DNA of 64,000 nucleotides from Leptolyngbya sp. BC1307 (GTDB lineage: Bacteria; Cyanobacteriota; Cyanobacteriia; Phormidesmidales; Phormidesmidaceae): NCBI RefSeq assembly GCF_002286735.1, contig NZ_NRTA01000007.1:1-64000 (forward strand). The letters are read 5' to 3'. Made by a program: the position numbers and the translations under genes. How positions within the stretch are numbered: the stretch's first letter is position 1; the number at the start of each line of letters is the position of its first letter. The notes under the pieces are model-generated. The model had not been told where the DNA came from. It saw nothing but the letters and a program-made list of their open reading frames with translations, and searched no databases. This document shows positions 1-64,000 of the stretch, one piece after another.

Positions 1-158
1 ACGAAGTCATTGTAAAGATTGTTCGCTGTCACGCACCTGGCTTTCACCACCCCCTAAGCTGCGCTATAGGCGGAGCACTAGCCGACTTTTTGGTAGCTAT
101 GCACTACTGTATAAGTGTAGTAGGTGTGCTTGATTAACTTATTGTCATTCTGTTCGCA

Positions 159-518
159 GTGTTTGCCATGGTACAGTTTAGGCCATCAAAATCGCTGGCG
201 TCTCAGCAGCTACCCACCGAGCTGGACTTGCCAGATACTGACAATCGCCCTGTGGACAATGAACTTCAGCTGCTGCTACCAATACTGCTGCGAAGCATTT
301 TAGAGCTGGCCTGGGGTAACCGCTCTGACTGGTTCTTCGGCTCGAATATGGGCCTTTATTACGATCCTAAGCGGCCAGCGGTGGGGCCAGACGGATTTTT
401 GAGCCTGGGCGTGCCGTACTATCGGCTACGCTGTAGCCTGCCTTTACCAAACATGGACACTTTACGGCACTCTAACCCTCTTAGTTTTCTGAATGCTCTA
501 CGCTGCCTACGGATCTAA
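159..518 (+). pseudogene. Uma2-family (DUF820) nuclease remnant, C-terminus lost
   Basis: The first ~85 residues look like the N-terminal part of the cyanobacterial Uma2/DUF820 PD-(D/E)XK family, with the characteristic stretch around SDWFFGSNMGLYYDPK and the PDGFLSLGV motif. Family members run to roughly 190-250 residues and carry the catalytic core after this point. Here the homology stops abruptly and the last ~35 residues do not resemble the family. The frame then ends inside the next gene's start region, overlapping it by 26 nt. I read this as a deletion that removed the catalytic half and joined the stump to the downstream gene. The start is GTG, with an in-frame ATG three codons later. 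Confidence 0.6.
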
Positions 519-1044
519 CCTGCACCCGCTTCGTCTTCAGCAGCGATCGCCGACAGCGCAGCTTTTAGGAACCGCCGCTGTCCCTGATATGGCTTTACGT
601 TTCCACAAGTGCGGCTACACAGATTTCTCAGGTAAGTGCAATCTTTTGCCCTGTCACGGCGGCATCGTTTACGTTGCTATTTACGAAATATCAGCTGCTG
701 AAATGGCGCTGCTAGACCGCAGTGAGGGGGCTGGCGCTGGCTACGATAGAGCTGCGATACCGGTCGATGGCTTTGGAGAGTGCGTCACCTATCTGGCGGC
801 AGCAACGCATATTGATGAAGCACTGCGACCGCTCTCCTGGTACAAAGCGCTGGTATTGGTCGGCTGCAAAAGACTGGCGTTTCCTGCTCCCTATATTGAG
901 GTAGTTCGCGATATTCCAACGGTGCAAGATCGGGATGGCGATCGCCACACCACTCACATGCAGCTAGTCGCAGACTGCGCAAATGCCAATAAAAAAAGCA
1001 GAGCCGGAGCCCTGCTTGGTTGTCGAAGCTATGAAAATCATTAG
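493..1044 (+). CDS. gamma-glutamylcyclotransferase-like protein
   Basis: The N-terminus [12 protein letters not shown] carries the YGSN substrate-binding signature of the GGCT/AIG2 fold. The downstream [13 protein letters not shown] stretch has the conserved acidic residue of that fold. Family members cyclise gamma-glutamyl amines or dipeptides to 5-oxoproline, but the substrate here cannot be read from the sequence. At 183 residues it has a normal size. The last ~30 residues (after [10 protein letters not shown]) look unstructured. It ends tail-to-tail with atpG and shares 4 nt with it. Its start lies inside the Uma2 remnant. Confidence 0.75.
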
Positions 1045-1994
1045 CCTAGCGCTGCTGCGCCACCGACCACTTCTAAAATTTCTTGAGTAATTGCCGCCTG
1101 ACGGGCTTTGTTGTAAGAAAGCGTCAGCGACTTCATCAGATCTTTGGCGTTATCGCTAGCGCTGTTCATCGCTGTCATGCGGGATGCCAGCTCGCTGGCG
1201 GCAGACTCCTGCATCGCTCTCAAAATTTGGTTGTTGAGGTACAGAGGTAGCAACGCATCCAAGATTTGAGCCGGATTCTGCTCAAAAATCATGTCTTTAG
1301 GAAACTCGCCAGCTTCTGACTGTGGCGCGGCGGCGCGCTCTACGGCCAAGCGACCTTCCCGACTGGTGAGCCGAAAAATCTCGTCGTCACTCGATTCTAA
1401 GCCCTGAGGGTCAAGCGGTAGCAGTGTTTGAGTAACCGGCTTATTGCTCACCAAAGAGAGAAACTTGGTATAGACTAGCTCGACTCTATCGACCGATTCC
1501 GATAGAAAGAGAGAGAGCAGCTCATCAGCAATCATCGAAGCTTCGGCGGCAGTAGGAATTTGCTCTAGCCCCGTGTACTTGGCATCGATGGGCGCGTTGC
1601 GGCGCTCAAAGTACTGCACGGCCTTACGACCGACCAATACATAGGAAAAATCTAGCCCTTCTGCCTTGATTTCTTTTGCCCGGTTCTCGGCCCGGCGAAT
1701 GACGTTGGCATTGTAGCCGCCGCAGAGACCGCGATCGCCCGAAATCACCAGCAGTGACACCTTCTCTACGTCACGCTGCTGCAAAAGCGGCAGATCAGAA
1801 GTGTCTTCAAACTTGAGGCGGCTCTGCAAGCCGTACAGCACCTGAGCTAAGCGGTCAGCAAAGGGCCGGGTCGCGTTGACCTGAGCCTGAGCCCGCCGCA
1901 CCTTAGCCGCCGCGACTAGCCGCATTGCTTCGGTGATTTTGCGCGTATTTTTGACCGACTGAATGCGATCGCGAATTAGTTTTAAGTTAGCCAT
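1041..1994 (-). CDS. atpG: F1 ATP synthase gamma subunit
   Basis: This is the central rotor shaft of F1 (called atpC in older cyanobacterial papers). The N-terminal helix [24 protein letters not shown] and the C-terminal helix ending in [14 protein letters not shown] are typical. A central segment around residues 200-240 ([19 protein letters not shown]...) is the cyanobacterial/plastid insertion. It lacks the pair of cysteines used for thioredoxin control in plants, as expected for cyanobacteria. It is the last gene of the atp operon, 72 nt after atpA. The beta/epsilon genes are not here, which is normal for cyanobacteria. Confidence 0.97.
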
Positions 1995-2066
1995 AATCTT
2001 TTGTTGTCAGGCCGCCAATCGTCCGTTATCGAAACGGTTAGCCAGCGGCCCAATCTGTGCGTCTCC

Positions 2067-3584
2067 CTAGGCCGCCGCCATAAATGCCTGCTTGCTCTCG
2101 TCGATAGCCGCGTTCAACAGCTCAACGGCTTCATCAGTCAGCACTTTCTTACTATTGATTTCATCGACAAACGCTTTCTTGCTGGTGTTGATATAGCCAA
2201 TCAGCTCACTCACGTAGTCAGCCACCTTATCAACCGGAACGTCGTCTAGCTTGCCGTTGATGCCCGCGTAGATGACGGCCACCTGCTCAGGCAGCGATCG
2301 AGGCGAATACTGAGGCTGCTTCAAAATTTCACGCAGGCGCTGGCCGCGAGCGAGCTGAGCCTGCGTCGCCGGGTCCAGATCAGAGGCAAACTGGGCAAAG
2401 GCTTGCAGTTCGTCAAATTGAGCCAGCTCTAGCTTGACCTTGCCGGCCACTTTCTTAATCGCCTTGGTCTGCGCTGCTGAACCTACGCGAGATACCGAAA
2501 TACCTGCGTTGATCGCCGGACGTAAGCCCGAGTTAAACAGGTCAGAAGATAGGAAGATCTGACCGTCGGTGATCGAAATCACGTTGGTAGGAATGTAGGC
2601 CGACACGTCACCCGCTTGAGTTTCGATAATTGGCAAAGCGGTCATGCTGCCTTCGCCTAGCTCGGGGCTGAGCTTGGCGGCTCGTTCTAGCAGGCGAGAG
2701 TGAAGATAAAACACGTCGCCAGGATACGCCTCACGTCCGGGCGGACGCTTCAGCAGCAAGGACATTTGACGATATGCCTGAGCCTGCTTGGTCAAGTCAT
2801 CGTAAATCACCAGCGTGGCTTTGCCCCTGTACATAAAGTACTCAGCAATGGAAGCGCCTGTGTAAGGAGCCAGGTACTGGATGGCGGCGGGGGCATCGGC
2901 ATTGGCGGCGACTACGACGGTGTAGTCGAGTGCGCCGCGCTCTTCAAGGACGCCCACGACCCGGGCGACTGAAGAGGCTTTTTGGCCGATGGCTACGTAA
3001 ACGCAAATCACGTCCTGGTCGGCCTGGTTGAGAATGGTGTCGATGGCGATCGCCGTCTTCCCGGTCTGTCGGTCGCCAATAATCAGCTCGCGCTGACCGC
3101 GCCCAATCGGAATCATCGCGTCAATGGCCGTGATCCCTGTTTGTAGCGGCTCGTAAACCGACTTACGTTCAATAATGCCCGGTGCTGGTGATTCGATCAG
3201 GCGGGTTTCGCTGGTCTGAATATCACCTTTGCCGTCAAGCGGTCGGCCCAGCGTATCGACAACGCGGCCCAGCATGGCCTCGCCTACGGGTACAGCCGCA
3301 ATTTCGCCGGTAGATTTAACCGTGCTGCCTTCTTGAATCTGGCGACCGGTGCCCATCAGCACTGCGCCAACGTTGTCTTCTTCCAGGTTGAGGGCAATGC
3401 CTCGGGTGCCGTCTTCAAACTCCAGCAGTTCGCCGGCCATGGCGTTGTCTAGGCCATAGATGCGGGCAATGCCGTCACCGATCTGCAAGACGGTGCCGAC
3501 GCTATCAGCTTTGACATTCTGGTCGTACTGCTCTATCTGCTGCTGAATAATGCTGCTAATTTCGTCTGGTCTGATGCTTACCAT
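2067..3584 (-). CDS. atpA: F1 ATP synthase alpha subunit
   Basis: Non-catalytic nucleotide-binding subunit of the F1 hexamer. The P-loop [10 protein letters not shown] is visible near residue 170. The N-terminus [20 protein letters not shown] is the usual cyanobacterial one, and 505 residues is the expected length. It sits between atpH and atpG on the minus strand. The ~90-nt spacer to atpH carries an imperfect 11-bp duplication that overlaps the atpH stop. Confidence 0.98.
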
Positions 3585-3658
3585 AAAGAGTCGCTCTACT
3601 AACTACCGATATGTACTAAAAAATTGAGCAAGACTGCGTCCTGCTGACTGCGAGGTCT

Positions 3659-3680
3659 TAACCTTCTCCTAACCTTCTAA
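3659..3680. repeat. 11-bp imperfect direct repeat at the atpH stop
   Basis: Two adjacent copies, TAACCTTCTCC and TAACCTTCTAA. The second contains the complement of the atpH stop codon (CTA at 3677-3679). This is a weak member of the wider set of short duplications at gene ends. Confidence 0.5.
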
Positions 3681-4228
3681 GTGGCCGCGCCTAGCTGTAA
3701 CCCAATGCGGCGAAGCTGTCCGCGCAGGCTAGCATCGAGTACTTGAGACCCGATCTGAATAATCACCCCACCGAGTAGATCCCGATCTACTCGGGTCTCT
3801 AGCTCAACGGCGTTGGCTTGGGTCATGCTGGTTACTCGCTGACGCACCGTTTCCTTTTGCTCGTCGGTGAGTTCGACCGCCGATATCACCTCGGCCAGCA
3901 CAGTCTGTCTAAGCTCGCGCACCCGGGATTGAAACTGCTGCAAAATTGGCTCGATTAGATAGATGCGTCCTTTATCTACCAGCAGCATTAGAAAATTCTT
4001 CATCTGCAGGTTGGTATCTTCTCCCAGCACTTGGGTCAGTACACCTTTCTTGGTCTCATCAGAAAGCAGCGGATTGGCCAAAAAATCTGACAGGCTGTCC
4101 GACGCTTTGAGCAAGTTAATGAGCTCTGCTGCCGTCTGGCTCAGCTCATCCACGCTGTCTTTTGACTGAGCGATAGACAGGAGCGCTTGGGCATAAGGAG
4201 CCGTGACCTCCGAAGTTGCCATACTCAT
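3677..4228 (-). CDS. atpH: F1 ATP synthase delta subunit (OSCP)
   Basis: Peripheral-stalk subunit joining the b/b' stator to the top of F1 (atpD in cyanobacterial usage). It has the helical N-terminal OSCP domain (TAPYAQALLSIAQ) and a C-terminal part with RVDRDLLGGVIIQIGSQVLDASL, which matches the conserved family end signature. It has 183 residues and lies 11 nt downstream of atpF, so it is probably co-translated. Confidence 0.96.
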   Translation of the reverse strand: MSMATSEVTAPYAQALLSIAQSKDSVDELSQTAAELINLLKASDSLSDFLANPLLSDETKKGVLTQVLGEDTNLQMKNFLMLLVDKGRIYLIEPILQQFQSRVRELRQTVLAEVISAVELTDEQKETVRQRVTSMTQANAVELETRVDRDLLGGVIIQIGSQVLDASLRGQLRRIGLQLGAAT

Positions 4229-4239
4229 GTTTTGTTCTC

Positions 4240-4764
4240 CTAATCTCCTAGCTGAGCGATGCTCTGGTCAACCAGTCGGGTCTGGACGCCTTCATTGAGG
4301 ACTTCAGGCAGGCGCGATCGCACCTTCTCAATCGCCATCGCCGACACCCGCTGTCTCAGCTCGCGCATCGCTCGCTCTTCTTGAGAAGATAAGTCCTGCT
4401 GAGCTGCGGCCTTCATCCGCTCAATATCTTTGATCGACTGGGCCATGACCGCCTGTCGGGCTACTTCAGCATTGTCAGATGCTTCAGCTCGAATGCGCTC
4501 CGCCTCTTTTTTAGCCATTTGCAGCTTTTGCTGCTGATCGGCTAGTGAGGAAGACGCCTGCTTTTGCCGCGCCTCAGCCTCTTTAATTGCCGTTTCAATC
4601 TCGTCGCGGCGCTCCTTGAGCTTATCGCCCAGAAAACCCCGTCCAAAATAGAAAAGGACGCCGATGATAATGATTAGGTTAATCAGGTTGGTTTCGAGGA
4701 TGTCGAAATTTAGCCCAAATCCTTTTGTCTCGGAGGCTAGCAGCCCCAACGCTTGCGTTAACAC
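4240..4764 (-). CDS. atpF: F0 ATP synthase subunit b
   Basis: One of two stator b-type subunits. An N-terminal membrane segment (LETNLINLIIIIGVLFYFGRG) is followed by a long charged helix rich in E, K, Q and A with coiled-coil character (residues ~45-150). It has 174 residues. The b (atpF) plus b' (atpF2) pair is typical of photosynthetic bacteria and plastids. Confidence 0.95.
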   Translation of the reverse strand: MLTQALGLLASETKGFGLNFDILETNLINLIIIIGVLFYFGRGFLGDKLKERRDEIETAIKEAEARQKQASSSLADQQQKLQMAKKEAERIRAEASDNAEVARQAVMAQSIKDIERMKAAAQQDLSSQEERAMRELRQRVSAMAIEKVRSRLPEVLNEGVQTRLVDQSIAQLGD

Positions 4765-4832
4765 TTTCGATACCTGCTTGATCGCTTCTGCTTGATTTCT
4801 TCAGATCTGGATTGAGCGCATCGCGATGCCGC

Positions 4833-5321
4833 TCATACTGCTGAACCTAGCAGCTTTCCTAGAATTTGCTCGCTCAGTGCGTCTACTTGAGTTTCCAGCT
4901 GGGTTAAAGCGGCTGTCTTCTGCTGGTCTAGCTCCTGCTGTACAGATTCGCGCTGGGCTGCTGCCTCCTGCTGTGCGACTGACTGCTTTTCATCTGCGAT
5001 TTTTTGAGCCTCGGCTTGGGCCGACTCAATCACGCTGCGAGCCTCACGGCGCGTCGCTGCCAGCGACTGCTCGTACTCAGTAGCCAGCTTTTCAGCTTTA
5101 GCCAAGCGCTCTTGGGCGTTGCTTTTCGTGGTGCGCACGTAGGCGTCGCGCTCATCAATGGCCTGACCTAGCGGATCGTAAAAAATGGCTTTGAGCACAG
5201 CCGTCAAAATCAGAAACTGAATGGCCATCAGCGGCAGGGTCGCGTCTAGATCAAACAGCCCCCCGGCTTCTTCAGTTGCTTCAACAGCCTCAACAGCGAG
5301 TAATGTCAGTCCCGTCCACAT
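4833..5321 (-). CDS. atpF2: F0 ATP synthase subunit b'
   Basis: Second stator subunit (atpG in cyanobacterial papers). The N-terminal hydrophobic helix [27 protein letters not shown] is followed by a coiled-coil tail, and the membrane-exit motif [13 protein letters not shown] is typical for b'. It has 162 residues. The gene lies between atpE and atpF in the usual order. Confidence 0.95.
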
Positions 5322-5408
5322 GGTTCTTCTCTAGATTCAAAATTTAGAAAGCGCGGGGCAAAGCATTGCGCTGAATACCCCGCTTTCGATGCCCCATAGG
5401 GAGACGAT

Positions 5409-5735
<327 letters not shown>

Positions 5736-5818
5736 TAAAGAGTGAGATTAATGAGAGTCTCTATCTCTCAAGGAACGGCGATCGCTCCCAAAATCTAGCC
5801 TGAAATCAAACCTGAAGC

Positions 5819-6565
5819 TCAAGCGTGTTCTTCACCGTGCCCTTCAATGGCTTCACCAATGTAAGCAGCCGCCAGCGTTGCAAAGATCAGCGCCTGAATT
5901 GCACTGGTAAATAGCCCCAGCACCATTACTGGCAATGGCACAAATAAAGGCACCAGCAGCACCAGTACCGCAACCACCAGCTCATCTGCCAGGATATTGC
6001 CAAACAGCCTGAAGCTCAAAGAGAGGGGCTTGGTGAAGTCTTCTAAGATGTTAATCGGCAGCAAGATTGGGGTGGGCTCAATGTACTTGGCAAAATAGCC
6101 CAGCCCACGCTTGCGAAAGCCAGCATAGAAGTAAGCCAGAGAGGTCAGCAGCGCCAGCGCCACGGTTGTATTGATGTCGTTGGTTGGCGCAGCCAGCTCA
6201 CCGCCCGGAATGCGAATTAGCTTCCAGGGAATCAGCGCGCCCGACCAGTTAGAGACGAAAATAAACAAAAATAGCGTACCGACAAAAGGCACCCAGGGGC
6301 GATATTCCTTTTCACCGATTTGATCCTTGGCCAGGTCGCGAATAAAATCCAGCGCATACTCCATAAAATTTTGCAGCCCAGATGGAATACGCTCCACCTT
6401 TCGGGTAGCTAAAAAGGCCACGCCGATCAGCAGCGCCGATACGAACCAAGAAACCAGAAATACCTGACCGTGCAGCTTTAAGCCGCCAATATGCCAGTAA
6501 TAGTGCTGACCGACTTCTAGCTTGGCTAAAAGTGCAGGGTCAAAAAAGTGCAGGGTGCTTAGCAT
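5819..6565 (-). CDS. atpB: F0 ATP synthase subunit a
   Basis: Stator membrane subunit forming the proton half-channels (atpI in cyanobacterial papers). It has multiple hydrophobic helices. The conserved region with the essential arginine is seen in [19 protein letters not shown]. It has 248 residues. The transcript has atpI upstream and a 164-nt spacer with a strong hairpin downstream before atpE. Confidence 0.97.
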
Positions 6566-6569
6566 CGCC

Positions 6570-6597
6570 GTTTAGTTCTCTTCGTTTACTTCTCTTC
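6570..6597. repeat. 14-bp tandem duplication just upstream of atpB
   Basis: Two copies, GTTTAGTTCTCTTC and GTTTACTTCTCTTC, differ at one base. On the minus strand each reads GAAGAGAA(C/G)TAAAC, so both copies offer a purine-rich, ribosome-binding-like stretch before the atpB ATG. Confidence 0.6.
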
Positions 6598-6626
6598 GTC
6601 TCTTTCGAGTTTGCGCTGATACTGGC

Positions 6627-7103
6627 TTACATCGCCTTTTTCTGAGGCAAGACAGCCGTCCACAGTACGAATGTAATCAGCGCGGCTTTGTAGGTCAAAA
6701 ATCCCAAAAAGACGGGCAGCACCGATAGCTGCTGCCACTGCGTTGACACCACCAGCACGCCGATTAAGACGGCTAGCCGTCCGCTACTCGACTTGGGGGC
6801 CTCTCGACCGATCTTGCCGACGCTTCTGGCCAGCATTCTCAGATAAACCACGCCCGTGCAGGCACCGATCACATAGTTGAGCGCTGTGTTCAGCGAGTAA
6901 AAGCCCCAAACAAAGAGGAAAATTACCGCACTGAAGGCAACCGTCAGCCTGAGCAGGGTTTGCTGCAGCTGATAGTAATCTTGCATGGCCGTTCCAGTCG
7001 GGGGCGGCAGTTGTACCGCAGCCGGCTCCTGTTCAGCCTGGTCTGATTCCTCAGTTGCTAAGGATTCATCTGGCGTTTTAGTTGTTTTTTCGGCAAAAGT
7101 CAC
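6627..7103 (-). CDS. atpI: ATP synthase accessory protein I (Atp1)
   Basis: First gene of the atp operon, encoding the small membrane protein thought to help c-ring assembly. A hydrophilic N-terminus (~40 residues, E/P/Q-rich) is followed by four hydrophobic segments, including FSAVIFLFVWGFYSL and LGFLTYKAALITFVLWTAVL. It has 158 residues. Position and topology identify it more than strong motifs do. Confidence 0.85.
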   Translation of the reverse strand: MTFAEKTTKTPDESLATEESDQAEQEPAAVQLPPPTGTAMQDYYQLQQTLLRLTVAFSAVIFLFVWGFYSLNTALNYVIGACTGVVYLRMLARSVGKIGREAPKSSSGRLAVLIGVLVVSTQWQQLSVLPVFLGFLTYKAALITFVLWTAVLPQKKAM

Positions 7104-7177
7104 AGCGGCAAAATGCGGAAAAAGTTCGTCAAACCAGTCAATTTAAGACAGGGTTAACCTGTGCCAAACCAAGGCTG

Positions 7178-7205
7178 ATCATATCATGGCAACAATACTT
7201 AGCAA
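7178..7205 (-). promoter_or_regulatory. Putative promoter of the atp operon
   Basis: On the minus strand TTGCTA (-35-like) and TATGAT (-10-like, 5 of 6 to consensus) are separated by 16 nt, about 75 nt upstream of the atpI start. This is by eye only. Confidence 0.35.
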
Positions 7206-7230
7206 AAAAGTTTTGACCAGAGAACGGGCA

Positions 7231-8451
7231 TCAGTTTTGTGGTAGCGCTAACATAATTAGCTGTCGGGTCTGTAGCGATCGCACCCCGTCTATCGACAAA
7301 CCGCTCTGTGGCAGGATATCAGCGACTGGCCGGCCCTGTTCAGGCGCGCACTTTTCTAAAAAGGCAAATTCTGCCTCTGTAATCGAGACAACTTGATAGT
7401 CGTAGTTAAAAAAGCTGCGGCTAGGCCAGCCTTCCATGCAGGGATGGCGCTCGGGAATGGCCGTTAGCAGCAGTTCATCATCAGTCCAGTTGGTTTTTTC
7501 GAGCGGCGGTCGGCTGAGGAAAAATTCAAAATGAGTTACCTCCGGGTCGAGCAGCTCAGTTAGTCGGTAGCGATCGCGCTCCGAAAGCTTCTCGGCTCTA
7601 GCTACCAGATCAGGCGCGGTGCCAATCAGCCGGGACAGATCCCAATAGGGCGGGTTAGAAAAGCCGACAAAGTCGAGGCCAGAAGCATCAACGAGATCAA
7701 ACAGCGTCTCGACGTTGTAATCAATCTCTTGAGGATGCACGTACATATCGGCAAAGCATTCGTCTCGCTGATTTTCGAGTGCCCAGCGGGTCTCCTCTCG
7801 TTTTCGCAGCCGGTTTTGCTCAGGCAGGGATGAAAACAGCGTGCGGCCTACCTGGACGCCGTCTTTGTAGTCGCCCCGGCGATCGCCTTGCAGTAGCGCG
7901 ATCGCCTGCTGGGTCAGCTGAATTTCCCAACGCCCGAGTTCCGCATAGACAAAAATATGGAAAATGCCGCCGGGAGCTAGTTTTTTAGCCAGTGCCTGAA
8001 TGCCTCTGACCGGGTCAGGCAGATGGTGCAGCACGCCCACACAGTTAATCAGGTCAAATTCACCCGGAATCTGATCGACATCATAAATACTGAGATTGTG
8101 AAACGCGACTCGATCTGCGCCAGATCGCTGACAGCGCTCAGTAGCCACGGCGATCGCGCCTGCACTCAGGTCAATCCCCACCACTTCAGCCGCCGGGTTG
8201 AGATGAACCAAATATTCGGTGCCGACCCCCGTACCGCAGCCCGCATCTAAAATTCGCACCTGGTCGCGCGACGGCTTGCGGCCCGTACAAAAGCTATAGG
8301 CAGAGGGCCAGTGCCAGCGCCAGTTGTAGCCAGGAGGAGCCTCATCTAGCAGCGGCTCAGGCGGAAAGGGATAGGTATCATAAAGCTGGGCAACAGCCGA
8401 ACTGACTGCCGAATCTGAACGCGCTGCCGAAGAAGACTCTGCCATAGTCAC
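7231..8451 (-). CDS. class I SAM-dependent methyltransferase, unknown substrate
   Basis: Motif I is clear as ILDAGCGTGVGTEYL (residues ~70-85), followed by VVGIDLSAGAI and the FDLINCVGVLHHLPDPVRGIQALAKKLAPGG region typical of class I Rossmann methyltransferases. The N-terminal ~45 residues include VAQLYDTYPFPPEPLL, which I recall as common in cyanobacterial proteins of this type. The ~200-residue C-terminal extension has no motif I recognise. At 406 residues it is longer than a minimal methyltransferase. The substrate is unknown. It is transcribed in the same direction as atpI, but the putative atp promoter lies between them. Confidence 0.8.
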   Translation of the reverse strand: MTMAESSSAARSDSAVSSAVAQLYDTYPFPPEPLLDEAPPGYNWRWHWPSAYSFCTGRKPSRDQVRILDAGCGTGVGTEYLVHLNPAAEVVGIDLSAGAIAVATERCQRSGADRVAFHNLSIYDVDQIPGEFDLINCVGVLHHLPDPVRGIQALAKKLAPGGIFHIFVYAELGRWEIQLTQQAIALLQGDRRGDYKDGVQVGRTLFSSLPEQNRLRKREETRWALENQRDECFADMYVHPQEIDYNVETLFDLVDASGLDFVGFSNPPYWDLSRLIGTAPDLVARAEKLSERDRYRLTELLDPEVTHFEFFLSRPPLEKTNWTDDELLLTAIPERHPCMEGWPSRSFFNYDYQVVSITEAEFAFLEKCAPEQGRPVADILPQSGLSIDGVRSLQTRQLIMLALPQN

Positions 8452-11524
<3,073 letters not shown>

Positions 11525-11989
11525 GCACGGAGCCACGAGCAAGCAACTCAATCGTTCAATGCTCTGTGAAGGGCGCAACATTTTGCGCCCCTTATCCGCA
11601 CGGTACAGACTACTGGGCTGAACTTGCCTTGCTCATCAATTTCTGAGGATCTTTATTACGAAATATTTCCAAACCTCTAAGAAGGTCAGCGGAATGCCGG
11701 AAAATGTTTACGGAAGGTAGCTGAGCCGAACAAGATGAGCTTACTCAAAGCGTAGATCTGATGAACTGATATCTTGTTTGCTTGCAAGCGGAAAAGTTTG
11801 ATTCTCTACGGTAGGCCCTTCGTCACTTCTCCTCTCGTTCTTGCCGGTTAATGCTCTTAAAGCTGCACAGCAGTTCGCAGGGCATTGGCATGTAGGGTTA
11901 GAGATTGAGATAGCTGACTAAAGCTTAGCTGTTTGTTTTTTGAAAGCCAGTTGCACTCATCTGGTTTATTCTTTCGGAGGAATCCATTA
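11525..11989 (+). promoter_or_regulatory. apcE-apcA spacer and apcA leader
   Basis: 465 nt without a gene. A perfect 8-bp hairpin, GGGCGCAA-CATT-TTGCGCCC (11571-11590), lies 46 nt after the apcE stop but lacks a U-run, so it may be a processing or partial-termination site. The long leader before apcA suggests its own promoter, as known for the abundant apcAB transcript. GGAGG (11976-11980) lies 9 nt before the chosen apcA ATG. Confidence 0.55.
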
Positions 11990-12475
11990 ATGAGTATAGT
12001 CACGAAGTCAATCGTGAATGCCGACGCTGAGGCCCGCTACCTCAGCCCCGGCGAATTAGATCGCATCAAGGGTTTTGTTACCTCTGGTGAGCGTCGTGTG
12101 CGCATCGCCCAGGTCTTGACTGAGTCCCGTGAGCGCATCGTTAAGCAAGCTGGTGACCAGCTATTCCAAAAGCGCCCTGATGTGGTCTCCCCTGGTGGCA
12201 ACGCCTACGGCGAAGAGATGACCGCAACTTGCCTGCGCGATATGGACTACTATCTGCGTCTGATCACCTACGGTGTAGTCGCAGGTGACGTTACCCCAAT
12301 CGAAGAGATTGGCCTGGTCGGCGCTCGTGAAATGTACAACTCCCTTGGCACCTCCATCCCTGCGATGGCTGAGTCAATCCGTTGCATGAAGAACGTTGCT
12401 GGCTCCATGATGTCTGGAGAAGATGCGACCGAAGCTGCCTCTTACTTCGACTACGTGGTTGGCGGTCTGCAGTAG
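11990..12475 (+). CDS. apcA: allophycocyanin alpha subunit
   Basis: Core antenna biliprotein. I place the start at [18 protein letters not shown] because this is the family N-terminus, and a GGAGG lies 9 nt upstream. The ORF-track extension of 19 residues is not part of the family. It has 161 residues. The phycocyanobilin site is seen as [15 protein letters not shown] (Cys near residue 81). It pairs with apcB 56 nt downstream. Confidence 0.98.
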
Positions 12476-12531
12476 GCCTCGGCTGCCCTCGTTTTTTCAT
12501 CATTCAAAGTCAACTTTAAGGAAGCGCACCT

Positions 12532-13017
12532 ATGCAAGACGCAATTACTGCTGTTATTAATGCTTCAGACGTTCAAGGTAAGTACCTCGATCAGTCTTCA
12601 ATGGATAAGCTCAAAGCTTATTTCCAAACTGGTGAGCTGCGCGTTCGTGCGGCTACTTCCATCAGTGCTAATGCGGCTGAAATCGTGAAGGAAGCAGTGG
12701 CTAAGTCCCTGCTGTATTCCGATATCACTCGCCCCGGCGGCAACATGTACACGACCCGTCGCTATGCTGCCTGCATCCGCGATCTCGACTACTACCTCCG
12801 CTACTCCACCTATGCAATGCTTGCAGGTGATCCCTCCATTCTCGATGAGCGCGTGCTCAACGGTTTGAAAGAGACCTACAACTCGCTAGGCGTTCCGGTT
12901 GGTGCAACTGTTCAGGCCATTCAGGCTATGAAAGAAGTCACTGCTAGCTTGGTCGGCGCTGATGCTGGCAAAGAAATGGGCGTTTACTTCGACTATATCT
13001 GCTCTGGCTTAAGCTAG
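12532..13017 (+). CDS. apcB: allophycocyanin beta subunit
   Basis: Beta partner of ApcA, 161 residues. The bilin-attachment cysteine is in [18 protein letters not shown]. The preceding [11 protein letters not shown] contains the conserved asparagine that is N-methylated in beta-type biliproteins. An AAGGA-type ribosome site precedes the ATG. The gene is followed by a 269-nt structured spacer before apcC. Confidence 0.98.
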
Positions 13018-13117
13018 CAGGCAGGTAGTCTACCTCGATGACGGTTGGCTCTACGCGAGCTGATCCGCTTCCATCAAAATAGGATTCATTGATTTTTGAT
13101 GATCCTAACTTTCTCTG

Positions 13118-13233
13118 TCTAGAAGTCTGGGGTGAGTGTTAGAAAATTAAAGGCTTAGCAGAAGGAGGCGTTGAACCCTTCTTATTACCTGAGAGGCTTT
13201 GATTGGTTAGCATTGACTTATCAGACTTCTAGA
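13118..13233 (+). repeat. 12-bp inverted repeat in the apcB-apcC spacer
   Basis: TCTAGAAGTCTG (13118-13129) and its exact complement CAGACTTCTAGA (13222-13233) bracket ~92 nt. A second short hairpin, AGGATTCAT/ATGATCCT, lies just upstream (13081-13106). On the transcript these could fold into a long-range stem that protects apcAB mRNA or lowers apcC output. Confidence 0.5.
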
Positions 13234-13286
13234 TAGCGTTTGAATTCAAAAAGTTCAGGTTTCAGATACCAGAGAGGCCCCTTGTT

Positions 13287-13490
13287 ATGCGAATGTTTAA
13301 AGTGACTGCCTGCGTTCCGAGCCAAACCAGGATTCGCACTCAGCGCGAGCTACAGAACACCTACTTTACAAAGCTAGTTCCTTACGACAATTGGTTTAAA
13401 GAGCAGCAGCGCATCCAAAAGATGGGCGGTACGATTGTCAAAGTAGAACTGGCTACTGGTCGTCAGGGCGCGAACACAGGTCTAGCGTAG
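13287..13490 (+). CDS. apcC: phycobilisome core small linker LC (ApcC)
   Basis: This 67-residue CpcD-like linker caps the core cylinders. The sequence MRMFKVTACVPSQTRIRTQREL and the NTYFTKLVPYDNWF middle are characteristic of ApcC. It is the last gene of the apc operon and is followed by a good intrinsic terminator. Confidence 0.97.
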   Translation: MRMFKVTACVPSQTRIRTQRELQNTYFTKLVPYDNWFKEQQRIQKMGGTIVKVELATGRQGANTGLA

Positions 13491-13631
13491 ATCTATTCTT
13501 AAGATTTTCACAGGTCTAGCTGTGCATAGCGTAGCAGCGTTGCTAGGAGTGGGTCGCTAGCGAATAGGCTATCTCACTTCACCAGATATTATTATTTTTG
13601 ACGGGGCTCATCTGACAAGCCTTTGCTGGTT

Positions 13632-13668
13632 AAGGAGTAAGGTGTATTGCACACTCTGCTCCTTTTTT
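13632..13668 (+). terminator. rho-independent terminator after apcC
   Basis: The stem AAGGAG...CTCCTT, with an inner GTGTATTGCACAC pairing, runs directly into TTTTTT. It lies ~140 nt after the apcC stop and just before the convergent HLIP gene. Confidence 0.75.
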
Positions 13669-13709
13669 AGTGGCCGCCGTCAGGGCAACGCCCAAGGCTA
13701 ACCTGACGC

Positions 13710-13898
13710 TTAGCGGAGCCCAATCCACGTAAAGAAGTCTTGGCGGGTCAGAAACTCCGTTACCAGCAAAGCAGCAAACCCGATCATGGCAAACCGCCCG
13801 TTAATTTGCTCAGCGTACCGGGTCCATCCAAAGCTAGGCGGTGCGTCATTTGGCGAGGTTGGCTGAGTAGGCTGGTCTTTTGGCGGTGATGTAGTCAT
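13710..13898 (-). CDS. high-light-inducible chlorophyll-binding protein (HLIP/SCP)
   Basis: A 62-residue protein with a proline-rich N-terminus and one membrane helix containing the chlorophyll a/b-binding signature AEQINGRFAMIGFAALLVTE (ExxNGR-AMIG). HLIPs bind chlorophyll and carotenoid and protect assembling photosystems, or ferry chlorophyll under stress. It is convergent with apcC. I cannot assign which Hli/Scp paralogue it is. Confidence 0.93.
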   Translation of the reverse strand: MTTSPPKDQPTQPTSPNDAPPSFGWTRYAEQINGRFAMIGFAALLVTEFLTRQDFFTWIGLR

Positions 13899-14456
13899 AA
13901 AATAGCTAGATAGGATTGCATCTGTATTGATATCTTATTACACGCTAGATCAACCCTGGACAAAGCTCGATTCGTCAGATTACATTCATTAAGCTGAAAG
14001 CATCCTATAAGAATTGTTAGAAAAATAATGCTGTTAGGGTCTAACTTGCTTCGTATAGATAAAACCTTCTACAAGAGATAGGCAAATTAATAGGTTGCTC
14101 GCTAGCATCTAAAGATATAACCTAAGGCAATTAGAATGACAGCAAAAAAATAGAATAGAAAATTAGAATATTTGCTTTATAACAATTTAAGTATGGCCTA
14201 AGAAGGATCCAAAGTGCACTAGAGGTGACGAGCAGCTGATCCGACAGCCGCTCTGGGCTAAATCTCTGTCGCTGGGGGTTGAAATATATATTGATGCCGA
14301 TATATGTTTCTATCTGCCGCACTGCAATTTCACTACAGTTTCTATTGACTGTTGCGGTTATATAATATTTTTTCGTGCGCTCGCATGAATCACTACAGGC
14401 GAGCGGTATCCCCACAGAGCTTTTTGTAAACTTTCAAGCGTTAACGTTCAAAGATC
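13899..14456. other. Intergenic region, AT-rich, no supported gene
   Basis: 558 nt between the divergent HLIP gene and cyAbrB. It is clearly more AT-rich than its neighbours. The 94-aa minus-strand ORF (14131-14415) lacks a plausible start context, motif or composition. The region probably holds two divergent promoters. Confidence 0.5.
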
Positions 14457-14855
14457 ATGGCTGAAAAAAATGTGCCGCTAAAGGGGAAAGCACTACTTCA
14501 AAAGTTTGACGAGCTAGCTCATCTGTCTAAGAGAGAAAGGGCGCAGGGGTGTGGCTACTACACGCTGACCAAAGATAATCAAGTTCGGGCTAACTTAGCT
14601 GATTTTTACAATGCTCTCCTAGAAGCGAAAGGCATTTCCCTGAATCCTGAAGGCTCAAAAGACGGTAGGGGACGCGAACCAACTTATCGGGTGAGTGTTC
14701 ATAAAAACGGCCAAATTGTGATCGGTTCTACCTACACTCAAGAGATGGGGCTCAAGCCTGGAGACGAGTTTCAAATCAAGCTGGGCTACAAGCATATCAA
14801 GCTCGAACAGCTCGGCCACACCAAAGATGATGATGTTGATGAGGCGGCTGAGTAA
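14457..14855 (+). CDS. cyAbrB transcription factor
   Basis: Cyanobacterial AbrB-type regulator of carbon/nitrogen balance genes. The N-terminal half (KALLQKFDELAHLSKRERAQGCGYYT) is the cyanobacteria-specific region. The C-terminal half, YRVSVHKNGQIVIGSTYTQEMGLKPGDEFQIKLG, is the SpoVT/AbrB DNA-binding beta-barrel. Cyanobacterial members place this domain at the C-terminus, as here. It has 132 residues. I cannot decide between cyAbrB1 and cyAbrB2. Confidence 0.92.
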   Translation: MAEKNVPLKGKALLQKFDELAHLSKRERAQGCGYYTLTKDNQVRANLADFYNALLEAKGISLNPEGSKDGRGREPTYRVSVHKNGQIVIGSTYTQEMGLKPGDEFQIKLGYKHIKLEQLGHTKDDDVDEAAE

Positions 14856-14857
14856 CG

Positions 14858-16219
14858 TCATTGAGCTGGCTGGGTAAGGTGTGGGTATAGCGTCACTAAC
14901 GTCACTGGATTTAGCGGCGAAAACCGAGTTAGCGGCCCAATAGGCAACGAACGCGAAATGTTGATTTGAGTGAGCTGATATTGCCAGGTGTTTTCAGGTG
15001 TTGACTTCACCCAGCTAATGACCTGATTGAGGTGTTCTACGGTTGCTAGGGCGAGCACGATACGAGCGTCTGCTGGGGCGTTAGAATCAGCTGAATTTGT
15101 TAGCATTCGGTGATTCAGCAGGTTGAGAATGGCTGCGAGCTGGCCGCTACTGCCACCGATAAAGACTCGTGCTGGCTGCGGTAGGCAATCTAATGCTGTA
15201 GGAGCCTGCGCGTGAACGACGTTGATAGGGGCGATCGCCAGTCGCTGAGCATTGTGCTCAATCAGCGCCGCTCCCATGGCGGTTTTTTCAATGGCGTAAA
15301 GACGGGCGTTGGGGCACAGCCGACTGAGCTCTATACTGACTGACCCGGTACCTGCGCCGATATCCCAAATCGTCTGTCCGTCTAGGGGGGCTAGAGCTCC
15401 TAAAATCAGCAGCCGAATTTCCCGCTTAGTCATCAGCGTTGGGCGATCAGGAAACCCTTTGAAAGCGGCGTCTGGTAGGCCAATTAGCGGCAGGCGTTTT
15501 TGAGAAGTCGGGCTATCTGTCTCATCTGGCTGACGTAGCAGCACAACGACATTCAGAGGGGCAAAGGTCTGCTGCTGGAGCTGCTCAAATTGGTCGGGCG
15601 AGTATACGCTGAGCCGCTCACGCGCATCGTCACCTAAATTTTCACAGACCCACAGGCCATAGCGCACTGGCAAATCGAGCGCGGTGATCAGGGCAGCGAT
15701 CGCCCCAGGCGTTAAAACGCTATCGGTCAGCACAGCAATTTTGGCATCGCCTCTTTTTAGCGGCTGCATCAGCGGCTGCTCGCTCCGTCCGTGCACGCTG
15801 ACCAGCGTGGCATCTTGCCAGGGCAGCTTCAGCCGGCTAAATGCTAATTGCATCGCGCTGACCTGCGGATGAAAGACCAGCTGCTCAGCCGGAAATAGCG
15901 TCAATAGCAGCCGCCCAATGCCAAAAAATAGCGGATCGCCCGACGCTAATACGACTACGCGGGTCTTGGGATGGGCTTGGAGGCGCGATCGCAAGTCAGC
16001 AAACACCTGAGTAAAATTGCCGAGCGGCCAAGATTCTATAGCCGTATCACTCCGCTCAAAGGCATTGAGATGACGTTGAGCGCCCACTAAAAGAGTGGCT
16101 GACTCTACCAGACTCAGAACACCGGTCGATAGGCTCTTAGCGCCGGAAAGCCCTACGCCAACTACCTGAATAACCGGTAACGCTTGATCGAACTCAGATT
16201 GATCCGGCATCAGTGGCAC
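14858..16219 (-). CDS. cobL: precorrin-6Y C5,15-methyltransferase (decarboxylating)
   Basis: Bifunctional enzyme of cobalamin synthesis. The N-terminal CbiE-like tetrapyrrole methylase domain (VVGVGLSGAKSL; ASGDPLFFGIGRLL) spans residues ~15-230. The C-terminal CbiT-like domain has a SAM-binding motif, IWDIGAGTGSVSIELSR (~residue 280). The fused CbiE-CbiT form has ~400-450 residues, as here (453). It lies 10 nt downstream of cobH, so the two are probably one operon. It is convergent with cyAbrB, with only 2 nt between the stops. Confidence 0.95.
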   Translation of the reverse strand: MPLMPDQSEFDQALPVIQVVGVGLSGAKSLSTGVLSLVESATLLVGAQRHLNAFERSDTAIESWPLGNFTQVFADLRSRLQAHPKTRVVVLASGDPLFFGIGRLLLTLFPAEQLVFHPQVSAMQLAFSRLKLPWQDATLVSVHGRSEQPLMQPLKRGDAKIAVLTDSVLTPGAIAALITALDLPVRYGLWVCENLGDDARERLSVYSPDQFEQLQQQTFAPLNVVVLLRQPDETDSPTSQKRLPLIGLPDAAFKGFPDRPTLMTKREIRLLILGALAPLDGQTIWDIGAGTGSVSIELSRLCPNARLYAIEKTAMGAALIEHNAQRLAIAPINVVHAQAPTALDCLPQPARVFIGGSSGQLAAILNLLNHRMLTNSADSNAPADARIVLALATVEHLNQVISWVKSTPENTWQYQLTQINISRSLPIGPLTRFSPLNPVTLVTLYPHLTQPAQ

Positions 16220-16229
16220 TTAGTAATAT

Positions 16230-16877
16230 TCACAGTGACTGTTCCCAGGCCCAAATCATCAGCGCGTTTAAGATAGCTGCCGCGACTGCGGAGCCGCCCT
16301 TACGTCCGGTCACCAATATATGAGGCACCGCTAGCTCGGCCAGCGCTTGCTTAGATTCCACCACGTTGACAAAACCAACGGGTGCCCCAATCACTAACGC
16401 AGGCCGCCAGTCACTATTCGCGATTCCTTCGCAGAGCGCCAGCAGCGCTGTGGGCGCATTGCCCACAGCAAAAATGGCTTCCGGATAGGCGCGAGCGCAA
16501 ACTCGCATACCGTCAGCACTGCGAGTCTTTACGGGCAGCGTTGAGACAGATGGCGTTTGGGTAGGTGAGGAACCCTCGGACTGCTGTACTGCCACCATTA
16601 CTGGAGACTGCCAGGTTTTAGCGGCCACCGTGCCAATTCCCGCTGCCACCATAGACACATCGGTGATAATCGGCTGAGCTTTTTGAAAAGCCCTCATAGC
16701 CGCGCTGAAGGGTTGACCGCTAAAACGCATTAGCTGCATGAAGTCAAAATCAGCCGTCGTATGAACCACCCTCCGTACCACCGCGTACTCAGCTGCAGTA
16801 AAGTGATGGGAGCCTACTTCCTGGTCAATTAGACCAAAGCTCGTGCGAGTAATGGGATGCTCTGAGTAGATAGTCAT
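16230..16877 (-). CDS. cobH: precorrin-8X methylmutase
   Basis: Moves a methyl group from C-11 to C-12 to form hydrogenobyrinate (CbiC/CobH family). The conserved N-terminal ITRTSFGLIDQEVGSHHF region and the catalytic histidine area VVRRVVHTTADFDF are clear, as are VGFVNVVESKQAL and the C-terminal TGRKGGSAVAAAILNAL. It has 215 residues and is coupled to cobL. A small lipoprotein gene lies 5 nt upstream. Confidence 0.96.
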   Translation of the reverse strand: MTIYSEHPITRTSFGLIDQEVGSHHFTAAEYAVVRRVVHTTADFDFMQLMRFSGQPFSAAMRAFQKAQPIITDVSMVAAGIGTVAAKTWQSPVMVAVQQSEGSSPTQTPSVSTLPVKTRSADGMRVCARAYPEAIFAVGNAPTALLALCEGIANSDWRPALVIGAPVGFVNVVESKQALAELAVPHILVTGRKGGSAVAAAILNALMIWAWEQSL

Positions 16878-16882
16878 CCCGG

Positions 16883-17341
16883 CTAGCTGTCTATCTGGCG
16901 ATAGGACTGCTCTTCTAAGTAAACTTCACTGGCGTCAATCGCTTCGACCGCAATGGTTTCGTAGCGTACTAGCCCTTCTACAGTCGCCTGATCACCCACT
17001 TCAGGCGCTGCGGGGCGCTGAGTCATCACCCAAAGGCTACCCGTCTCATCCTGCAGCAGATAAAGCCAGCCTGCTAAAAGGGGAACTCGCCGGGCTACGG
17101 TTCCCGTAACGACGACGGTTTCATCTTGTTTGTCAGCCGCTAGCGAGTCGATGGCGATCGCCGATTGACCCGGAAGAACAGCGGGCAGCGGAATGGGCGT
17201 ATTGAGTGGCGCTTCCAGCTGCATTTCAGTTGTGGTACAGCCGCTGAGTATCAAACCGCAAAGCATCAAAACTGATTGATGCTGAACTGAGCGCAGCGTG
17301 ATCCTGCTGACGATGTTAGACAGCTCAAAACGAGGCTTCAT
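16883..17341 (-). CDS. small lipoprotein with OB-like domain, unknown function
   Basis: I choose the ATG at 17341 (MKPRFELSN) over the TTG of the ORF track because it gives a compact lipoprotein signal ending in the lipobox LSGC. The mature part ([33 protein letters not shown]...) has the strand pattern and glycine spacing of small periplasmic OB-fold domains. It is placed 5 nt before cobH, but no link to cobalamin is evident. An 11-13 bp near-duplication (AATACATC repeated) lies just upstream. Confidence 0.65.
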
Positions 17342-17571
17342 ATGAATGCTCCCACGACTGGTATCGGTCAATAGATTCTACGATTCCAGAAGAAATACAT
17401 CAGAGGAAATACATCGGGGAAAGGCCCAACCAAATCAGATTTTTTCTACAGCGCTTTGGTAATCTGGTTTCAGTACTCTCATGCAAATGCCCTGGTCATG
17501 CTGATCCTCTGACTAGCTGCCCTAGCTGCTTGCTCGGCCTCCTCGATATGAGGTCTGCTGATTCTAACATT

Positions 17572-18495
17572 ATGGCTCAACTCCTCGACGGGAAAGCTCT
17601 CGCGAAACAGATTCAAACCGACCGTTTGGCCAGTATCCAGACGTGGCAGGCCAACCATGGCAGACCGCCCGGCCTGGCTGTGCTGATGGTGGGGGATCAC
17701 CCTGCGAGCATGGCCTATGTCCGCAATAAAGAAAAAGCTTGTGAACGCATGGGTATCGCTTCGCTCGGAAAGCACTTGCCGGCGGACAGTTCGCAGCAGG
17801 CGATCGCCGATGAAATCTTGGCGCTCAATCAAAACCCACAGGTAGACGGTATTTTGGTACAGCTACCGCTGCCAGACCACTTAGACGCGACCGCCCTGCT
17901 CAACCTGATTGATCCTGAGAAAGATGCCGATGGTCTGCATCCGATCAATCTGGGTCGGCTAGTCAGAGGCGAGCCCGGTCTGCGCAGTTGCACACCTGCT
18001 GGCATCATGCGACTGCTCGATGCCTATCACATTCCCCTGGCGGGCAAACGGGCAGTGGTGCTAGGGCGCAGCATTTTAGTGGGCAAACCCATGGCGCTGC
18101 TGCTGTTAGCGGCAAACGCTACCCCCACTCTAGCCCATTCAAAAACCCAGAATTTAGCTGAAGTCACGCGCTCAGCCGATATTCTAGTAGCAGCTGTTGG
18201 CATTCCTAACTTTGTTAGCCAAGCCATGGTTAAGCCAGGTGCGACTGTCATTGATGTGGGGATCAACCGGGTGCCCGACCTGGTAAATGATCCTAGCGGC
18301 GGCAAACCTAGCAGCGGCAAACCTAGCGGCGGCAAAACCAGGCTCGTTGGCGATGTCGATTTTGCCGCAGTCGAACCGATTGCGGCTGCGATTACCCCGG
18401 TACCCGGCGGGATTGGCCCGATGACGGTGACCATGCTGCTAGAAAATACGATCGCCAGCTATTGCGATCGCCTGCAAATCAAATCTATCGCTTAA
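17572..18495 (+). CDS. folD: bifunctional methylene-THF dehydrogenase/cyclohydrolase
   Basis: Interconverts 5,10-methylene-THF and 10-formyl-THF. I choose the ATG at 17572 ([11 protein letters not shown]), the family N-terminus, over the upstream start. The catalytic lysine region is [14 protein letters not shown], with [12 protein letters not shown], the nucleotide-binding [14 protein letters not shown] and the end motif [16 protein letters not shown]. An oddity is a loop near residues 240-255 holding [15 protein letters not shown], an in-frame triplicated 15-bp unit (18292-18336) that lengthens a surface loop before LVGDVDF. Confidence 0.96.
18292..18336 (+). repeat. in-frame 15-bp tandem triplication inside folD
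   Basis: Three copies of CCTAGC(G/A)GCGGCAAA, encoding PS(G/S)GK each time. The unit is a multiple of three, so the frame is kept. Confidence 0.85.
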
Positions 18496-18520
18496 AATCC
18501 AACCTCTCTACTAGCCTCCC

Positions 18521-19444
18521 ATGGTGACTACAAATCTTGATAGCCCTAGCACCTTTGACCTCAAAAGCTATTTAGCTGACCGGCGATCGCAGGTCGAAGC
18601 CGCGATAGATCGCATCTTGCCCGTGGTTTACCCTGAAACCATCTACGAGTCGATGCGCTATTCGCTGATGGCAGGCGGTAAGCGACTCAGACCCATTCTA
18701 TGTCTGGCTACCTGTGAGCTACTCGGCGCTGACCCGGCGATCGCGATGCCTACCGCCTGCGCCCTAGAGATGGTGCATACGATGTCGCTCATCCACGACG
18801 ACCTGCCAGCGATGGACAATGACGACTATCGCCGGGGCCAGCTGACCAACCACAAAGTGTACGGTGAGGATGTCGCCGTCTTAGCAGGCGATGCGCTGCT
18901 AGCCTATGCCTTTGAACTCATCGCTACCCAAACCCCTCAAGGTCAGGGTGGCGCTCAGCCTCAACAGATCTTAAAGGTGGTTGCCCAGCTGGGAAGAGCC
19001 GTCGGCGCAGACGGGCTGGTAGGCGGCCAGATTGTCGATCTTGCCTCTGAAGGTACCGCCGTCGATGAACAGACCCTCACCTATATCCACATGCATAAAA
19101 CAGCGGCGCTGCTAGAGGTCTCAGTGACCGCTGGGGCGATTTTAGCTGGGGCTGACTCGTTCGTCGTAGAGCGTCTTAGCCGCTATGCCCAGCGGATCGG
19201 GCTGGCTTTTCAGATCGTCGATGACGTGCTTGATATCACCTCCACCGCAGAGACACTGGGTAAAACAGTGGGTAAAGATGTCGCCGCGCAAAAGGCTACC
19301 TACCCCAGCCTGTGGGGGTTAGAAGCTTCGCAGCGCAAGGCTCAGCAGCTCGTGAGCGAGGCCAACGCCGAACTCGCTGGTTTTGATCATAGGGCGCTGC
19401 CGCTGATGGCGATCGCCCGCTACATCACCGCTCGCACCCATTGA
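18521..19444 (+). CDS. crtE: geranylgeranyl diphosphate synthase
   Basis: Trans-prenyltransferase supplying C20 diphosphate for carotenoids, chlorophyll phytyl and quinone tails. The first aspartate-rich motif is [17 protein letters not shown] and the second is [19 protein letters not shown] lies upstream of the first. It has 307 residues. It starts 25 nt after folD, so they may be co-transcribed, a neighbourhood I recall from several cyanobacteria. Confidence 0.95.
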
Positions 19445-19507
19445 TACCCACGCCTACTGAGCCTGTTTTTCACAAATTGTCCGCTTACCGGCCCGTATTA
19501 CTGACTC

Positions 19508-19963
19508 ATGCAGGACTTCAATCAAATCTTTCAAAATCACGTACTGTGGGTAGCCCTTGTTGCCTGTATCACCGCTCAAGCCCTGAAGCTGATTGTTGAA
19601 TTTGCTCAGCACCGCTCTATTAACCCCCGAGTGCTGGTTGAAACCGGCGGTATGCCCAGCGCTCACTCCGCCCTGGTTACCGCTTTAGCCTGCGGAGTCG
19701 GGCAAACCATCGGCTGGAACACGCCCGCTTTTGCTGTCACCTCTGTATTTGCGGTGATTGTCATGTACGACGCAGCGGGCGTTCGGCAGGCGGCAGGCAA
19801 GCAAGCGAAAGTCCTCAACCAAATTTTGGATGAGCTATTTCAAGAGCATGCCGAATTCAACCAGGATCGGCTCAAGGAGTTGCTGGGCCATACCCCTGTT
19901 CAAGTCATTGTCGGCTCAGCGCTGGGTGTCGTCATTGCCTGGTTAGCCGCGCCCGCTGCTTAG
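19508..19963 (+). CDS. divergent PAP2-family membrane protein
   Basis: This 151-residue protein has four hydrophobic segments. The motifs ETGGMPSAHSALVTAL and MYDAAGVRQAAGKQAKVLN match the divergent PAP2 (DUF212) family related to acid phosphatase/vanadium haloperoxidase folds. Residues of the PSAH phosphatase signature are present. The substrate is unknown, perhaps a lipid or prenyl phosphate. It starts 63 nt after crtE on the same strand, which would suit a prenyl-diphosphate link but does not prove one. Confidence 0.85.
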   Translation: MQDFNQIFQNHVLWVALVACITAQALKLIVEFAQHRSINPRVLVETGGMPSAHSALVTALACGVGQTIGWNTPAFAVTSVFAVIVMYDAAGVRQAAGKQAKVLNQILDELFQEHAEFNQDRLKELLGHTPVQVIVGSALGVVIAWLAAPAA

Positions 19964-20010
19964 GCAGGGTGATCATCAGGAGAATCGCACAGCCAGCCCC
20001 AAACTCAAAC

Positions 20011-20688
20011 TTAGCGAGCCACCTCAGCAGATAGCCGCACTACCTGTTGAGCATCCACCAAAATAGCTGCTAGCTGAGCATCGCTCAACCGCTGCAAAGT
20101 AATCGCTGCGCTATCAGCATCGCCTGTGTAGTCAGCCAGCAAATAGGAACGCTGCTGATAGACGGCTAAACCGACCGGTCTGACCACCTGGCCTACCGTC
20201 GTCGCCACCTCCGGGCGATCGCCGTACTCTACAAGCACCGCATAGCCAGCCCCTAGTCGTTGAGGCTGGTAGGTAGCCTCATTGGCCCCATCACCATTGC
20301 TAGCGCCTCCGACTTCAGTGGTGGTGCTAGCTGCTGCTACCTGCTCTGCTGCTGCTGGTCTTGAGACGAAGCTCTCAAAGCCCGCCACCGTGGTCATATA
20401 GGTGGCCCAAGCATTGGCCGTCTCCAGACTGGTAAATCCGCCTGCCCGCACCACTACCTCATCTAAGTATTGACAGACCAACACCGTATTGTCAGAGGGT
20501 AAGACCGAGGCGATCTGAGCTCGCTCTGCTTCCGTCTTGCCCCTAACCAGCAGCAGATATTCCTGACTAGCCGGCGGCGGACAAGCTGGCAGCGCCGACT
20601 GTGCTATGGCGTGCAGCGGCTGCAGCAGCGGATAGCTAAGTGCCGCACCGAGCAAGCAGGTAAACCAGAACGGACGATAAAATGGCAT
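20011..20688 (-). CDS. secreted or periplasmic protein, unknown function
   Basis: I take the ATG at 20688 (MPFYRPFWFTCLLGAALSYPLLQ), which creates a signal peptide with possible cleavage near LHAIAQS. The ORF-track extension lacks this logic and runs into ycf54. The mature part has YLLLVRGKTEAERAQIASVLP and a later VRPVGLAVYQQRSYLLADYTGD segment, with a low-complexity A/T/G linker between. This is reminiscent of SPOR-like repeats, but I do not assign a family. It lies 40 nt downstream of ycf54. Confidence 0.6.
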   Translation of the reverse strand: MPFYRPFWFTCLLGAALSYPLLQPLHAIAQSALPACPPPASQEYLLLVRGKTEAERAQIASVLPSDNTVLVCQYLDEVVVRAGGFTSLETANAWATYMTTVAGFESFVSRPAAAEQVAAASTTTEVGGASNGDGANEATYQPQRLGAGYAVLVEYGDRPEVATTVGQVVRPVGLAVYQQRSYLLADYTGDADSAAITLQRLSDAQLAAILVDAQQVVRLSAEVAR

Positions 20689-20728
20689 GGCTAATGGGTA
20701 GAGGTTGAGAGGGGCTGAGCAAGCTGCC

Positions 20729-21058
20729 TTACGCCGCTGCTTCCAGAGAGGCGAGCGCCTCTGGAATAGCAGCCGAGGGCGCTTCAAATTCACCCATTGC
20801 CACATACTCTAAGCGCAGCTTTAACCAGGTTATAAACGTTTGATTGGTAGAGACTACAGCTACCGACGGCTGGGGGCAACTAGCCTTGACTTTGGCCAGT
20901 TCGGGCGCTTCTAAGAAGGCAGGTTGCTTAATCACCCAAAAGTCAATCTCTCTTTCCTGCGATTGGTAATGGCGATAGCGCTCCTTTATAACCTCATCAA
21001 AGGGTTCTTCCTCTAGCAAAAAGCGCTGGCTAGCCACTACGTAGTAGTAAGTTGTCAT
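20729..21058 (-). CDS. ycf54: Ycf54, Mg-protoporphyrin monomethyl ester cyclase subunit
   Basis: The sequence MTTYYYVVASQRFLLEEEPFDEV, with DFWVIKQPAFLEAPEL and STNQTFITWLKLRLEYV, is the Ycf54 (DUF2488) family. The protein is required for assembly or activity of the aerobic cyclase that makes ring E of chlorophyll. It has 109 residues, a typical size. Its neighbours are an EPS locus, not chlorophyll genes. Confidence 0.95.
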   Translation of the reverse strand: MTTYYYVVASQRFLLEEEPFDEVIKERYRHYQSQEREIDFWVIKQPAFLEAPELAKVKASCPQPSVAVVSTNQTFITWLKLRLEYVAMGEFEAPSAAIPEALASLEAAA

Positions 21059-21255
21059 CTCTTCAAATTAAGGATTTGGTTACACACAAAACCGCGTCAG
21101 TCTGACTGTCATCAATCAGGACAGCGCTGCCTGCCACAGCTTATCCTACGACGATGTAACCGCCTAAGATCATCTTGCCCAAACTTAGCTGTAGCGAAGT
21201 TCGATCAGGCTCTGCTGAACATAGTTCCTGACTATTATCTACTAAAAACTAACCG

Positions 21256-23463
21256 CTAGAAGTCAATCCGTCCAGACGGCGCACCGCTAAATTCTGGCTC
21301 ACGAGATAGCGTAGCCGGGTCGTCTACCGTCCTATCGCCTAAGTCTGCGGCTTGCGCAGTACTCATACTTACCGCATTGATAACAGCGCCTAGCAGTCGT
21401 ACCTCGTCGCTCAGCTCTAACTCTTCAAGAGCCGTCGCAAGAACGGCTTTTTCGGTAATTCCTGGCCGAGTAACCAGCACAATCCCATCGGTCTGCTCTT
21501 CTAGCAATAGGGCATCGTCGCAGCGGGTGAGGGACGGAGTATCTAAAACTACCATATCAAAGCGGGAGCGAGCATCTTTTAAGAAGCGCTGCATCTCACT
21601 AGATTCAAGGATGCCAGCGGGCTGACTCTGTGGACCCGGTGACGGACAGACGTACAGGTTCTCAACTTGAGATATCATCTGAGCATTGTTGCCGACCTGT
21701 CCGCTGTAGTAGCGCAGTGGCTCTAAGATGGTCTGCGGGTCGATGCCCAGTCCTAGTATTTCGGCTTTAGACCCCGATCTCAAATCGGCTTCCACTAGCA
21801 GGGTACGCCTGCCGGCTCGGGCAGAGGCGATCGCCAAATTATACGCACTCACACTCTTCCCTTCCTGGGAGCGAGTGCTGGTCAGGACAATCATCCGAGG
21901 CCCAATCGAGCTCTCCTCATTACCCACTAAGCGCAGCCGACTCAGAAGCCGCTCATAGCTGTTGTGATAGATCGAATCAGGCTGCACCAGTATCGGCACC
22001 GCCCGGGCAGAGCGCGTCTTCATCGCCGGAATAATACCCAGCATAGGCACTTCTTGGTCTTGCAACATCTCCTCTAGCTCTTCAGCAGTGCGTACCGTGC
22101 CATCAAGCATATCGAGTAGATAGACCACACCACCGCCCGCAATCAGGCCGGTCAGTGCTCCTGCTAGCAAGATGACTATCGGTGCAGGCCGATCTTGTTC
22201 ATTGGGCACGGTAAATGGCGGGTTCGATACCGTCAAGCTGCTCACCGTCTCAGCGGCGGCAGCTTCCGCATCGACCCGGCTAGCCTGCAGTCGGTCATAC
22301 AGCGCCCGTCGTAGCGCTACCTGCTGCTCTAGACGATTGCGCTCTAACTGCTTATTTGGCAAGTCAGCATACTGCTGCCGCAGGGCCTGAGCTGACTGGC
22401 CCAGCACCTGCTGCTGACTGAGTAAGGCATCTCGCTGAGTGTCAAGCGCTACTAGCTGATTTGCCAGCGCGGCCCGCGCCGGATCCAGATTAGTCTGGGT
22501 GCCGCTCGGTATCGGCGCTACATTGCCATCGCCTCTGAGCACTTCTGAGGCTCGCTGCTGTAAAAGCTGCTGATAGGTCGCCAGGTTGTTGTTAAGCTCT
22601 TCTACAGCCGGAAAGCTATCTCTGCGTCCCTGACTTCTCAACAGCGCCCGCTGAGTTTCTGCTTCAGAGATCTGGGCTCGTAGCTGAGCAACCAATGGAT
22701 CGGCGCTCAGCGCTGATGATGCGTAAGCCTGGTCGGGCGTCATCCCTAGCTGCGACTGGATGCTGCGCATCTGCGCGTCAATCCCTGCCAGCGTAATCAG
22801 GTTGTTGCGCTGCTCCTGCTGGCTACCTGTAATACCGCTGAGCAGACTGCCATCAATAGAAGCTTGAATGGCCGGTCCTTCGATCCGGTCATAGGCTTCT
22901 AAGTCCTGTTCAGTCTCGCGCAGGTCAGCCTCAATGGCTGGTAAACGCTTATCAAGCTCCGTCGTGATCGCCCCTAGTCTGGCTCGGTTGGTGGCCTGAC
23001 TTAGCTCCACCATCGCCTGAAACATCACATTCAGTACAGTCTCAGTGACTTCAGGGTTTTGGCCCACAAAGCGCACCGTCACTCTTTGGCGGAGGCCGGG
23101 ACTTGTTTCTTCCTCATCAGGCGAGACCACTGCAATTCGCGTGCTTTCTACCAGTTCTGCGGGGGTAAGGTCAATGCCCAGCGATCGCAGTTCAGCAGAT
23201 ACCTCATTGAGCAAAACATCGGAGAGCAGCAAATCCTCATTGATGATGCCAAGCCCCTGATCTTGAACCTGCGCGCTGGTATCTGAAAAAGCAACCAGCG
23301 GTGAATTGTTGACCAGCACGCCCTCTGAGTAATACTCTTGCGGCGGCTCTGGCTGAAAAGCCACCACGCTAGAAGCCCCTAAAATAGATAAGAAAGTGAA
23401 CAAACCTGGCCACTTATAGCGGTTTAGCGCGAGCAGATAGCGTTTGATAAAAGGGGATGCCAT
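21256..23463 (-). CDS. Wzc/GumC-type polysaccharide co-polymerase with ATPase domain
   Basis: Controls polymer length and export of extracellular polysaccharide at the inner membrane. There is an N-terminal Wzz domain with a first membrane segment (WPGLFTFLSILGASSVVAFQ) and long periplasmic coiled coils (residues ~160-400). A second membrane helix is APIVILLAGALTGLIAGGGVVYLL. A BY-kinase-like P-loop domain follows: STRSQEGKSVSAYNLA, LLVEADLRS and MVVLDTPS. The C-terminus (SREPEFSGAPSGRIDF) has no tyrosine cluster, so autophosphorylation control may be absent. It lies 110 nt after the Wza-like gene. Confidence 0.88.
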   Translation of the reverse strand: MASPFIKRYLLALNRYKWPGLFTFLSILGASSVVAFQPEPPQEYYSEGVLVNNSPLVAFSDTSAQVQDQGLGIINEDLLLSDVLLNEVSAELRSLGIDLTPAELVESTRIAVVSPDEEETSPGLRQRVTVRFVGQNPEVTETVLNVMFQAMVELSQATNRARLGAITTELDKRLPAIEADLRETEQDLEAYDRIEGPAIQASIDGSLLSGITGSQQEQRNNLITLAGIDAQMRSIQSQLGMTPDQAYASSALSADPLVAQLRAQISEAETQRALLRSQGRRDSFPAVEELNNNLATYQQLLQQRASEVLRGDGNVAPIPSGTQTNLDPARAALANQLVALDTQRDALLSQQQVLGQSAQALRQQYADLPNKQLERNRLEQQVALRRALYDRLQASRVDAEAAAAETVSSLTVSNPPFTVPNEQDRPAPIVILLAGALTGLIAGGGVVYLLDMLDGTVRTAEELEEMLQDQEVPMLGIIPAMKTRSARAVPILVQPDSIYHNSYERLLSRLRLVGNEESSIGPRMIVLTSTRSQEGKSVSAYNLAIASARAGRRTLLVEADLRSGSKAEILGLGIDPQTILEPLRYYSGQVGNNAQMISQVENLYVCPSPGPQSQPAGILESSEMQRFLKDARSRFDMVVLDTPSLTRCDDALLLEEQTDGIVLVTRPGITEKAVLATALEELELSDEVRLLGAVINAVSMSTAQAADLGDRTVDDPATLSREPEFSGAPSGRIDF

Positions 23464-23573
23464 GGTACTACTTCAAAGAGATCAGTGAGCGAGAGGTCAG
23501 AGGCATAAAGTCGACTGCAAACTAAAGGTAAGAGAGGTAATGTCAAAGCCAGAATGCTTACAAGCAGCTTTGA

Positions 23574-24902
23574 CTAGCGGAAAAAGTTGCTGTTGTTATT
23601 GTTATTGTCGTTGAAGATGTTTTCAAAGAAATTGGTGAAGCCAAAGACATCGCGGAACGGCTGAGAAATGGTTCGCAGTGCAAACGATACCCGGCCAATG
23701 AGGTTGCGACCGACCACAACGATGTCACTGTCTTCTAAAGGCGGATTTTGGGTGATATCGCCCTGAATGGCGGATTTTGCATCCAGACTGACAGTGACTG
23801 CTCGGCCTGTTTCTGGGTCGTAGCGAATCAGCGCTACATCACCCAGGTTGGCCGTATCTGGGTTGACCCCCAACAGCGAAACTGCATCTATAAATGTACT
23901 GCCATTATTAAGATTGAGCGTGCCAATCCCAGATCGGCCGCTCGCATAGTTGAGGAAGCGCACATTGATAATCGGCTGAGCTAAGGTAGAGCGGGCGACC
24001 AAATAGCGATCATATTCATCTAGCTGACTAGGATCTAGCTCAGGAATGACGACAACATCGCCATTTTCCAAGCGGACATTCGGTAGCGGACTGCCCTCTT
24101 TTAGGGGGGTAAACAGATCGACACTGACCGTTTCTTCAGTAATACCACCGCCCCGTCGCAATTGCCTTTGAACCTGAATAGCTCGTAGGTCAGACGTGCG
24201 GGTCGCGCCACCAGCAGTCAGCAGCGCTGTCGCGACACTCGGATCGGCGAGCGGATAAAAGCCGGGCCGCTGCACAGCGCCTACAATAGTCACTTCCACC
24301 CCGCGCTGTGCCACCAGAGTGATGGAAACGTCGCGCGGATCGCGAATAACTACATACTGGTTATAAATCCCCCGCAGCCGGTCTTCGGCTTCGGCTAGGG
24401 TCAGCCCCTCAAACGGCACGGCGCCTTGAATAGGCACAATGATTCTACCCTGTAAATCAAGGGTAGCCTCAAAGGTGAGATCGGGATAGCGCTGTACGCT
24501 TACAAAAATCGAATCTCCCGGTCCGAGGTGATAGCCATCAAAAGTTGACTCTAGATTAGCGGGCCTGACGACGGTATTAGGTTCTATCAGCGGTCGTTCA
24601 AACCGGGGGCCATTCTGGGGTGGCAAGCTAGGCACCTGCTCTACCGAACCCTCTCGCCGAGGCGATCGCTCAGCAGAGCCAGCCCCATTCTGAACAGGGG
24701 TAGCGCCGGGTGCAGCGGGCTCTGCCGGGGGCAACGTCGGCAAATCAACCTGCGCCTGCGCCGGTATAGCACTGCCGATGAGGCTGGTAATACATAGCGT
24801 ACCTGCTAGACAGCGGGCCGAGAAGGTGATTAGTTTGGCTGTCCGGGTCACGATAGACCGGGACGCGATAGTGCTATTGGAACCTGATAGACCGTTATTC
24901 AT
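23574..24902 (-). CDS. polysaccharide export protein (Wza-like, SLBB domains)
   Basis: Outer-membrane side of the EPS exporter. An N-terminal signal peptide is likely (FSARCLAGTLCITSLIGSAIPAQAQ). It is followed by a P-rich spacer and the Poly_export domain YHLGPGDSIFVSVQRYPDL. At least two SLBB-type domains come next (VTIVGAVQRPGFYPL; DAVSLLGVNPDTANLGDVALIRYDP). The C-terminus is asparagine-rich (NDNNNNNSNFF). It has 442 residues. It is transcribed just before the Wzc-like gene. Confidence 0.9.
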   Translation of the reverse strand: MNNGLSGSNSTIASRSIVTRTAKLITFSARCLAGTLCITSLIGSAIPAQAQVDLPTLPPAEPAAPGATPVQNGAGSAERSPRREGSVEQVPSLPPQNGPRFERPLIEPNTVVRPANLESTFDGYHLGPGDSIFVSVQRYPDLTFEATLDLQGRIIVPIQGAVPFEGLTLAEAEDRLRGIYNQYVVIRDPRDVSITLVAQRGVEVTIVGAVQRPGFYPLADPSVATALLTAGGATRTSDLRAIQVQRQLRRGGGITEETVSVDLFTPLKEGSPLPNVRLENGDVVVIPELDPSQLDEYDRYLVARSTLAQPIINVRFLNYASGRSGIGTLNLNNGSTFIDAVSLLGVNPDTANLGDVALIRYDPETGRAVTVSLDAKSAIQGDITQNPPLEDSDIVVVGRNLIGRVSFALRTISQPFRDVFGFTNFFENIFNDNNNNNSNFFR

Positions 24903-25133
24903 AACTGCTTAGTAATGACTGACAGGGGGCTTGCGACCAAGTGATTTGTCACCTGTTTGATCGAATTTATGTGGGCTATGAGCGCGACTCGCGGCGGTCA
25001 ATACATCTTACGAACCCACGTAAAATATAGTGTTAAAAAACGCACATCTCTAAGACTTTTCTCACTTTATTATCAAATCAACACAAGCCAGGACGATAGC
25101 GTTATATGGGCAAAATAAACAGTCGGCTTGGGT

Positions 25134-25958
25134 TCAAGACTTGAGTTGAGCCCTGTGCCCATAGCGGCTCAAGCCGCCCCCAGGCATCTGTGCAGATGCC
25201 GAGGTAAAAACGCTCTGTAGCAGCGTCTTTTGTAAAGTTTTACCAAGAGATTCTAGAGTCTCCTGATGCGGCGCAATATCGCTCAGTGGGGCAATTGGCA
25301 GCCAGACGCTGACAGCTACCCAGGGCATTCTCTCGTAGCGACTCCACTGCGCCTTTTGATCGGCCCAGAACCATCGCGCTGGGGAAGCGCTGCCGCCAGT
25401 AGGCCAGGCGTACCACTGTAAAACTGCGTAGGTTTGTCCCTGACCCCATGCACGGAAGAAATCACCGCTAATCCGGACAGTTTTAGAATTTTCTGAGTGA
25501 TTAGTCGGTACGCCAAAGGACAATTTTTGATGAGAATCTGTAGTCCAGTGCTGAGAGCCTTTGATATCTAGCCATTCAACTTCTGGCTGATCTGCTTCCC
25601 ATATCTGCGGACGCAACAGCAGAAAAACGGGCGATGTGACACCTGCATCACTCTTCTCAGGAGCAGCCGTACTGTCTCCATCAGTAGCAATGGGTAATAG
25701 TTTTTGAATGGACCAGGTCTTGCCACCGAGCTTATTTTTGACCTGCTCATCGGTTACCCAGCCAGGCAGTGGGACGCCCTGGTCGCGAATAGCTTGCAGG
25801 GCGCTCTGGTGAGGTAGCTGAGGCGGCGTCGCCCAAGGCCAGCTAGAGAAATATCGCGGTAGGGCGCTCACGGCTATAAATAGCGCCAGGGCAGCCACGA
25901 CAATCCGCATGACGACGGAATTTTTGGTAGGGCGCTGATCGGGGAGTGTAGAAGACAC
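25134..25958 (-). CDS. cyanoexosortase-associated (EpsI-like) protein
   Basis: A membrane-anchored protein with one N-terminal helix (VVMRIVVAALALFIAVSALPRYF) and a periplasmic domain with several W/Y-rich strands (FFRAWGQGQTYAVLQWYAWP). It follows the exosortase gene by 55 nt. This position and layout match the cyanoexosortase system-associated proteins described in exosortase loci. The C-terminus is short and polar. It starts with GTG. The precise subfamily (B is my guess) needs an HMM. Confidence 0.7.
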   Translation of the reverse strand: MSSTLPDQRPTKNSVVMRIVVAALALFIAVSALPRYFSSWPWATPPQLPHQSALQAIRDQGVPLPGWVTDEQVKNKLGGKTWSIQKLLPIATDGDSTAAPEKSDAGVTSPVFLLLRPQIWEADQPEVEWLDIKGSQHWTTDSHQKLSFGVPTNHSENSKTVRISGDFFRAWGQGQTYAVLQWYAWPTGGSASPARWFWADQKAQWSRYERMPWVAVSVWLPIAPLSDIAPHQETLESLGKTLQKTLLQSVFTSASAQMPGGGLSRYGHRAQLKS

Positions 25959-26013
25959 AGGGCTAATCTGCTTTGCGCAGGCGGCTACAGGTGAGAGCGG
26001 GCAGTACTAGACG

Positions 26014-27000
26014 TTAGAAGTAGTCGGGTCGAGGCGGATGAGGCCGGGTATTGATAGGGTTGCCAGCGGTTTTACCTGGTTCAGCCGATGACTTTCTTAG
26101 GGGGGAGACCTGGGAGCGGGCATCGGGTACAGTAGCGCTGACTCTGAGGCTAGCGGGTGCGTACTGCTCCAACAGTCGAATTAAGACAATTAGCATTCCT
26201 AGCGTAGCCGCTGAGTAAAGGTCGCCGCCCCAGCTTTCGTGCAGCCAGTCGAAGGCCCTGGTCATTTGAGCGCCGTGGAAAAATGCTAGGACAGTATTGC
26301 GAACGATGTTGCCCGCTACGCTAATGGCAACAATGCCAGTGAAGAATAGGCCAGTTCTCAGCCGGGAGCGATTGAGACCTGTCCAGTAAACCAGTATCAG
26401 ACCCATATAAAGGCTGGTGAATAGCATTTTTAGACCCGCACAGTGGGGGGCCACTTCAACCAGCTGATTGCTTACGGATAGATAGATCCCATCGACTTGG
26501 ACATCGACGCCGAACTGCTGCAGGATAAAACCGGCGACGGATGCGATGAAACCTTGCAAGGGAAGAACGTAGGGCTCAATCAGGTAGGGTAGCTGAGTGG
26601 GCGTAGCCAGCAGCAGCAGCAGCCAGGGAAATGACTGCAGCCTGAACCCTGGTTTGCCTTTCAGCACTAAGAGCAAACCCGCTAGCAGCAGCGGCAATGA
26701 CAGATTCATCAGATCGACCAGACCACTGCTGTAAAACGGCACTGCTACTAGCAGTAAGGGAAAGGCCAGCCAGTGCATCTGAGGCGGCAGCTTGTGCCAT
26801 GCGGCTCGCCGCTCCCAAACCAGGTAGGCCGCAAACGGAATTCCTAGCAGCCCGTGACTGAAATATTCGTGCTGAATGCTGATGGATTTATTCAGCCAGC
26901 CGTCTACCCAGTGCCACAGCAGAGGACCGTAGAGAATGCCAATCAGGCCGAGCATGATTCCTTCAAGCGATAGCGATGGTCTGGTTTTAGAAGCTAGCAT
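26014..27000 (-). CDS. cyanoexosortase (probably type B)
   Basis: A polytopic membrane transpeptidase-like enzyme expected to cleave PEP-CTERM-type sorting signals. About eight hydrophobic segments are visible. The catalytic cysteine is in VAPHCAGLKMLF, the arginine in GNIVRNTVLAFFH and the histidine in FFHG or the following segment, in the order of the exosortase triad. It has 328 residues with a proline-rich cytosolic tail (TRPHPPRPDYF). It is clustered with Wza and Wzc homologues, as usual for exosortases, which accompany EPS genes. Confidence 0.85.
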   Translation of the reverse strand: MLASKTRPSLSLEGIMLGLIGILYGPLLWHWVDGWLNKSISIQHEYFSHGLLGIPFAAYLVWERRAAWHKLPPQMHWLAFPLLLVAVPFYSSGLVDLMNLSLPLLLAGLLLVLKGKPGFRLQSFPWLLLLLATPTQLPYLIEPYVLPLQGFIASVAGFILQQFGVDVQVDGIYLSVSNQLVEVAPHCAGLKMLFTSLYMGLILVYWTGLNRSRLRTGLFFTGIVAISVAGNIVRNTVLAFFHGAQMTRAFDWLHESWGGDLYSAATLGMLIVLIRLLEQYAPASLRVSATVPDARSQVSPLRKSSAEPGKTAGNPINTRPHPPRPDYF

Positions 27001-27060
27001 GGGAAATTAGCCGGAATAAAGGGGCGCAGATGAGCGGGCGCTGTTGAGTAAATTAAGGTG

Positions 27061-28242
27061 TCAGACGGTCAGATTCGTAGCAGTTGCAGGCGTAGCGGCG
27101 ATCGCTGACTTAATAACACTGACTACTCGGCCAAGCTGGTCTGTGGTCAGGCCGGGATACATGGGTAATGACAAAATCTCCTGGCTGAGTGTCTCAGCGT
27201 GGGGAAAATCACCTGGCCCATGGCCTAAAGACTGAAAAGCAGGCTGCAGGTGGCAGGGCGTAGGGTAATGGATGCCAGTCTGAATCTCTTGACTGTTGAG
27301 CTCTAGCTGTAAAACGGTGCGGTCTATGGGGCAATCGGTGGTGACTCGTAATACATAGAGGTGGTAGACATGGCCCGAACCGCTGCTGTTTTTTATCGGT
27401 CTGATGCCGTAGTCAGCGAGCGGTGTGATCGCCTGGTCGTAATAAGCAGCGAGTCGGTTGCGATCGCGGTTCCAGCCTTCTAGATAGGGCAACTTGAGCT
27501 GCAATACGCCTGCCTGTATAGTATCCAATCGGCTGTTGACGCCGCCCGGATCGGTGTGAAAATACTTGCGAGTGGCCCCGTAATTACGCAGCGATCGCAC
27601 CGTTTGCGCGATCAGCGCCTGGTGGGTCACCAACATGCCGCCATCGCCCAGAGCGCCCAGGTTTTTACTGGGGTAAAAGCTAAAGGCTGCTGCCAGCCCA
27701 ACAGAGCCAGCCCGATAGCCTTCGCGCTCAGCCAGATGAGCCTGGGCCGCATCTTCAAAAACGACTAGATTGTAGCGTTTAGCCAGGTCGAGCAGAGCGG
27801 TTGGTGAGACCATCTGTCCGTAGAGGTGAACAGGCACAATGGCCCGAGTTTTAGGCGTAATCGCTCGCTCTGCTGCCGCTAAATCGATCAGCGCTGTCTG
27901 CGGATCGCAATCGACAAAGACTGGGATCGCCCCTGTGCGCACAATCCCAATCAGCGTTGCCACAAAAGTATTGGCCGGTAGGATGACTTCGTCCCCGGCG
28001 CAGATGCCGCAGGCCCGCAGTCCGAGCGCGATCGCATCAGTTCCGCAGCCGACGCCAACGCCATGAGCGCTCTGGCAAGCACTGGCAAAGGCCGCTTCAA
28101 ACTCGGCAACCGGCTGGCCGAGGACGTAGTTATCTTCATCTAAAGCCGCTTCTACGATGGCCAAAATTTCTGATCGGAGCGGTTGATGCTGCCAGGCAAG
28201 ATCGACGAATGGAACGGGGATGGGCGAACGAGCGTAGGCCAT
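27061..28242 (-). CDS. DegT/DnrJ/EryC1/StrS-family aminotransferase
   Basis: A PLP-dependent sugar aminotransferase that probably makes an amino sugar for the neighbouring polysaccharide pathway. The family start VPFVDLAWQH, GVGCGTDAIALGLRA and FEDAAQAHLAE are visible, and the PLP lysine is in SFYPSKNLGALGDGG. VNSRLDTIQAGVLQLKLPYL is also typical. It has 393 residues. The gene lies 60 nt upstream of the exosortase on the same strand and is the first gene of the EPS block in this window. Confidence 0.92.
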   Translation of the reverse strand: MAYARSPIPVPFVDLAWQHQPLRSEILAIVEAALDEDNYVLGQPVAEFEAAFASACQSAHGVGVGCGTDAIALGLRACGICAGDEVILPANTFVATLIGIVRTGAIPVFVDCDPQTALIDLAAAERAITPKTRAIVPVHLYGQMVSPTALLDLAKRYNLVVFEDAAQAHLAEREGYRAGSVGLAAAFSFYPSKNLGALGDGGMLVTHQALIAQTVRSLRNYGATRKYFHTDPGGVNSRLDTIQAGVLQLKLPYLEGWNRDRNRLAAYYDQAITPLADYGIRPIKNSSGSGHVYHLYVLRVTTDCPIDRTVLQLELNSQEIQTGIHYPTPCHLQPAFQSLGHGPGDFPHAETLSQEILSLPMYPGLTTDQLGRVVSVIKSAIAATPATATNLTV

Positions 28243-28384
28243 AGAGAAAATCAGGAGAGCACACCAGTATGCGCAACGCCAGTATGCAGTGCCAGCGTCA
28301 GGTTATATCAGTCTGACTCGATTCTTAAGCAGTTTACCGACTGAAGGATGAATTCTCTGTAAAGCTTGCCTAAATGACTTCAAC

Positions 28385-28436
28385 AGGTTTTGATTAGATA
28401 GCCACAGGGTAGGTTTTGATTAGATAGCCACAGGGT
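28385..28436. repeat. 26-bp exact tandem duplication in a divergent promoter region
   Basis: Two adjacent identical copies beginning AGGTTTTGATTAGATAGCC lie between the divergent aminotransferase gene and the 28496 gene, ~20 nt upstream of an extended -10 box. Doubling here could duplicate a regulator site. Confidence 0.85.
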
Positions 28437-28454
28437 GCCCCGTTTGCCCTGCAT

Positions 28455-28463
28455 TGCTATAAT
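28455..28463 (+). promoter_or_regulatory. extended -10 promoter
   Basis: TGCTATAAT is a perfect extended -10 element (TGnTATAAT), 32 nt before the ATG at 28496. No good -35 is seen, which fits the extended -10 class. Confidence 0.6.
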
Positions 28464-28495
28464 TTTATGTTGAGATTTTTCAGGCGTTTGGATCG

Positions 28496-28846
28496 ATGGA
28501 CTTTGAAACGGCTCGTCAGGTGCTCGCCAGCCAGACCCTCCCCCAGTATGAAACTGACGACACTTTTTTAGGCAGGCTGCGTCAGGGAAAGCCGCCAGTG
28601 CCTGGGCAAGTGACCACGCTACTGCTGGCTCTTAAAGTCATTCAAGATAGCTTAAAAGGAGGCTCTACACTGAACCGGGAGCTGGCCCACGCTCTCTTTT
28701 TAGTCGCGTACGAGAGCCGTAACCTATTTGAAGTTAGCCGCACCAGCCGGGTAGAGTGGCCGCCGCTACTGGACGAAGATCTAGAAAGAATTGCGATCGC
28801 TGCTTACAAAATATTTGCGGACGCTGCTGATCAAGCGAGCAGTTAG
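28496..28846 (+). CDS. conserved cyanobacterial protein, unknown function
   Basis: A 116-residue soluble, helical-looking protein (KPPVPGQVTTLLLALKVIQDSL; LNRELAHALFLVAYESRNLFE). I recall similar cyanobacterial proteins sometimes labelled dethiobiotin synthetase. There is no P-loop or BioD motif here and the length is half that of BioD, so I would not transfer that name. It has a clear promoter and a conventional ATG. Confidence 0.65.
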   Translation: MDFETARQVLASQTLPQYETDDTFLGRLRQGKPPVPGQVTTLLLALKVIQDSLKGGSTLNRELAHALFLVAYESRNLFEVSRTSRVEWPPLLDEDLERIAIAAYKIFADAADQASS

Positions 28847-28943
28847 CCGAATTAGCCCTTTAAGATTATTAGGTAGCCAATATTCACCCTTGCGACTAGA
28901 GTACAGGGGCAGCTTTTTGAAACCTTTAATCGATATAGATTCA

Positions 28944-29630
28944 ATGCCATCTCATTCTGACCTTGAGATCAAATCTCGCTTAGCGCTAGGGTTAGGTCTG
29001 CTCAGCCTGGTTGTGATTTTGCTATTGCGACTGCTGCTACCTGTACTAGCAATCTCTGGACTGGGGGCAGCGAGCTACTGGCTATGGCGACAGCAGCAAA
29101 GGCGACACCGACAGCGGCAGCGCCACCAGGCCCGGCTAAATACTAAGTTTTATCAGCTATTGCAACGGCAGCAAGGCCGCATCAGCGTGCTTGACTTTGC
29201 GATGCACAGTCGGCTTGACGGCGCATCCGCTCAAGCCTACCTCAATGCCCAGGCTCAGGCTTTTTCGGCCTACTTTGAAACGACGCTGCGTGGTGACATT
29301 ATCTATGTTTTCAATGTCGCGACGGTACCGGGCGAGATTCCGCATCACGCCACTGCTCAAGCAGAAGCTGCTTGGGCCCATGCTGAGAGCGCCCACATGC
29401 AGCGCACCCGCGAAGAGAAGGCTCAGGCTGCTTGGGCCAACGCCAAGCAAATTCGAACGCTGCGCCAGCTTTCACGGCGCGATTGCGGTCAGCGCTCCGA
29501 TGCGCCGACCGCGCTGCCAGCTACAGATACCTCAGGTAGCGATACGGCGCAGTTGCCGGTTGTCAGAAGTCGGGGCGATCGCGACCTTGACTCGGTAATC
29601 ACTATAGAAGTGCCAGCAGTGCGAGGGTAG
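28944..29630 (+). CDS. membrane-anchored protein, unknown function
   Basis: I choose the ATG at 28944 (MPSHSDLEIKSRL), because the upstream part of the ORF overlaps the previous gene in another frame and looks non-coding. A hydrophobic double segment (ALGLGLLSLVVILLLRLLLPVLAISGLGAASYWLW) is followed by an R/Q/H-rich stretch (RRHRQRQRHQARLN). A small domain (QQGRISVLDFAMHSRLDGASAQAYL) looks like a winged-helix-style motif. An A/E/R-rich helix follows. The function is unknown. Confidence 0.65.
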   Translation: MPSHSDLEIKSRLALGLGLLSLVVILLLRLLLPVLAISGLGAASYWLWRQQQRRHRQRQRHQARLNTKFYQLLQRQQGRISVLDFAMHSRLDGASAQAYLNAQAQAFSAYFETTLRGDIIYVFNVATVPGEIPHHATAQAEAAWAHAESAHMQRTREEKAQAAWANAKQIRTLRQLSRRDCGQRSDAPTALPATDTSGSDTAQLPVVRSRGDRDLDSVITIEVPAVRG

Positions 29631-29762
29631 TCAAGCGCATTCGACCTCTTTTTAGATAGCGACTTTACCGACTCTTTGCCGAGCAGGGCTTTACAAAGCG
29701 ACCTCAGTTGCTGAGCATAGGAAAGGTTTACTCGCAGACGCAAGTTTTAGGAGCGCTTAGCA

Positions 29763-30212
29763 GTGGAAAGAAGTTTTATCATGATCAAGCCCGACGGGGT
29801 ACAGCGGGGATTGGTCGGCGATATTATCAGCCGGTTTGAGACCAAAGGGTTTACGCTGGTGGGCCTCAAGCAGATGTCGGTTTCGCGGGATCTGGCCGAA
29901 GCCCACTACGCCGTCCATAAAGAGCGTCCTTTCTTTAAGGGTTTGGTAGATTACATTATCTCTGCTCCGGTAGTGTCCATGGTTTGGGAAGGCGATGGCG
30001 TGATTGCATCGGCGCGGAAGCTGATTGGGGCGACTAACCCTGTAGAAGCAGAGCCGGGTACGATTCGTGGTGACTACGGCATTACGATTGGCCGCAACCT
30101 GATTCACGGTTCTGACGCGCCGGAAACGGCTAAGAGCGAAATCGAGCTGTGGTTTGACGAGGGCAGCCTATGCAGTTGGGAGCCGACGATGAAGCCCTGG
30201 CTGTATGAATAA
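29763..30212 (+). CDS. ndk: nucleoside diphosphate kinase
   Basis: Transfers the gamma phosphate between NTPs and NDPs. The GTG start gives [20 protein letters not shown], the usual N-terminus; the internal ATG would remove the first strand. The active-site histidine is in [14 protein letters not shown]. It has 149 residues. It is followed by an excellent intrinsic terminator. Confidence 0.97.
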
Positions 30213-30261
30213 GCTCATGCTTTGACTGCTCACGGTCAGTAGTTTTTAGCAGTCCTTAAAA

Positions 30262-30295
30262 AGCCCCGGTCCAGACAATTGGACCGGGGCTTTTT
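30262..30295 (+). terminator. rho-independent terminator after ndk
   Basis: An 11-bp perfect stem, AGCCCCGGTCC / GGACCGGGGCT, with an 8-nt loop is preceded by A5 and followed by T5. It can serve both strands, so it may also terminate the convergent 30320-30514 gene. Confidence 0.93.
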
Positions 30296-30319
30296 GCTAT
30301 ATCTCGCAGCGAACTGCCG

Positions 30320-30514
30320 CTACATATTGGCGCGGGCATCTTTGACAGCGGCTCTGAAAGCCAGAATGCCAGCAGGGATGCTGAGGGCCAGAATCACAGC
30401 CGTAGGCGCGGTGCCCCAGTCCGGGTCGCCAGATGAGAGTTCGAACATAGAGCCGACTGCTGCGATCGCCGTCAGGCAAGCTATTCCTAGAAATGCACCG
30501 CTTTTTGGGGTCAC
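30320..30514 (-). CDS. small two-helix membrane protein, unknown function
   Basis: A 64-residue protein with two hydrophobic helices (GAFLGIACLTAIAAVGSMFEL; APTAVILALSIPAGILAFRAAV) and a charged end, KDARANM. It starts with GTG, and the composition is coding-like. I believe similar short proteins occur widely in cyanobacteria. It lies in the gap between ndk and def, reading towards the shared terminator. Confidence 0.6.
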   Translation of the reverse strand: MTPKSGAFLGIACLTAIAAVGSMFELSSGDPDWGTAPTAVILALSIPAGILAFRAAVKDARANM

Positions 30515-30556
30515 AGAATTTTCTCCAAGCTGTATGTTATTAGCGAAAGTTTGGGA

Positions 30557-31120
30557 TTATTTAGCTTTTTTTACGTCTCTAGCAGAAAAACCGTGTTTCT
30601 GAAGCTCTTGATTGAGCGCGATCGCATTCTCCACCCGGTCTACAAACATGATGCCAGTGAGGTGATCCATTTCATGCTGAATGACGCGGGCCACCAAATC
30701 ATCAACTTTGAGCTTGCCGGGCCGACCGGCTTCGTCTTTAAAGCTGACTTCAATGGCCGTTGGCCGCACCACGTCTAGATAGACGCCGGGAATGCTCAGA
30801 CAGCCTTCTTGCCCGGTCGCCAGCTCCTTGCTGTAGCGAGTGATCTTAGGATTGATCAGCACGAGCGGCGGCGCAGCGGCATTTTCAGGGTCAGCGTCAA
30901 CGACGAGCAATTGCTTATTGACGGCTACTTGAGGCGCTGCCAGACCGATACCGTCTTCGCTGTACATGGTTTGCAGCATTTTACGCACTAGGTCACGCAG
31001 GTCGCCATCTATTTTGGCCACCCGTTTTGCGGGCTGACGCAAGCCGCGATCGCCCAGGTAAGAAATGGTCAGGGGCGGCTTCTTGAGCTTTTTCTTTTCG
31101 ACTTCGATGACTGCGGCCAT
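30557..31120 (-). CDS. def: peptide deformylase
   Basis: Removes the N-formyl group from nascent proteins and is a metal enzyme. The three family motifs are present: GIGLAAPQV, EGCLSIPGV (metal-binding Cys) and QHEMDHLTG (metal-binding His pair and catalytic Glu). It has 187 residues with a short basic N-terminal extension (EVEKKKLKKPPLTI). Confidence 0.97.
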   Translation of the reverse strand: MAAVIEVEKKKLKKPPLTISYLGDRGLRQPAKRVAKIDGDLRDLVRKMLQTMYSEDGIGLAAPQVAVNKQLLVVDADPENAAAPPLVLINPKITRYSKELATGQEGCLSIPGVYLDVVRPTAIEVSFKDEAGRPGKLKVDDLVARVIQHEMDHLTGIMFVDRVENAIALNQELQKHGFSARDVKKAK

Positions 31121-31326
31121 GGTGCTGTAAAGAGTGTTTAAATATCGGGTTATTCAGTCTATTGTAACAACTCGCACTGACTTCGAGATGAGCGAACCCG
31201 AAATAATCTGCCTCAGCAGCTTCAGCAGCGGCAAAAAAATCTGATTTACCGCTAGCTGGTATCAAGCACCTTTGATAAGGGCAAACTGAAGCCTAGAAAA
31301 GCCCGGCTGTGGAGCTACTAATCATC

Positions 31327-32235
31327 GTGCTGAAATCGCTAACCAAGACCGATTATTTACTGCATGAGACGCTGCGAGGATTGCAGCGGGGCGGCTGGAT
31401 GAACTGGGCGGCTATCAGTACGATGACGGTGCTGCTGTTTTTATTTGGGGTGAGCCTGCAGGCGAGCTGGCAGATAGAGGGGCTGCTCAACCAGTTTGGC
31501 TCACAGCTGGTGATCTCCACCTACTTAGAGAGCGGTGTCGATGCTAGCAGTCTGCTGGGGCAGATAGAGAAACTGCCCGGTGTGGTCACGGTTGAAGCGG
31601 TCAGCAAAGAGCAGGCTTGGGCTCAGCTCACCGAGGATCTGGGTCTGTCGGATGTTTCTAATGCCTCTTCTCAGCTGAATGGTAACCCGCTGGTTGATGA
31701 AATCAAGGTCAAGGCACGGGCGGCGGAGCAGGTGCCTCAGCTCGCTAGAACGCTGAAAAGCATGGGCGGTGTTAGCGATGTGCTCTACGTCAGTGAGGTG
31801 GTGCAGCAGCTACGTGACCTCAATCAGGGGTTGCGCTGGGTGAGTTTGTCGGTGGTGAGTCTGCTGAGCCTGACGGCGATCGCTGTGGTCACCACCACTA
31901 TTCGGCTGATTGCGATCGCCCGTCGTCAAGAAATCGAAGTCATGCAGCTCGTGGGCGCTACCCGCAGCTGGATCTATCTGCCCTTTTTACTACAGGGATC
32001 TGTCTTTGGGATTGTAGGCGCTGGTGGATCGTGGGGACTGCTGCTGACCATTCAGACTGGGCTCAGTTCTCTCTCAGCTAGCCAGCAGCCCGCCTTCATT
32101 GCGTTTTTGATCAAAGGGCTTCAGCTCACGCCTCAACAGTGGATTTTGCTACCGATGGCGCTCGCTTTCTTAGGCATCGGGATTGGTTTGCTTGGCAGCG
32201 TTTTGGCCGTCAAAAAAGTAGCCGCCGCCAGGTAG
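31327..32235 (+). CDS. ftsX: cell division protein FtsX
   Basis: Permease-like partner of FtsE that activates septal peptidoglycan hydrolases. I prefer the GTG at 31327 (MLKSLTKTDYLLHETLRGLQRGGWMNW), which matches the family start; the ORF track opens six codons earlier at another GTG. There are four membrane helices, with an extracytoplasmic domain between the first two (residues ~45-165), and the C-terminal FtsX domain contains RRQEIEVMQLVGATRSWIYLPF. ftsE is not adjacent. A 14-bp duplication follows the stop. Confidence 0.9.
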   Translation: MLKSLTKTDYLLHETLRGLQRGGWMNWAAISTMTVLLFLFGVSLQASWQIEGLLNQFGSQLVISTYLESGVDASSLLGQIEKLPGVVTVEAVSKEQAWAQLTEDLGLSDVSNASSQLNGNPLVDEIKVKARAAEQVPQLARTLKSMGGVSDVLYVSEVVQQLRDLNQGLRWVSLSVVSLLSLTAIAVVTTTIRLIAIARRQEIEVMQLVGATRSWIYLPFLLQGSVFGIVGAGGSWGLLLTIQTGLSSLSASQQPAFIAFLIKGLQLTPQQWILLPMALAFLGIGIGLLGSVLAVKKVAAAR

Positions 32236-32258
32236 ATTTGAGACAGCTCTCATAAACC

Positions 32259-32286
32259 ACTGGCAAACTAACACTGGCAAACTAAT
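32259..32286. repeat. 14-bp tandem duplication downstream of ftsX
   Basis: Two exact adjacent copies of CACTGGCAAACTAA, 24 nt after the ftsX stop. Each copy contains TAA. Confidence 0.8.
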
Positions 32287-32290
32287 AATC

Positions 32291-32338
32291 AAAATCCCCC
32301 GTTAGCCTGTGCAACTACACAGCTCAGCGGGGGATTTT
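32291..32338. terminator. bidirectional terminator between ftsX and psaC
   Basis: AAAATCCCCCG and CGGGGGATTTT form a perfect 11-bp outer stem, with CTGTG/CACAG pairing inside. A/T runs on both sides suit termination of the convergent ftsX and psaC transcripts. Confidence 0.85.
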
Positions 32339-32414
32339 GATGAGTACTGATTCCTCGCAGGGTCTGCTTCAAGGGCCATGCTTCAGAAAGCCAGACGCCT
32401 TAGTCCAGATCTAG

Positions 32415-33057
<643 letters not shown>

Positions 33058-33297
33058 ATGAGTGACGACATTTTAGGAAAGGTTCAGAAGATTGTTTCTG
33101 AGCAGTTAGGGGTAGACGAAGCCGAGGTCAAGCCAGAGGCTAACTTCGCCAATGATTTGGGCGCTGATTCGCTCGACACCGTTGAATTGGTCATGGCGCT
33201 AGAAGAAGAATTTGACATTGAAATCCCTGACGAAGCGGCTGAAAGCATCAGCACTGTGCAGTCAGCTGTTGACTTTATTAAGTCGAAAGCGGCTTAG
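33058..33297 (+). CDS. acpP: acyl carrier protein
   Basis: Carries growing fatty acyl chains on phosphopantetheine. I choose the ATG at 33058 ([12 protein letters not shown]), giving the normal 79 residues; the upstream 15-residue extension is not family-like. The modified serine is in [14 protein letters not shown]. It is followed 210 nt later by fabF, the usual partner. Confidence 0.97.
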
Positions 33298-33335
33298 ATC
33301 TGGGTCGCTTGCTAGGATCATGGCTACCGGGCCGT

Positions 33336-33395
33336 AGCTATCAAAAACCTAGCTATCAAAAACCTGGCTATCAAAAACCTGGCTATCAGAAAATC
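33336..33395. repeat. 15-bp tandem repeat, 4 copies, between acpP and fabF
   Basis: Copies of (A/G)GCTATCAAAAACCT run head-to-tail. The first three are near-identical and the fourth is degenerate (GGCTATCAGAAAAT). It is intergenic and does not touch the stop codon. Confidence 0.88.
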
Positions 33396-33507
33396 AGCCA
33401 CACTTTATTAGCTTCCCGACGTTTGAGTTGATCGAGTTAGGCTCTCTGGCCTTTTGGTTTTGTCCCTATGACCTGACAAGCCGCCGCCCCTCGTTGCCTT
33501 TAAAACT

Positions 33508-34764
33508 ATGGCTAATTTAGAAAAAAAGCGTGTTGTTATCACCGGTATGGGCGCGATAACGCCCATTGGTAATACCCTGGAGGACTACTGGCAGGGGTTG
33601 ATTAGCGGCCGGAATGGCATTGATACGATTACAGCATTTGATCCGTCGCAGCACGGTAGCCAAATTGCTGGCGAAGTTAAGGGATTTGACCCCTTGGACT
33701 ATATGGATCGTAAAGATGCGAAGCGAGCGGCGCGGTTTGCTCACTTTGCGATCGCTGCTAGCAAGCAGGCATTAGCCGATGCCAAGCTAGCCATTACCGA
33801 CCTCAACGCCGAGCAAATTGGCGTCATGATTGGCACGGGCGTCGGCGGCATTCAGGTGATGGAAGATCAGCAGGAGATCTATCTCAATCGGGGGGCGAGC
33901 CGCTGTAGCCCGTTCATGGTGCCGATGATGATCGCCAATATGGCCGCTGGGCTAACGGCTATTCAAACCGGTGCCAAGGGGCCGAATTCCTGCCCAGTGA
34001 CGGCTTGCGCAGCCGGGTCTAACGCTATTGGTGATGCCTTTCGCCTGGTGCAAAATGGCTACGCTCAGGCGATGATTAGTGGCGGCACCGAGTCGGCAGT
34101 CACGCCGCTGACGTTTGCGGGCTTTTCGTCGGCACGGGCGATGTCTACGCGCAATGACGATCCGACCCATGCGAGTCGCCCGTTTGATCGCGATCGCGAC
34201 GGTTTCGTTCTCGGTGAAGGCTGCGGCATTTTAATCTTGGAAGATCTCGACCACGCTCTGAGTCGGGGCGCTCGCATTTACGCTGAAATGGTGGGCTACG
34301 GCATGAGCTGCGATGCCTACCATATGACTAGTCTGGCTCCCGGCGGTGAAGGGGCCACCCGCTCAATTCGCCTGGCTTTGAAAGACGGTGATCTGTCGCC
34401 AACAGACATTAGCTACATCAACGCCCACGGCACCAGCACACCCGTCAACGATCCCAATGAAACTGCTGCCATTAAGACCGTACTGGGCGACCATGCTTAC
34501 AAAATTACCGTCAGTTCGACCAAGAGCATGACCGGTCATTTGCTCGGTGGCTCTGGCGGCATTGAGGGCGTTGCGGCCGTTATGGCTGTTGCCAACGATA
34601 AAGTGCCCCCCACTATTAATTTGGTCAATCCTGACCCCGCTTGCGATTTGGACTATGTCGCTGACAGAAGTCGCGATCAAACGGTAGATGTCGCCCTGTC
34701 AAACTCGTTTGGATTTGGGGGGCATAACGTCACGCTAGCCTTTAAAAAGTACGCTGAAAACTGA
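33508..34764 (+). CDS. fabF: beta-ketoacyl-ACP synthase II
   Basis: Condensing enzyme of fatty acid elongation. The active-site cysteine is in PVTACAAGSNAIGDAF, and the two histidines are in YINAHGTSTPVNDP and STKSMTGHLLGGSGG. It has 418 residues. The gene lies downstream of acpP. A short G/C hairpin (AGGCCA-ATCAG-TGGCCT) follows the stop without a U-run. Confidence 0.97.
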   Translation: MANLEKKRVVITGMGAITPIGNTLEDYWQGLISGRNGIDTITAFDPSQHGSQIAGEVKGFDPLDYMDRKDAKRAARFAHFAIAASKQALADAKLAITDLNAEQIGVMIGTGVGGIQVMEDQQEIYLNRGASRCSPFMVPMMIANMAAGLTAIQTGAKGPNSCPVTACAAGSNAIGDAFRLVQNGYAQAMISGGTESAVTPLTFAGFSSARAMSTRNDDPTHASRPFDRDRDGFVLGEGCGILILEDLDHALSRGARIYAEMVGYGMSCDAYHMTSLAPGGEGATRSIRLALKDGDLSPTDISYINAHGTSTPVNDPNETAAIKTVLGDHAYKITVSSTKSMTGHLLGGSGGIEGVAAVMAVANDKVPPTINLVNPDPACDLDYVADRSRDQTVDVALSNSFGFGGHNVTLAFKKYAEN

Positions 34765-34810
34765 GTCATTAGGCCAATCAGTGGCCTCTAAGAGAGGGCT
34801 GATTCGTCAG

Positions 34811-34816
34811 TATAAT
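34811..34816 (+). promoter_or_regulatory. -10 element of the transketolase promoter
   Basis: A perfect TATAAT lies 67 nt upstream of the tkt ATG. The hexamer 17 nt further upstream (CTAAGA) is a poor -35. Confidence 0.5.
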
Positions 34817-34882
34817 GGCCTCACTTCCTGAGAGTTTTACCAACCGCTCCACTACCCCGTCGTTCACCTAAAAGAAACCACT

Positions 34883-36889
34883 ATGGCTGTCGCAACTCAA
34901 TCGCTTGAAACGCTGTGTATCAATTCCATTAGATTTTTGGCCATTGACGCCGTAAACACCGCACAGTCTGGGCATCCTGGCCTGCCGATGGGCGCAGCGC
35001 CGATGTCTTTTGTGCTGTGGGATAAGTTTATTCGCCACAACCCGAAGAATCCGAAGTGGTTTAACCGCGATCGCTTTGTCCTCTCAGCGGGCCACGGCTG
35101 CATGTTGCAGTACGCCATGCTGTATCTCACGGGCTACGACAGCGTCAGCATTGACGATATTAAGCAGTTCCGGCAATGGGGCTCCACTACGCCCGGTCAC
35201 CCTGAGAACTTTGAGACTGCCGGTATTGAAGTGACGACTGGCCCCCTGGGGCAGGGCGTTTGTAACGCGGTTGGTTTGGCAATGGCCGAAGCGCACCTGG
35301 CAGCTAAATTTAATAAGCCTGACTGCACGGTGGTCGATCACTACACCTACACCATCATGGGCGACGGCTGTAATATGGAGGGCATTTCGAGTGAAGCTTG
35401 CTCTTTGGCTGGTCACTTGGGCCTGGGTAAGCTGATTGCCCTATACGACGACAACCATATTTCGATTGATGGTTCCACAGATATTGCCTTTACAGAAGAT
35501 GTGAGCAAGCGCTTCGAGGCGTATGGCTGGCATGTGCTGCATGTAGAAGATGGCAATAGTGACTTGGCGGGGATTGAGAAGGCGATCGCTGAAGCCAAAA
35601 AGGTCACCGACAAGCCCAGCATGATCAAGATTACGACCACCATCGGCTATGGCTCCCCCAACCGGGCGGGCACTGGCGGCATCCACGGGGCCATGCTCGG
35701 CGACGATGAGACCATTGCCACTCGCGAAAACCTGGACTGGAAGTACGACTTCTTTGAGATTCCTGAAGATGCGCTTAGCCGCTACCGTCAGGCGATTGAT
35801 CAAGGCGCTGAGGCTGAAGCCGATTGGGAGAAGACGCTATCGACCTACCGCAGCAAGTATGCAGAGGAAGCCGCTGAGTTTGAGCGGATGATCTCCGGTA
35901 AACTGCCCGACGGTTGGGAAGATGCGCTGCCGACCTACACACCCGAAGACAAGGCACTAGCCACTCGGAAGAATTCGGAAGCGACGCTGAACGCTTTGGC
36001 TCCTGCCCTGCCTGAACTGATCGGCGGTTCTGCTGACCTGACTCACTCCAACCTGACCGAGCTAAAAATTTCCGGCGACTATCAAAAAGGCGCTTACGAA
36101 AATCGCAACATTCACTTTGGTGTGCGCGAGCACGGCATGGGCGCAATCTGCAACGGCATCGCCCTGCACGGCGGCGGTCTGATTCCTTACTGCGCAACCT
36201 TCCTCGTCTTCACCGACTACATGCGCGGGGCAATTCGCCTCTCGGCCCTGTCTGAGGCAGGCGTGGTCTACGTCATGACTCACGACTCGATTGGCCTGGG
36301 TGAAGACGGCCCGACTCACCAGCCGGTAGAAACGGTCGCTTCCTTACGCGCCATTCCCAACCTGTACGTGATTCGCCCTGCCGACGGCAACGAGACCTCC
36401 GGCGCGTACAAAATCGCCATCCAAAAGCGCAACGCCCCGACGCTAATGTGCTTCTCCCGACAGGGTTTGCGCAACCTGCCCGGTTCTTCTATCGACGCGG
36501 TTGCCAAGGGTGCCTACATCATGTCCGACTCAGATGGTACGCCTGACCTGATCATGATTGCGACCGGTAGTGAAGTGCAGCTCTGCGAAGATGCGGCTGA
36601 AAAGCTGCGCGGCGATGGCAAAAAAGTGCGCGTGGTTTCGATGCCATGCTGGAAGCTCTACGAAGAGCAAGACGCAGCCTACAAAGAGTCTGTACTGCCT
36701 AAAGCAGTGAAAAAGCGCTTGGTGGTGGAAGCCATGAGCAGCTTTGGCTGGGCTAAGTACTACGGCGACGAAGGCGATATGATTAGCGTCGATACCTTTG
36801 GCGCGTCGGCTCCGGGCGGCGTGGTCATGGAGAAGTTTGGCTACACCATTGATAATGTAGTATCTCGGGCGAATGCGCTGCTCAGCTAG
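34883..36889 (+). CDS. tktA: transketolase
   Basis: Thiamine-diphosphate enzyme moving two-carbon units in the Calvin cycle and the pentose phosphate path. The N-terminal [18 protein letters not shown], the ThDP-binding region [13 protein letters not shown] and the C-half [14 protein letters not shown] with [18 protein letters not shown] are all intact. It has 668 residues. It is a single gene followed by its own terminator. Confidence 0.97.
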
Positions 36890-36929
36890 TCTGTTAGCTT
36901 GCTTCAATAGCTAAATTTAACGTTTGCAG

Positions 36930-36960
36930 AGGGGAGGGCACGATGTGTTCTCCCCTTTTT
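36930..36960 (+). terminator. rho-independent terminator after tkt
   Basis: The stem AGGGGAG (36930-36936) / CTCCCCT (36950-36956) is followed by TTTTT, about 40 nt after the tkt stop. Confidence 0.75.
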
Positions 36961-37098
36961 GTGTTGGAGCCTCCGTCCGTTTCAGATTCAGTAACTGAGG
37001 CAATCCAAGTTGAGAGGGGAGATAGCCTATGGATAACTATTGAGAACACTGCCTAATAAAGGTTTGACCAATCCTCCGCGCTCAAAGACGCTCTTCAA

Positions 37099-37256
37099 TA
37101 GACCTCTTGCATAATAGATTTAATGGTATTATTAAAGGTTTTGCCGAATTCCTTTAATATCTGCCCTTTAACTAGGGCCATCCAAACAGTGCAGGCAAAG
37201 GCCCTTTTATTTAAAACCCGTTAGCATATCACAAAAGTAATTATGCAAGAGGTCTA
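37099..37256. mobile_element. MITE-like element with 17-bp terminal inverted repeats
   Basis: TAGACCTCTTGCATAAT at the left end is repeated in exact inverse at the right end (ATTATGCAAGAGGTCTA). The ~158-bp element has no coding capacity. The sequence resembles insertion-sequence ends I recall from cyanobacterial genomes (GACCTCTTGCA-type). The outermost TA may be the target duplication. It ends 4 nt before the ATG of the next gene and supplies that gene's ribosome-binding-like AAGAGG. The ~210 nt between tkt and the element holds the tkt terminator and nothing else I can name. Confidence 0.72.
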
Positions 37257-37260
37257 ATCA

Positions 37261-38031
37261 ATGAAAAAGAAACGTTTCATCTGTCTGGTAATCGGTATAG
37301 TTTCAGTCGTAGGTGTGAGCTGTGGGCGTGCAGAGCGGCCTGTCCAAGAAGCGGCTGTCCGTGAGGTAGCGGCTAAATCGCAGGACGAAGAAACTCGCTA
37401 TTTTGAGGAAGACCTTTACCTCACCAGTTCAGGAGAAAAACTGCCTATCAATGCCATTCGAGCAGAGCTGCTGTGTCCCATCTTCCCTCAGAACTTTCGA
37501 CAGGTTGCTGAAAGGGCAGATGCGATCGCCATTGGCAAACCTCTAGAATCTCTAGAAGAGAGCGAGATCAAGGTACACGACGATATCACGAGATACGAAT
37601 TTTCTGTCTCTGATTTTGCGGTAGAGACGGTACTAAAAGGCAGCTTTCAAGACGGCGATATCATTAGCTTGGGTCAAGATGTGGCTATTCTCGACGACGA
37701 GATTTACCGGTTGCCGGTTGGTCATGAAGATTGGAATGAGCGATCGCTGGTGCTCAGCACACCCAACAATTACCGCCCAGTCAAAAAAGGATCAAAGTAC
37801 ATTCTGTTTCTGTACAAAAGGACAGACGCTAACATTTACTTCCCGATTTACTACGCTCTTGGCCGGTTTAACGTTGATGGGACAGACGAACTCAACTATG
37901 AGCCTTACCCTGAGGTGTCCACGCATCTGAAGATTCGAGACTATGCGATCGCGCTATACCGTGCAGCAGCCCAAACCCCAGGTCAAAATCTGCTGTCTCA
38001 AATCGTTGAACAATCTGACACTGCCTTCTGA
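37261..38031 (+). CDS. lipoprotein of unknown function
   Basis: The N-terminus MKKKRFICLVIGIVSVVGVSCGR is a clear lipoprotein signal with lipobox VSC. The mature domain (residues ~70-220) contains AERADAIAIGKPLE, VETVLKGSFQDGDIISLGQ and KKGSKYILFLYK. This is a beta-rich pattern seen in small secreted proteins that I cannot name. The 5' flank, including the AAGAGG Shine-Dalgarno-like sequence, belongs to the MITE end, so expression probably depends on the insertion. The function is unknown. Confidence 0.75.
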   Translation: MKKKRFICLVIGIVSVVGVSCGRAERPVQEAAVREVAAKSQDEETRYFEEDLYLTSSGEKLPINAIRAELLCPIFPQNFRQVAERADAIAIGKPLESLEESEIKVHDDITRYEFSVSDFAVETVLKGSFQDGDIISLGQDVAILDDEIYRLPVGHEDWNERSLVLSTPNNYRPVKKGSKYILFLYKRTDANIYFPIYYALGRFNVDGTDELNYEPYPEVSTHLKIRDYAIALYRAAAQTPGQNLLSQIVEQSDTAF

Positions 38032-38045
38032 AGATTGTCCTCTCA

Positions 38046-38273
38046 CTAAGAAGCGTCATCCTTCATAGGCCCAGCGTCTTCTTTTATCGCCCAAAACTGC
38101 TGAAACCAGGTGAGTAGCATAGCGATCGCCACTAGCCCGCCTAGCACCCAAGCTACCGTCCGAAAATTGGTCGCCACTAGCAGCAAAAAGTAGCCCAGGC
38201 CAACGCTGCCTAATAAAACAATTGTTTGCCAGCGGCGCAGGGCCTGAGTCCACAGCAATTGCCTTTGTTTCAC
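38046..38273 (-). CDS. small two-helix membrane protein, unknown function
   Basis: 75 residues with a GTG start. Two hydrophobic helices (TIVLLGSVGLGYFLLLVATNF; VAWVLGGLVAIAMLLTWFQQFW) sit between a basic N-terminus and an acidic C-terminus, giving a sensible topology. It is convergent with the lipoprotein gene (14 nt apart). Its reality rests on composition and topology only. Confidence 0.5.
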   Translation of the reverse strand: MKQRQLLWTQALRRWQTIVLLGSVGLGYFLLLVATNFRTVAWVLGGLVAIAMLLTWFQQFWAIKEDAGPMKDDAS

Positions 38274-38368
38274 CGTTTCTCCCTCAGATGTAGGTCATTT
38301 AACGAGGCCATTCAAAGGATAGACTTGTAGCTAGCTTTTGTGACCTCAATGCCAGGGATTGTTCAAAT

Positions 38369-39502
38369 ATGTCATCATACGACTGCATTATTGTCGGCGC
38401 GGGACCAGCAGGGGCAAGTGCGGCCTACCATTTGAGCAAAAACGGTCATCAAGTGCTGCTGCTAGAGAAGGCTTCGCTGCCTCGCTATAAGCCCTGCGGT
38501 GGCGGCGTTTCTCCGCAGATTGCAGACTGGTTTGACTTTGACTTTGAGCCAGTGATTTCGCAAAAGGTGACTCGCGCCCGGTATACCTGGAAGCTGGGAG
38601 ACGTGGTAGAAACTGACCTGAGTCTGCCAATTTGGATGGTGCGTCGCAATGAGTTTGATCACTACATTGTCCAGCAGGCACAGCGCAAAGGAGCGGTATT
38701 GCAAGATGACACCAAGGCGACGGGAATCGCTTTTGAAGAGAATTGCTGGAAAGTGACAACCAGCCGTAACGAGACGCTAACTGGCAAGTATTTAATCGCT
38801 GCCGATGGCGCGCGCGGTCCGATGGCTAAGTGGCTCGGTTTCAACAAGCGCAAGACGAGCGTGGCGGGTGCGATTGAAATCGAACCGAAGGTGGCGGTAG
38901 AAAATAGCCACGTGGTGCATTTTGAATTTGGTCTGCTGAAGAATGGCTACGTGTGGAATTTTCCTAAAGCGGACGGCTATTCGATTGGCAGCGGCGCTTT
39001 TTGTACGAACCAGCGCAAAGGTGGCGATCTGGTGCAGCCGATGGTGGACTATGCGGCTTCGTTTGGGGTGGATGGCGATCGCACCCAAAAACACGGCCAC
39101 CCGGTCTGCCTGTGGGACGGCGACCAAACCCTGCACACCCAAAATGCCCTGCTCGCAGGAGAAGCCGCCTGCGTTGTCGATCCCTTCACTGCCGAAGGCA
39201 TTCGTCCTTCTATTTTTACCGGCATCAAAGCGGCTGAGGCTGTTGACCTAGCGCTAGCAGGCGACTCAGATGCCCTGGCAAACTATAGCCGCATCATTGC
39301 CGACGAGTTAGGCAGTGAAATGCGCTTGGCATCGCGATTAGCTAAGGCGTTTTACACCGCCCCTAAGCTGGGCTATCGCACCATTATCAAGCAGCCATCG
39401 GCAACAAGGGCGATGGTGAAAATATTCACGGGCGAGCTGAAGTATGCCGATATGGTGCAGAAGGCGTTGCGGCGGCTGAGTGGGGGGCTCTTGGCACGAT
39501 AG
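38369..39502 (+). CDS. geranylgeranyl reductase-family FAD oxidoreductase
   Basis: The FAD-binding dinucleotide motif IIVGAGPAGASAAYHL is at the N-terminus, followed by the GGR-family signature RYKPCGGGVSPQ. The second conserved block is LIAADGARGPMAKWL and the third is LLAGEAACVVDPFTAEGI. It has 377 residues. The family reduces isoprenoid double bonds. This is not the classical ChlP as I remember it, so the substrate is open (menaquinone-like, archaeol-like or other prenyl chain). Confidence 0.88.
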   Translation: MSSYDCIIVGAGPAGASAAYHLSKNGHQVLLLEKASLPRYKPCGGGVSPQIADWFDFDFEPVISQKVTRARYTWKLGDVVETDLSLPIWMVRRNEFDHYIVQQAQRKGAVLQDDTKATGIAFEENCWKVTTSRNETLTGKYLIAADGARGPMAKWLGFNKRKTSVAGAIEIEPKVAVENSHVVHFEFGLLKNGYVWNFPKADGYSIGSGAFCTNQRKGGDLVQPMVDYAASFGVDGDRTQKHGHPVCLWDGDQTLHTQNALLAGEAACVVDPFTAEGIRPSIFTGIKAAEAVDLALAGDSDALANYSRIIADELGSEMRLASRLAKAFYTAPKLGYRTIIKQPSATRAMVKIFTGELKYADMVQKALRRLSGGLLAR

Positions 39503-39616
39503 TTGCCTCTGAGAGTCACGCAGACTTAGGCCGCTAGCGTTAACGATTCCATCCAAGCAGGACTGCCATAGATACCGGCTAACGGCTCGTCAATCTCGAA
39601 TAAAAGCAAAACACTG

Positions 39617-40504
39617 TCATGTTTCATCGAGCAGTCTTTCCTCTATCTTCTTGAGTGAGACGCCTTCCTCAGTAAGCCAACTCGTAGGCCCCGACTTGCT
39701 GTTCCCGGAGATAAGCGCTGCCGCATATGATGAAGAGCTAGGCGCTATATCTTTGGTGAGCTTGTAATTTTCGCCATCGGATTTCACTGTTCCGTCGTCG
39801 ATCCATTTTTCACGCATCGCTACAGCTTTCTTGGGCATGCTCGGATTGTTTTTTCCGGAAATGTCCGAACCTTCAAACAGCACGAAGCCGTCGTCGGACT
39901 GTTGTCCCGTTGCCTTCACAGTAGAAGAGGAGAATGAGAATGTAAAGTTAGCTAGCTTTCGAGCTTCTGACTCAGGCCTTTTAGGAGAGGCCACTACCTT
40001 AACCGGCTCCAAAACTCTGTGACCCAGAGTTCCCATCACAATTCGGAGATTATGTATGTACTCTTCCATAACGTCTCTATCAGCTCTCGGAAGAACGGAT
40101 TCGGTAGGCGTATTGCCGCTCTCAATTCGATAGCGGTCAGCAGCTCTGCTGATGGCGGTGAGACGTGACTCTAGATATTTAACGTGTGCTCTAGTAAGAT
40201 TTTCGCCTTTGCTAGTGAAGATAATTACTTCATTCCAGAAATCTTGATCCCTTTCTTGTTGGCTGAGCCGCTTCACCACGTTTTCAGATTCGCCAATATA
40301 AGCGCGATCACCTGTTTTCGCAGTCTGTTTCTCTAGAAGAAAATAGACTCCAGGACGCTCGGTCTCTGACCACTCTTTAAGTTCATTTAGCCTGCTTCTA
40401 GGGCACGCAATTGCTTGACCTGACCAATTAGCAATTTCGACATGCCTAATACCGGATGGAACTCCATCGGCAAGATACACAGTAACCTTACGACCAAAAT
40501 TCAT
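39617..40504 (-). CDS. GIY-YIG nuclease with DUF4357-like C-terminus
   Basis: The GIY-YIG core appears as PGVYFLLEK...RAYIGESENVVKRL (residues ~50-85), and the following FWNEVIIFTSKGENLTRAHVKYLESRL is typical of this subclass. The C-terminal ~110 residues (FEGSDISGKNNPSMPKKAVAMREKWIDDGT...) resemble the DUF4357 domain often attached to such nucleases. It has 295 residues. It is flanked by long spacers and decayed genes and is slightly richer in AT, so horizontal acquisition is likely. Targets are unknown; restriction-like or defence roles are possible. Confidence 0.82.
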   Translation of the reverse strand: MNFGRKVTVYLADGVPSGIRHVEIANWSGQAIACPRSRLNELKEWSETERPGVYFLLEKQTAKTGDRAYIGESENVVKRLSQQERDQDFWNEVIIFTSKGENLTRAHVKYLESRLTAISRAADRYRIESGNTPTESVLPRADRDVMEEYIHNLRIVMGTLGHRVLEPVKVVASPKRPESEARKLANFTFSFSSSTVKATGQQSDDGFVLFEGSDISGKNNPSMPKKAVAMREKWIDDGTVKSDGENYKLTKDIAPSSSSYAAALISGNSKSGPTSWLTEEGVSLKKIEERLLDET

Positions 40505-40836
40505 CTAAAAATTGCCTTATCTCCATAAATTTCTCCTCATGCTCAGATACTATATTTATCGACCTTAGTAGCTTTATCGTCTTTTATACATTGCCATTGT
40601 TTAATCGCTGATACCGTCGAGCCCACCATAGGTCACATTGCTGCTGTAAGCTCAGCCCAATTTCTGGAGTAGCGCTGAGCGGTGCTCCCAATTATGGGGC
40701 GAGGCCAACAGGCAGGTTCTGTGACTTGAGATCTAAGATGTATAAAGCCTCTAGATACCCCTCAGATAAGGTCCCACCGGGCTCAGGCGGGTATACAGAT
40801 GAAGGCAAGTTCGCTTGATGTCAGGAATCAACTGCT
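40505..40836. other. Intergenic region between the nuclease and the antitoxin remnant
   Basis: 332 nt without an intact gene. No promoter or repeat stands out. Confidence 0.4.
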
Positions 40837-40938
40837 ATGCAGATTGTGATTGAAATACCCGATGCGATCGCCCGACGGCTCCAGACCGACTGAAGTAATC
40901 TGACTCGACGTGATACTTAATACGCTACGCTAGCAGAG
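40837..40938 (+). pseudogene. decayed antitoxin-like gene (UPF0175-type N-terminus)
   Basis: The frame reads MQIVIEIPDAIARRLQTD then TGA. Continuing past the stop gives SNLTRRDT, another stop, then YATLAE. The pattern fits UPF0175-like antitoxins, in which a tryptophan is followed by (S/N)NL(S/T)RR and an L-A-rich helix. The first stop is probably a TGG-to-TGA change. No toxin gene remains. It is too short for the ORF track. Confidence 0.5.
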
Positions 40939-41022
40939 TAATCTCTGGTCTTGGTCAGTTTGTCAACTGCGCGGCGCAATTTATCAACCTCCGTCAGGAC
41001 GACGCCACCCGCCACCGCCCCG

Positions 41023-42489
41023 ATGTGGTTTACCGACCACATGCTTTTCCACTACCAGCGCTGTCGTCGCCGTGTCTATCTCGACAGCTACGGGGATACA
41101 ACGCTTAAAGATCCGCCCAGCGACTATTTTGTAAAGCTGCGCGAAGACAGCGCTGAGCACAGAACTGCCATGCTTGCCCAGTTCAAGCCTTTGCAGCGGC
41201 CTGTCTTTGAGCGGAATAATTGGGAAGCCGGAGCCAACGCTACTTACCAAATGATGGCCGATGGCGTTGAGACTATCTACCGGGGCGTGCTGACGGCCCA
41301 AGGCCCTGGCGATGTGCGGTATCGCAGCGAGCCAGATGTGCTAGTGAAACGTGCTGGCGAGTCCTGGCTGGGCGATTGGTACTATGTGCCGTACAACGTC
41401 AAACTGGGCAAAAAGCCCAAACCCGAATATCAGCTAGTGGCAGCTTTCGCAGCTTATGTGCTCGCCGAAGTGCAGGGCGTGTGGCCCGAGACCGCCTGGC
41501 TCTTGCTCAAAGAAAAGCAGTACGCTGTGACTCTGGGTCGCTACGTTCCTAAGCTGCAAGACGCCTTAGACGATTGCTTAGAGGCTCAGTCCGGCGTGCT
41601 TACGGCGGCGAATCCACCAGAAGTCTTTATCTCCCGTAGCCGCTGCGATATGTGCCCGTGGTTGGGGCACTGCTACCAGGAAGCAAAAGCACAAAATCAC
41701 CTCTCACTGCTGCCGGGCGTCACCAAAAAACGCTATCCCACGCTCGTAGAGATGGGCATTACGACGGTTGAAGCCTTGGCCAGCGCGCAGCCATCTCACC
41801 TGGCCTATTCGCTAGACGTAGAGCAGATGGTGACTGAGAAAATGATCTTTCAAGCGCAGGCGAACTGGACAGAGAAGGCGATCGCCCGCCTCCATAAAAG
41901 CCGCTTCCCACTGACGCCCAGTGACGTTCCCACCACCGATATCGAACTCTATTTCGACATAGAAGCTGCTCCAGATAAAGACCTGATTTATCTGCACGGC
42001 GTTTTAGTCGTCAATAACCGCACCCAGGAAGAAACCTTCCACGCCCTCGTCGCCGAAGCCCCCGAGCACGAAGAAACTGCCTGGTTTGAGTTTTTGGCCC
42101 TGGTCGATAGCTATCCCAACGCGCCGATCTATCACTTTTGCCCCTACGAAGCGCAAACGGTGAGTAGACTCAGCGAGCTGTACGGTGATGGCGGCGTCAA
42201 TATAGACCATTTGCTCAACCGCTTCGTCGATATTCACAAGCGCGTTGTCGAGGCGGTGGCGCTGCCGGTAGAAAGCTACGCGCTGAAGCATCTGGCTCGC
42301 TGGATGGGGTTTGAGTGGCGAGATGAAGATGCCAATGGGGCACAGTCGATTTGCTGGTACGACGACTGGCTGACGACAGGCGATCGCACCTACCTCGACA
42401 CCATCCTCCGCTACAACGAAGACGACTGCCAGGCCACTTACCGCGTCAAAGACTGGCTGGTAAAGTTTGCCCAACCGTTCTGGCAGTAA
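41023..42489 (+). CDS. TM0106-family RecB-like nuclease
   Basis: I choose the ATG at 41023 (MWFTDHMLFHYQRCRRRVYL), where family similarity begins; the first 24 residues of the ORF look like read-through of the upstream degenerate region. The N-terminal half is PD-(D/E)XK/RecB-like, with the conserved cysteines CDMCPWLGHC near residue 205, possibly an Fe-S site together with the N-terminal Cys. The C-terminal half, DIELYFDIEAAPD, is an RNase H-like exonuclease domain with DxE. It has 488 residues. The role is unproven; DNA repair is the usual guess. Confidence 0.85.
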   Translation: MWFTDHMLFHYQRCRRRVYLDSYGDTTLKDPPSDYFVKLREDSAEHRTAMLAQFKPLQRPVFERNNWEAGANATYQMMADGVETIYRGVLTAQGPGDVRYRSEPDVLVKRAGESWLGDWYYVPYNVKLGKKPKPEYQLVAAFAAYVLAEVQGVWPETAWLLLKEKQYAVTLGRYVPKLQDALDDCLEAQSGVLTAANPPEVFISRSRCDMCPWLGHCYQEAKAQNHLSLLPGVTKKRYPTLVEMGITTVEALASAQPSHLAYSLDVEQMVTEKMIFQAQANWTEKAIARLHKSRFPLTPSDVPTTDIELYFDIEAAPDKDLIYLHGVLVVNNRTQEETFHALVAEAPEHEETAWFEFLALVDSYPNAPIYHFCPYEAQTVSRLSELYGDGGVNIDHLLNRFVDIHKRVVEAVALPVESYALKHLARWMGFEWRDEDANGAQSICWYDDWLTTGDRTYLDTILRYNEDDCQATYRVKDWLVKFAQPFWQ

Positions 42490-42506
42490 AGGTCTGGCAG
42501 TAAAGC
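42479..42506. repeat. 14-bp duplication covering the stop of the RecB-like nuclease gene
   Basis: TCTGGCAGTAAAGG is followed directly by TCTGGCAGTAAAGC. The first copy contains the TAA stop (42487-42489), and the second puts a TAA in another frame. Confidence 0.8.
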
Positions 42507-42509
42507 TTT

Positions 42510-43880
42510 CTACAGCGAATTCAAAAACTTCAGCATCGCTGCGCGTCCCTCTTTGCTCAGCGCCATAAATGCCTGCTTCGCATTCTCAGCCTCGCCCCCA
42601 TGCCACAGAATTGCCTCTTCAACCGTGCGCGCTCTGCCATCGTGCAAGTAGCCCGAATAAGGCAGCACCGTCTGGGTGAGTCCCAAGCCCCATAGCGGTG
42701 CCGTCCGCCATTCTTGACCGGTGGCCTCAAAGTCGGGTCGATTATCGGCTAAGGCTTCGCCCATATCGTGAAGTAACAAATCGGTATAAGGCTGAATCGT
42801 CTGGTGCGCCAACGCCTTCACAGTCGCTGAACCTGTCTGAATCGAAGTGAGATGGCAGGCTGCGCAGTTGGCATCGGCAAAGAGTTTTTCGCCTCTTTGC
42901 ACTATCGGATTATCTACCTGAGTACGCGCAGGAACGGCTAGGGTTTGCGTGTAGAAAGCAGAGGCTTCTAACGTATCGGCGTCAATCTCTGTCGTGCCGT
43001 CGTCGTTGGGTAGGAGCGGATTGGCAATGCCCATATCGTGCGCGTAAGCGGTTGCCGTTTGGGAGAGCAGATTGGCCGAGTTTGCCTTCAGGCCAAAGCG
43101 CCCTACATCCATTCGCTGCTGCTCAAAGTTCCACACGTGGTTGGTTCGCCCTGAGATGCCGTCATTGTTTTTGTCTTCCGGGTCGGAGAGCTTTTTCAGC
43201 GTTCTTTCGGGAATAGCTTCGAGCAACCCAACGCCAAAAATCGGTGGGGGAATTCTCAGGGAAGTCAACAGATCTTCGCTAATAGGACTGTTGTTATCAA
43301 TAGCAGAAAGGGTGATTTGGGGCGATCGCAACTCATACCCCTCACCATCTGGATACTGACCGCTCATCTCTTGCCATTCCAAAGTCACGCTCGCCTCTGG
43401 CTGTACGCCATACACGCCGCTATCTTGCAGCTGTGTTCCAATCACCGGATCGGGCACGACGCCTTCAGTTTTGACAATTGGGCGATCGCTCGAAGCCGGT
43501 AAACTCGTTCGCACCAGCGCCTGGCCGAGCTGCGGCATGCCCCGGCCATTTTTGATATGACAGCCCGCGCAGGAGTTGTTATTAAAGGTCGGGCCGAGCC
43601 CCGGATGGATGGGCGCAGGCGCAGTTACAAATACCGCGTCGAAGGCGACATCGCCTTCAGCGTGTAAGTCCATCTCTTGGGCATTTAGGCCCGGAGCGGG
43701 CTGGCCGAAGGCGTGCGAAGACCGGTTGTAGAAGGTGGTTTCGCCGCCAGCTTGATAGTTGGGCGTGGGGGTAGTGCCCTGCTTAAGGCTAATAGAAAGG
43801 AGAGCGGCAACGGCGATCGCTGCCGCAAACAACAGCAGATAGCCCAGCAGCCGCGAAGGGCGAGAAGAGGAAGAAGCCAT
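42510..43880 (-). CDS. di-haem oxidoreductase (COG3488, putative thiol oxidoreductase)
   Basis: A secreted or membrane-anchored cytochrome c-type protein. An N-terminal helix (LLGYLLLFAAAIAVAALLSISL) is followed by two haem motifs, NNSCAGCHIKNG and NCAACHLTSI. The C-terminus LHDGRARTVEEAILWHGGEA is typical of the DHOR family. It has 456 residues. It follows the imelysin gene by 38 nt on the same strand. The imelysin-DHOR pairing recurs in bacterial iron-uptake loci. Confidence 0.9.
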   Translation of the reverse strand: MASSSSRPSRLLGYLLLFAAAIAVAALLSISLKQGTTPTPNYQAGGETTFYNRSSHAFGQPAPGLNAQEMDLHAEGDVAFDAVFVTAPAPIHPGLGPTFNNNSCAGCHIKNGRGMPQLGQALVRTSLPASSDRPIVKTEGVVPDPVIGTQLQDSGVYGVQPEASVTLEWQEMSGQYPDGEGYELRSPQITLSAIDNNSPISEDLLTSLRIPPPIFGVGLLEAIPERTLKKLSDPEDKNNDGISGRTNHVWNFEQQRMDVGRFGLKANSANLLSQTATAYAHDMGIANPLLPNDDGTTEIDADTLEASAFYTQTLAVPARTQVDNPIVQRGEKLFADANCAACHLTSIQTGSATVKALAHQTIQPYTDLLLHDMGEALADNRPDFEATGQEWRTAPLWGLGLTQTVLPYSGYLHDGRARTVEEAILWHGGEAENAKQAFMALSKEGRAAMLKFLNSL

Positions 43881-43918
43881 GGACGCTCAGCAAGAAGTGG
43901 GTGTCAGTAAACGAATGC

Positions 43919-45106
43919 TTAAATCAGAGGAACCACTTCGGTTTCGAGGGTGCTTTTGACTTCGAGAATGGCGGCGATCGCCTGCTCAATCTCATCGGCT
44001 GCCGCCTCATCGGTCAGAGACTTTTCCAATGGTGTGGGCACCGCATTTAACGCGCTGTTGGCAGCAGCGAACTGATCGGTCACTTTTTTATCTAGCGCGG
44101 GGTCACGCGCTGCGACATAGGTACTGATACTGGCGTCAGTTTTTGTGCCCGCTTCAGGAAACTGACCGAAATAACCATTTTCAGCACTCTGTAAGTTGCT
44201 CTTCAGATCGTTGATAGTCTGGGCGCTAAAGCGGCTCTCTAACCCTTCGGTATCCTGCGCTGTAAAGGGCGCAGCCAGCTTTTCTTCACCCACTTCAGTC
44301 AGGCTGTCAATGATGCCTGAGACCAGCTCCTGACCGGCAGCAGCAATGGTTGGGTAGACCGCATTATCGGCGCTGCCCGCACTGGCAAAAACCGTTTCGT
44401 AAGCAGGCTGACCTTCGATGCCTGCTGTCCAGCTCGCGAGCAGAGCATCAGCCGAGGTATTGAGGTCTTCGCCAAGGGCCGAGAGGTAGGCTTGTTCGCG
44501 ATCGCTAAAGTCACTCACGGCTTTACTCGCATCTGTCCCAAACAAGATGTACTCAATTGAGTGCATACCACGCTCAGTGTCTTGCAGCTGGGCCACACTC
44601 TCTGCCGTAATCGGCTCAGAACCTGCCAAAACTTGCTCAATATCCGTCTGATTGACCGGCCAAGAATCCATCGCTCCGTCAAACCCGAGCGACCCGGCAG
44701 GGCCAAAGGCAAAGGTCTCTGTCTGTTCCCAAGAAATTCGAGTTGCCGTCCATGCCTGGCGTGCAGCAGCCAGACTCGCTTCGGTTGGGCTGGCGACAAA
44801 AGCCTCAATCGCCTGATTAAGGGCTGCTGTACGCAAGGCAAACTGCTCGTATTGGGGAATGACCACCTTGCTAGTAAATTCTGAAATGACAGCGTCGTCA
44901 TCAAACGTGTTAGCCCACTGCAAACTTTCGTTAGCGGCTGCGCCTGGGCCACCTTCCCCGCCTTCTCCGCCCTCAACTTCTGTCATCGGCGCATCACCCC
45001 CTGCCGCTTCGCCGCTGCCCTCAGGCGTCGTCGTGCAGGCAGTCAACATAGATGCCGCCAAACCTAGAGATAGGAATAATTCTGCTGCTTTTAAATTTCT
45101 AGACAT
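43919..45106 (-). CDS. imelysin-family lipoprotein (IrpA-like)
   Basis: I choose the ATG at 45106 (MSRNLKAAELFLSLGLAASMLTAC), which gives a lipobox LTAC signal. An E/G-rich linker (EVEGGEGGEGGPG) follows. The imelysin domain carries the GxHxxE motif in RGMHSIEYILFG (residue ~190) and two helical-bundle repeats. Imelysin proteins (IrpA, EfeO relatives) are linked to iron acquisition. It is upstream of the di-haem oxidoreductase, with a Fur-box-like sequence ~40 nt before the start. Confidence 0.9.
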   Translation of the reverse strand: MSRNLKAAELFLSLGLAASMLTACTTTPEGSGEAAGGDAPMTEVEGGEGGEGGPGAAANESLQWANTFDDDAVISEFTSKVVIPQYEQFALRTAALNQAIEAFVASPTEASLAAARQAWTATRISWEQTETFAFGPAGSLGFDGAMDSWPVNQTDIEQVLAGSEPITAESVAQLQDTERGMHSIEYILFGTDASKAVSDFSDREQAYLSALGEDLNTSADALLASWTAGIEGQPAYETVFASAGSADNAVYPTIAAAGQELVSGIIDSLTEVGEEKLAAPFTAQDTEGLESRFSAQTINDLKSNLQSAENGYFGQFPEAGTKTDASISTYVAARDPALDKKVTDQFAAANSALNAVPTPLEKSLTDEAAADEIEQAIAAILEVKSTLETEVVPLI

Positions 45107-45143
45107 GTCTCTTAAGAGGAATGATTGTAAAAACAATTCTATA

Positions 45144-45162
45144 GGTAATGACACTCGCTATC
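45144..45162 (-). promoter_or_regulatory. putative Fur box upstream of the imelysin gene
   Basis: On the minus strand GATAGCGAGTGTCATTACC matches the 19-bp Fur consensus GATAATGATAATCATTATC at 13 positions by my count. It lies about 40 nt upstream of the start codon, consistent with iron-repressed expression. Confidence 0.42.
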
Positions 45163-45568
45163 AATAGATAAAACAAAGAGCTTGAAAACAGTTCCCAATA
45201 TCACTTGGCAAAGCCTAAGCTCCACGCTGACAGCAGCGCGTAGGATACTTTGATAGATAGGGCTTCAGGTGGCCGGGTTCCTTGGAACCGATCTTTCACA
45301 GAAACAGCCCAAGCCTTTAATGGGATTCACTAAGGAATAGATTCGGGTAAATAGACGATAAGATTTCTAGCTAGTGGGCGATCGCTCCAAATAAGCAGTC
45401 ACCCGTTTCAGCCGCTGATCGTCAGTCGGGCACTACCAGACCGAAAATATAGCAAAGTGTGGATGCATTCGCGCTTTGCGGAGAACTGTACCTGTTGCTA
45501 TATAAGGCTTGCAGCCAGCGATGCTGCATGAGGCAAAGCGCCGAAAGCTATATTCTTCAAAAAAAGGT
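45163..45568. other. Intergenic region upstream of the imelysin gene and tRNA-Asp
   Basis: About 400 nt without a gene. One tight inverted repeat, GGTTCC-TT-GGAACC (45276-45289), stands out as a possible operator or hairpin. Otherwise nothing is recognisable. Confidence 0.45.
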
Positions 45569-45597
45569 TTGACAAAGCGCCACCAGATCCGCACAAT
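45569..45597 (+). promoter_or_regulatory. sigma70-type promoter of tRNA-Asp
   Basis: A perfect TTGACA -35 (45569-45574), 17-nt spacer and CACAAT -10 (4 of 6) lie ~44 nt before the tRNA 5' end. Confidence 0.65.
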
Positions 45598-45640
45598 AGA
45601 GATCGCCTTGTTGAGAGAGCTTCACCGCTCTCGATAATAG

Positions 45641-45714
45641 GGGCCCGTAGTTCAATTGGTTAGAGCACCGCCCTGTCACGGCGGAAGTTGCGAGTTCGAA
45701 TCTCGTCGGGCCCG
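45641..45714 (+). tRNA. tRNA-Asp (GUC)
   Basis: A complete 74-nt cloverleaf: acceptor GGGCCCG/CGGGCCC, D-loop TTCAATTGGTTAGA, anticodon stem CCGCC/GGCGG with loop CTGTCAC (anticodon GTC), and T-loop GTTCGAATC. CCA is not encoded. It is convergent with glgA. Confidence 0.97.
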
Positions 45715-45726
45715 TTCTCCATTTTC

Positions 45727-47148
45727 TTAAATCTCGACCGTGCCGCCGTACTTTACCGGTATCTGGTCATCTGCTGGCAGGCCCATCACCTCGCTGTACA
45801 GCTTGATGTATTCCACTGCCGACTGCTCCCAGCTAAAGCTGGTATTCATTGCCCGCCTTTGCAGCGCTTCCCACTGCGGCTTAAAGCGGTAGGCTTCTGA
45901 AGCTCGCACCATTGAGGTAAACAGGTCTAGCGGCTCGTAGCGGTCAAAGCAGTAACCCGTACCTGCCTCGTTGATTGGGTCGTTGTGAGTAACGGTGTCT
46001 ACTAGGCCCCCCGTGCGCCGTACAATCGGGACACAGCCGTAGCGCATGGCGATCATCTGGCTAATGCCGCAGGGCTCAAACCGGGAAGGCATCAAAAAGG
46101 CGTCACAACCTGCATAGATTTTGTGGGCTAAGCCATCGCTATACATGATGTAGGCAGCGGCGCGGCCTGGGTAGCGAGCGGTCAGTTCCCAGAGCTGGTT
46201 TTCGTAGTAGCGATCGCCCGATCCTAAAACGACAAACTGCGCGTCCGAATAGGCCAAATAGCGATCCATCGTCTGCAAAATCAGCTCAATGCCTTTTTGC
46301 TCCACCAAGCGCCCCACTAAGCCAATCAAAAAGCCCTCCGGGTTTTGATCAAGCCCCATTTCTTTTTGAATAACTGCTTTGTTTTTAGCCCGCTTGTCCA
46401 GCGTTTCAGCCGTATAGCTGTGCTCAATTTTGGGATCAGTCGCCGGATTAAACGACTCTAGATCAATGCCATTGACAATGCCGCTGAGCTTGCCACTAAT
46501 AAAAGACAGCAATCCCTCTAGGCTTTCCCCATACTCCGGCGTTCTGATCTGCTCGGCATAGGTTGGCGATACCGTATTCACCCGGTCGGCATACTGCACC
46601 GCCGCCGCCATCGTGTTGTGCCCTTGCATAAACCAGGGGCACCAAGTAATCCGCTCTAGTTTCGAGCGCCACGGCCCCTGATAGGCCAAATTATGAATGG
46701 TAAATACTGTGCCGATATCAGATGTTTCATGCATCCATACCGGAATCATCCCTGTATGCCAGTCATGACAGTGAATAATGTTCGGCTTCCAGTGATTCCA
46801 GGCGAATTCAGCCGCGCCATTGGCAAAGAAGGTAAAGCGCCACTCTTCGTCGTCGCTGCCATAGACCTGCTCAGGATCAAAACAGGGGTGCCCAAACAGA
46901 TATAAAGGCACATCAGTTTTGGGCAGCTTGGTTTCGTAGACCGCAAAGTCATTAAACATCGCCCGGCCCCGCCAGACTGGCTCAAGCGGAATCTCTACCT
47001 TGCCAGCCAGCGAGCCATAATAGGGCATAAATACGCGCACATCGTGGCCCATCTGCCTCAAGATCTTGGGTAGGGTTCCAACCACATCACCCATACCGCC
47101 AACTTTAGCCAGCGGCGCAGCTTCAGCAGCCACAAATAGAATTCGCAT
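45727..47148 (-). CDS. glgA: glycogen synthase (GlgA1-type)
   Basis: ADP-glucose:alpha-1,4-glucan glucosyltransferase of the GT5 family. The ADP-glucose binding motif [13 protein letters not shown] is at residues ~15-27, and [19 protein letters not shown] is the conserved C-domain motif with the catalytic-site glutamate. It has 473 residues. The N-terminus [18 protein letters not shown] resembles the first of the two cyanobacterial GlgA types. Confidence 0.95.
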
Positions 47149-47227
47149 ATTACGACCTGAGTGAACATCCCAACCTTATTAGATTCAAGTCTATAGCGAT
47201 TTGGGATCACGTTGGCTGAGAGCGACA

Positions 47228-47653
47228 TTAACCAGCAGTCGTATCGGCAGGAGGCGCTGGGACTTCTCCGGCTGGCAAATCATCTAGGACGATCTCGCGA
47301 TTGCCAGGAATGTGCGTTGTCATGTGGTTGTGCTGCTGGTCGCTCAGCTCTCGGAGCTGTCTAAAAGCGAGATCGAAAACGTCTCGGATGACGGCTTCTA
47401 ACGGTGGATACTGCTTGCCCTGCTCTGGATGTTTGTCCACAACAACCTCGCGGTTCTCAGGCACCGTAATGTCTATACGAACCCGGTAGAAAGAGCCGCT
47501 ACCGGGACGAGCGTTCACCTTTTCTATGGCGATTCGGCAGCTACTAATTTGATCGTAGGCAAGTTCTAGCTTTTCTATTTTTTCGGCGATCAGGCTCTCT
47601 AGAGCATCCGTTTTATTGACGCCTCGGTAGGTGACGATAGGAGAAATTCTCAT
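47228..47653 (-). CDS. HPF/RaiA-like ribosome-associated protein, short form
   Basis: The strand-helix layout of the ribosome hibernation domain is visible in ISPIVTYRGVNKTDALESLIAEKIEKLEL, IAIEKVN and VRIDITVPENREVVVDKHP. The long-form C-terminal dimerisation domain (as in LrtA) is missing; instead there is a P/A-rich tail (GEVPAPPADTTAG). At 141 residues it resembles the short RaiA/HPF class. It may act on ribosomes during stress or darkness. It lies 79 nt upstream of glgA. Confidence 0.75.
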   Translation of the reverse strand: MRISPIVTYRGVNKTDALESLIAEKIEKLELAYDQISSCRIAIEKVNARPGSGSFYRVRIDITVPENREVVVDKHPEQGKQYPPLEAVIRDVFDLAFRQLRELSDQQHNHMTTHIPGNREIVLDDLPAGEVPAPPADTTAG

Positions 47654-47742
47654 AAGCGTGGTGAGTCATCTTTAAGTTGATATCCCTTTATCTTTAGCAA
47701 GCGATCGCCCCAAAAACATCTAGCCTAAGACCCCTAAACGCC

Positions 47743-48702
47743 CTACGCTCGATTCTCAGCATTAATCACATCCAAAATTTCCTGAGCCCCCTGGTCGCGC
47801 AAACGATTCGCCAGCTTACTCCCCATGCTCTCAGCATCAGTCGGCGAACCCGTCACCGTATCTTTAATGAGCTGCTGACCATCTAAGCTCGCCACAATGC
47901 CCGTCAGCGTCAGCGTATCGTTCTCAATCGTAGTGTTTACGCCAATCGGCACTTGACAGCCGCCTTCTAGCCCACGTAAAAAGGCTCTTTCGGCATAGCA
48001 GCGTTGAGCGGTAGGCTCGTGCTCTAGTACTTTGAGCAAGGAAAGAATATCATCGTCGCCAGATCGACACTCTATGCCTAGTGCGCCTTGGCCTACGGCG
48101 TGTAAGGAGATGCTGGGAGGGAGGATTTGGTGAATGCGATCGCTCATCCCCAGCCGATTCAAGCCCGCCGCCGCCAAAATAATTGCATCGTACTCACCCT
48201 CATCTAACTTACGCAGGCGAGTATTCACATTGCCCCGAATATCCTTGAACTTAAAGTGCGGGAAATGATGGCGTAACTGAGCCAAACGCCGTAGAGAAGA
48301 CGTCCCAATCACTGCGCCTTCAGGCAATGTATCGATCTGCTTATCCTTGTGCTTTTCATGCACTACCATCGCATCAGCCGGATCTTCTCGCTGGGTCACG
48401 CAGCCCAAACGCAAGCCTTCGGGCAGGTTCGTCGGCAAGTCCTTGAGCGAATGCACGGCAAAGTCAATGTCGCCGCTGAGCATATCGTCTTCTAGCTCTT
48501 GGGTAAAAAGGCCCTTATCCCCAATTTTAGAAAGGGCCACGTCGAGGATTTTGTCGCCCTGAGTTTCCATCGTGGAAACTTCGAAATTAATATCAGGGAA
48601 ATGGCGACTCAACTCCGCCTGCACCCAGTGAGTTTGCACTAGGGCTAGCTGACTTTTGCGAGAACCAATCCGGATAGTACGAGTGGCAACGTTAGAAGAC
48701 AT
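47743..48702 (-). CDS. hemC: porphobilinogen deaminase
   Basis: Polymerises four porphobilinogens to hydroxymethylbilane, the first common tetrapyrrole step. The start motif [19 protein letters not shown], the active region [16 protein letters not shown] and the dipyrromethane cofactor cysteine in [14 protein letters not shown] are all present. It has 319 residues and stands alone, 89 nt upstream of the HPF-like gene. Confidence 0.97.
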
Positions 48703-48937
48703 ACGAGGGCGGGCATTTGCTATGGTGGTCTGGCTGAAAACGGGCGATCAAAACAGCGCAAGATCACAAGCGTACCGCAATTAGAGCAGGCTTTGAAGCC
48801 GCTGAACCCTGGCCCTGTTCCCATACGCCCTGCCTCGCTTGCGCTGACCCCCTACCAGTCAATCAACAGCCCGCGCTGTCGCCCTTCTTTTGCTGCCCGC
48901 CGCGCACTCTATAAATCATAAAGTTCTGCAAACAACT

Positions 48938-50269
48938 GTGTACTTCCCTTTATATAAAGCCTGTAAAGCATTTGTCTTGAGCGCGCTGTCGAGTATGGCG
49001 TTTACGTTGGTGCTGGTAGGAGATCTTTCGGGCGATTCTCAGGCGATCGCTCAGCAAGTCAGCCCCCAGCTCCGGCAAAATTTCCTCTCCGACCCGCTCA
49101 CTACCAAACCACGCGACCCGCTGCTGCCGATGATTTCGGTGGAAAGGCCGCTGAGCCCGCTAGAGCTAAGCGCCCTCTCAGCAAGTCTGGATCAGCTGAA
49201 TCAAACAGCGCAAGAACAGCTAGCGGCTGGGCAAACCGACGCTGCTTTTGAACTTTTACTGAGAGAGCTGCGCCTGCGCCGGATCTTTGGACCCGTTGCC
49301 GAGTTCAACGCGCTGAGCCAGACCGCCGCCCTCGCGTGGAATCAGCAGCGCCCGGTAGAAGTGCAGCTGCTGACGCTGCGTACTCGGGAAATCTGGGAGA
49401 CTGTCCAGGCGGCACTGGGCCAGATAGAGATGCCTCGCTCACTCGGAGAAGAATCGCCTGAGGCGCTGGCCGATAATCCTGAGCGCGTTTTGGTGAGTGG
49501 AGACGCTAGCTCAGATCGGGCGGTACTGACGGCGATCACCCAAACCTTTACTACCCTGCGAGACATTGACTCTGCGGTTAGCGTCTATGAGACACTCATT
49601 GAGCTAACCGTGGCTCAAGGCGAAGACCCAACGGTTCAGCAACAGGCGTTAGCCGAGCTGCATTTAGCGTGGTTTCAATTCGCCGAGGCTGCCGATGTCT
49701 ATCTAGCGTTGCTGAATCAGGCCAGGGCTGACGGCAATCAGACTGAAGAAGTTGCCTATTTAGAGCGGCTGGCCTATAGCTATCAGCAGGCCGACTCGCT
49801 GGCCTATGCGGTTCGGGCACAGACTGATTTGCTGGCTCTTTACCAGACTCAAGGCGAATTGGAAAAATTGCCGAGGTTGCTAGTTGCGATCGCCCAAAAC
49901 TACCGCGCCCTGAACCTGCCCGATACCGCCATCGAATACTACCGGTCGGCCTACAGTGCCGCTCAGCGGTTTGAGCAGTTCAGCTTTTCTGCCCGCGTCC
50001 TGCAAGACTTGGGCGCGCTTTACGAGACGGTTGCGCTCTATGACGAAGCCCTTGGCGCATACAATCTGCTGATTCCGGTAGAGCAGCAGGCTTATAACGA
50101 TTATGGGGTGATGAATGCCTATGACAAAATTGGCCAGCTTCAGCGTCGCCGGGGTAATCCGTTTGAGGCTCTAAAAGCATTTGAGCAGGGGCTGGCGATC
50201 GCCAATCGGCTCGATTTGCGCCAGACTTATTTTGTCGAACAGATTGAGTCTGTCACGCCGTCGCTTTAG
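48938..50269 (+). CDS. secreted TPR-repeat protein, unknown function
   Basis: I prefer the GTG at 48938, which yields a signal-peptide-like start (MYFPLYKACKAFVLSALSSMAFTL) with possible cleavage near SQAIAQ; the ORF track uses a TTG 16 codons earlier. The mature protein is almost all helical. At least five TPR-like pairs are visible toward the C-terminus, for example ALAELHLAWFQFAEAADVYLALL and LDLGALYETVALYDEALGAYN-type segments. It is a likely protein-interaction scaffold in the periplasm. The stop codon lies in a 14-bp tandem array. Confidence 0.72.
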   Translation: MYFPLYKACKAFVLSALSSMAFTLVLVGDLSGDSQAIAQQVSPQLRQNFLSDPLTTKPRDPLLPMISVERPLSPLELSALSASLDQLNQTAQEQLAAGQTDAAFELLLRELRLRRIFGPVAEFNALSQTAALAWNQQRPVEVQLLTLRTREIWETVQAALGQIEMPRSLGEESPEALADNPERVLVSGDASSDRAVLTAITQTFTTLRDIDSAVSVYETLIELTVAQGEDPTVQQQALAELHLAWFQFAEAADVYLALLNQARADGNQTEEVAYLERLAYSYQQADSLAYAVRAQTDLLALYQTQGELEKLPRLLVAIAQNYRALNLPDTAIEYYRSAYSAAQRFEQFSFSARVLQDLGALYETVALYDEALGAYNLLIPVEQQAYNDYGVMNAYDKIGQLQRRRGNPFEALKAFEQGLAIANRLDLRQTYFVEQIESVTPSL

Positions 50270-50302
50270 TCTAGTCGCTTTAGCCTAGTCGCTTTAGCCT
50301 AG
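50261..50302. repeat. 14-bp triplicate array shared by two convergent stop codons
   Basis: Three copies of TCGCTTTAG(T/C)CTAG, followed by a degenerate partial copy. The first copy contains the plus-strand TAG (50267-50269) of the TPR gene. The third contains the complement of the minus-strand TAG (50299-50301) of the next gene. Confidence 0.9.
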
Positions 50303-50892
50303 TTGCTTTCGTCTATCTGAGAAATTGCATAGCGGGCCGCAGCCAAGCTCAGGCGGGCTTGCTCTAGCGGTGAGAGGGCATCCCAGTCGGCTGAGCGGAC
50401 TGAGCGGATCGTCGCCTCGACAAATTCTTCATCGCTGCTGCCGCGCATTGCCAGGGCCATTGGCCGGGCCATTACCTGCAGGTCTGATTCGGCGACTTGG
50501 GTGAGGCGATCGCGCACACAGGCGAGCATCTGTGCCATCATCGGTTGACCGCTGCAGGCGACCTGCTGTGCGCGATCGCTAATGTGGGCAATCATCGTGG
50601 GCGACAGGCGGCTAGCAAACTTCTGCTGTAGCTGCAAAATCAAGCTGTCATCCCATAGCTCATGCAGCTGCTGAGAAAGCCCCTGCCAGCCCTGAGCAGC
50701 CTCCGCATCAGAAATCTCTAGCACCTGACCGGCTGCCTCAGCGCGGGCTGCATACTCTGCCGACATCTCTGCCGATAGCCACAGATAGCCGTCTGTCTCT
50801 AGCACAGCTTGCAGCAGCTCAGCTTGATCAGCCGACATCTGTGCCGGCCTAGCGCTGTTCGAATCGCCAGAAGATGAGGATTGATTAACCAT
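50299..50892 (-). CDS. unknown protein, third gene of the PP2C/CHAT cluster
   Basis: I choose the ATG at 50892 (MVNQSSSSGDSNSARPAQ), because the ORF-track extension runs back into the CHAT gene's end without coding character. The 197-residue protein is helical and acidic. It contains ETDGYLWLSAEMSAEYAARAEAAGQ and LHELWDDSLILQLQQKFASRLSPTMIAHISDRAQQVA. I recognise no domain or transmembrane helix. It lies 133 nt downstream of the CHAT-FHA gene on the same strand, so it may be co-transcribed. Adaptor, substrate or regulator roles are possible. Confidence 0.6.
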   Translation of the reverse strand: MVNQSSSSGDSNSARPAQMSADQAELLQAVLETDGYLWLSAEMSAEYAARAEAAGQVLEISDAEAAQGWQGLSQQLHELWDDSLILQLQQKFASRLSPTMIAHISDRAQQVACSGQPMMAQMLACVRDRLTQVAESDLQVMARPMALAMRGSSDEEFVEATIRSVRSADWDALSPLEQARLSLAAARYAISQIDESN

Positions 50893-51025
50893 AGGGGGCT
50901 TGCCTGATTTAGCAAAATTGTAAAATCTGACTTGAGAAAACGTGTCAAAGAACGTGACAAAAAGGAGATACAGCCTCAGCGCCAGTCGTTCCGCATCGCT
51001 GACAAAATCTCTGCGATCATTCTGA

Positions 51026-52651
51026 TCATTCCACCACCACAAACTCTAGTAGCCGCCCATCTGACTGACTGCCAAACCGAATCTGAGTCCCTGAAGACAG
51101 GGTGATTTCTTGGCGGTGTACCTCTCGCCAGCTGCCATCTTTGCAGTAGAAAGTGCCATAGCGAGAATTATCTCGCAGAAAATAGGCGGTCGCTCTGCCG
51201 TCGCCAGTCTGCTGCGCGGCTACCCGCCGATGAAAGATTTCAGCGTGACTGCTAGAGACCCAGGGTTCAGAAATTACCAGGTCATTAGCCTCGGGCCGGC
51301 GACCGATGCGCATCACGTCGCTATAGATCGGCCAGACATGCTCAGGATGGTCGGAGTCGCGGAGCATGGCCTGCTGACGGCTCGGCAAGAAATTAGTGTG
51401 CGCGTTGATTTGCGTAGTCTTATCAGAGAGCAGGAGCGCCCCGTCAAAATCAGGGTGCATGTAGAGGACGGGCAACGTCCAGGCGGGCTGGTTGAAGTGA
51501 TAGAGGGTGAGCAGGTGCTGCCGGGCGATCGCTACTGCTTCATCTACCGGTTTGCGCTCTGCCAAAGCCTGAGCAAAGACCTGAATAAAGCTAATCGCCT
51601 CCTCATCGGCAATCGAGTCGCGCATGGCCACTACGGCAGGCAATCCGTGGTGCAGCAGCACTTCTGCCAGGCTACTGCGAGGGAGCGCTATCTGCTGGCT
51701 TTCTTCTGGCTGCGCCCCCCAGCAGGTATTAAACACCGCTAGCTTTACCCGCGTGCGAATTAACACCTGAGACAGCTCAGTCCCACTCAGGCTCGCAGCC
51801 GATAAAAACAGCACCCCTCCATCTGGCCCCGGCACCCCATGACCCGAATAAAAAAACACGTTATACCCACCGCTCTCCAGCGCCTGAATTAGCTCTGCGG
51901 CACTGGGCTGCAGCAGCATATCTACTTGCCTTTTAGCGGTAGGGCGCAGGTTCAAGTCGCTGCTCTGCTCTAAAATCTGTTTCAGCAGCGTCGCCTCTTG
52001 CTCCAGCTGGAGGCGGGCTGTGGTTGGCGCTTGATCTTCGCCAGGGCTATCTTGACCCAATACCAGTAAAATCTTGAGCGATTTATCTAGAGGTGCCGGA
52101 TCTAGCCGCTCGACGTTGCTGCTGGTCCGGCTGAACAAAATTTTTCGATTCAGCGACAGCGCCCGGCTGCCCGACTGGGGCTGCATAATTTCCCAGGGCA
52201 GGGCAATCAGCGCCGGATCGCGAATTTCTAGCCGCAGCCGCAGCGGTAGCTCCTGACCCATCGCAATGCCCTGAGATTGATCTAAAGATCGCTTGACCGG
52301 CCCATTAAACAGCCACTGCCAGAGGTTGACGCCCAGGTGCTGCATGTAGCGGCTACTGTAGCTAGTGGGCTGACCACCGGGGTCTAAGTTCCCTGCTATA
52401 TCGTCAACCTCTTCGAGGACAAACTGAGGAATATAAGCTGAGGGAATATGCGGCACCTGAGGCAGACCCCGCAGCGAAAAAAATGATTGCCAGTTCTGCC
52501 ATGCCTGAGCTAGCTGGGGACTCCACGGGCAGTCGTAATGGACATGCCCCGCCGGATAAGGCGCTCTGAGTACCCAAATCGCAAAGCGATCGCGCTCCGC
52601 TAGCAGACTATCTACCGCCACCCACAGGCACAGAGAATCTCGCTCAGACAT
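51026..52651 (-). CDS. CHAT-domain (caspase-like) protease fused to an FHA domain
   Basis: I use the ATG at 52651 (MSERDSLCLWVAV), which overlaps the upstream TGA as TGATG. Residues ~1-140 are a less conserved N-terminal domain (LEIRDPALIALPWEIM). The CHAT catalytic dyad is visible: His271 in FFYSGHGVPGPDGG and Cys310 in LAVFNTCWGAQ. It is followed by the family's AVVAMRDSIADEEAISFIQVF helix. The C-terminal ~95 residues are an FHA domain (MRIGRRPEANDLVI, SSSHAEI, LRDNSRYGTF) that should bind phosphothreonine. No kinase gene is adjacent; the partner gene is a PP2C phosphatase. Confidence 0.88.
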   Translation of the reverse strand: MSERDSLCLWVAVDSLLAERDRFAIWVLRAPYPAGHVHYDCPWSPQLAQAWQNWQSFFSLRGLPQVPHIPSAYIPQFVLEEVDDIAGNLDPGGQPTSYSSRYMQHLGVNLWQWLFNGPVKRSLDQSQGIAMGQELPLRLRLEIRDPALIALPWEIMQPQSGSRALSLNRKILFSRTSSNVERLDPAPLDKSLKILLVLGQDSPGEDQAPTTARLQLEQEATLLKQILEQSSDLNLRPTAKRQVDMLLQPSAAELIQALESGGYNVFFYSGHGVPGPDGGVLFLSAASLSGTELSQVLIRTRVKLAVFNTCWGAQPEESQQIALPRSSLAEVLLHHGLPAVVAMRDSIADEEAISFIQVFAQALAERKPVDEAVAIARQHLLTLYHFNQPAWTLPVLYMHPDFDGALLLSDKTTQINAHTNFLPSRQQAMLRDSDHPEHVWPIYSDVMRIGRRPEANDLVISEPWVSSSHAEIFHRRVAAQQTGDGRATAYFLRDNSRYGTFYCKDGSWREVHRQEITLSSGTQIRFGSQSDGRLLEFVVVE

Positions 52652-55146
52652 CAGCCACCACAACTTCCCTTTTGGGTAGGCTGCAAGTCTTGAATAGTCT
52701 CTGAAACCAGCGCCACCTGAGACGCCACTACCCAGCCTTCACTACCCGGCGACAGCACCAGTGGCCGGTCAGTTTGAATCGACTCGGGCGGGTTGAGGGT
52801 CGTGCTCCCGCTAGCTGCTGGATTGGGGGTATCGGTCTCAGCGGGCACCTCTGCTAGCGTCTCGCCTGACGGAATGGAACACAGCTTGAGCTGTACCCAC
52901 TGAGACTGATCATCGGCAGTTTGCCGACCGATCACCCGAACAATTCCACCTGTCGGAATGGTACCTGGGATCACATTGACTGCCGCGCCACCTGCCGCGA
53001 CGGGGCTGGGATAGAGGGTCAGCGGTGAGAAGCCACCGGACGATAGGCCATTATTGCCACCGTTTGAGCTGGTGATGCCTGGCACATCTGACTGACGAAT
53101 GCGCGCGTAGGAACCCACCTGGAGGTTAGCCGCTGGCGGCTGAGTCGCTGGGGCTGGGCTAGGCGCTGGGCGCACCTCGCTAGAATTGTCTCCGTCTGGG
53201 AGATCAGCCACCGATGGCTGCAGCCGCCAGCTCAGGCCCGGCAAAAGCCAGTAGAGAACACCGCCAACCGCCGCGAGCAGTAAGATGGCCAGGCTAGCAA
53301 CCTTCCAGCCCGATTGGGCAGCGGTTTTGACTCCGCCTGTTTTGACTCCACCTGTTCTGACAAAGGAGGGTTTGGCTGCTGCCGATTTTTCTGATTTAGC
53401 AGTAGCTGCCGTCATTAAGGGGGTTGACGGTGCCGCCTGGCTGGTGGCACCCGGATTAGCTGCGAGCAGACCCGTGTGCCGACGAGTGGTTTGAGCGGTG
53501 GGTCTAGCGTCTGCCGCAACGGGACTGGCCAGTTCTCTGGGCACAATTTGATCGGAGTCGCGGGTGACTCGGGCTGTCAGTAAGCCTACGGTGACGTTGT
53601 CATGGCCGTTGTATTTGTTAGCCAGGTCAACTAAGTGTTGACCCGCTTCAGCGGTAGGGCTACCGTCCGTGATCAGTGGCAGAATGGCGGACTGCCAGAA
53701 CTGCTCGACGCGATCGCCATCACTCAACCCATCCGAGCACAGCAAAAACACACAGGTCTGATCGAGCACAAAGCGCTGCACCGTGGGCCGCAATACCTGC
53801 GATGAGCCCATTCCTAATGCCTGAATCAGTGAGCCTGAGCCCGGCTGTAGAAGCACTTCACGATAGAGACTGCCGCCTAGCCGTACCTGCCGTGAGGCAA
53901 CGTCATCGTCGAGCGTTACCTGCTGGCAATTTTGCTGGCTGATGCGGTAGGCCCGGCTGTCGCCCACGTGGGCAATGTACACCTCTGTGCCTCTGACGAG
54001 TGCCAGTACCAGGGTGGTGCCCATGCGATCGCGGGCCTGTCGCTGAGCTTGGTCGTTTTGCGCAGAAATTTCGTCATTGGCAGCGCAAATGGCCTCCTCT
54101 ATTGCCAGCAATAGCTCAGTAGCGCTCATATCGTCTGGCGAGGCCGTTAAGATCGGCTGAAGCTGTGCCTCAATTGTGGCGATCGCCAGCTTAGAAGCCA
54201 CATCTCCGCCCTGATGACCGCCAATACCATCGCAGACAATCAGCAGCTGCGGCGTTATCCGGGTTTGCTCGCTGGTCAGCGACTGGGTCGAGCCACTTGC
54301 CGGATAGCAGGCATCTTCATTGCGTTTGCGCGTCGGCCCCTGATCGGTGTAGACAGCCAGGTCGTAGCTGACCGCCTGATTTTGGCCGCAGAGGGCGATC
54401 GCCTGACTTAGCTGGTCAGCTAGCTGCTCGGCGGTGAATAGCTGGCGCTCTAAGCCTTCACACAGCCGCTGCAGAAATGCTCTAATGGCCGGACTAGCAG
54501 TCTGGACTAAAGGAAGCCAGCTGTGGCCTAAATTCATCAGCGTCGGTTCGACCGCTGCGCCGCCCGAGGCAGTCGGCGGGGCTAGCTCTAGCAGCCGCAA
54601 GACTGAGCCATCTACCCGCAGTAACGATTCATCCAGCAGGGTCGGTGCAACCTGCTCTGCCTGCATAGCATCCCACAGCTGAGCCACCTGCCAGAGCCAG
54701 CTCAGCTGCCTCAAAGGGGGCGCTTCAGGCCACTGGGTGACCAGCTTGGGCAGCAGTTCAGGGACGCTAGCGATTTGTCCATCGGTTCTGAAGGGGGTTG
54801 CTAGCGCCGCAGATTCCAGCATCAGAACGTCATCGTCATCGGGCGATCGCAGTACCGCATAGGGGCGAGGCACATGCAGCGGATAAGCCGACAGATGCAA
54901 ATAGGGCAGCAAAAAATCAGGCAGTTCTGGCAGAGATTCCGGGATCAGACCAGGCTGGGTATCTAAAAAAGTGCGATCTTGCTTGAGCAAGTAGCGCTGA
55001 TTGATCATCGCACCGGGCCTGAGCGTACTTACTAGTTCACCCACGCCCCACAAATAGTGATAGGGCAGCACCGACCGACAACCCTGACAGACATGAGCCC
55101 CCTCAGGGTTGGCGGTTTTGCAGCTAGGATTAGGGCAGTTAATCAC
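52651..55146 (-). CDS. zinc ribbon / pseudokinase-like / PP2C phosphatase membrane protein
   Basis: An N-terminal zinc ribbon has Cys4, Cys9, Cys20 and Cys23. Residues ~35-250 look like a degenerate Ser/Thr kinase lobe (LRQLSWLWQVAQLWDAMQ; LRVDGSVLRLLEL) without HRD or DFG. The PP2C domain spans ~265-525: TDQGPTRKRNEDA, CDGIGGHQGGDVAS, HVGDSRAYRIS, CSDGLSDGD and NGHDNVTVGLL, all with metal-binding aspartates. A 15-bp in-frame repeat gives TGGVKTGGVKT before a membrane helix (VASLAILLLAAVGGVLYWLL). A secreted P/S/G-rich SH3-like tail follows. It has 831 residues and a GTG start inside a 13-bp repeat array. Confidence 0.85.
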   Translation of the reverse strand: MINCPNPSCKTANPEGAHVCQGCRSVLPYHYLWGVGELVSTLRPGAMINQRYLLKQDRTFLDTQPGLIPESLPELPDFLLPYLHLSAYPLHVPRPYAVLRSPDDDDVLMLESAALATPFRTDGQIASVPELLPKLVTQWPEAPPLRQLSWLWQVAQLWDAMQAEQVAPTLLDESLLRVDGSVLRLLELAPPTASGGAAVEPTLMNLGHSWLPLVQTASPAIRAFLQRLCEGLERQLFTAEQLADQLSQAIALCGQNQAVSYDLAVYTDQGPTRKRNEDACYPASGSTQSLTSEQTRITPQLLIVCDGIGGHQGGDVASKLAIATIEAQLQPILTASPDDMSATELLLAIEEAICAANDEISAQNDQAQRQARDRMGTTLVLALVRGTEVYIAHVGDSRAYRISQQNCQQVTLDDDVASRQVRLGGSLYREVLLQPGSGSLIQALGMGSSQVLRPTVQRFVLDQTCVFLLCSDGLSDGDRVEQFWQSAILPLITDGSPTAEAGQHLVDLANKYNGHDNVTVGLLTARVTRDSDQIVPRELASPVAADARPTAQTTRRHTGLLAANPGATSQAAPSTPLMTAATAKSEKSAAAKPSFVRTGGVKTGGVKTAAQSGWKVASLAILLLAAVGGVLYWLLPGLSWRLQPSVADLPDGDNSSEVRPAPSPAPATQPPAANLQVGSYARIRQSDVPGITSSNGGNNGLSSGGFSPLTLYPSPVAAGGAAVNVIPGTIPTGGIVRVIGRQTADDQSQWVQLKLCSIPSGETLAEVPAETDTPNPAASGSTTLNPPESIQTDRPLVLSPGSEGWVVASQVALVSETIQDLQPTQKGSCGG
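53325..53354. repeat. in-frame 15-bp duplication inside the PP2C gene
   Basis: TTTTGACTCCGCCTG is followed by TTTTGACTCCACCTG and a partial third copy. It encodes repeated TGGVK on the minus strand just before the membrane helix. Confidence 0.8.
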
Positions 55147-55218
55147 TGAACTTAATCACTGAACTTAATCATTGAACTTAATCATTGAACTTAACCACTG
55201 AACTTAACCACTGAACAA
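55141..55218. repeat. 13-bp tandem array, 6 copies, over the PP2C gene start
   Basis: Six head-to-tail copies of AA(T/C)CA(C/T)TGAACTT, the last slightly degenerate. On the minus strand each unit reads AAGTTCA(G/A)TGATT, so several copies contain GTG or ATG followed by ATT. The first copy in forward coordinates holds the GTG at 55146 that I take as the PP2C start. There are no spacers, so it is not a CRISPR. Confidence 0.92.
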
Positions 55219-55247
55219 CGGGCATCAAAGTCGACAAAACCCAAGGG

Positions 55248-55616
55248 CTATGACGCAGCGGACGCACTAGCGGCGTCGCCACTCCCTTCGACGACACGAG
55301 GCAAGCCCATACTGTAGTTCAGCACGCGGCTTTCCAGGTTGTAGCTAATATCTCCCGACTGTAACAGGGCGCGGACAAAATGCTCTAAATCTGAGCCAAT
55401 TCGCCGCAAATTATAGTCTGTCAGCGCTTCTGAAGCGTATTCTTCCACTAACTGGTCGAATTCGCGGTTGACCTTCTCAATGGCCTCATCATTCCAAATA
55501 AATTCGTTTTCTGGGTCAATGTCCAGCGTCAGTTCGTTTTCGCTGGGCACTAGCTCATTGTTTTCGACAGTTGCCGCATAGATTTGAATATGACGGGTCG
55601 TAGACTTTAGCAGCAT
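55248..55616 (-). CDS. ndhM: NDH-1 subunit M
   Basis: An oxygenic-photosynthesis-specific subunit of the NAD(P)H dehydrogenase-like complex. The pattern MLLKSTTRHIQIYAA, LTLDIDPENEFIWNDEAIEKV, LTDYNLRRIGSDLEHFVRALLQ and ESRVLNYSMGLPRV is the NdhM family. It has 122 residues. It is upstream of the PP2C gene on the same strand (~100 nt, including the 13-bp array), so read-through is possible, although the functions look unrelated. Confidence 0.93.
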   Translation of the reverse strand: MLLKSTTRHIQIYAATVENNELVPSENELTLDIDPENEFIWNDEAIEKVNREFDQLVEEYASEALTDYNLRRIGSDLEHFVRALLQSGDISYNLESRVLNYSMGLPRVVEGSGDAASASAAS

Positions 55617-55940
55617 AGATAATGACTCACAAACAATGCTTCAAAAAAACGCAATCAGAAGCTAGAGAATAGTCTCATTTGGCGATTCATCCAAGTTATT
55701 CATTCGAGCGATTTGCTAGCTAGCTAAATAATTTTCTGCTATTCAGCCTGGGCTGGTCGGTCAGTCAAGCTGTGCAAAATATTTAGCTAGCTGTTTCTCG
55801 GTACTCAGAGGCGTTTTAAAGCCGTTTGAGTCGTTCGCCCTAACCGCGACTTGATTCACCACACATTGTAAACGGTTAGCCTGTGACTCGGCTGCTAATC
55901 TGATGACACTTTATTTGCCCGTAATTGCCGATTTTTCCCA
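55617..55940. other. Intergenic region with a large inverted repeat
   Basis: 324 nt between the divergent ndhM and histidine phosphatase genes. AGCTAGCTAAAT(A)ATTTT at 55718-55735 is mirrored by AAAATATTTAGCTAGCT at 55776-55792, with one bulge. The 40-nt loop contains an inner CAGCC-TG-GGCTG hairpin. It could be a palindromic repeat element, an operator or a small structured RNA. Confidence 0.55.
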
Positions 55941-56612
55941 TTGACCTATCTAAAACTTTTGCTGGTACGTCACGCCCAATCATTGGGTAATTGCCAGGGG
56001 CAACTGGAGGGGCAGTCCTCTACCGCGCTCTCTGCTGAGGGCCACCGGCAGGCCCAGTGCCTCACTCAGGCGCTAATGACCGCTAGTCGCCCGACTTATC
56101 TCTATAGCAGCCCGCTATTGCGCGCCATGCAGACGGCTCACTATCTGACTGAGGCTCTGCAGCCGCAAGACGATTTCTTTAAGCTTCAGCCAGATGCCGA
56201 TTTGCAGGAAATGCACCAGGGCATTTTTCAAGGCCTAACCTGGACAGAGGCTGAGGCTCACTATCCTGGCGTATGCGCTCAGCTTATGGCTACTTTAGCC
56301 TGGCAGCCGGTTCCCCAGGCAGAGTCAATAACGGCAGCTCGGTCTAGATCACAGCGGTGGCTTGACCGGGTGCTCAGCAATCACCAGCCGGGCGATGTGA
56401 TCTGGACCGTTTCTCATGAAGGGCTGATGCAGCAGCTAATCTCGGTGGTGATGGGTTGCGATCGCACCTGGAAGATACCGATTGCTCACACTGCTATCTT
56501 CGAATTCTGGCTGGCTGACACCCAATGGCAAAGGCTAACCCACGACCGCTATAACCCAGAGTATTGGCGGCTTCATCGCTTTAACGACTGTACGCACCTG
56601 AGCGATCGCTAG
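55941..56612 (+). CDS. histidine phosphatase family protein
   Basis: The phosphoglycerate-mutase-like fold has LLLVRHAQSLGNCQGQLEGQSSTALSAEGHRQA (catalytic RHxxS at residue ~10), LYSSPLLRAMQTAHYL, the acid LQEMHQGIFQGLT and the second histidine TVSHEGLMQQLI. It has 223 residues and a TTG start. The substrate (phosphosugar, phosphoserine or a nucleotide) is not readable. Confidence 0.85.
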   Translation: MTYLKLLLVRHAQSLGNCQGQLEGQSSTALSAEGHRQAQCLTQALMTASRPTYLYSSPLLRAMQTAHYLTEALQPQDDFFKLQPDADLQEMHQGIFQGLTWTEAEAHYPGVCAQLMATLAWQPVPQAESITAARSRSQRWLDRVLSNHQPGDVIWTVSHEGLMQQLISVVMGCDRTWKIPIAHTAIFEFWLADTQWQRLTHDRYNPEYWRLHRFNDCTHLSDR

Positions 56613-56743
56613 CCCCTAGTCACTAGCCACTAGGAGGTCGGCTCCTTTCGCATTACTCGCATTACTTAAGGGCACAGTTCTGCGCCGTCCCACTTTTGCT
56701 ACACTGCTAAATGGTCTGCCCCAATTGCAGGTATCCTCTATAT

Positions 56744-56775
56744 GCTTAGGTCTATCGGGGCTTAGGTCTATCGGG
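56744..56775. repeat. 16-bp tandem duplication upstream of the 56902 gene
   Basis: Two exact copies of GCTTAGGTCTATCGGG, ~125 nt before the next start, within a 289-nt spacer that otherwise shows nothing recognisable. Confidence 0.8.
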
Positions 56776-56901
56776 CATTTGCTGGGCATTCATAAAATAG
56801 AGCAAACAGCATCTATAGAGCCAAGTACAGAGACAAGTACCGAATCTGTCTCAATTGATCCCCCGATTGCTGCCGTAGGCCAAACGTGAGGAGCCGCTAA
56901 C

Positions 56902-57879
56902 ATGACCCAGCCAGCCAGAGATACCTTTGGTCAAGCCCGCCAGGGCAGTGTGGCCGCCATCATTCACATCTTAAATGACCGGCTGATCAGCACAGGCATT
57001 CGCACTCGGGCGGTGGTCTCAGATGGCATGCTGCAAATTCTCTGTGAAGCGGCAACCGTTGAGCAGCTAGAGAAGGACCCCTTGATTGAGCAGGTGCGCC
57101 ATACGCTAGAGACGATTAGCCCGCAGCGGATAAAGAAGGTCAAAATTAACAGTCGCATCGTCAAAGAAGATCAGCTGCTGTGGATTGAAGAAATCAATCG
57201 CGACCCGGCTAAGGCGCTGCTGTGGTCTGAGGTGATTGTGCTCAAACGACCGTTTTTTATTGAGCGCTGGATTCGCGATCGCAATCTCAAACCCGCTGGC
57301 CCTGTCTTCAAAGACATCCGTGAACCTGAGCCAAGTAAGTTTGCTCTGCCGCTCCGCATTTTCGGAGGGATAGGACTGTTGCTGCTGTTGCTAGCCGCTG
57401 GTTGGTTTTTGCACAGGGATCTAGGCGGCGCGAATGCCGACCCTGTTGTCGTCGTACCTGCTAGCCCTGAGAGCAGGGTTGAACCGGCGGGTGCTGATGA
57501 TTTAGATGACGCCGCTGCCGATACCGTCAGTCAGGCGTCAGATGAGGATGCCTTTAATAATGCTGACCCCTCAGACGCTGACCTCTCAGACGCTGACTCC
57601 TCAGATTCAGAGGTCGTTGCTGAGGAGGCTGATAGCCCCGCTCCCGACGCCTTTGCCGAAGCCGTCCGCATCGCTGAGCAGGCTGCTATCGAAGGTCAGC
57701 GAGCGACCACTGCTAACGACTGGCTAGATCTGGCTGCTCGCTGGCAACAAGCCTCCGACCTGATGAGCGAGATTCCAGAAAGCAGCGCAGAATACGATAT
57801 TGCTCAAGACCGCATTCAGACCTACCAAACCAACAGCCAGGCGGCGCTGCGGCAAGCGACCGCTGCCCAAGAACGATAG
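56902..57879 (+). CDS. membrane protein of unknown function with acidic repeats
   Basis: A cytosolic N-terminal region (residues ~10-150) contains two related motifs (GSVAAIIHILNDRLISTGIRTRAVVSDGMLQILCEA; ISPQRIKKVKINSRIVKEDQLLWIEEINRDP) that I recall from conserved cyanobacterial proteins without function. A single membrane helix is IFGGIGLLLLLLAAGWFL. After it comes an acidic D/S/A-rich stretch with a triplicated 15-bp unit (DPSDA-DLSDA-DSSDS), then a helical C-terminus (LAARWQQASDLMSEIPESS). It is convergent with the HerA-like gene, 18 nt apart. Confidence 0.7.
   Translation: MTQPARDTFGQARQGSVAAIIHILNDRLISTGIRTRAVVSDGMLQILCEAATVEQLEKDPLIEQVRHTLETISPQRIKKVKINSRIVKEDQLLWIEEINRDPAKALLWSEVIVLKRPFFIERWIRDRNLKPAGPVFKDIREPEPSKFALPLRIFGGIGLLLLLLAAGWFLHRDLGGANADPVVVVPASPESRVEPAGADDLDDAAADTVSQASDEDAFNNADPSDADLSDADSSDSEVVAEEADSPAPDAFAEAVRIAEQAAIEGQRATTANDWLDLAARWQQASDLMSEIPESSAEYDIAQDRIQTYQTNSQAALRQATAAQER
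57565..57609 (+). repeat. in-frame 15-bp triplication in the 56.9-kb gene
   Basis: GACCCCTCAGACGCT, GACCTCTCAGACGCT and GACTCCTCAGATTCA, encoding an acidic D-x-S-D-(A/S) unit three times. Confidence 0.85.
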
Positions 57880-57897
57880 GTTTACCTCAAGTGGCCA

Positions 57898-59616
57898 TCA
57901 CTCAATGCTGACACCGCGAAAGGTTTTGGCCTTGACTTTGGCAGCGACTGGAGAGCGATCAATCGTCTGCGATCGCACCCGGTGAGTTTGAAAGTACTTT
58001 TGCCATTCAGTCGGCGCGTTGAGCGTCTCGCCGCCATGCTGAGTCAGCCTTTTGCGCACCTGGCACAAAACGGGCGTGTTCACGCAGGCCCCTGAGATAA
58101 TCACCTGTCCCTTAGTCAGAGCGGGCAGCTCCTTCAGCAAATCCCGCCCCGCTGCCTCTACCCCATACTTCAGGCTTTCCTGATCGACCGGATTGACAAT
58201 CCGCATCAAAAATTGACTCATGCACTGAGAGAGCACATCTGAGTCAAGCTTGCCGGGTCGCTGCGTGATCAAACCGACCCCAAGCCCAAACTTGCGGCCC
58301 TCACTGAGAATAGTGCGCAAAACGGCTTTGCACCGCGAGGGCTCTTTAGCTGGGGCAAAACGATGGGCTTCTTCAATCAGAGTAAAAACCGGATAAGGCA
58401 GGTAATTTTCGTCCTCCTCACCGATTTTGTCCTTTTCGGTGTTGATCCGGGCTAGATAGCTCTGTCTCAGTACCGCTGCGCAGATTACCTGCTGCTCATC
58501 CTGGCTAATCTCGTTCATTTGCAGCACGGTCACCTGCCCCGGCTCAAATAAATCTTTAGGAGCTAGGTGATGAGTCTGATGGAAATATTGAGAATTAGCT
58601 AAGCGCTCCAGTTTCCACTCAATCGCTGGGGCAGAAGACCCTATTTTAGGAGCGCCTTCTTCGTCTTCCGAGGTGTCTGACTCGTAGACTGATGCGATTA
58701 AATCATCCATATTCCAGCGATATTCTCCTCCTCGGTTATGTTTTTTAAGCTTTCTAAAAGCTTTGCTGAGGATAGACTGCTGGCGATCACTCATCTCTGG
58801 GAGTAGCGTCAGTATATCGTGATAATCTAGCGACGAAATCCGAATGGTGATATCGTCTGGCGTCAAGATTTTCACTACGGGCGCGTAGCCATCGTCACCC
58901 CGAAAGTCTGGGTGTCCGCGCAGCTCTGCCAGGGTGCCATACTCCCCATGCGGGTCAAAAATCAGCACCGCCGCCCGGTTGTAAGGCTGCAAAAATTCTT
59001 CAATCAGCACCCCGGCGGTATAGCTTTTACCCGACCCGGTGCCCGCCAAAATCGCCATATGCGTACTGACCAGCTCCTTTACATCTAGCGCCACTGGCAC
59101 CGCGCCGTCTGGCCGCAGCAACAGTGAGCCTACTTGAGCTGATCCCACTTCACCTGGCTGCTTCTTATTCACCACTTGCAGCAGGGTCTGATCGTCGGTG
59201 ATGCAGACCTTTGCGCCTGGGTCTGGCGTCAGGCGAGGGTTGATAAAGCCTAGCGCTGGGTGAAAATACCCAATCACATCTACCGTTACCTCATAAATTT
59301 CTGGGTTGGGGTGAGAAAACCCGATCAGGGCGGCAATCGTCTCGGGGCTGATTTCGGTATCGGCAAAAATGCGGTCGGGCAGATGGTCACTCAGGCGACG
59401 GTCAGAGATTTTGCCCAAAATTTGCAGCGCCTTCTCTCCGCCCGGCTCAGCCACCTGATAGTAAACAAATTCGCCAATCTTGACCTGGCGGTTGTTCGCA
59501 GTGATAAATACGTACTGATTGCCGTTCTCCCCTGGCCCTTTGACCGTGCCAATGACGCAGGGCTGAGCATTTGCTGAGGCTTTAACCACTTTGACCGTTA
59601 CCGTTGAGCTACACAC
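57898..59616 (-). CDS. HerA-like ATPase (DUF87)
   Basis: A HAS-barrel-like N-terminus (residues ~1-120; VIGTVKGPGENGNQYVFITANNRQVKIGEFVYYQV) is followed by a FtsK/HerA-type motor. Walker A is ILAGTGSGKSYTAGVLIEEF, then LIFDPHGEYGTLAEL, Walker B is FTLIEEAHRFAP, and the arginine region is ISEGRKFGLGVGLITQRPGKLD. It has 572 residues and a GTG start. HerA works with NurA in archaea, and bacterial homologues can be in defence systems. Here no NurA or Sir2 partner is adjacent, so a housekeeping DNA-translocation role is the default. Confidence 0.9.
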   Translation of the reverse strand: MCSSTVTVKVVKASANAQPCVIGTVKGPGENGNQYVFITANNRQVKIGEFVYYQVAEPGGEKALQILGKISDRRLSDHLPDRIFADTEISPETIAALIGFSHPNPEIYEVTVDVIGYFHPALGFINPRLTPDPGAKVCITDDQTLLQVVNKKQPGEVGSAQVGSLLLRPDGAVPVALDVKELVSTHMAILAGTGSGKSYTAGVLIEEFLQPYNRAAVLIFDPHGEYGTLAELRGHPDFRGDDGYAPVVKILTPDDITIRISSLDYHDILTLLPEMSDRQQSILSKAFRKLKKHNRGGEYRWNMDDLIASVYESDTSEDEEGAPKIGSSAPAIEWKLERLANSQYFHQTHHLAPKDLFEPGQVTVLQMNEISQDEQQVICAAVLRQSYLARINTEKDKIGEEDENYLPYPVFTLIEEAHRFAPAKEPSRCKAVLRTILSEGRKFGLGVGLITQRPGKLDSDVLSQCMSQFLMRIVNPVDQESLKYGVEAAGRDLLKELPALTKGQVIISGACVNTPVLCQVRKRLTQHGGETLNAPTEWQKYFQTHRVRSQTIDRSPVAAKVKAKTFRGVSIE

Positions 59617-59921
59617 ATCTCACTGACGTTTATAGCAGTTCCTGCCCGGCTTCGCTTGGCTCACCCATACAAATTTACTATTCGGTCTTTATCCAGTCTC
59701 AATCCGATTGGCGCAATTGCTCTGGTGCAGGAGGCTGCTGGTAGTCCTGATCCGGTGCGATCGCGGATGGAAAACAGCTATAGCCCGCCGTTAAAATAAA
59801 CAGACGAACAAACCTGCTGCTCAAACTTGTAAAAACTGTCTATAGCTATTCGCTTTGATAAGAAAGCTTGCTATTCTAAGCTAAGGTCCTTTTCGCCTCG
59901 TACCGCAGACTTTTTGAGATT
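59617..59921. other. Intergenic region between divergent herA-like and SRPBCC genes
   Basis: 305 nt, AT-richer toward the right end, presumably with two promoters. I see no repeat, RNA or ORF of note. Confidence 0.4.
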
Positions 59922-60539
59922 TTGGACATACCTGTGTACAACTCGCTATCTCCCTACCAAGAGCCCGTTGATCCAGACGCTCAGTTAGCAGCTGAGCTCA
60001 AAGAAGCTGCCCGCGTCAATGGCCTTGCTTCCGACGGCAAGGAGATGGATGCGGCCCATATCGAAGTCTCTACCGAGAAGCGTTCGGCTAGAGAGCGGCG
60101 CATTTTAGCATCGGTCATCATTCCTCAGCCCGTTGAACAGGTGTGGCAGGTAATTACTGACTATGAGCACCTAGCTGACTTTGTGCCCAATCTAACCGCT
60201 AGCAGGCTGCTGCCCAACACAGAGGGGCGCATTCGTCTAGAGCAGATTGGCGCTCAGTGCTTTCTCAAGGTCAAGTTCTGCGCCCGGGTCGTGCTAGAGA
60301 TGACCGAAAACTTTCCTCACGAGCTGGGCTTCGCCATGAAAGAGGGCGACTTTCAGCACTTTGATGGGGTTTGGCAACTGCGACCGACTGCCGACTCACA
60401 GGGCACTCATCTGTCTTACGATTTGTTAGTGAAGCCGCCTCGGGCAATGCCAGTCGCCATTATCGAGCGTCACATTCGCCACAACATCACTGCCAACCTG
60501 CTAGCAATTCGGCAGCGCACGTTAGAACTTGCAATCTGA
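59922..60539 (+). CDS. SRPBCC-family (cyclase/dehydrase-like) protein
   Basis: A START/polyketide-cyclase-like lipid or cofactor pocket domain occupies residues ~55-200. ILASVIIPQPVEQVWQVITDYEHLADFVPNL is the typical strand-helix start, and FDGVWQLRP and LSYDLLVKPPRAMPVAIIERHIRHNITANLLAIR are the later conserved parts. The ~50-residue N-terminus is polar. Its TTG start is uncertain; a GTG four codons later is the alternative. The ligand is unknown. Confidence 0.8.
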   Translation: MDIPVYNSLSPYQEPVDPDAQLAAELKEAARVNGLASDGKEMDAAHIEVSTEKRSARERRILASVIIPQPVEQVWQVITDYEHLADFVPNLTASRLLPNTEGRIRLEQIGAQCFLKVKFCARVVLEMTENFPHELGFAMKEGDFQHFDGVWQLRPTADSQGTHLSYDLLVKPPRAMPVAIIERHIRHNITANLLAIRQRTLELAI

Positions 60540-60645
60540 CAGGTCTCATTTAAGGTAGGCCGTTCAGGTCGATAAACCGCTTCTAGGCGATCGCCCAGGA
60601 GCGGTTTTAGCTGTGCGGTTTTTTAGCTTTAATCAAGCCAGAACC

Positions 60646-60686
60646 AAAAAAAGTTCCAAGCATCAAAAGACGCTGTGGAACCTTTT
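60646..60686 (-). terminator. terminator downstream of tRNA-Glu
   Basis: On the minus strand a stem of GGTTCCAC-AGC pairs with GCT-TGGAAC across a 10-nt loop and is followed by TTTTTTT. It lies ~35 nt after the tRNA 3' end. Confidence 0.7.
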
Positions 60687-60718
60687 ACTTGGAGCTTTTT
60701 TACTGAAGCTTTTTTACA

Positions 60719-60791
60719 TACCCCCAGGGGAATTCGAATCCCCGTCGCCTCCGTGAAAGGGAGGTGTCCTAGGCCTCTAGACGATGGGGGC
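60719..60791 (-). tRNA. tRNA-Glu (UUC)
   Basis: A complete minus-strand cloverleaf of 73 nt. The acceptor GCCCCCA pairs with TGGGGGT, the anticodon stem CCTCC/GGAGG has loop CTTTCAC (anticodon TTC), and the T-loop is ATTCGAATT. CCA is not encoded. In cyanobacteria this tRNA also feeds tetrapyrrole synthesis through glutamyl-tRNA reductase. Confidence 0.96.
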
Positions 60792-60904
60792 GTATGTTTC
60801 AGACCTTTATTAAGATACCTGCTATTTGCACATTGTGTCAAACCCGAAATATCGCTTTCGAGCTAGCGCTACCCTGAGGCAACCCAGGGTAGCGAGCAGC
60901 CTAC

Positions 60905-61183
60905 CTAAGCCAGACGATGGGAGTTGCGTAGGCGAATGAGCTGACGCCGCATCGCCGGAGAAGCCTGGCCAACATCATGCAGCTGCTGAATGGCGACCTG
61001 ACTATCCAACGTTTCTAGATATTCATCGCTGCCGTAGGCAAAGGCATCTACAAGGGTCTCTACCAGCTCTTCGCGATTTGCCATGGTTAACTGCTCTTCG
61101 ATGATACGAAACTTGAGACGCACCTCGCATTCGTAGATGCCAATATCACTATCAGGTAGAATTTGATTCGTTGAACTTTCCAT
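60905..61183 (-). CDS. conserved small cyanobacterial-type protein, unknown function
   Basis: A 92-residue acidic protein: DIGIYECEVRLKFRIIEEQL, then MANREELVETLVDAFAYGSDEYLETL and a basic end, SPAMRRQLIRLRNS. The regular helix pattern, coding-like codon use and ATG context support a real gene. I cannot name the family. It is isolated, between tRNA-Glu and a long empty stretch. Confidence 0.62.
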   Translation of the reverse strand: MESSTNQILPDSDIGIYECEVRLKFRIIEEQLTMANREELVETLVDAFAYGSDEYLETLDSQVAIQQLHDVGQASPAMRRQLIRLRNSHRLA

Positions 61184-62105
61184 GTCTTAAAGTTGAGTTC
61201 CGCAGACTATATGATTCGAAGAATTCGGCAGACTGTAATTCAGCTGTCTGAATGCTTGATTGGCAATATAAAGCTTTCCAAGATCAGACTGTCTGAGTAA
61301 CTATTGAATTCCCTTGATCTCCGCCGAGATAACACCTTGAGAAGTTGATATGATAGGCTTTCTCATCTCTTCATAGAATCAATACTGCTCGATAGATGGA
61401 GAAAAAGGGAGCGTATCAAAATCCGTTTTGCCAACGTTTTTATACTGACTATTTTTAGAGATGTACGGATAGGTTTTCAGCGATCTGGGTTGACTCTAGA
61501 TAGTAATTTGAAGTCAATAAAAAGGTTGTCTTTCTTTCTCGGTGATTAGCGCAATGTAACGTTTAAGCCAATGATTGTACAGATATTCTCTGATTTATCG
61601 GTGGGATTGAATACAGCCTGAATAATCCGGACGCAGACATAGGCAGTAAATTTACTTTCAATCGGGCAATAATACCTGCACCTTGGGGATTGCTTCGTTC
61701 AAAGTATTAAGTTGAACCTATGAACACTGTTTGTGAATACGTACATGGAACAGCTTTTTGTGTGAAGCCAAGCTGCAATCTTTCCGAAAATCCACTCAAG
61801 CGCTTTTTCTGGCTGACTTCTCTACTTTTCTACTTTAAAATTCTTATGCAGATAGCCAGCCGATGACTGAGGCAGCCTGTACTTTTTCAAAGGCCCCAGG
61901 CACGATTTTTGCTGTTCTATGTGGCCTCCAGATAGGTAAGAGCCCCTATCTCAAATATTGGCAACTGACCGCTTTTATAGGTAAATTGATGGTCGCACTG
62001 ATTGTTTTGCTGTCGTTATCAGCTAGTCGTGGCGTCATCTGATGGCTGGTTTTTCGAATAGAATGATGAGCGTTAGCAGAAATTGCAGAGCGGATGGGGT
62101 AATTC
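61184..62105. other. 922-nt AT-rich stretch without a confident gene
   Basis: This is the longest non-coding stretch in the window and is clearly AT-richer than the flanks. A 59-codon ORF (61863-62042, MTEAACTFSKAPGT...) has a hydrophobic end (KLMVALIVLLSLSA), but no ribosome site or family signature that I can see. There is no tRNA, tmRNA-like or riboswitch-like pattern. It could hold a decayed gene, a small RNA or a long leader. Confidence 0.45.
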
Positions 62106-62693
62106 TTGCCAAAATATTCTCCTGAGCGGCCACAGATAGAGCCCTTGAGCAGACCTCAACTGCTAGCTGCAATGGCAGCAACCGCGCTGATCTTGCTGCT
62201 AATTGCGCGCGTGTGGCTATTTTTTGAGCCGTTCCTTTTCCCGATCGCGCTGAATTGGCAGGATGCGAGCATTGGGGTTGGGTTGGGCTTAGGTATCTCG
62301 GCGGTCAGTATGCTGGTTTATCGGCTGTGGCCTGCCTACCGTCAGAGCGCTGATTTCTATCTGTCGTTTGTCTTAGCGCCGCTATTGCCCACCGACTCTA
62401 TCTGGGTAGGGCTCTTGCCGGGAATGAGTGAAGAGCTTTTGTTTCGCGGCGTTATGCTGCCTGCAATCGGACTAAATGCGACGGGGCTGGTGGTCTCTAG
62501 TCTGTGTTTTGGCGTGCTGCATATGTCTAACCGGCAGCAATGGTCATATGCTATCTGGGCAACCCTGGTCGGTTTGATGTTGGGCGGCAGTGCGCTGGTG
62601 ACGGGTAATCTGCTGGTGCCCATGGTGGCGCATATCGTGACTAATTTTATCTCTAGTTTTTTGTGGCAGATGTATCGGCGGCGGTCGATTTAG
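62106..62693 (+). CDS. CPBP-family intramembrane metalloprotease
   Basis: Four to five hydrophobic segments with the Abi/CPBP motifs: motif 1 MSEELLFRGVMLPAIG (EE...R near residue 110) and motif 2 FGVLHMSNRQQWSYAIWATLVGLMLG, plus the later MVAHIVTNFI histidine. These are relatives of Rce1-type prenyl-protein proteases. Bacterial members have varied or unknown roles. It has 195 residues and a TTG start. The stop codon begins a 13-bp array. Confidence 0.85.
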   Translation: MPKYSPERPQIEPLSRPQLLAAMAATALILLLIARVWLFFEPFLFPIALNWQDASIGVGLGLGISAVSMLVYRLWPAYRQSADFYLSFVLAPLLPTDSIWVGLLPGMSEELLFRGVMLPAIGLNATGLVVSSLCFGVLHMSNRQQWSYAIWATLVGLMLGGSALVTGNLLVPMVAHIVTNFISSFLWQMYRRRSI

Positions 62694-62732
62694 TCAGTCG
62701 ATTTAGCCAGTCGATTTAGCCAGTCGATTTAA
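62685..62732. repeat. 13-bp tandem array over the CPBP gene stop
   Basis: TCGATTTAG(T/C)CAG is repeated three full times plus a partial TCGATTTAA. The first copy contains the TAG stop (62691-62693). Copies at +13 and +26 put TAG in the other two frames, so all three frames are closed within 30 nt. Confidence 0.92.
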
Positions 62733-62750
62733 TCGGCAGCACCACTTTGC

Positions 62751-63773
62751 TTACAGCGCTACCGGACTAGCGTGATGATCAGCTGTTTGCTGACGTTGCA
62801 AAACAACGGCGGCAGCTTCGGTCACTTGGTCGAGCGCTGCAGCAACGACCTCGGCCCCTGCTCCTGTCTGAGAGGCCCGCTCAGTAATGTAGCGCTTCCA
62901 GATGCGGCTGCCGGGCCGACCGTGAAAGAGGTGCATCATATGGCGAGTGATGCTGTTGAGCTTGAGCCCCCGGCTGGTCCAGTGGTCGATGTAGGGCAGC
63001 ATGGCCTGCACAATCTGGTGGCGGGTCGGGGGTACGGTATCGTCGCCAAAAAATTCTCGGTCAGCATGAGCAAATAAGTAGGGATTGTCATAGGCGGCGC
63101 GACCCACCATCACAGCGTCTACGGAAGATAGCTGCGTTTTGACCTGCTCAAGGGTTTTAAAGCCACCATTGATTTCGATCTGTAGATGGGGAAAATCTTG
63201 CTTGAGGCGGTGAACATCGCTGTAGCGCAGTGGCGGTACGGTGCGGTTGTCTTTGGGGCTGAGCCCTTGCAGCCAGGCTTTGCGCGCGTGAACGCTAAAG
63301 CGCTGACACCCAGTTGCCGAGACCACGCTGACAAAATGGGCCATGTCTTCGTAGCGGTCAAGGTCGTCAATGCCGATGCGGTGCTTGACGCTGACGGGCA
63401 GTGGCGTAGCGGCCCTCATGGCGGCGATGCAGTCGGCGACGCGCTCGGGTTGGGCCATCAGGCAAGCGCCAAAGTTGCCGGTCTGGACGCGATCGCTTGG
63501 ACAGCCCACATTTAAGTTAATCTCGCTGTAGCCAAACTCTGAGGCGACCCGGGCGCAGTGAGCTAGCATCTGTGGGTCGTCACCACCGACCTGGAGCACC
63601 AGCGGGTTTTCATCAGCGGTGAAGCCCAACAGTTTCTCTGGGTCGCCGTGGCGGATGGCCATGCTGGTGACCATTTCTGTATAGAGCAGCGTGCGCCGCG
63701 TGATCTGCCGCATGAAATAGCGATAGTGGCGGTCGGTGCGATCCATCATGGGCGCGATACTCAGCGGCAGCAT
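62751..63773 (-). CDS. dusA: tRNA-dihydrouridine synthase A
   Basis: An FMN enzyme reducing uridines 20/20a in the tRNA D-loop. The family start LSIAPMMDRTDRHYRYFMRQIT, the catalytic cysteine in NLNVGCPSDRVQTGNFGACLM, the FMN lysine region PVSVKHRIGIDD and the late IEINGGFKTLEQVK and MVGRAAYDNPYLF are all intact. It has 340 residues. It follows the NFACT-type gene by ~15 nt. Confidence 0.95.
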   Translation of the reverse strand: MLPLSIAPMMDRTDRHYRYFMRQITRRTLLYTEMVTSMAIRHGDPEKLLGFTADENPLVLQVGGDDPQMLAHCARVASEFGYSEINLNVGCPSDRVQTGNFGACLMAQPERVADCIAAMRAATPLPVSVKHRIGIDDLDRYEDMAHFVSVVSATGCQRFSVHARKAWLQGLSPKDNRTVPPLRYSDVHRLKQDFPHLQIEINGGFKTLEQVKTQLSSVDAVMVGRAAYDNPYLFAHADREFFGDDTVPPTRHQIVQAMLPYIDHWTSRGLKLNSITRHMMHLFHGRPGSRIWKRYITERASQTGAGAEVVAAALDQVTEAAAVVLQRQQTADHHASPVAL

Positions 63774-63788
63774 CGTTGTTTTCTCCTG

Positions 63789-64000
63789 CTAAAGGCGGTC
63801 GGACGAACTATTAGTTGAGCTATCTACAGCGTCTATGAAAGCGAGTGCCCGCTGCGGCTGGCCCCATAGCACTCGCTCATGCTTGTAAATCACCATACCG
63901 GGCAGGGCTCCTTTGGGCTTATATACATTTTTGGGCTCGGTGTAGACAACGGGTACTTGATCAGACTGCCGCGCCCGGCTGTAATAGGCTGCCAGACTAG
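63789..64000 (-). CDS. C-terminal end of an NFACT/Rqc2-family RNA-binding protein (partial)
   Basis: The frame is open to the window edge and gives 69 residues ending in a TAG at 63789-63791. The sequence SLAAYYSRARQSDQVPVVYT, followed by KNVYKPKGALPGMVIYKHER, matches the conserved NFACT-R (DUF814) end of cyanobacterial FbpA-like/RqcH proteins, which act in ribosome quality control. Only this terminal domain is in the window, and the ORF track does not list it. Confidence 0.78.
   Translation of the reverse strand, partial: SLAAYYSRARQSDQVPVVYTEPKNVYKPKGALPGMVIYKHERVLWGQPQRALAFIDAVDSSTNSSSDRL

Follow-up and report, generated by a model that had tools for sequence, protein, structure and literature searches.

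Background

CHAT proteases are encoded beside an orphan gene in several bacterial defence and cell-death systems. Craspase is an example of this layout (PMC9729208). In Anabaena, the CHAT protease HetF is reported to cleave PatU3 (PMC12288457, citing Xing 2022). In GarA and OdhI, a threonine phosphorylated by PknG sets an intramolecular switch (PMC8546545, which cites Nott 2009). No publication on a CHAT-FHA/PP2C module was found by title or abstract in a search outside which most subscription papers lay. Here, we describe such a module in a cyanobacterial window (the whole stretch of 64,000 nucleotides that was analysed). Our main reading, to which we give a probability of about one half, is that of a housekeeping, vertically inherited CHAT protease module, phospho-switched at Thr413 of the CHAT-FHA protein and provided with an obligate partner, the third protein.

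Organization of the locus

Downstream of ndhM (55251-55616), the minus strand carries the PP2C gene, the CHAT-FHA gene, and a third gene, in this order. The last three lie at 50299-55146, where the preliminary description had placed them:

52651..55146, minus strand: PP2C gene (P0001), 831 aa, GTG start (Pfam, invariant metal-site residues)
51026..52651, minus strand: CHAT-FHA gene (P0002), 541 aa (Pfam CHAT and FHA)
50299..50892, minus strand: third gene (P0003), 197 aa, all-helical product, orphan partner (AlphaFold)

The TGATG overlap reported earlier was found as well: the PP2C stop codon TGA (52653-52651) and the CHAT-FHA start codon ATG (52651-52649) have one base in common. This overlap is limited to the clade of the window (e.g., loci L031 and L034), and in other genomes the two genes are mostly separated by gaps of about 36-500 bp. 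The gene order ndhM-PP2C-CHAT-third was kept across about 40 loci; besides ndhM, hemC and glgA are neighbours in some lineages. A start of the third gene at TTG 51042 was rejected. The most likely start is ATG 50892, as M1 is invariant in 40 homologues. A 13-bp tandem repeat, TTAATCACTGAAC, is present in six copies at 55139..55216, where it covers the start codon of the PP2C gene and extends into the gap between this gene and ndhM.

The PP2C protein

The following parts of the PP2C protein were distinguished:

55063..55146, minus strand: zinc ribbon, residues 1-28 (conserved Cys and Pfam matches in orthologues)
54382..55062, minus strand: pseudokinase domain, residues 29-255 (AlphaFold and Foldseek)
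53572..54363, minus strand: PP2C catalytic domain, residues 262-525 (Pfam, metal-site residues)
53239..53310, minus strand: single transmembrane helix, residues about 613-636 (Kyte-Doolittle)
52654..53238, minus strand: tail after the transmembrane helix, residues 637-831, possibly SH3-like (conserved residues, SH3_3)

The zinc ribbon noticed earlier was borne out among 31 orthologues, with C20 invariant and C4, C9, and C23 kept in at least 90%; matches to DZR/Zn_Ribbon_1 were obtained among the orthologues (best 4.1e-06). The kinase-like character of the next region had been left for a structural check. An AlphaFold model of residues 1-262 reached a pLDDT of 93.3, and a Foldseek search with the pseudokinase model returned protein kinases as the top PDB matches (best 1ywn, E 6.7e-4, probability 1.00, TM about 0.4), which confirms the kinase-like fold. 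Inspection of the sequence of this region revealed neither HRD nor DFG, and the domain is therefore a pseudokinase. The N-terminal zinc-ribbon/pseudokinase domain recurs in PP2C-sized paralogues.

The phosphatase core proved intact, as had been described: P0001 matched PP2C_2 (6.5e-13) and PP2C (1.4e-10) in Pfam, and the metal-site residues D278, D306, G307, D472, and D516 are invariant in the 31 orthologues, so that the metal-binding Asp residues place the protein in the PP2C family. The membrane helix and long tail were also recovered. The hydropathy value was 2.28 over 19 residues at position 616, and the helix stands at the same place in the 31 orthologues. Their tails are about 145-225 residues long, with C756 invariant and C829 and W805 near-invariant. 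Matches to SH3_3, presumably within the tail, were obtained in three of the 31 full-length orthologues (best 0.0018). HltA was considered as a counterpart of this PP2C and was ruled out, because its GAF domain and its place in a different PP2C group set it apart (PMC9430166).

The CHAT-FHA protein and the linker Thr413

Four features of the CHAT-FHA protein are relevant here:

51839..51841, minus strand: codon of the putative catalytic His271 (His in 135/135 orthologues)
51722..51724, minus strand: codon of the putative catalytic Cys310 (Cys in 135/135 orthologues)
51413..51415, minus strand: codon of Thr413, candidate phospho-switch in the linker (invariance among orthologues)
51029..51370, minus strand: FHA domain, residues 428-541 (Pfam FHA)

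The Pfam search with P0002 returned CHAT (1.4e-20) and FHA (5.1e-10). The idea of a protease system had been made to depend on conservation of the His271/Cys310 dyad, and both residues are invariant in all 135 orthologues, which come from across cyanobacteria. P0002 thus combines the domain and the dyad of a CHAT protease, and it is predicted from its sequence to act as a peptidase. A sequence search of CHAT-FHA against the PDB gave matches to the FHA part only. Within this part, the residues of the GR and SxxH core motifs are kept in most orthologues (S466 in 134/134, H469 in 132/134, R451 in 126/134). Position 498, usually the Asn of the NG motif in FHA domains, is Asn in only 10 of 133 and mostly Tyr or Phe in the others. 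The phosphate-contacting R451 is replaced in eight orthologues, all of which still have Thr413. Because of these losses and the Tyr/Phe at 498, the domain may bind phosphopeptides weakly or in an unusual way.

FHA domains are readers of phosphothreonine, not of phosphoserine. Thr413 is a threonine in 134/134 orthologues and never a serine; it is the sole invariant Thr of CHAT-FHA and the sole invariant residue of the otherwise variable stretch 405-427. This invariant residue in a variable linker is what the present sequence comparison adds, and its pattern of conservation makes it a plausible phospho-target and a candidate phospho-switch. The linker motif is T-x-[LIMF]-P, with Pro in 128 of the 134 orthologues, and reads TQIN in the window and its clade. 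Since it was not found in 11 HetF paralogues, the motif goes with the FHA domain and not with the protease fold.

Thr413 could also be structural. The same protease module might use T-x-L-P as a structural or self-cleavage (zymogen) site, with the FHA domain recruiting substrates via their phosphothreonine. The prevalent Pro at Thr+3 would fit a docking strand or a processing site equally well, and Thr413 persists in the eight proteins devoid of the FHA Arg. On the other hand, a strict Thr next to a domain that reads phosphothreonine, and a motif missing from HetF, where this protease domain occurs without an FHA domain, are harder to reconcile with this explanation, which we find unlikely but worth serious attention. 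If Thr413 is a phospho-target, as in our main reading, the earlier idea of a reset by the PP2C becomes more concrete. The preliminary description had joined a phospho-relay and a protease with a response to phages; the former part gained a definite residue in the invariant Thr413, and the latter is not supported, as no meaningful defence relative and no viral relative was found.

The third protein

The AlphaFold model of the third protein (pLDDT 84.8) consists of eight helices. No Pfam family was found for this protein; in the PDB, its best match by sequence was a designed helical bundle, with no natural relative, and the model had no significant fold match in the PDB or among viral structures. 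A conserved Thr was sought as a possible FHA ligand, and no invariant Thr was found. In the phylum sample of 244 genomes, the third gene occupies at most one locus per genome. A convergent gene for an FHA-like protein of 440-480 aa (ARALSPTRSQNFATRF) often adjoins it (L066, L069, L071, L092, L093, L108, L111, L124). At L124, this FHA-like protein is found beside the third gene although CHAT-FHA lies elsewhere. It is possibly linked to the module.

Co-occurrence of the genes

In the phylum sample, CHAT-FHA was present in 60/244 genomes, the third gene in 62/244, and both in 59/244 (Fisher p 9e-52, with phylogeny ignored). The genes thus recur beyond the strain in which they were first noticed, with the third gene in 59 of the 60 CHAT-FHA genomes, and the one exception is a draft genome (G276). 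The third gene adjoins CHAT-FHA in 46 genomes. In the remaining 13 of the 59 genomes, both genes are kept though unlinked, and therefore linkage alone does not explain their co-occurrence. For family f27, in which the genes are unlinked, the hypergeometric p for CHAT-FHA and the third gene was 0.005. Three genomes have the third gene without CHAT-FHA. In G166, the FHA tail sits at a contig end, so this case is probably an assembly gap. In G061 (L111, G061:C16), an FHA remnant with seven stops lies between the PP2C gene and the third gene, and CHAT-FHA has decayed in place; in G247, the third gene stands alone. The pseudokinase-PP2C family was found in 90 genomes, with paralogues, and of the 57 genomes examined, 35 have a PP2C gene upstream of CHAT-FHA. 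Given the wider distribution, the paralogues, and this limited adjacency, the PP2C is less firmly tied to the protease than the third gene is.

These data bear on whether nothing more than a conserved neighbourhood joins the three genes, with CHAT-FHA, the PP2C, and the third protein acting in separate pathways. The TGATG overlap of a single clade, the frequent location of the PP2C gene elsewhere, and the third genes that outlasted CHAT-FHA in G061 or occur without it in G247 are all in keeping with such an arrangement. The joint retention of unlinked genes and the 59/60 co-occurrence oppose it, more strongly for the CHAT-third pair than for the PP2C, and we judge it improbable. Synteny and co-occurrence back the functional unit proposed earlier. 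The evidence that CHAT-FHA and the third gene form a conserved unit is far stronger than that for the mechanism suggested here.

Inheritance of the module

The distances between CHAT-FHA proteins correlate with those between NdhM proteins (r 0.91), and the module, next to ndhM, has been passed on vertically. As the distances of all four neighbouring genes correlate strongly, no interaction was deduced from such correlations. The module proteins had no meaningful match to PADLOC defence families, no relative of the module was found in viral contigs, and no copy of the third gene was found in plasmids. Among the matches listed for plasmid CHAT proteins, identity was at most 28% and query cover at most 68%, and the annotations are those of other proteins. 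The module has neither of the marks of an anti-phage system that were looked for, a PADLOC family match or a mobile or patchy distribution. Vertical inheritance and the lack of a viral or defence relative speak against a phage-defence island. The stress- or phage-triggered (abortive) self-proteolysis suggested at the outset, like that of Craspase or CHAT-gasdermin systems, shares with them the layout of a CHAT protease and an adjacent orphan gene, but we consider it very unlikely in view of these searches, the single, vertically inherited third-gene locus, the proximity of housekeeping genes (ndhM, joined by hemC and glgA in some lineages), and a third protein unlike any solved fold.

Proposed mechanism

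For the housekeeping protease module, we infer the following course of events. CHAT-FHA would be a cytoplasmic caspase-like cysteine protease, and phosphorylation would control its activity or localisation. Thr413 in the linker would be phosphorylated by a Ser/Thr kinase whose gene lies elsewhere. The adjacent FHA domain would then bind the phosphorylated residue, either within the same molecule, as GarA and OdhI do, or in trans, and so switch the protease. Removal of the phosphate from Thr413 would fall to the membrane PP2C, which has its pseudokinase as a putative sensor or docking domain and an extracytoplasmic tail. The third protein would be an obligate partner, most likely a substrate or a direct regulator. 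Only tentatively do we propose the narrower version, in which an intramolecular pThr413-FHA switch, reset by the operon-mate pseudokinase-PP2C, sets the activity of the protease, and the protease serves a single orphan partner or substrate, as a core pathway of cell regulation in cyanobacteria parallel to HetF-PatU3. If the mechanism is true, HetF would be joined by a second CHAT protease pathway in cyanobacteria, and Ser/Thr phosphorylation would be coupled to regulated proteolysis. Single residues (Thr413 and Cys310) would then be open to testing, and the orphan partner family would be the candidate substrate.

Comparison with known systems

The Craspase TPR-CHAT of type III-E CRISPR resembles CHAT-FHA in its CHAT protease fold and in the dedicated partner encoded nearby, whereas the operon described here has no TPR, gRAMP, or CRISPR and stands in a housekeeping context. 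The likeness to GarA/OdhI lies in a Thr that precedes the FHA domain in a flexible part of the chain. Those proteins have no protease domain and carry the motif ETTS; in CHAT-FHA the motif is T-x-[LIM]-P, and its phosphorylation is a prediction. The PRK14559 Ser/Thr phosphatase (NF011149) has the PP2C domain in common with P0001. P0001 scored 256 bits against this model, under the curated cut-off of 374, with a match that spans the PP2C part only, and it has in addition the transmembrane helix and a tail some 200 residues long.

HetF (NF045509) is, like CHAT-FHA, cyanobacterial, and its CHAT domain is homologous and contains the His/Cys dyad. It differs in the long low-complexity, transmembrane, and other segments after CHAT, and in having neither FHA nor the T-x-L-P linker. 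Against the HetF model, CHAT-FHA scored 180 bits, with a curated cut-off of 1200, and it is distinct from the HetF equivalog in both score and architecture. The genome of the window encodes a separate HetF paralogue (G000:C3), which together with the low score identifies CHAT-FHA as a HetF paralogue. HetF is also present in 51/60 CHAT-FHA genomes, a count not corrected for phylogeny. The nearest characterised relative of CHAT-FHA is thus HetF, a protease of division and development, rather than Craspase.
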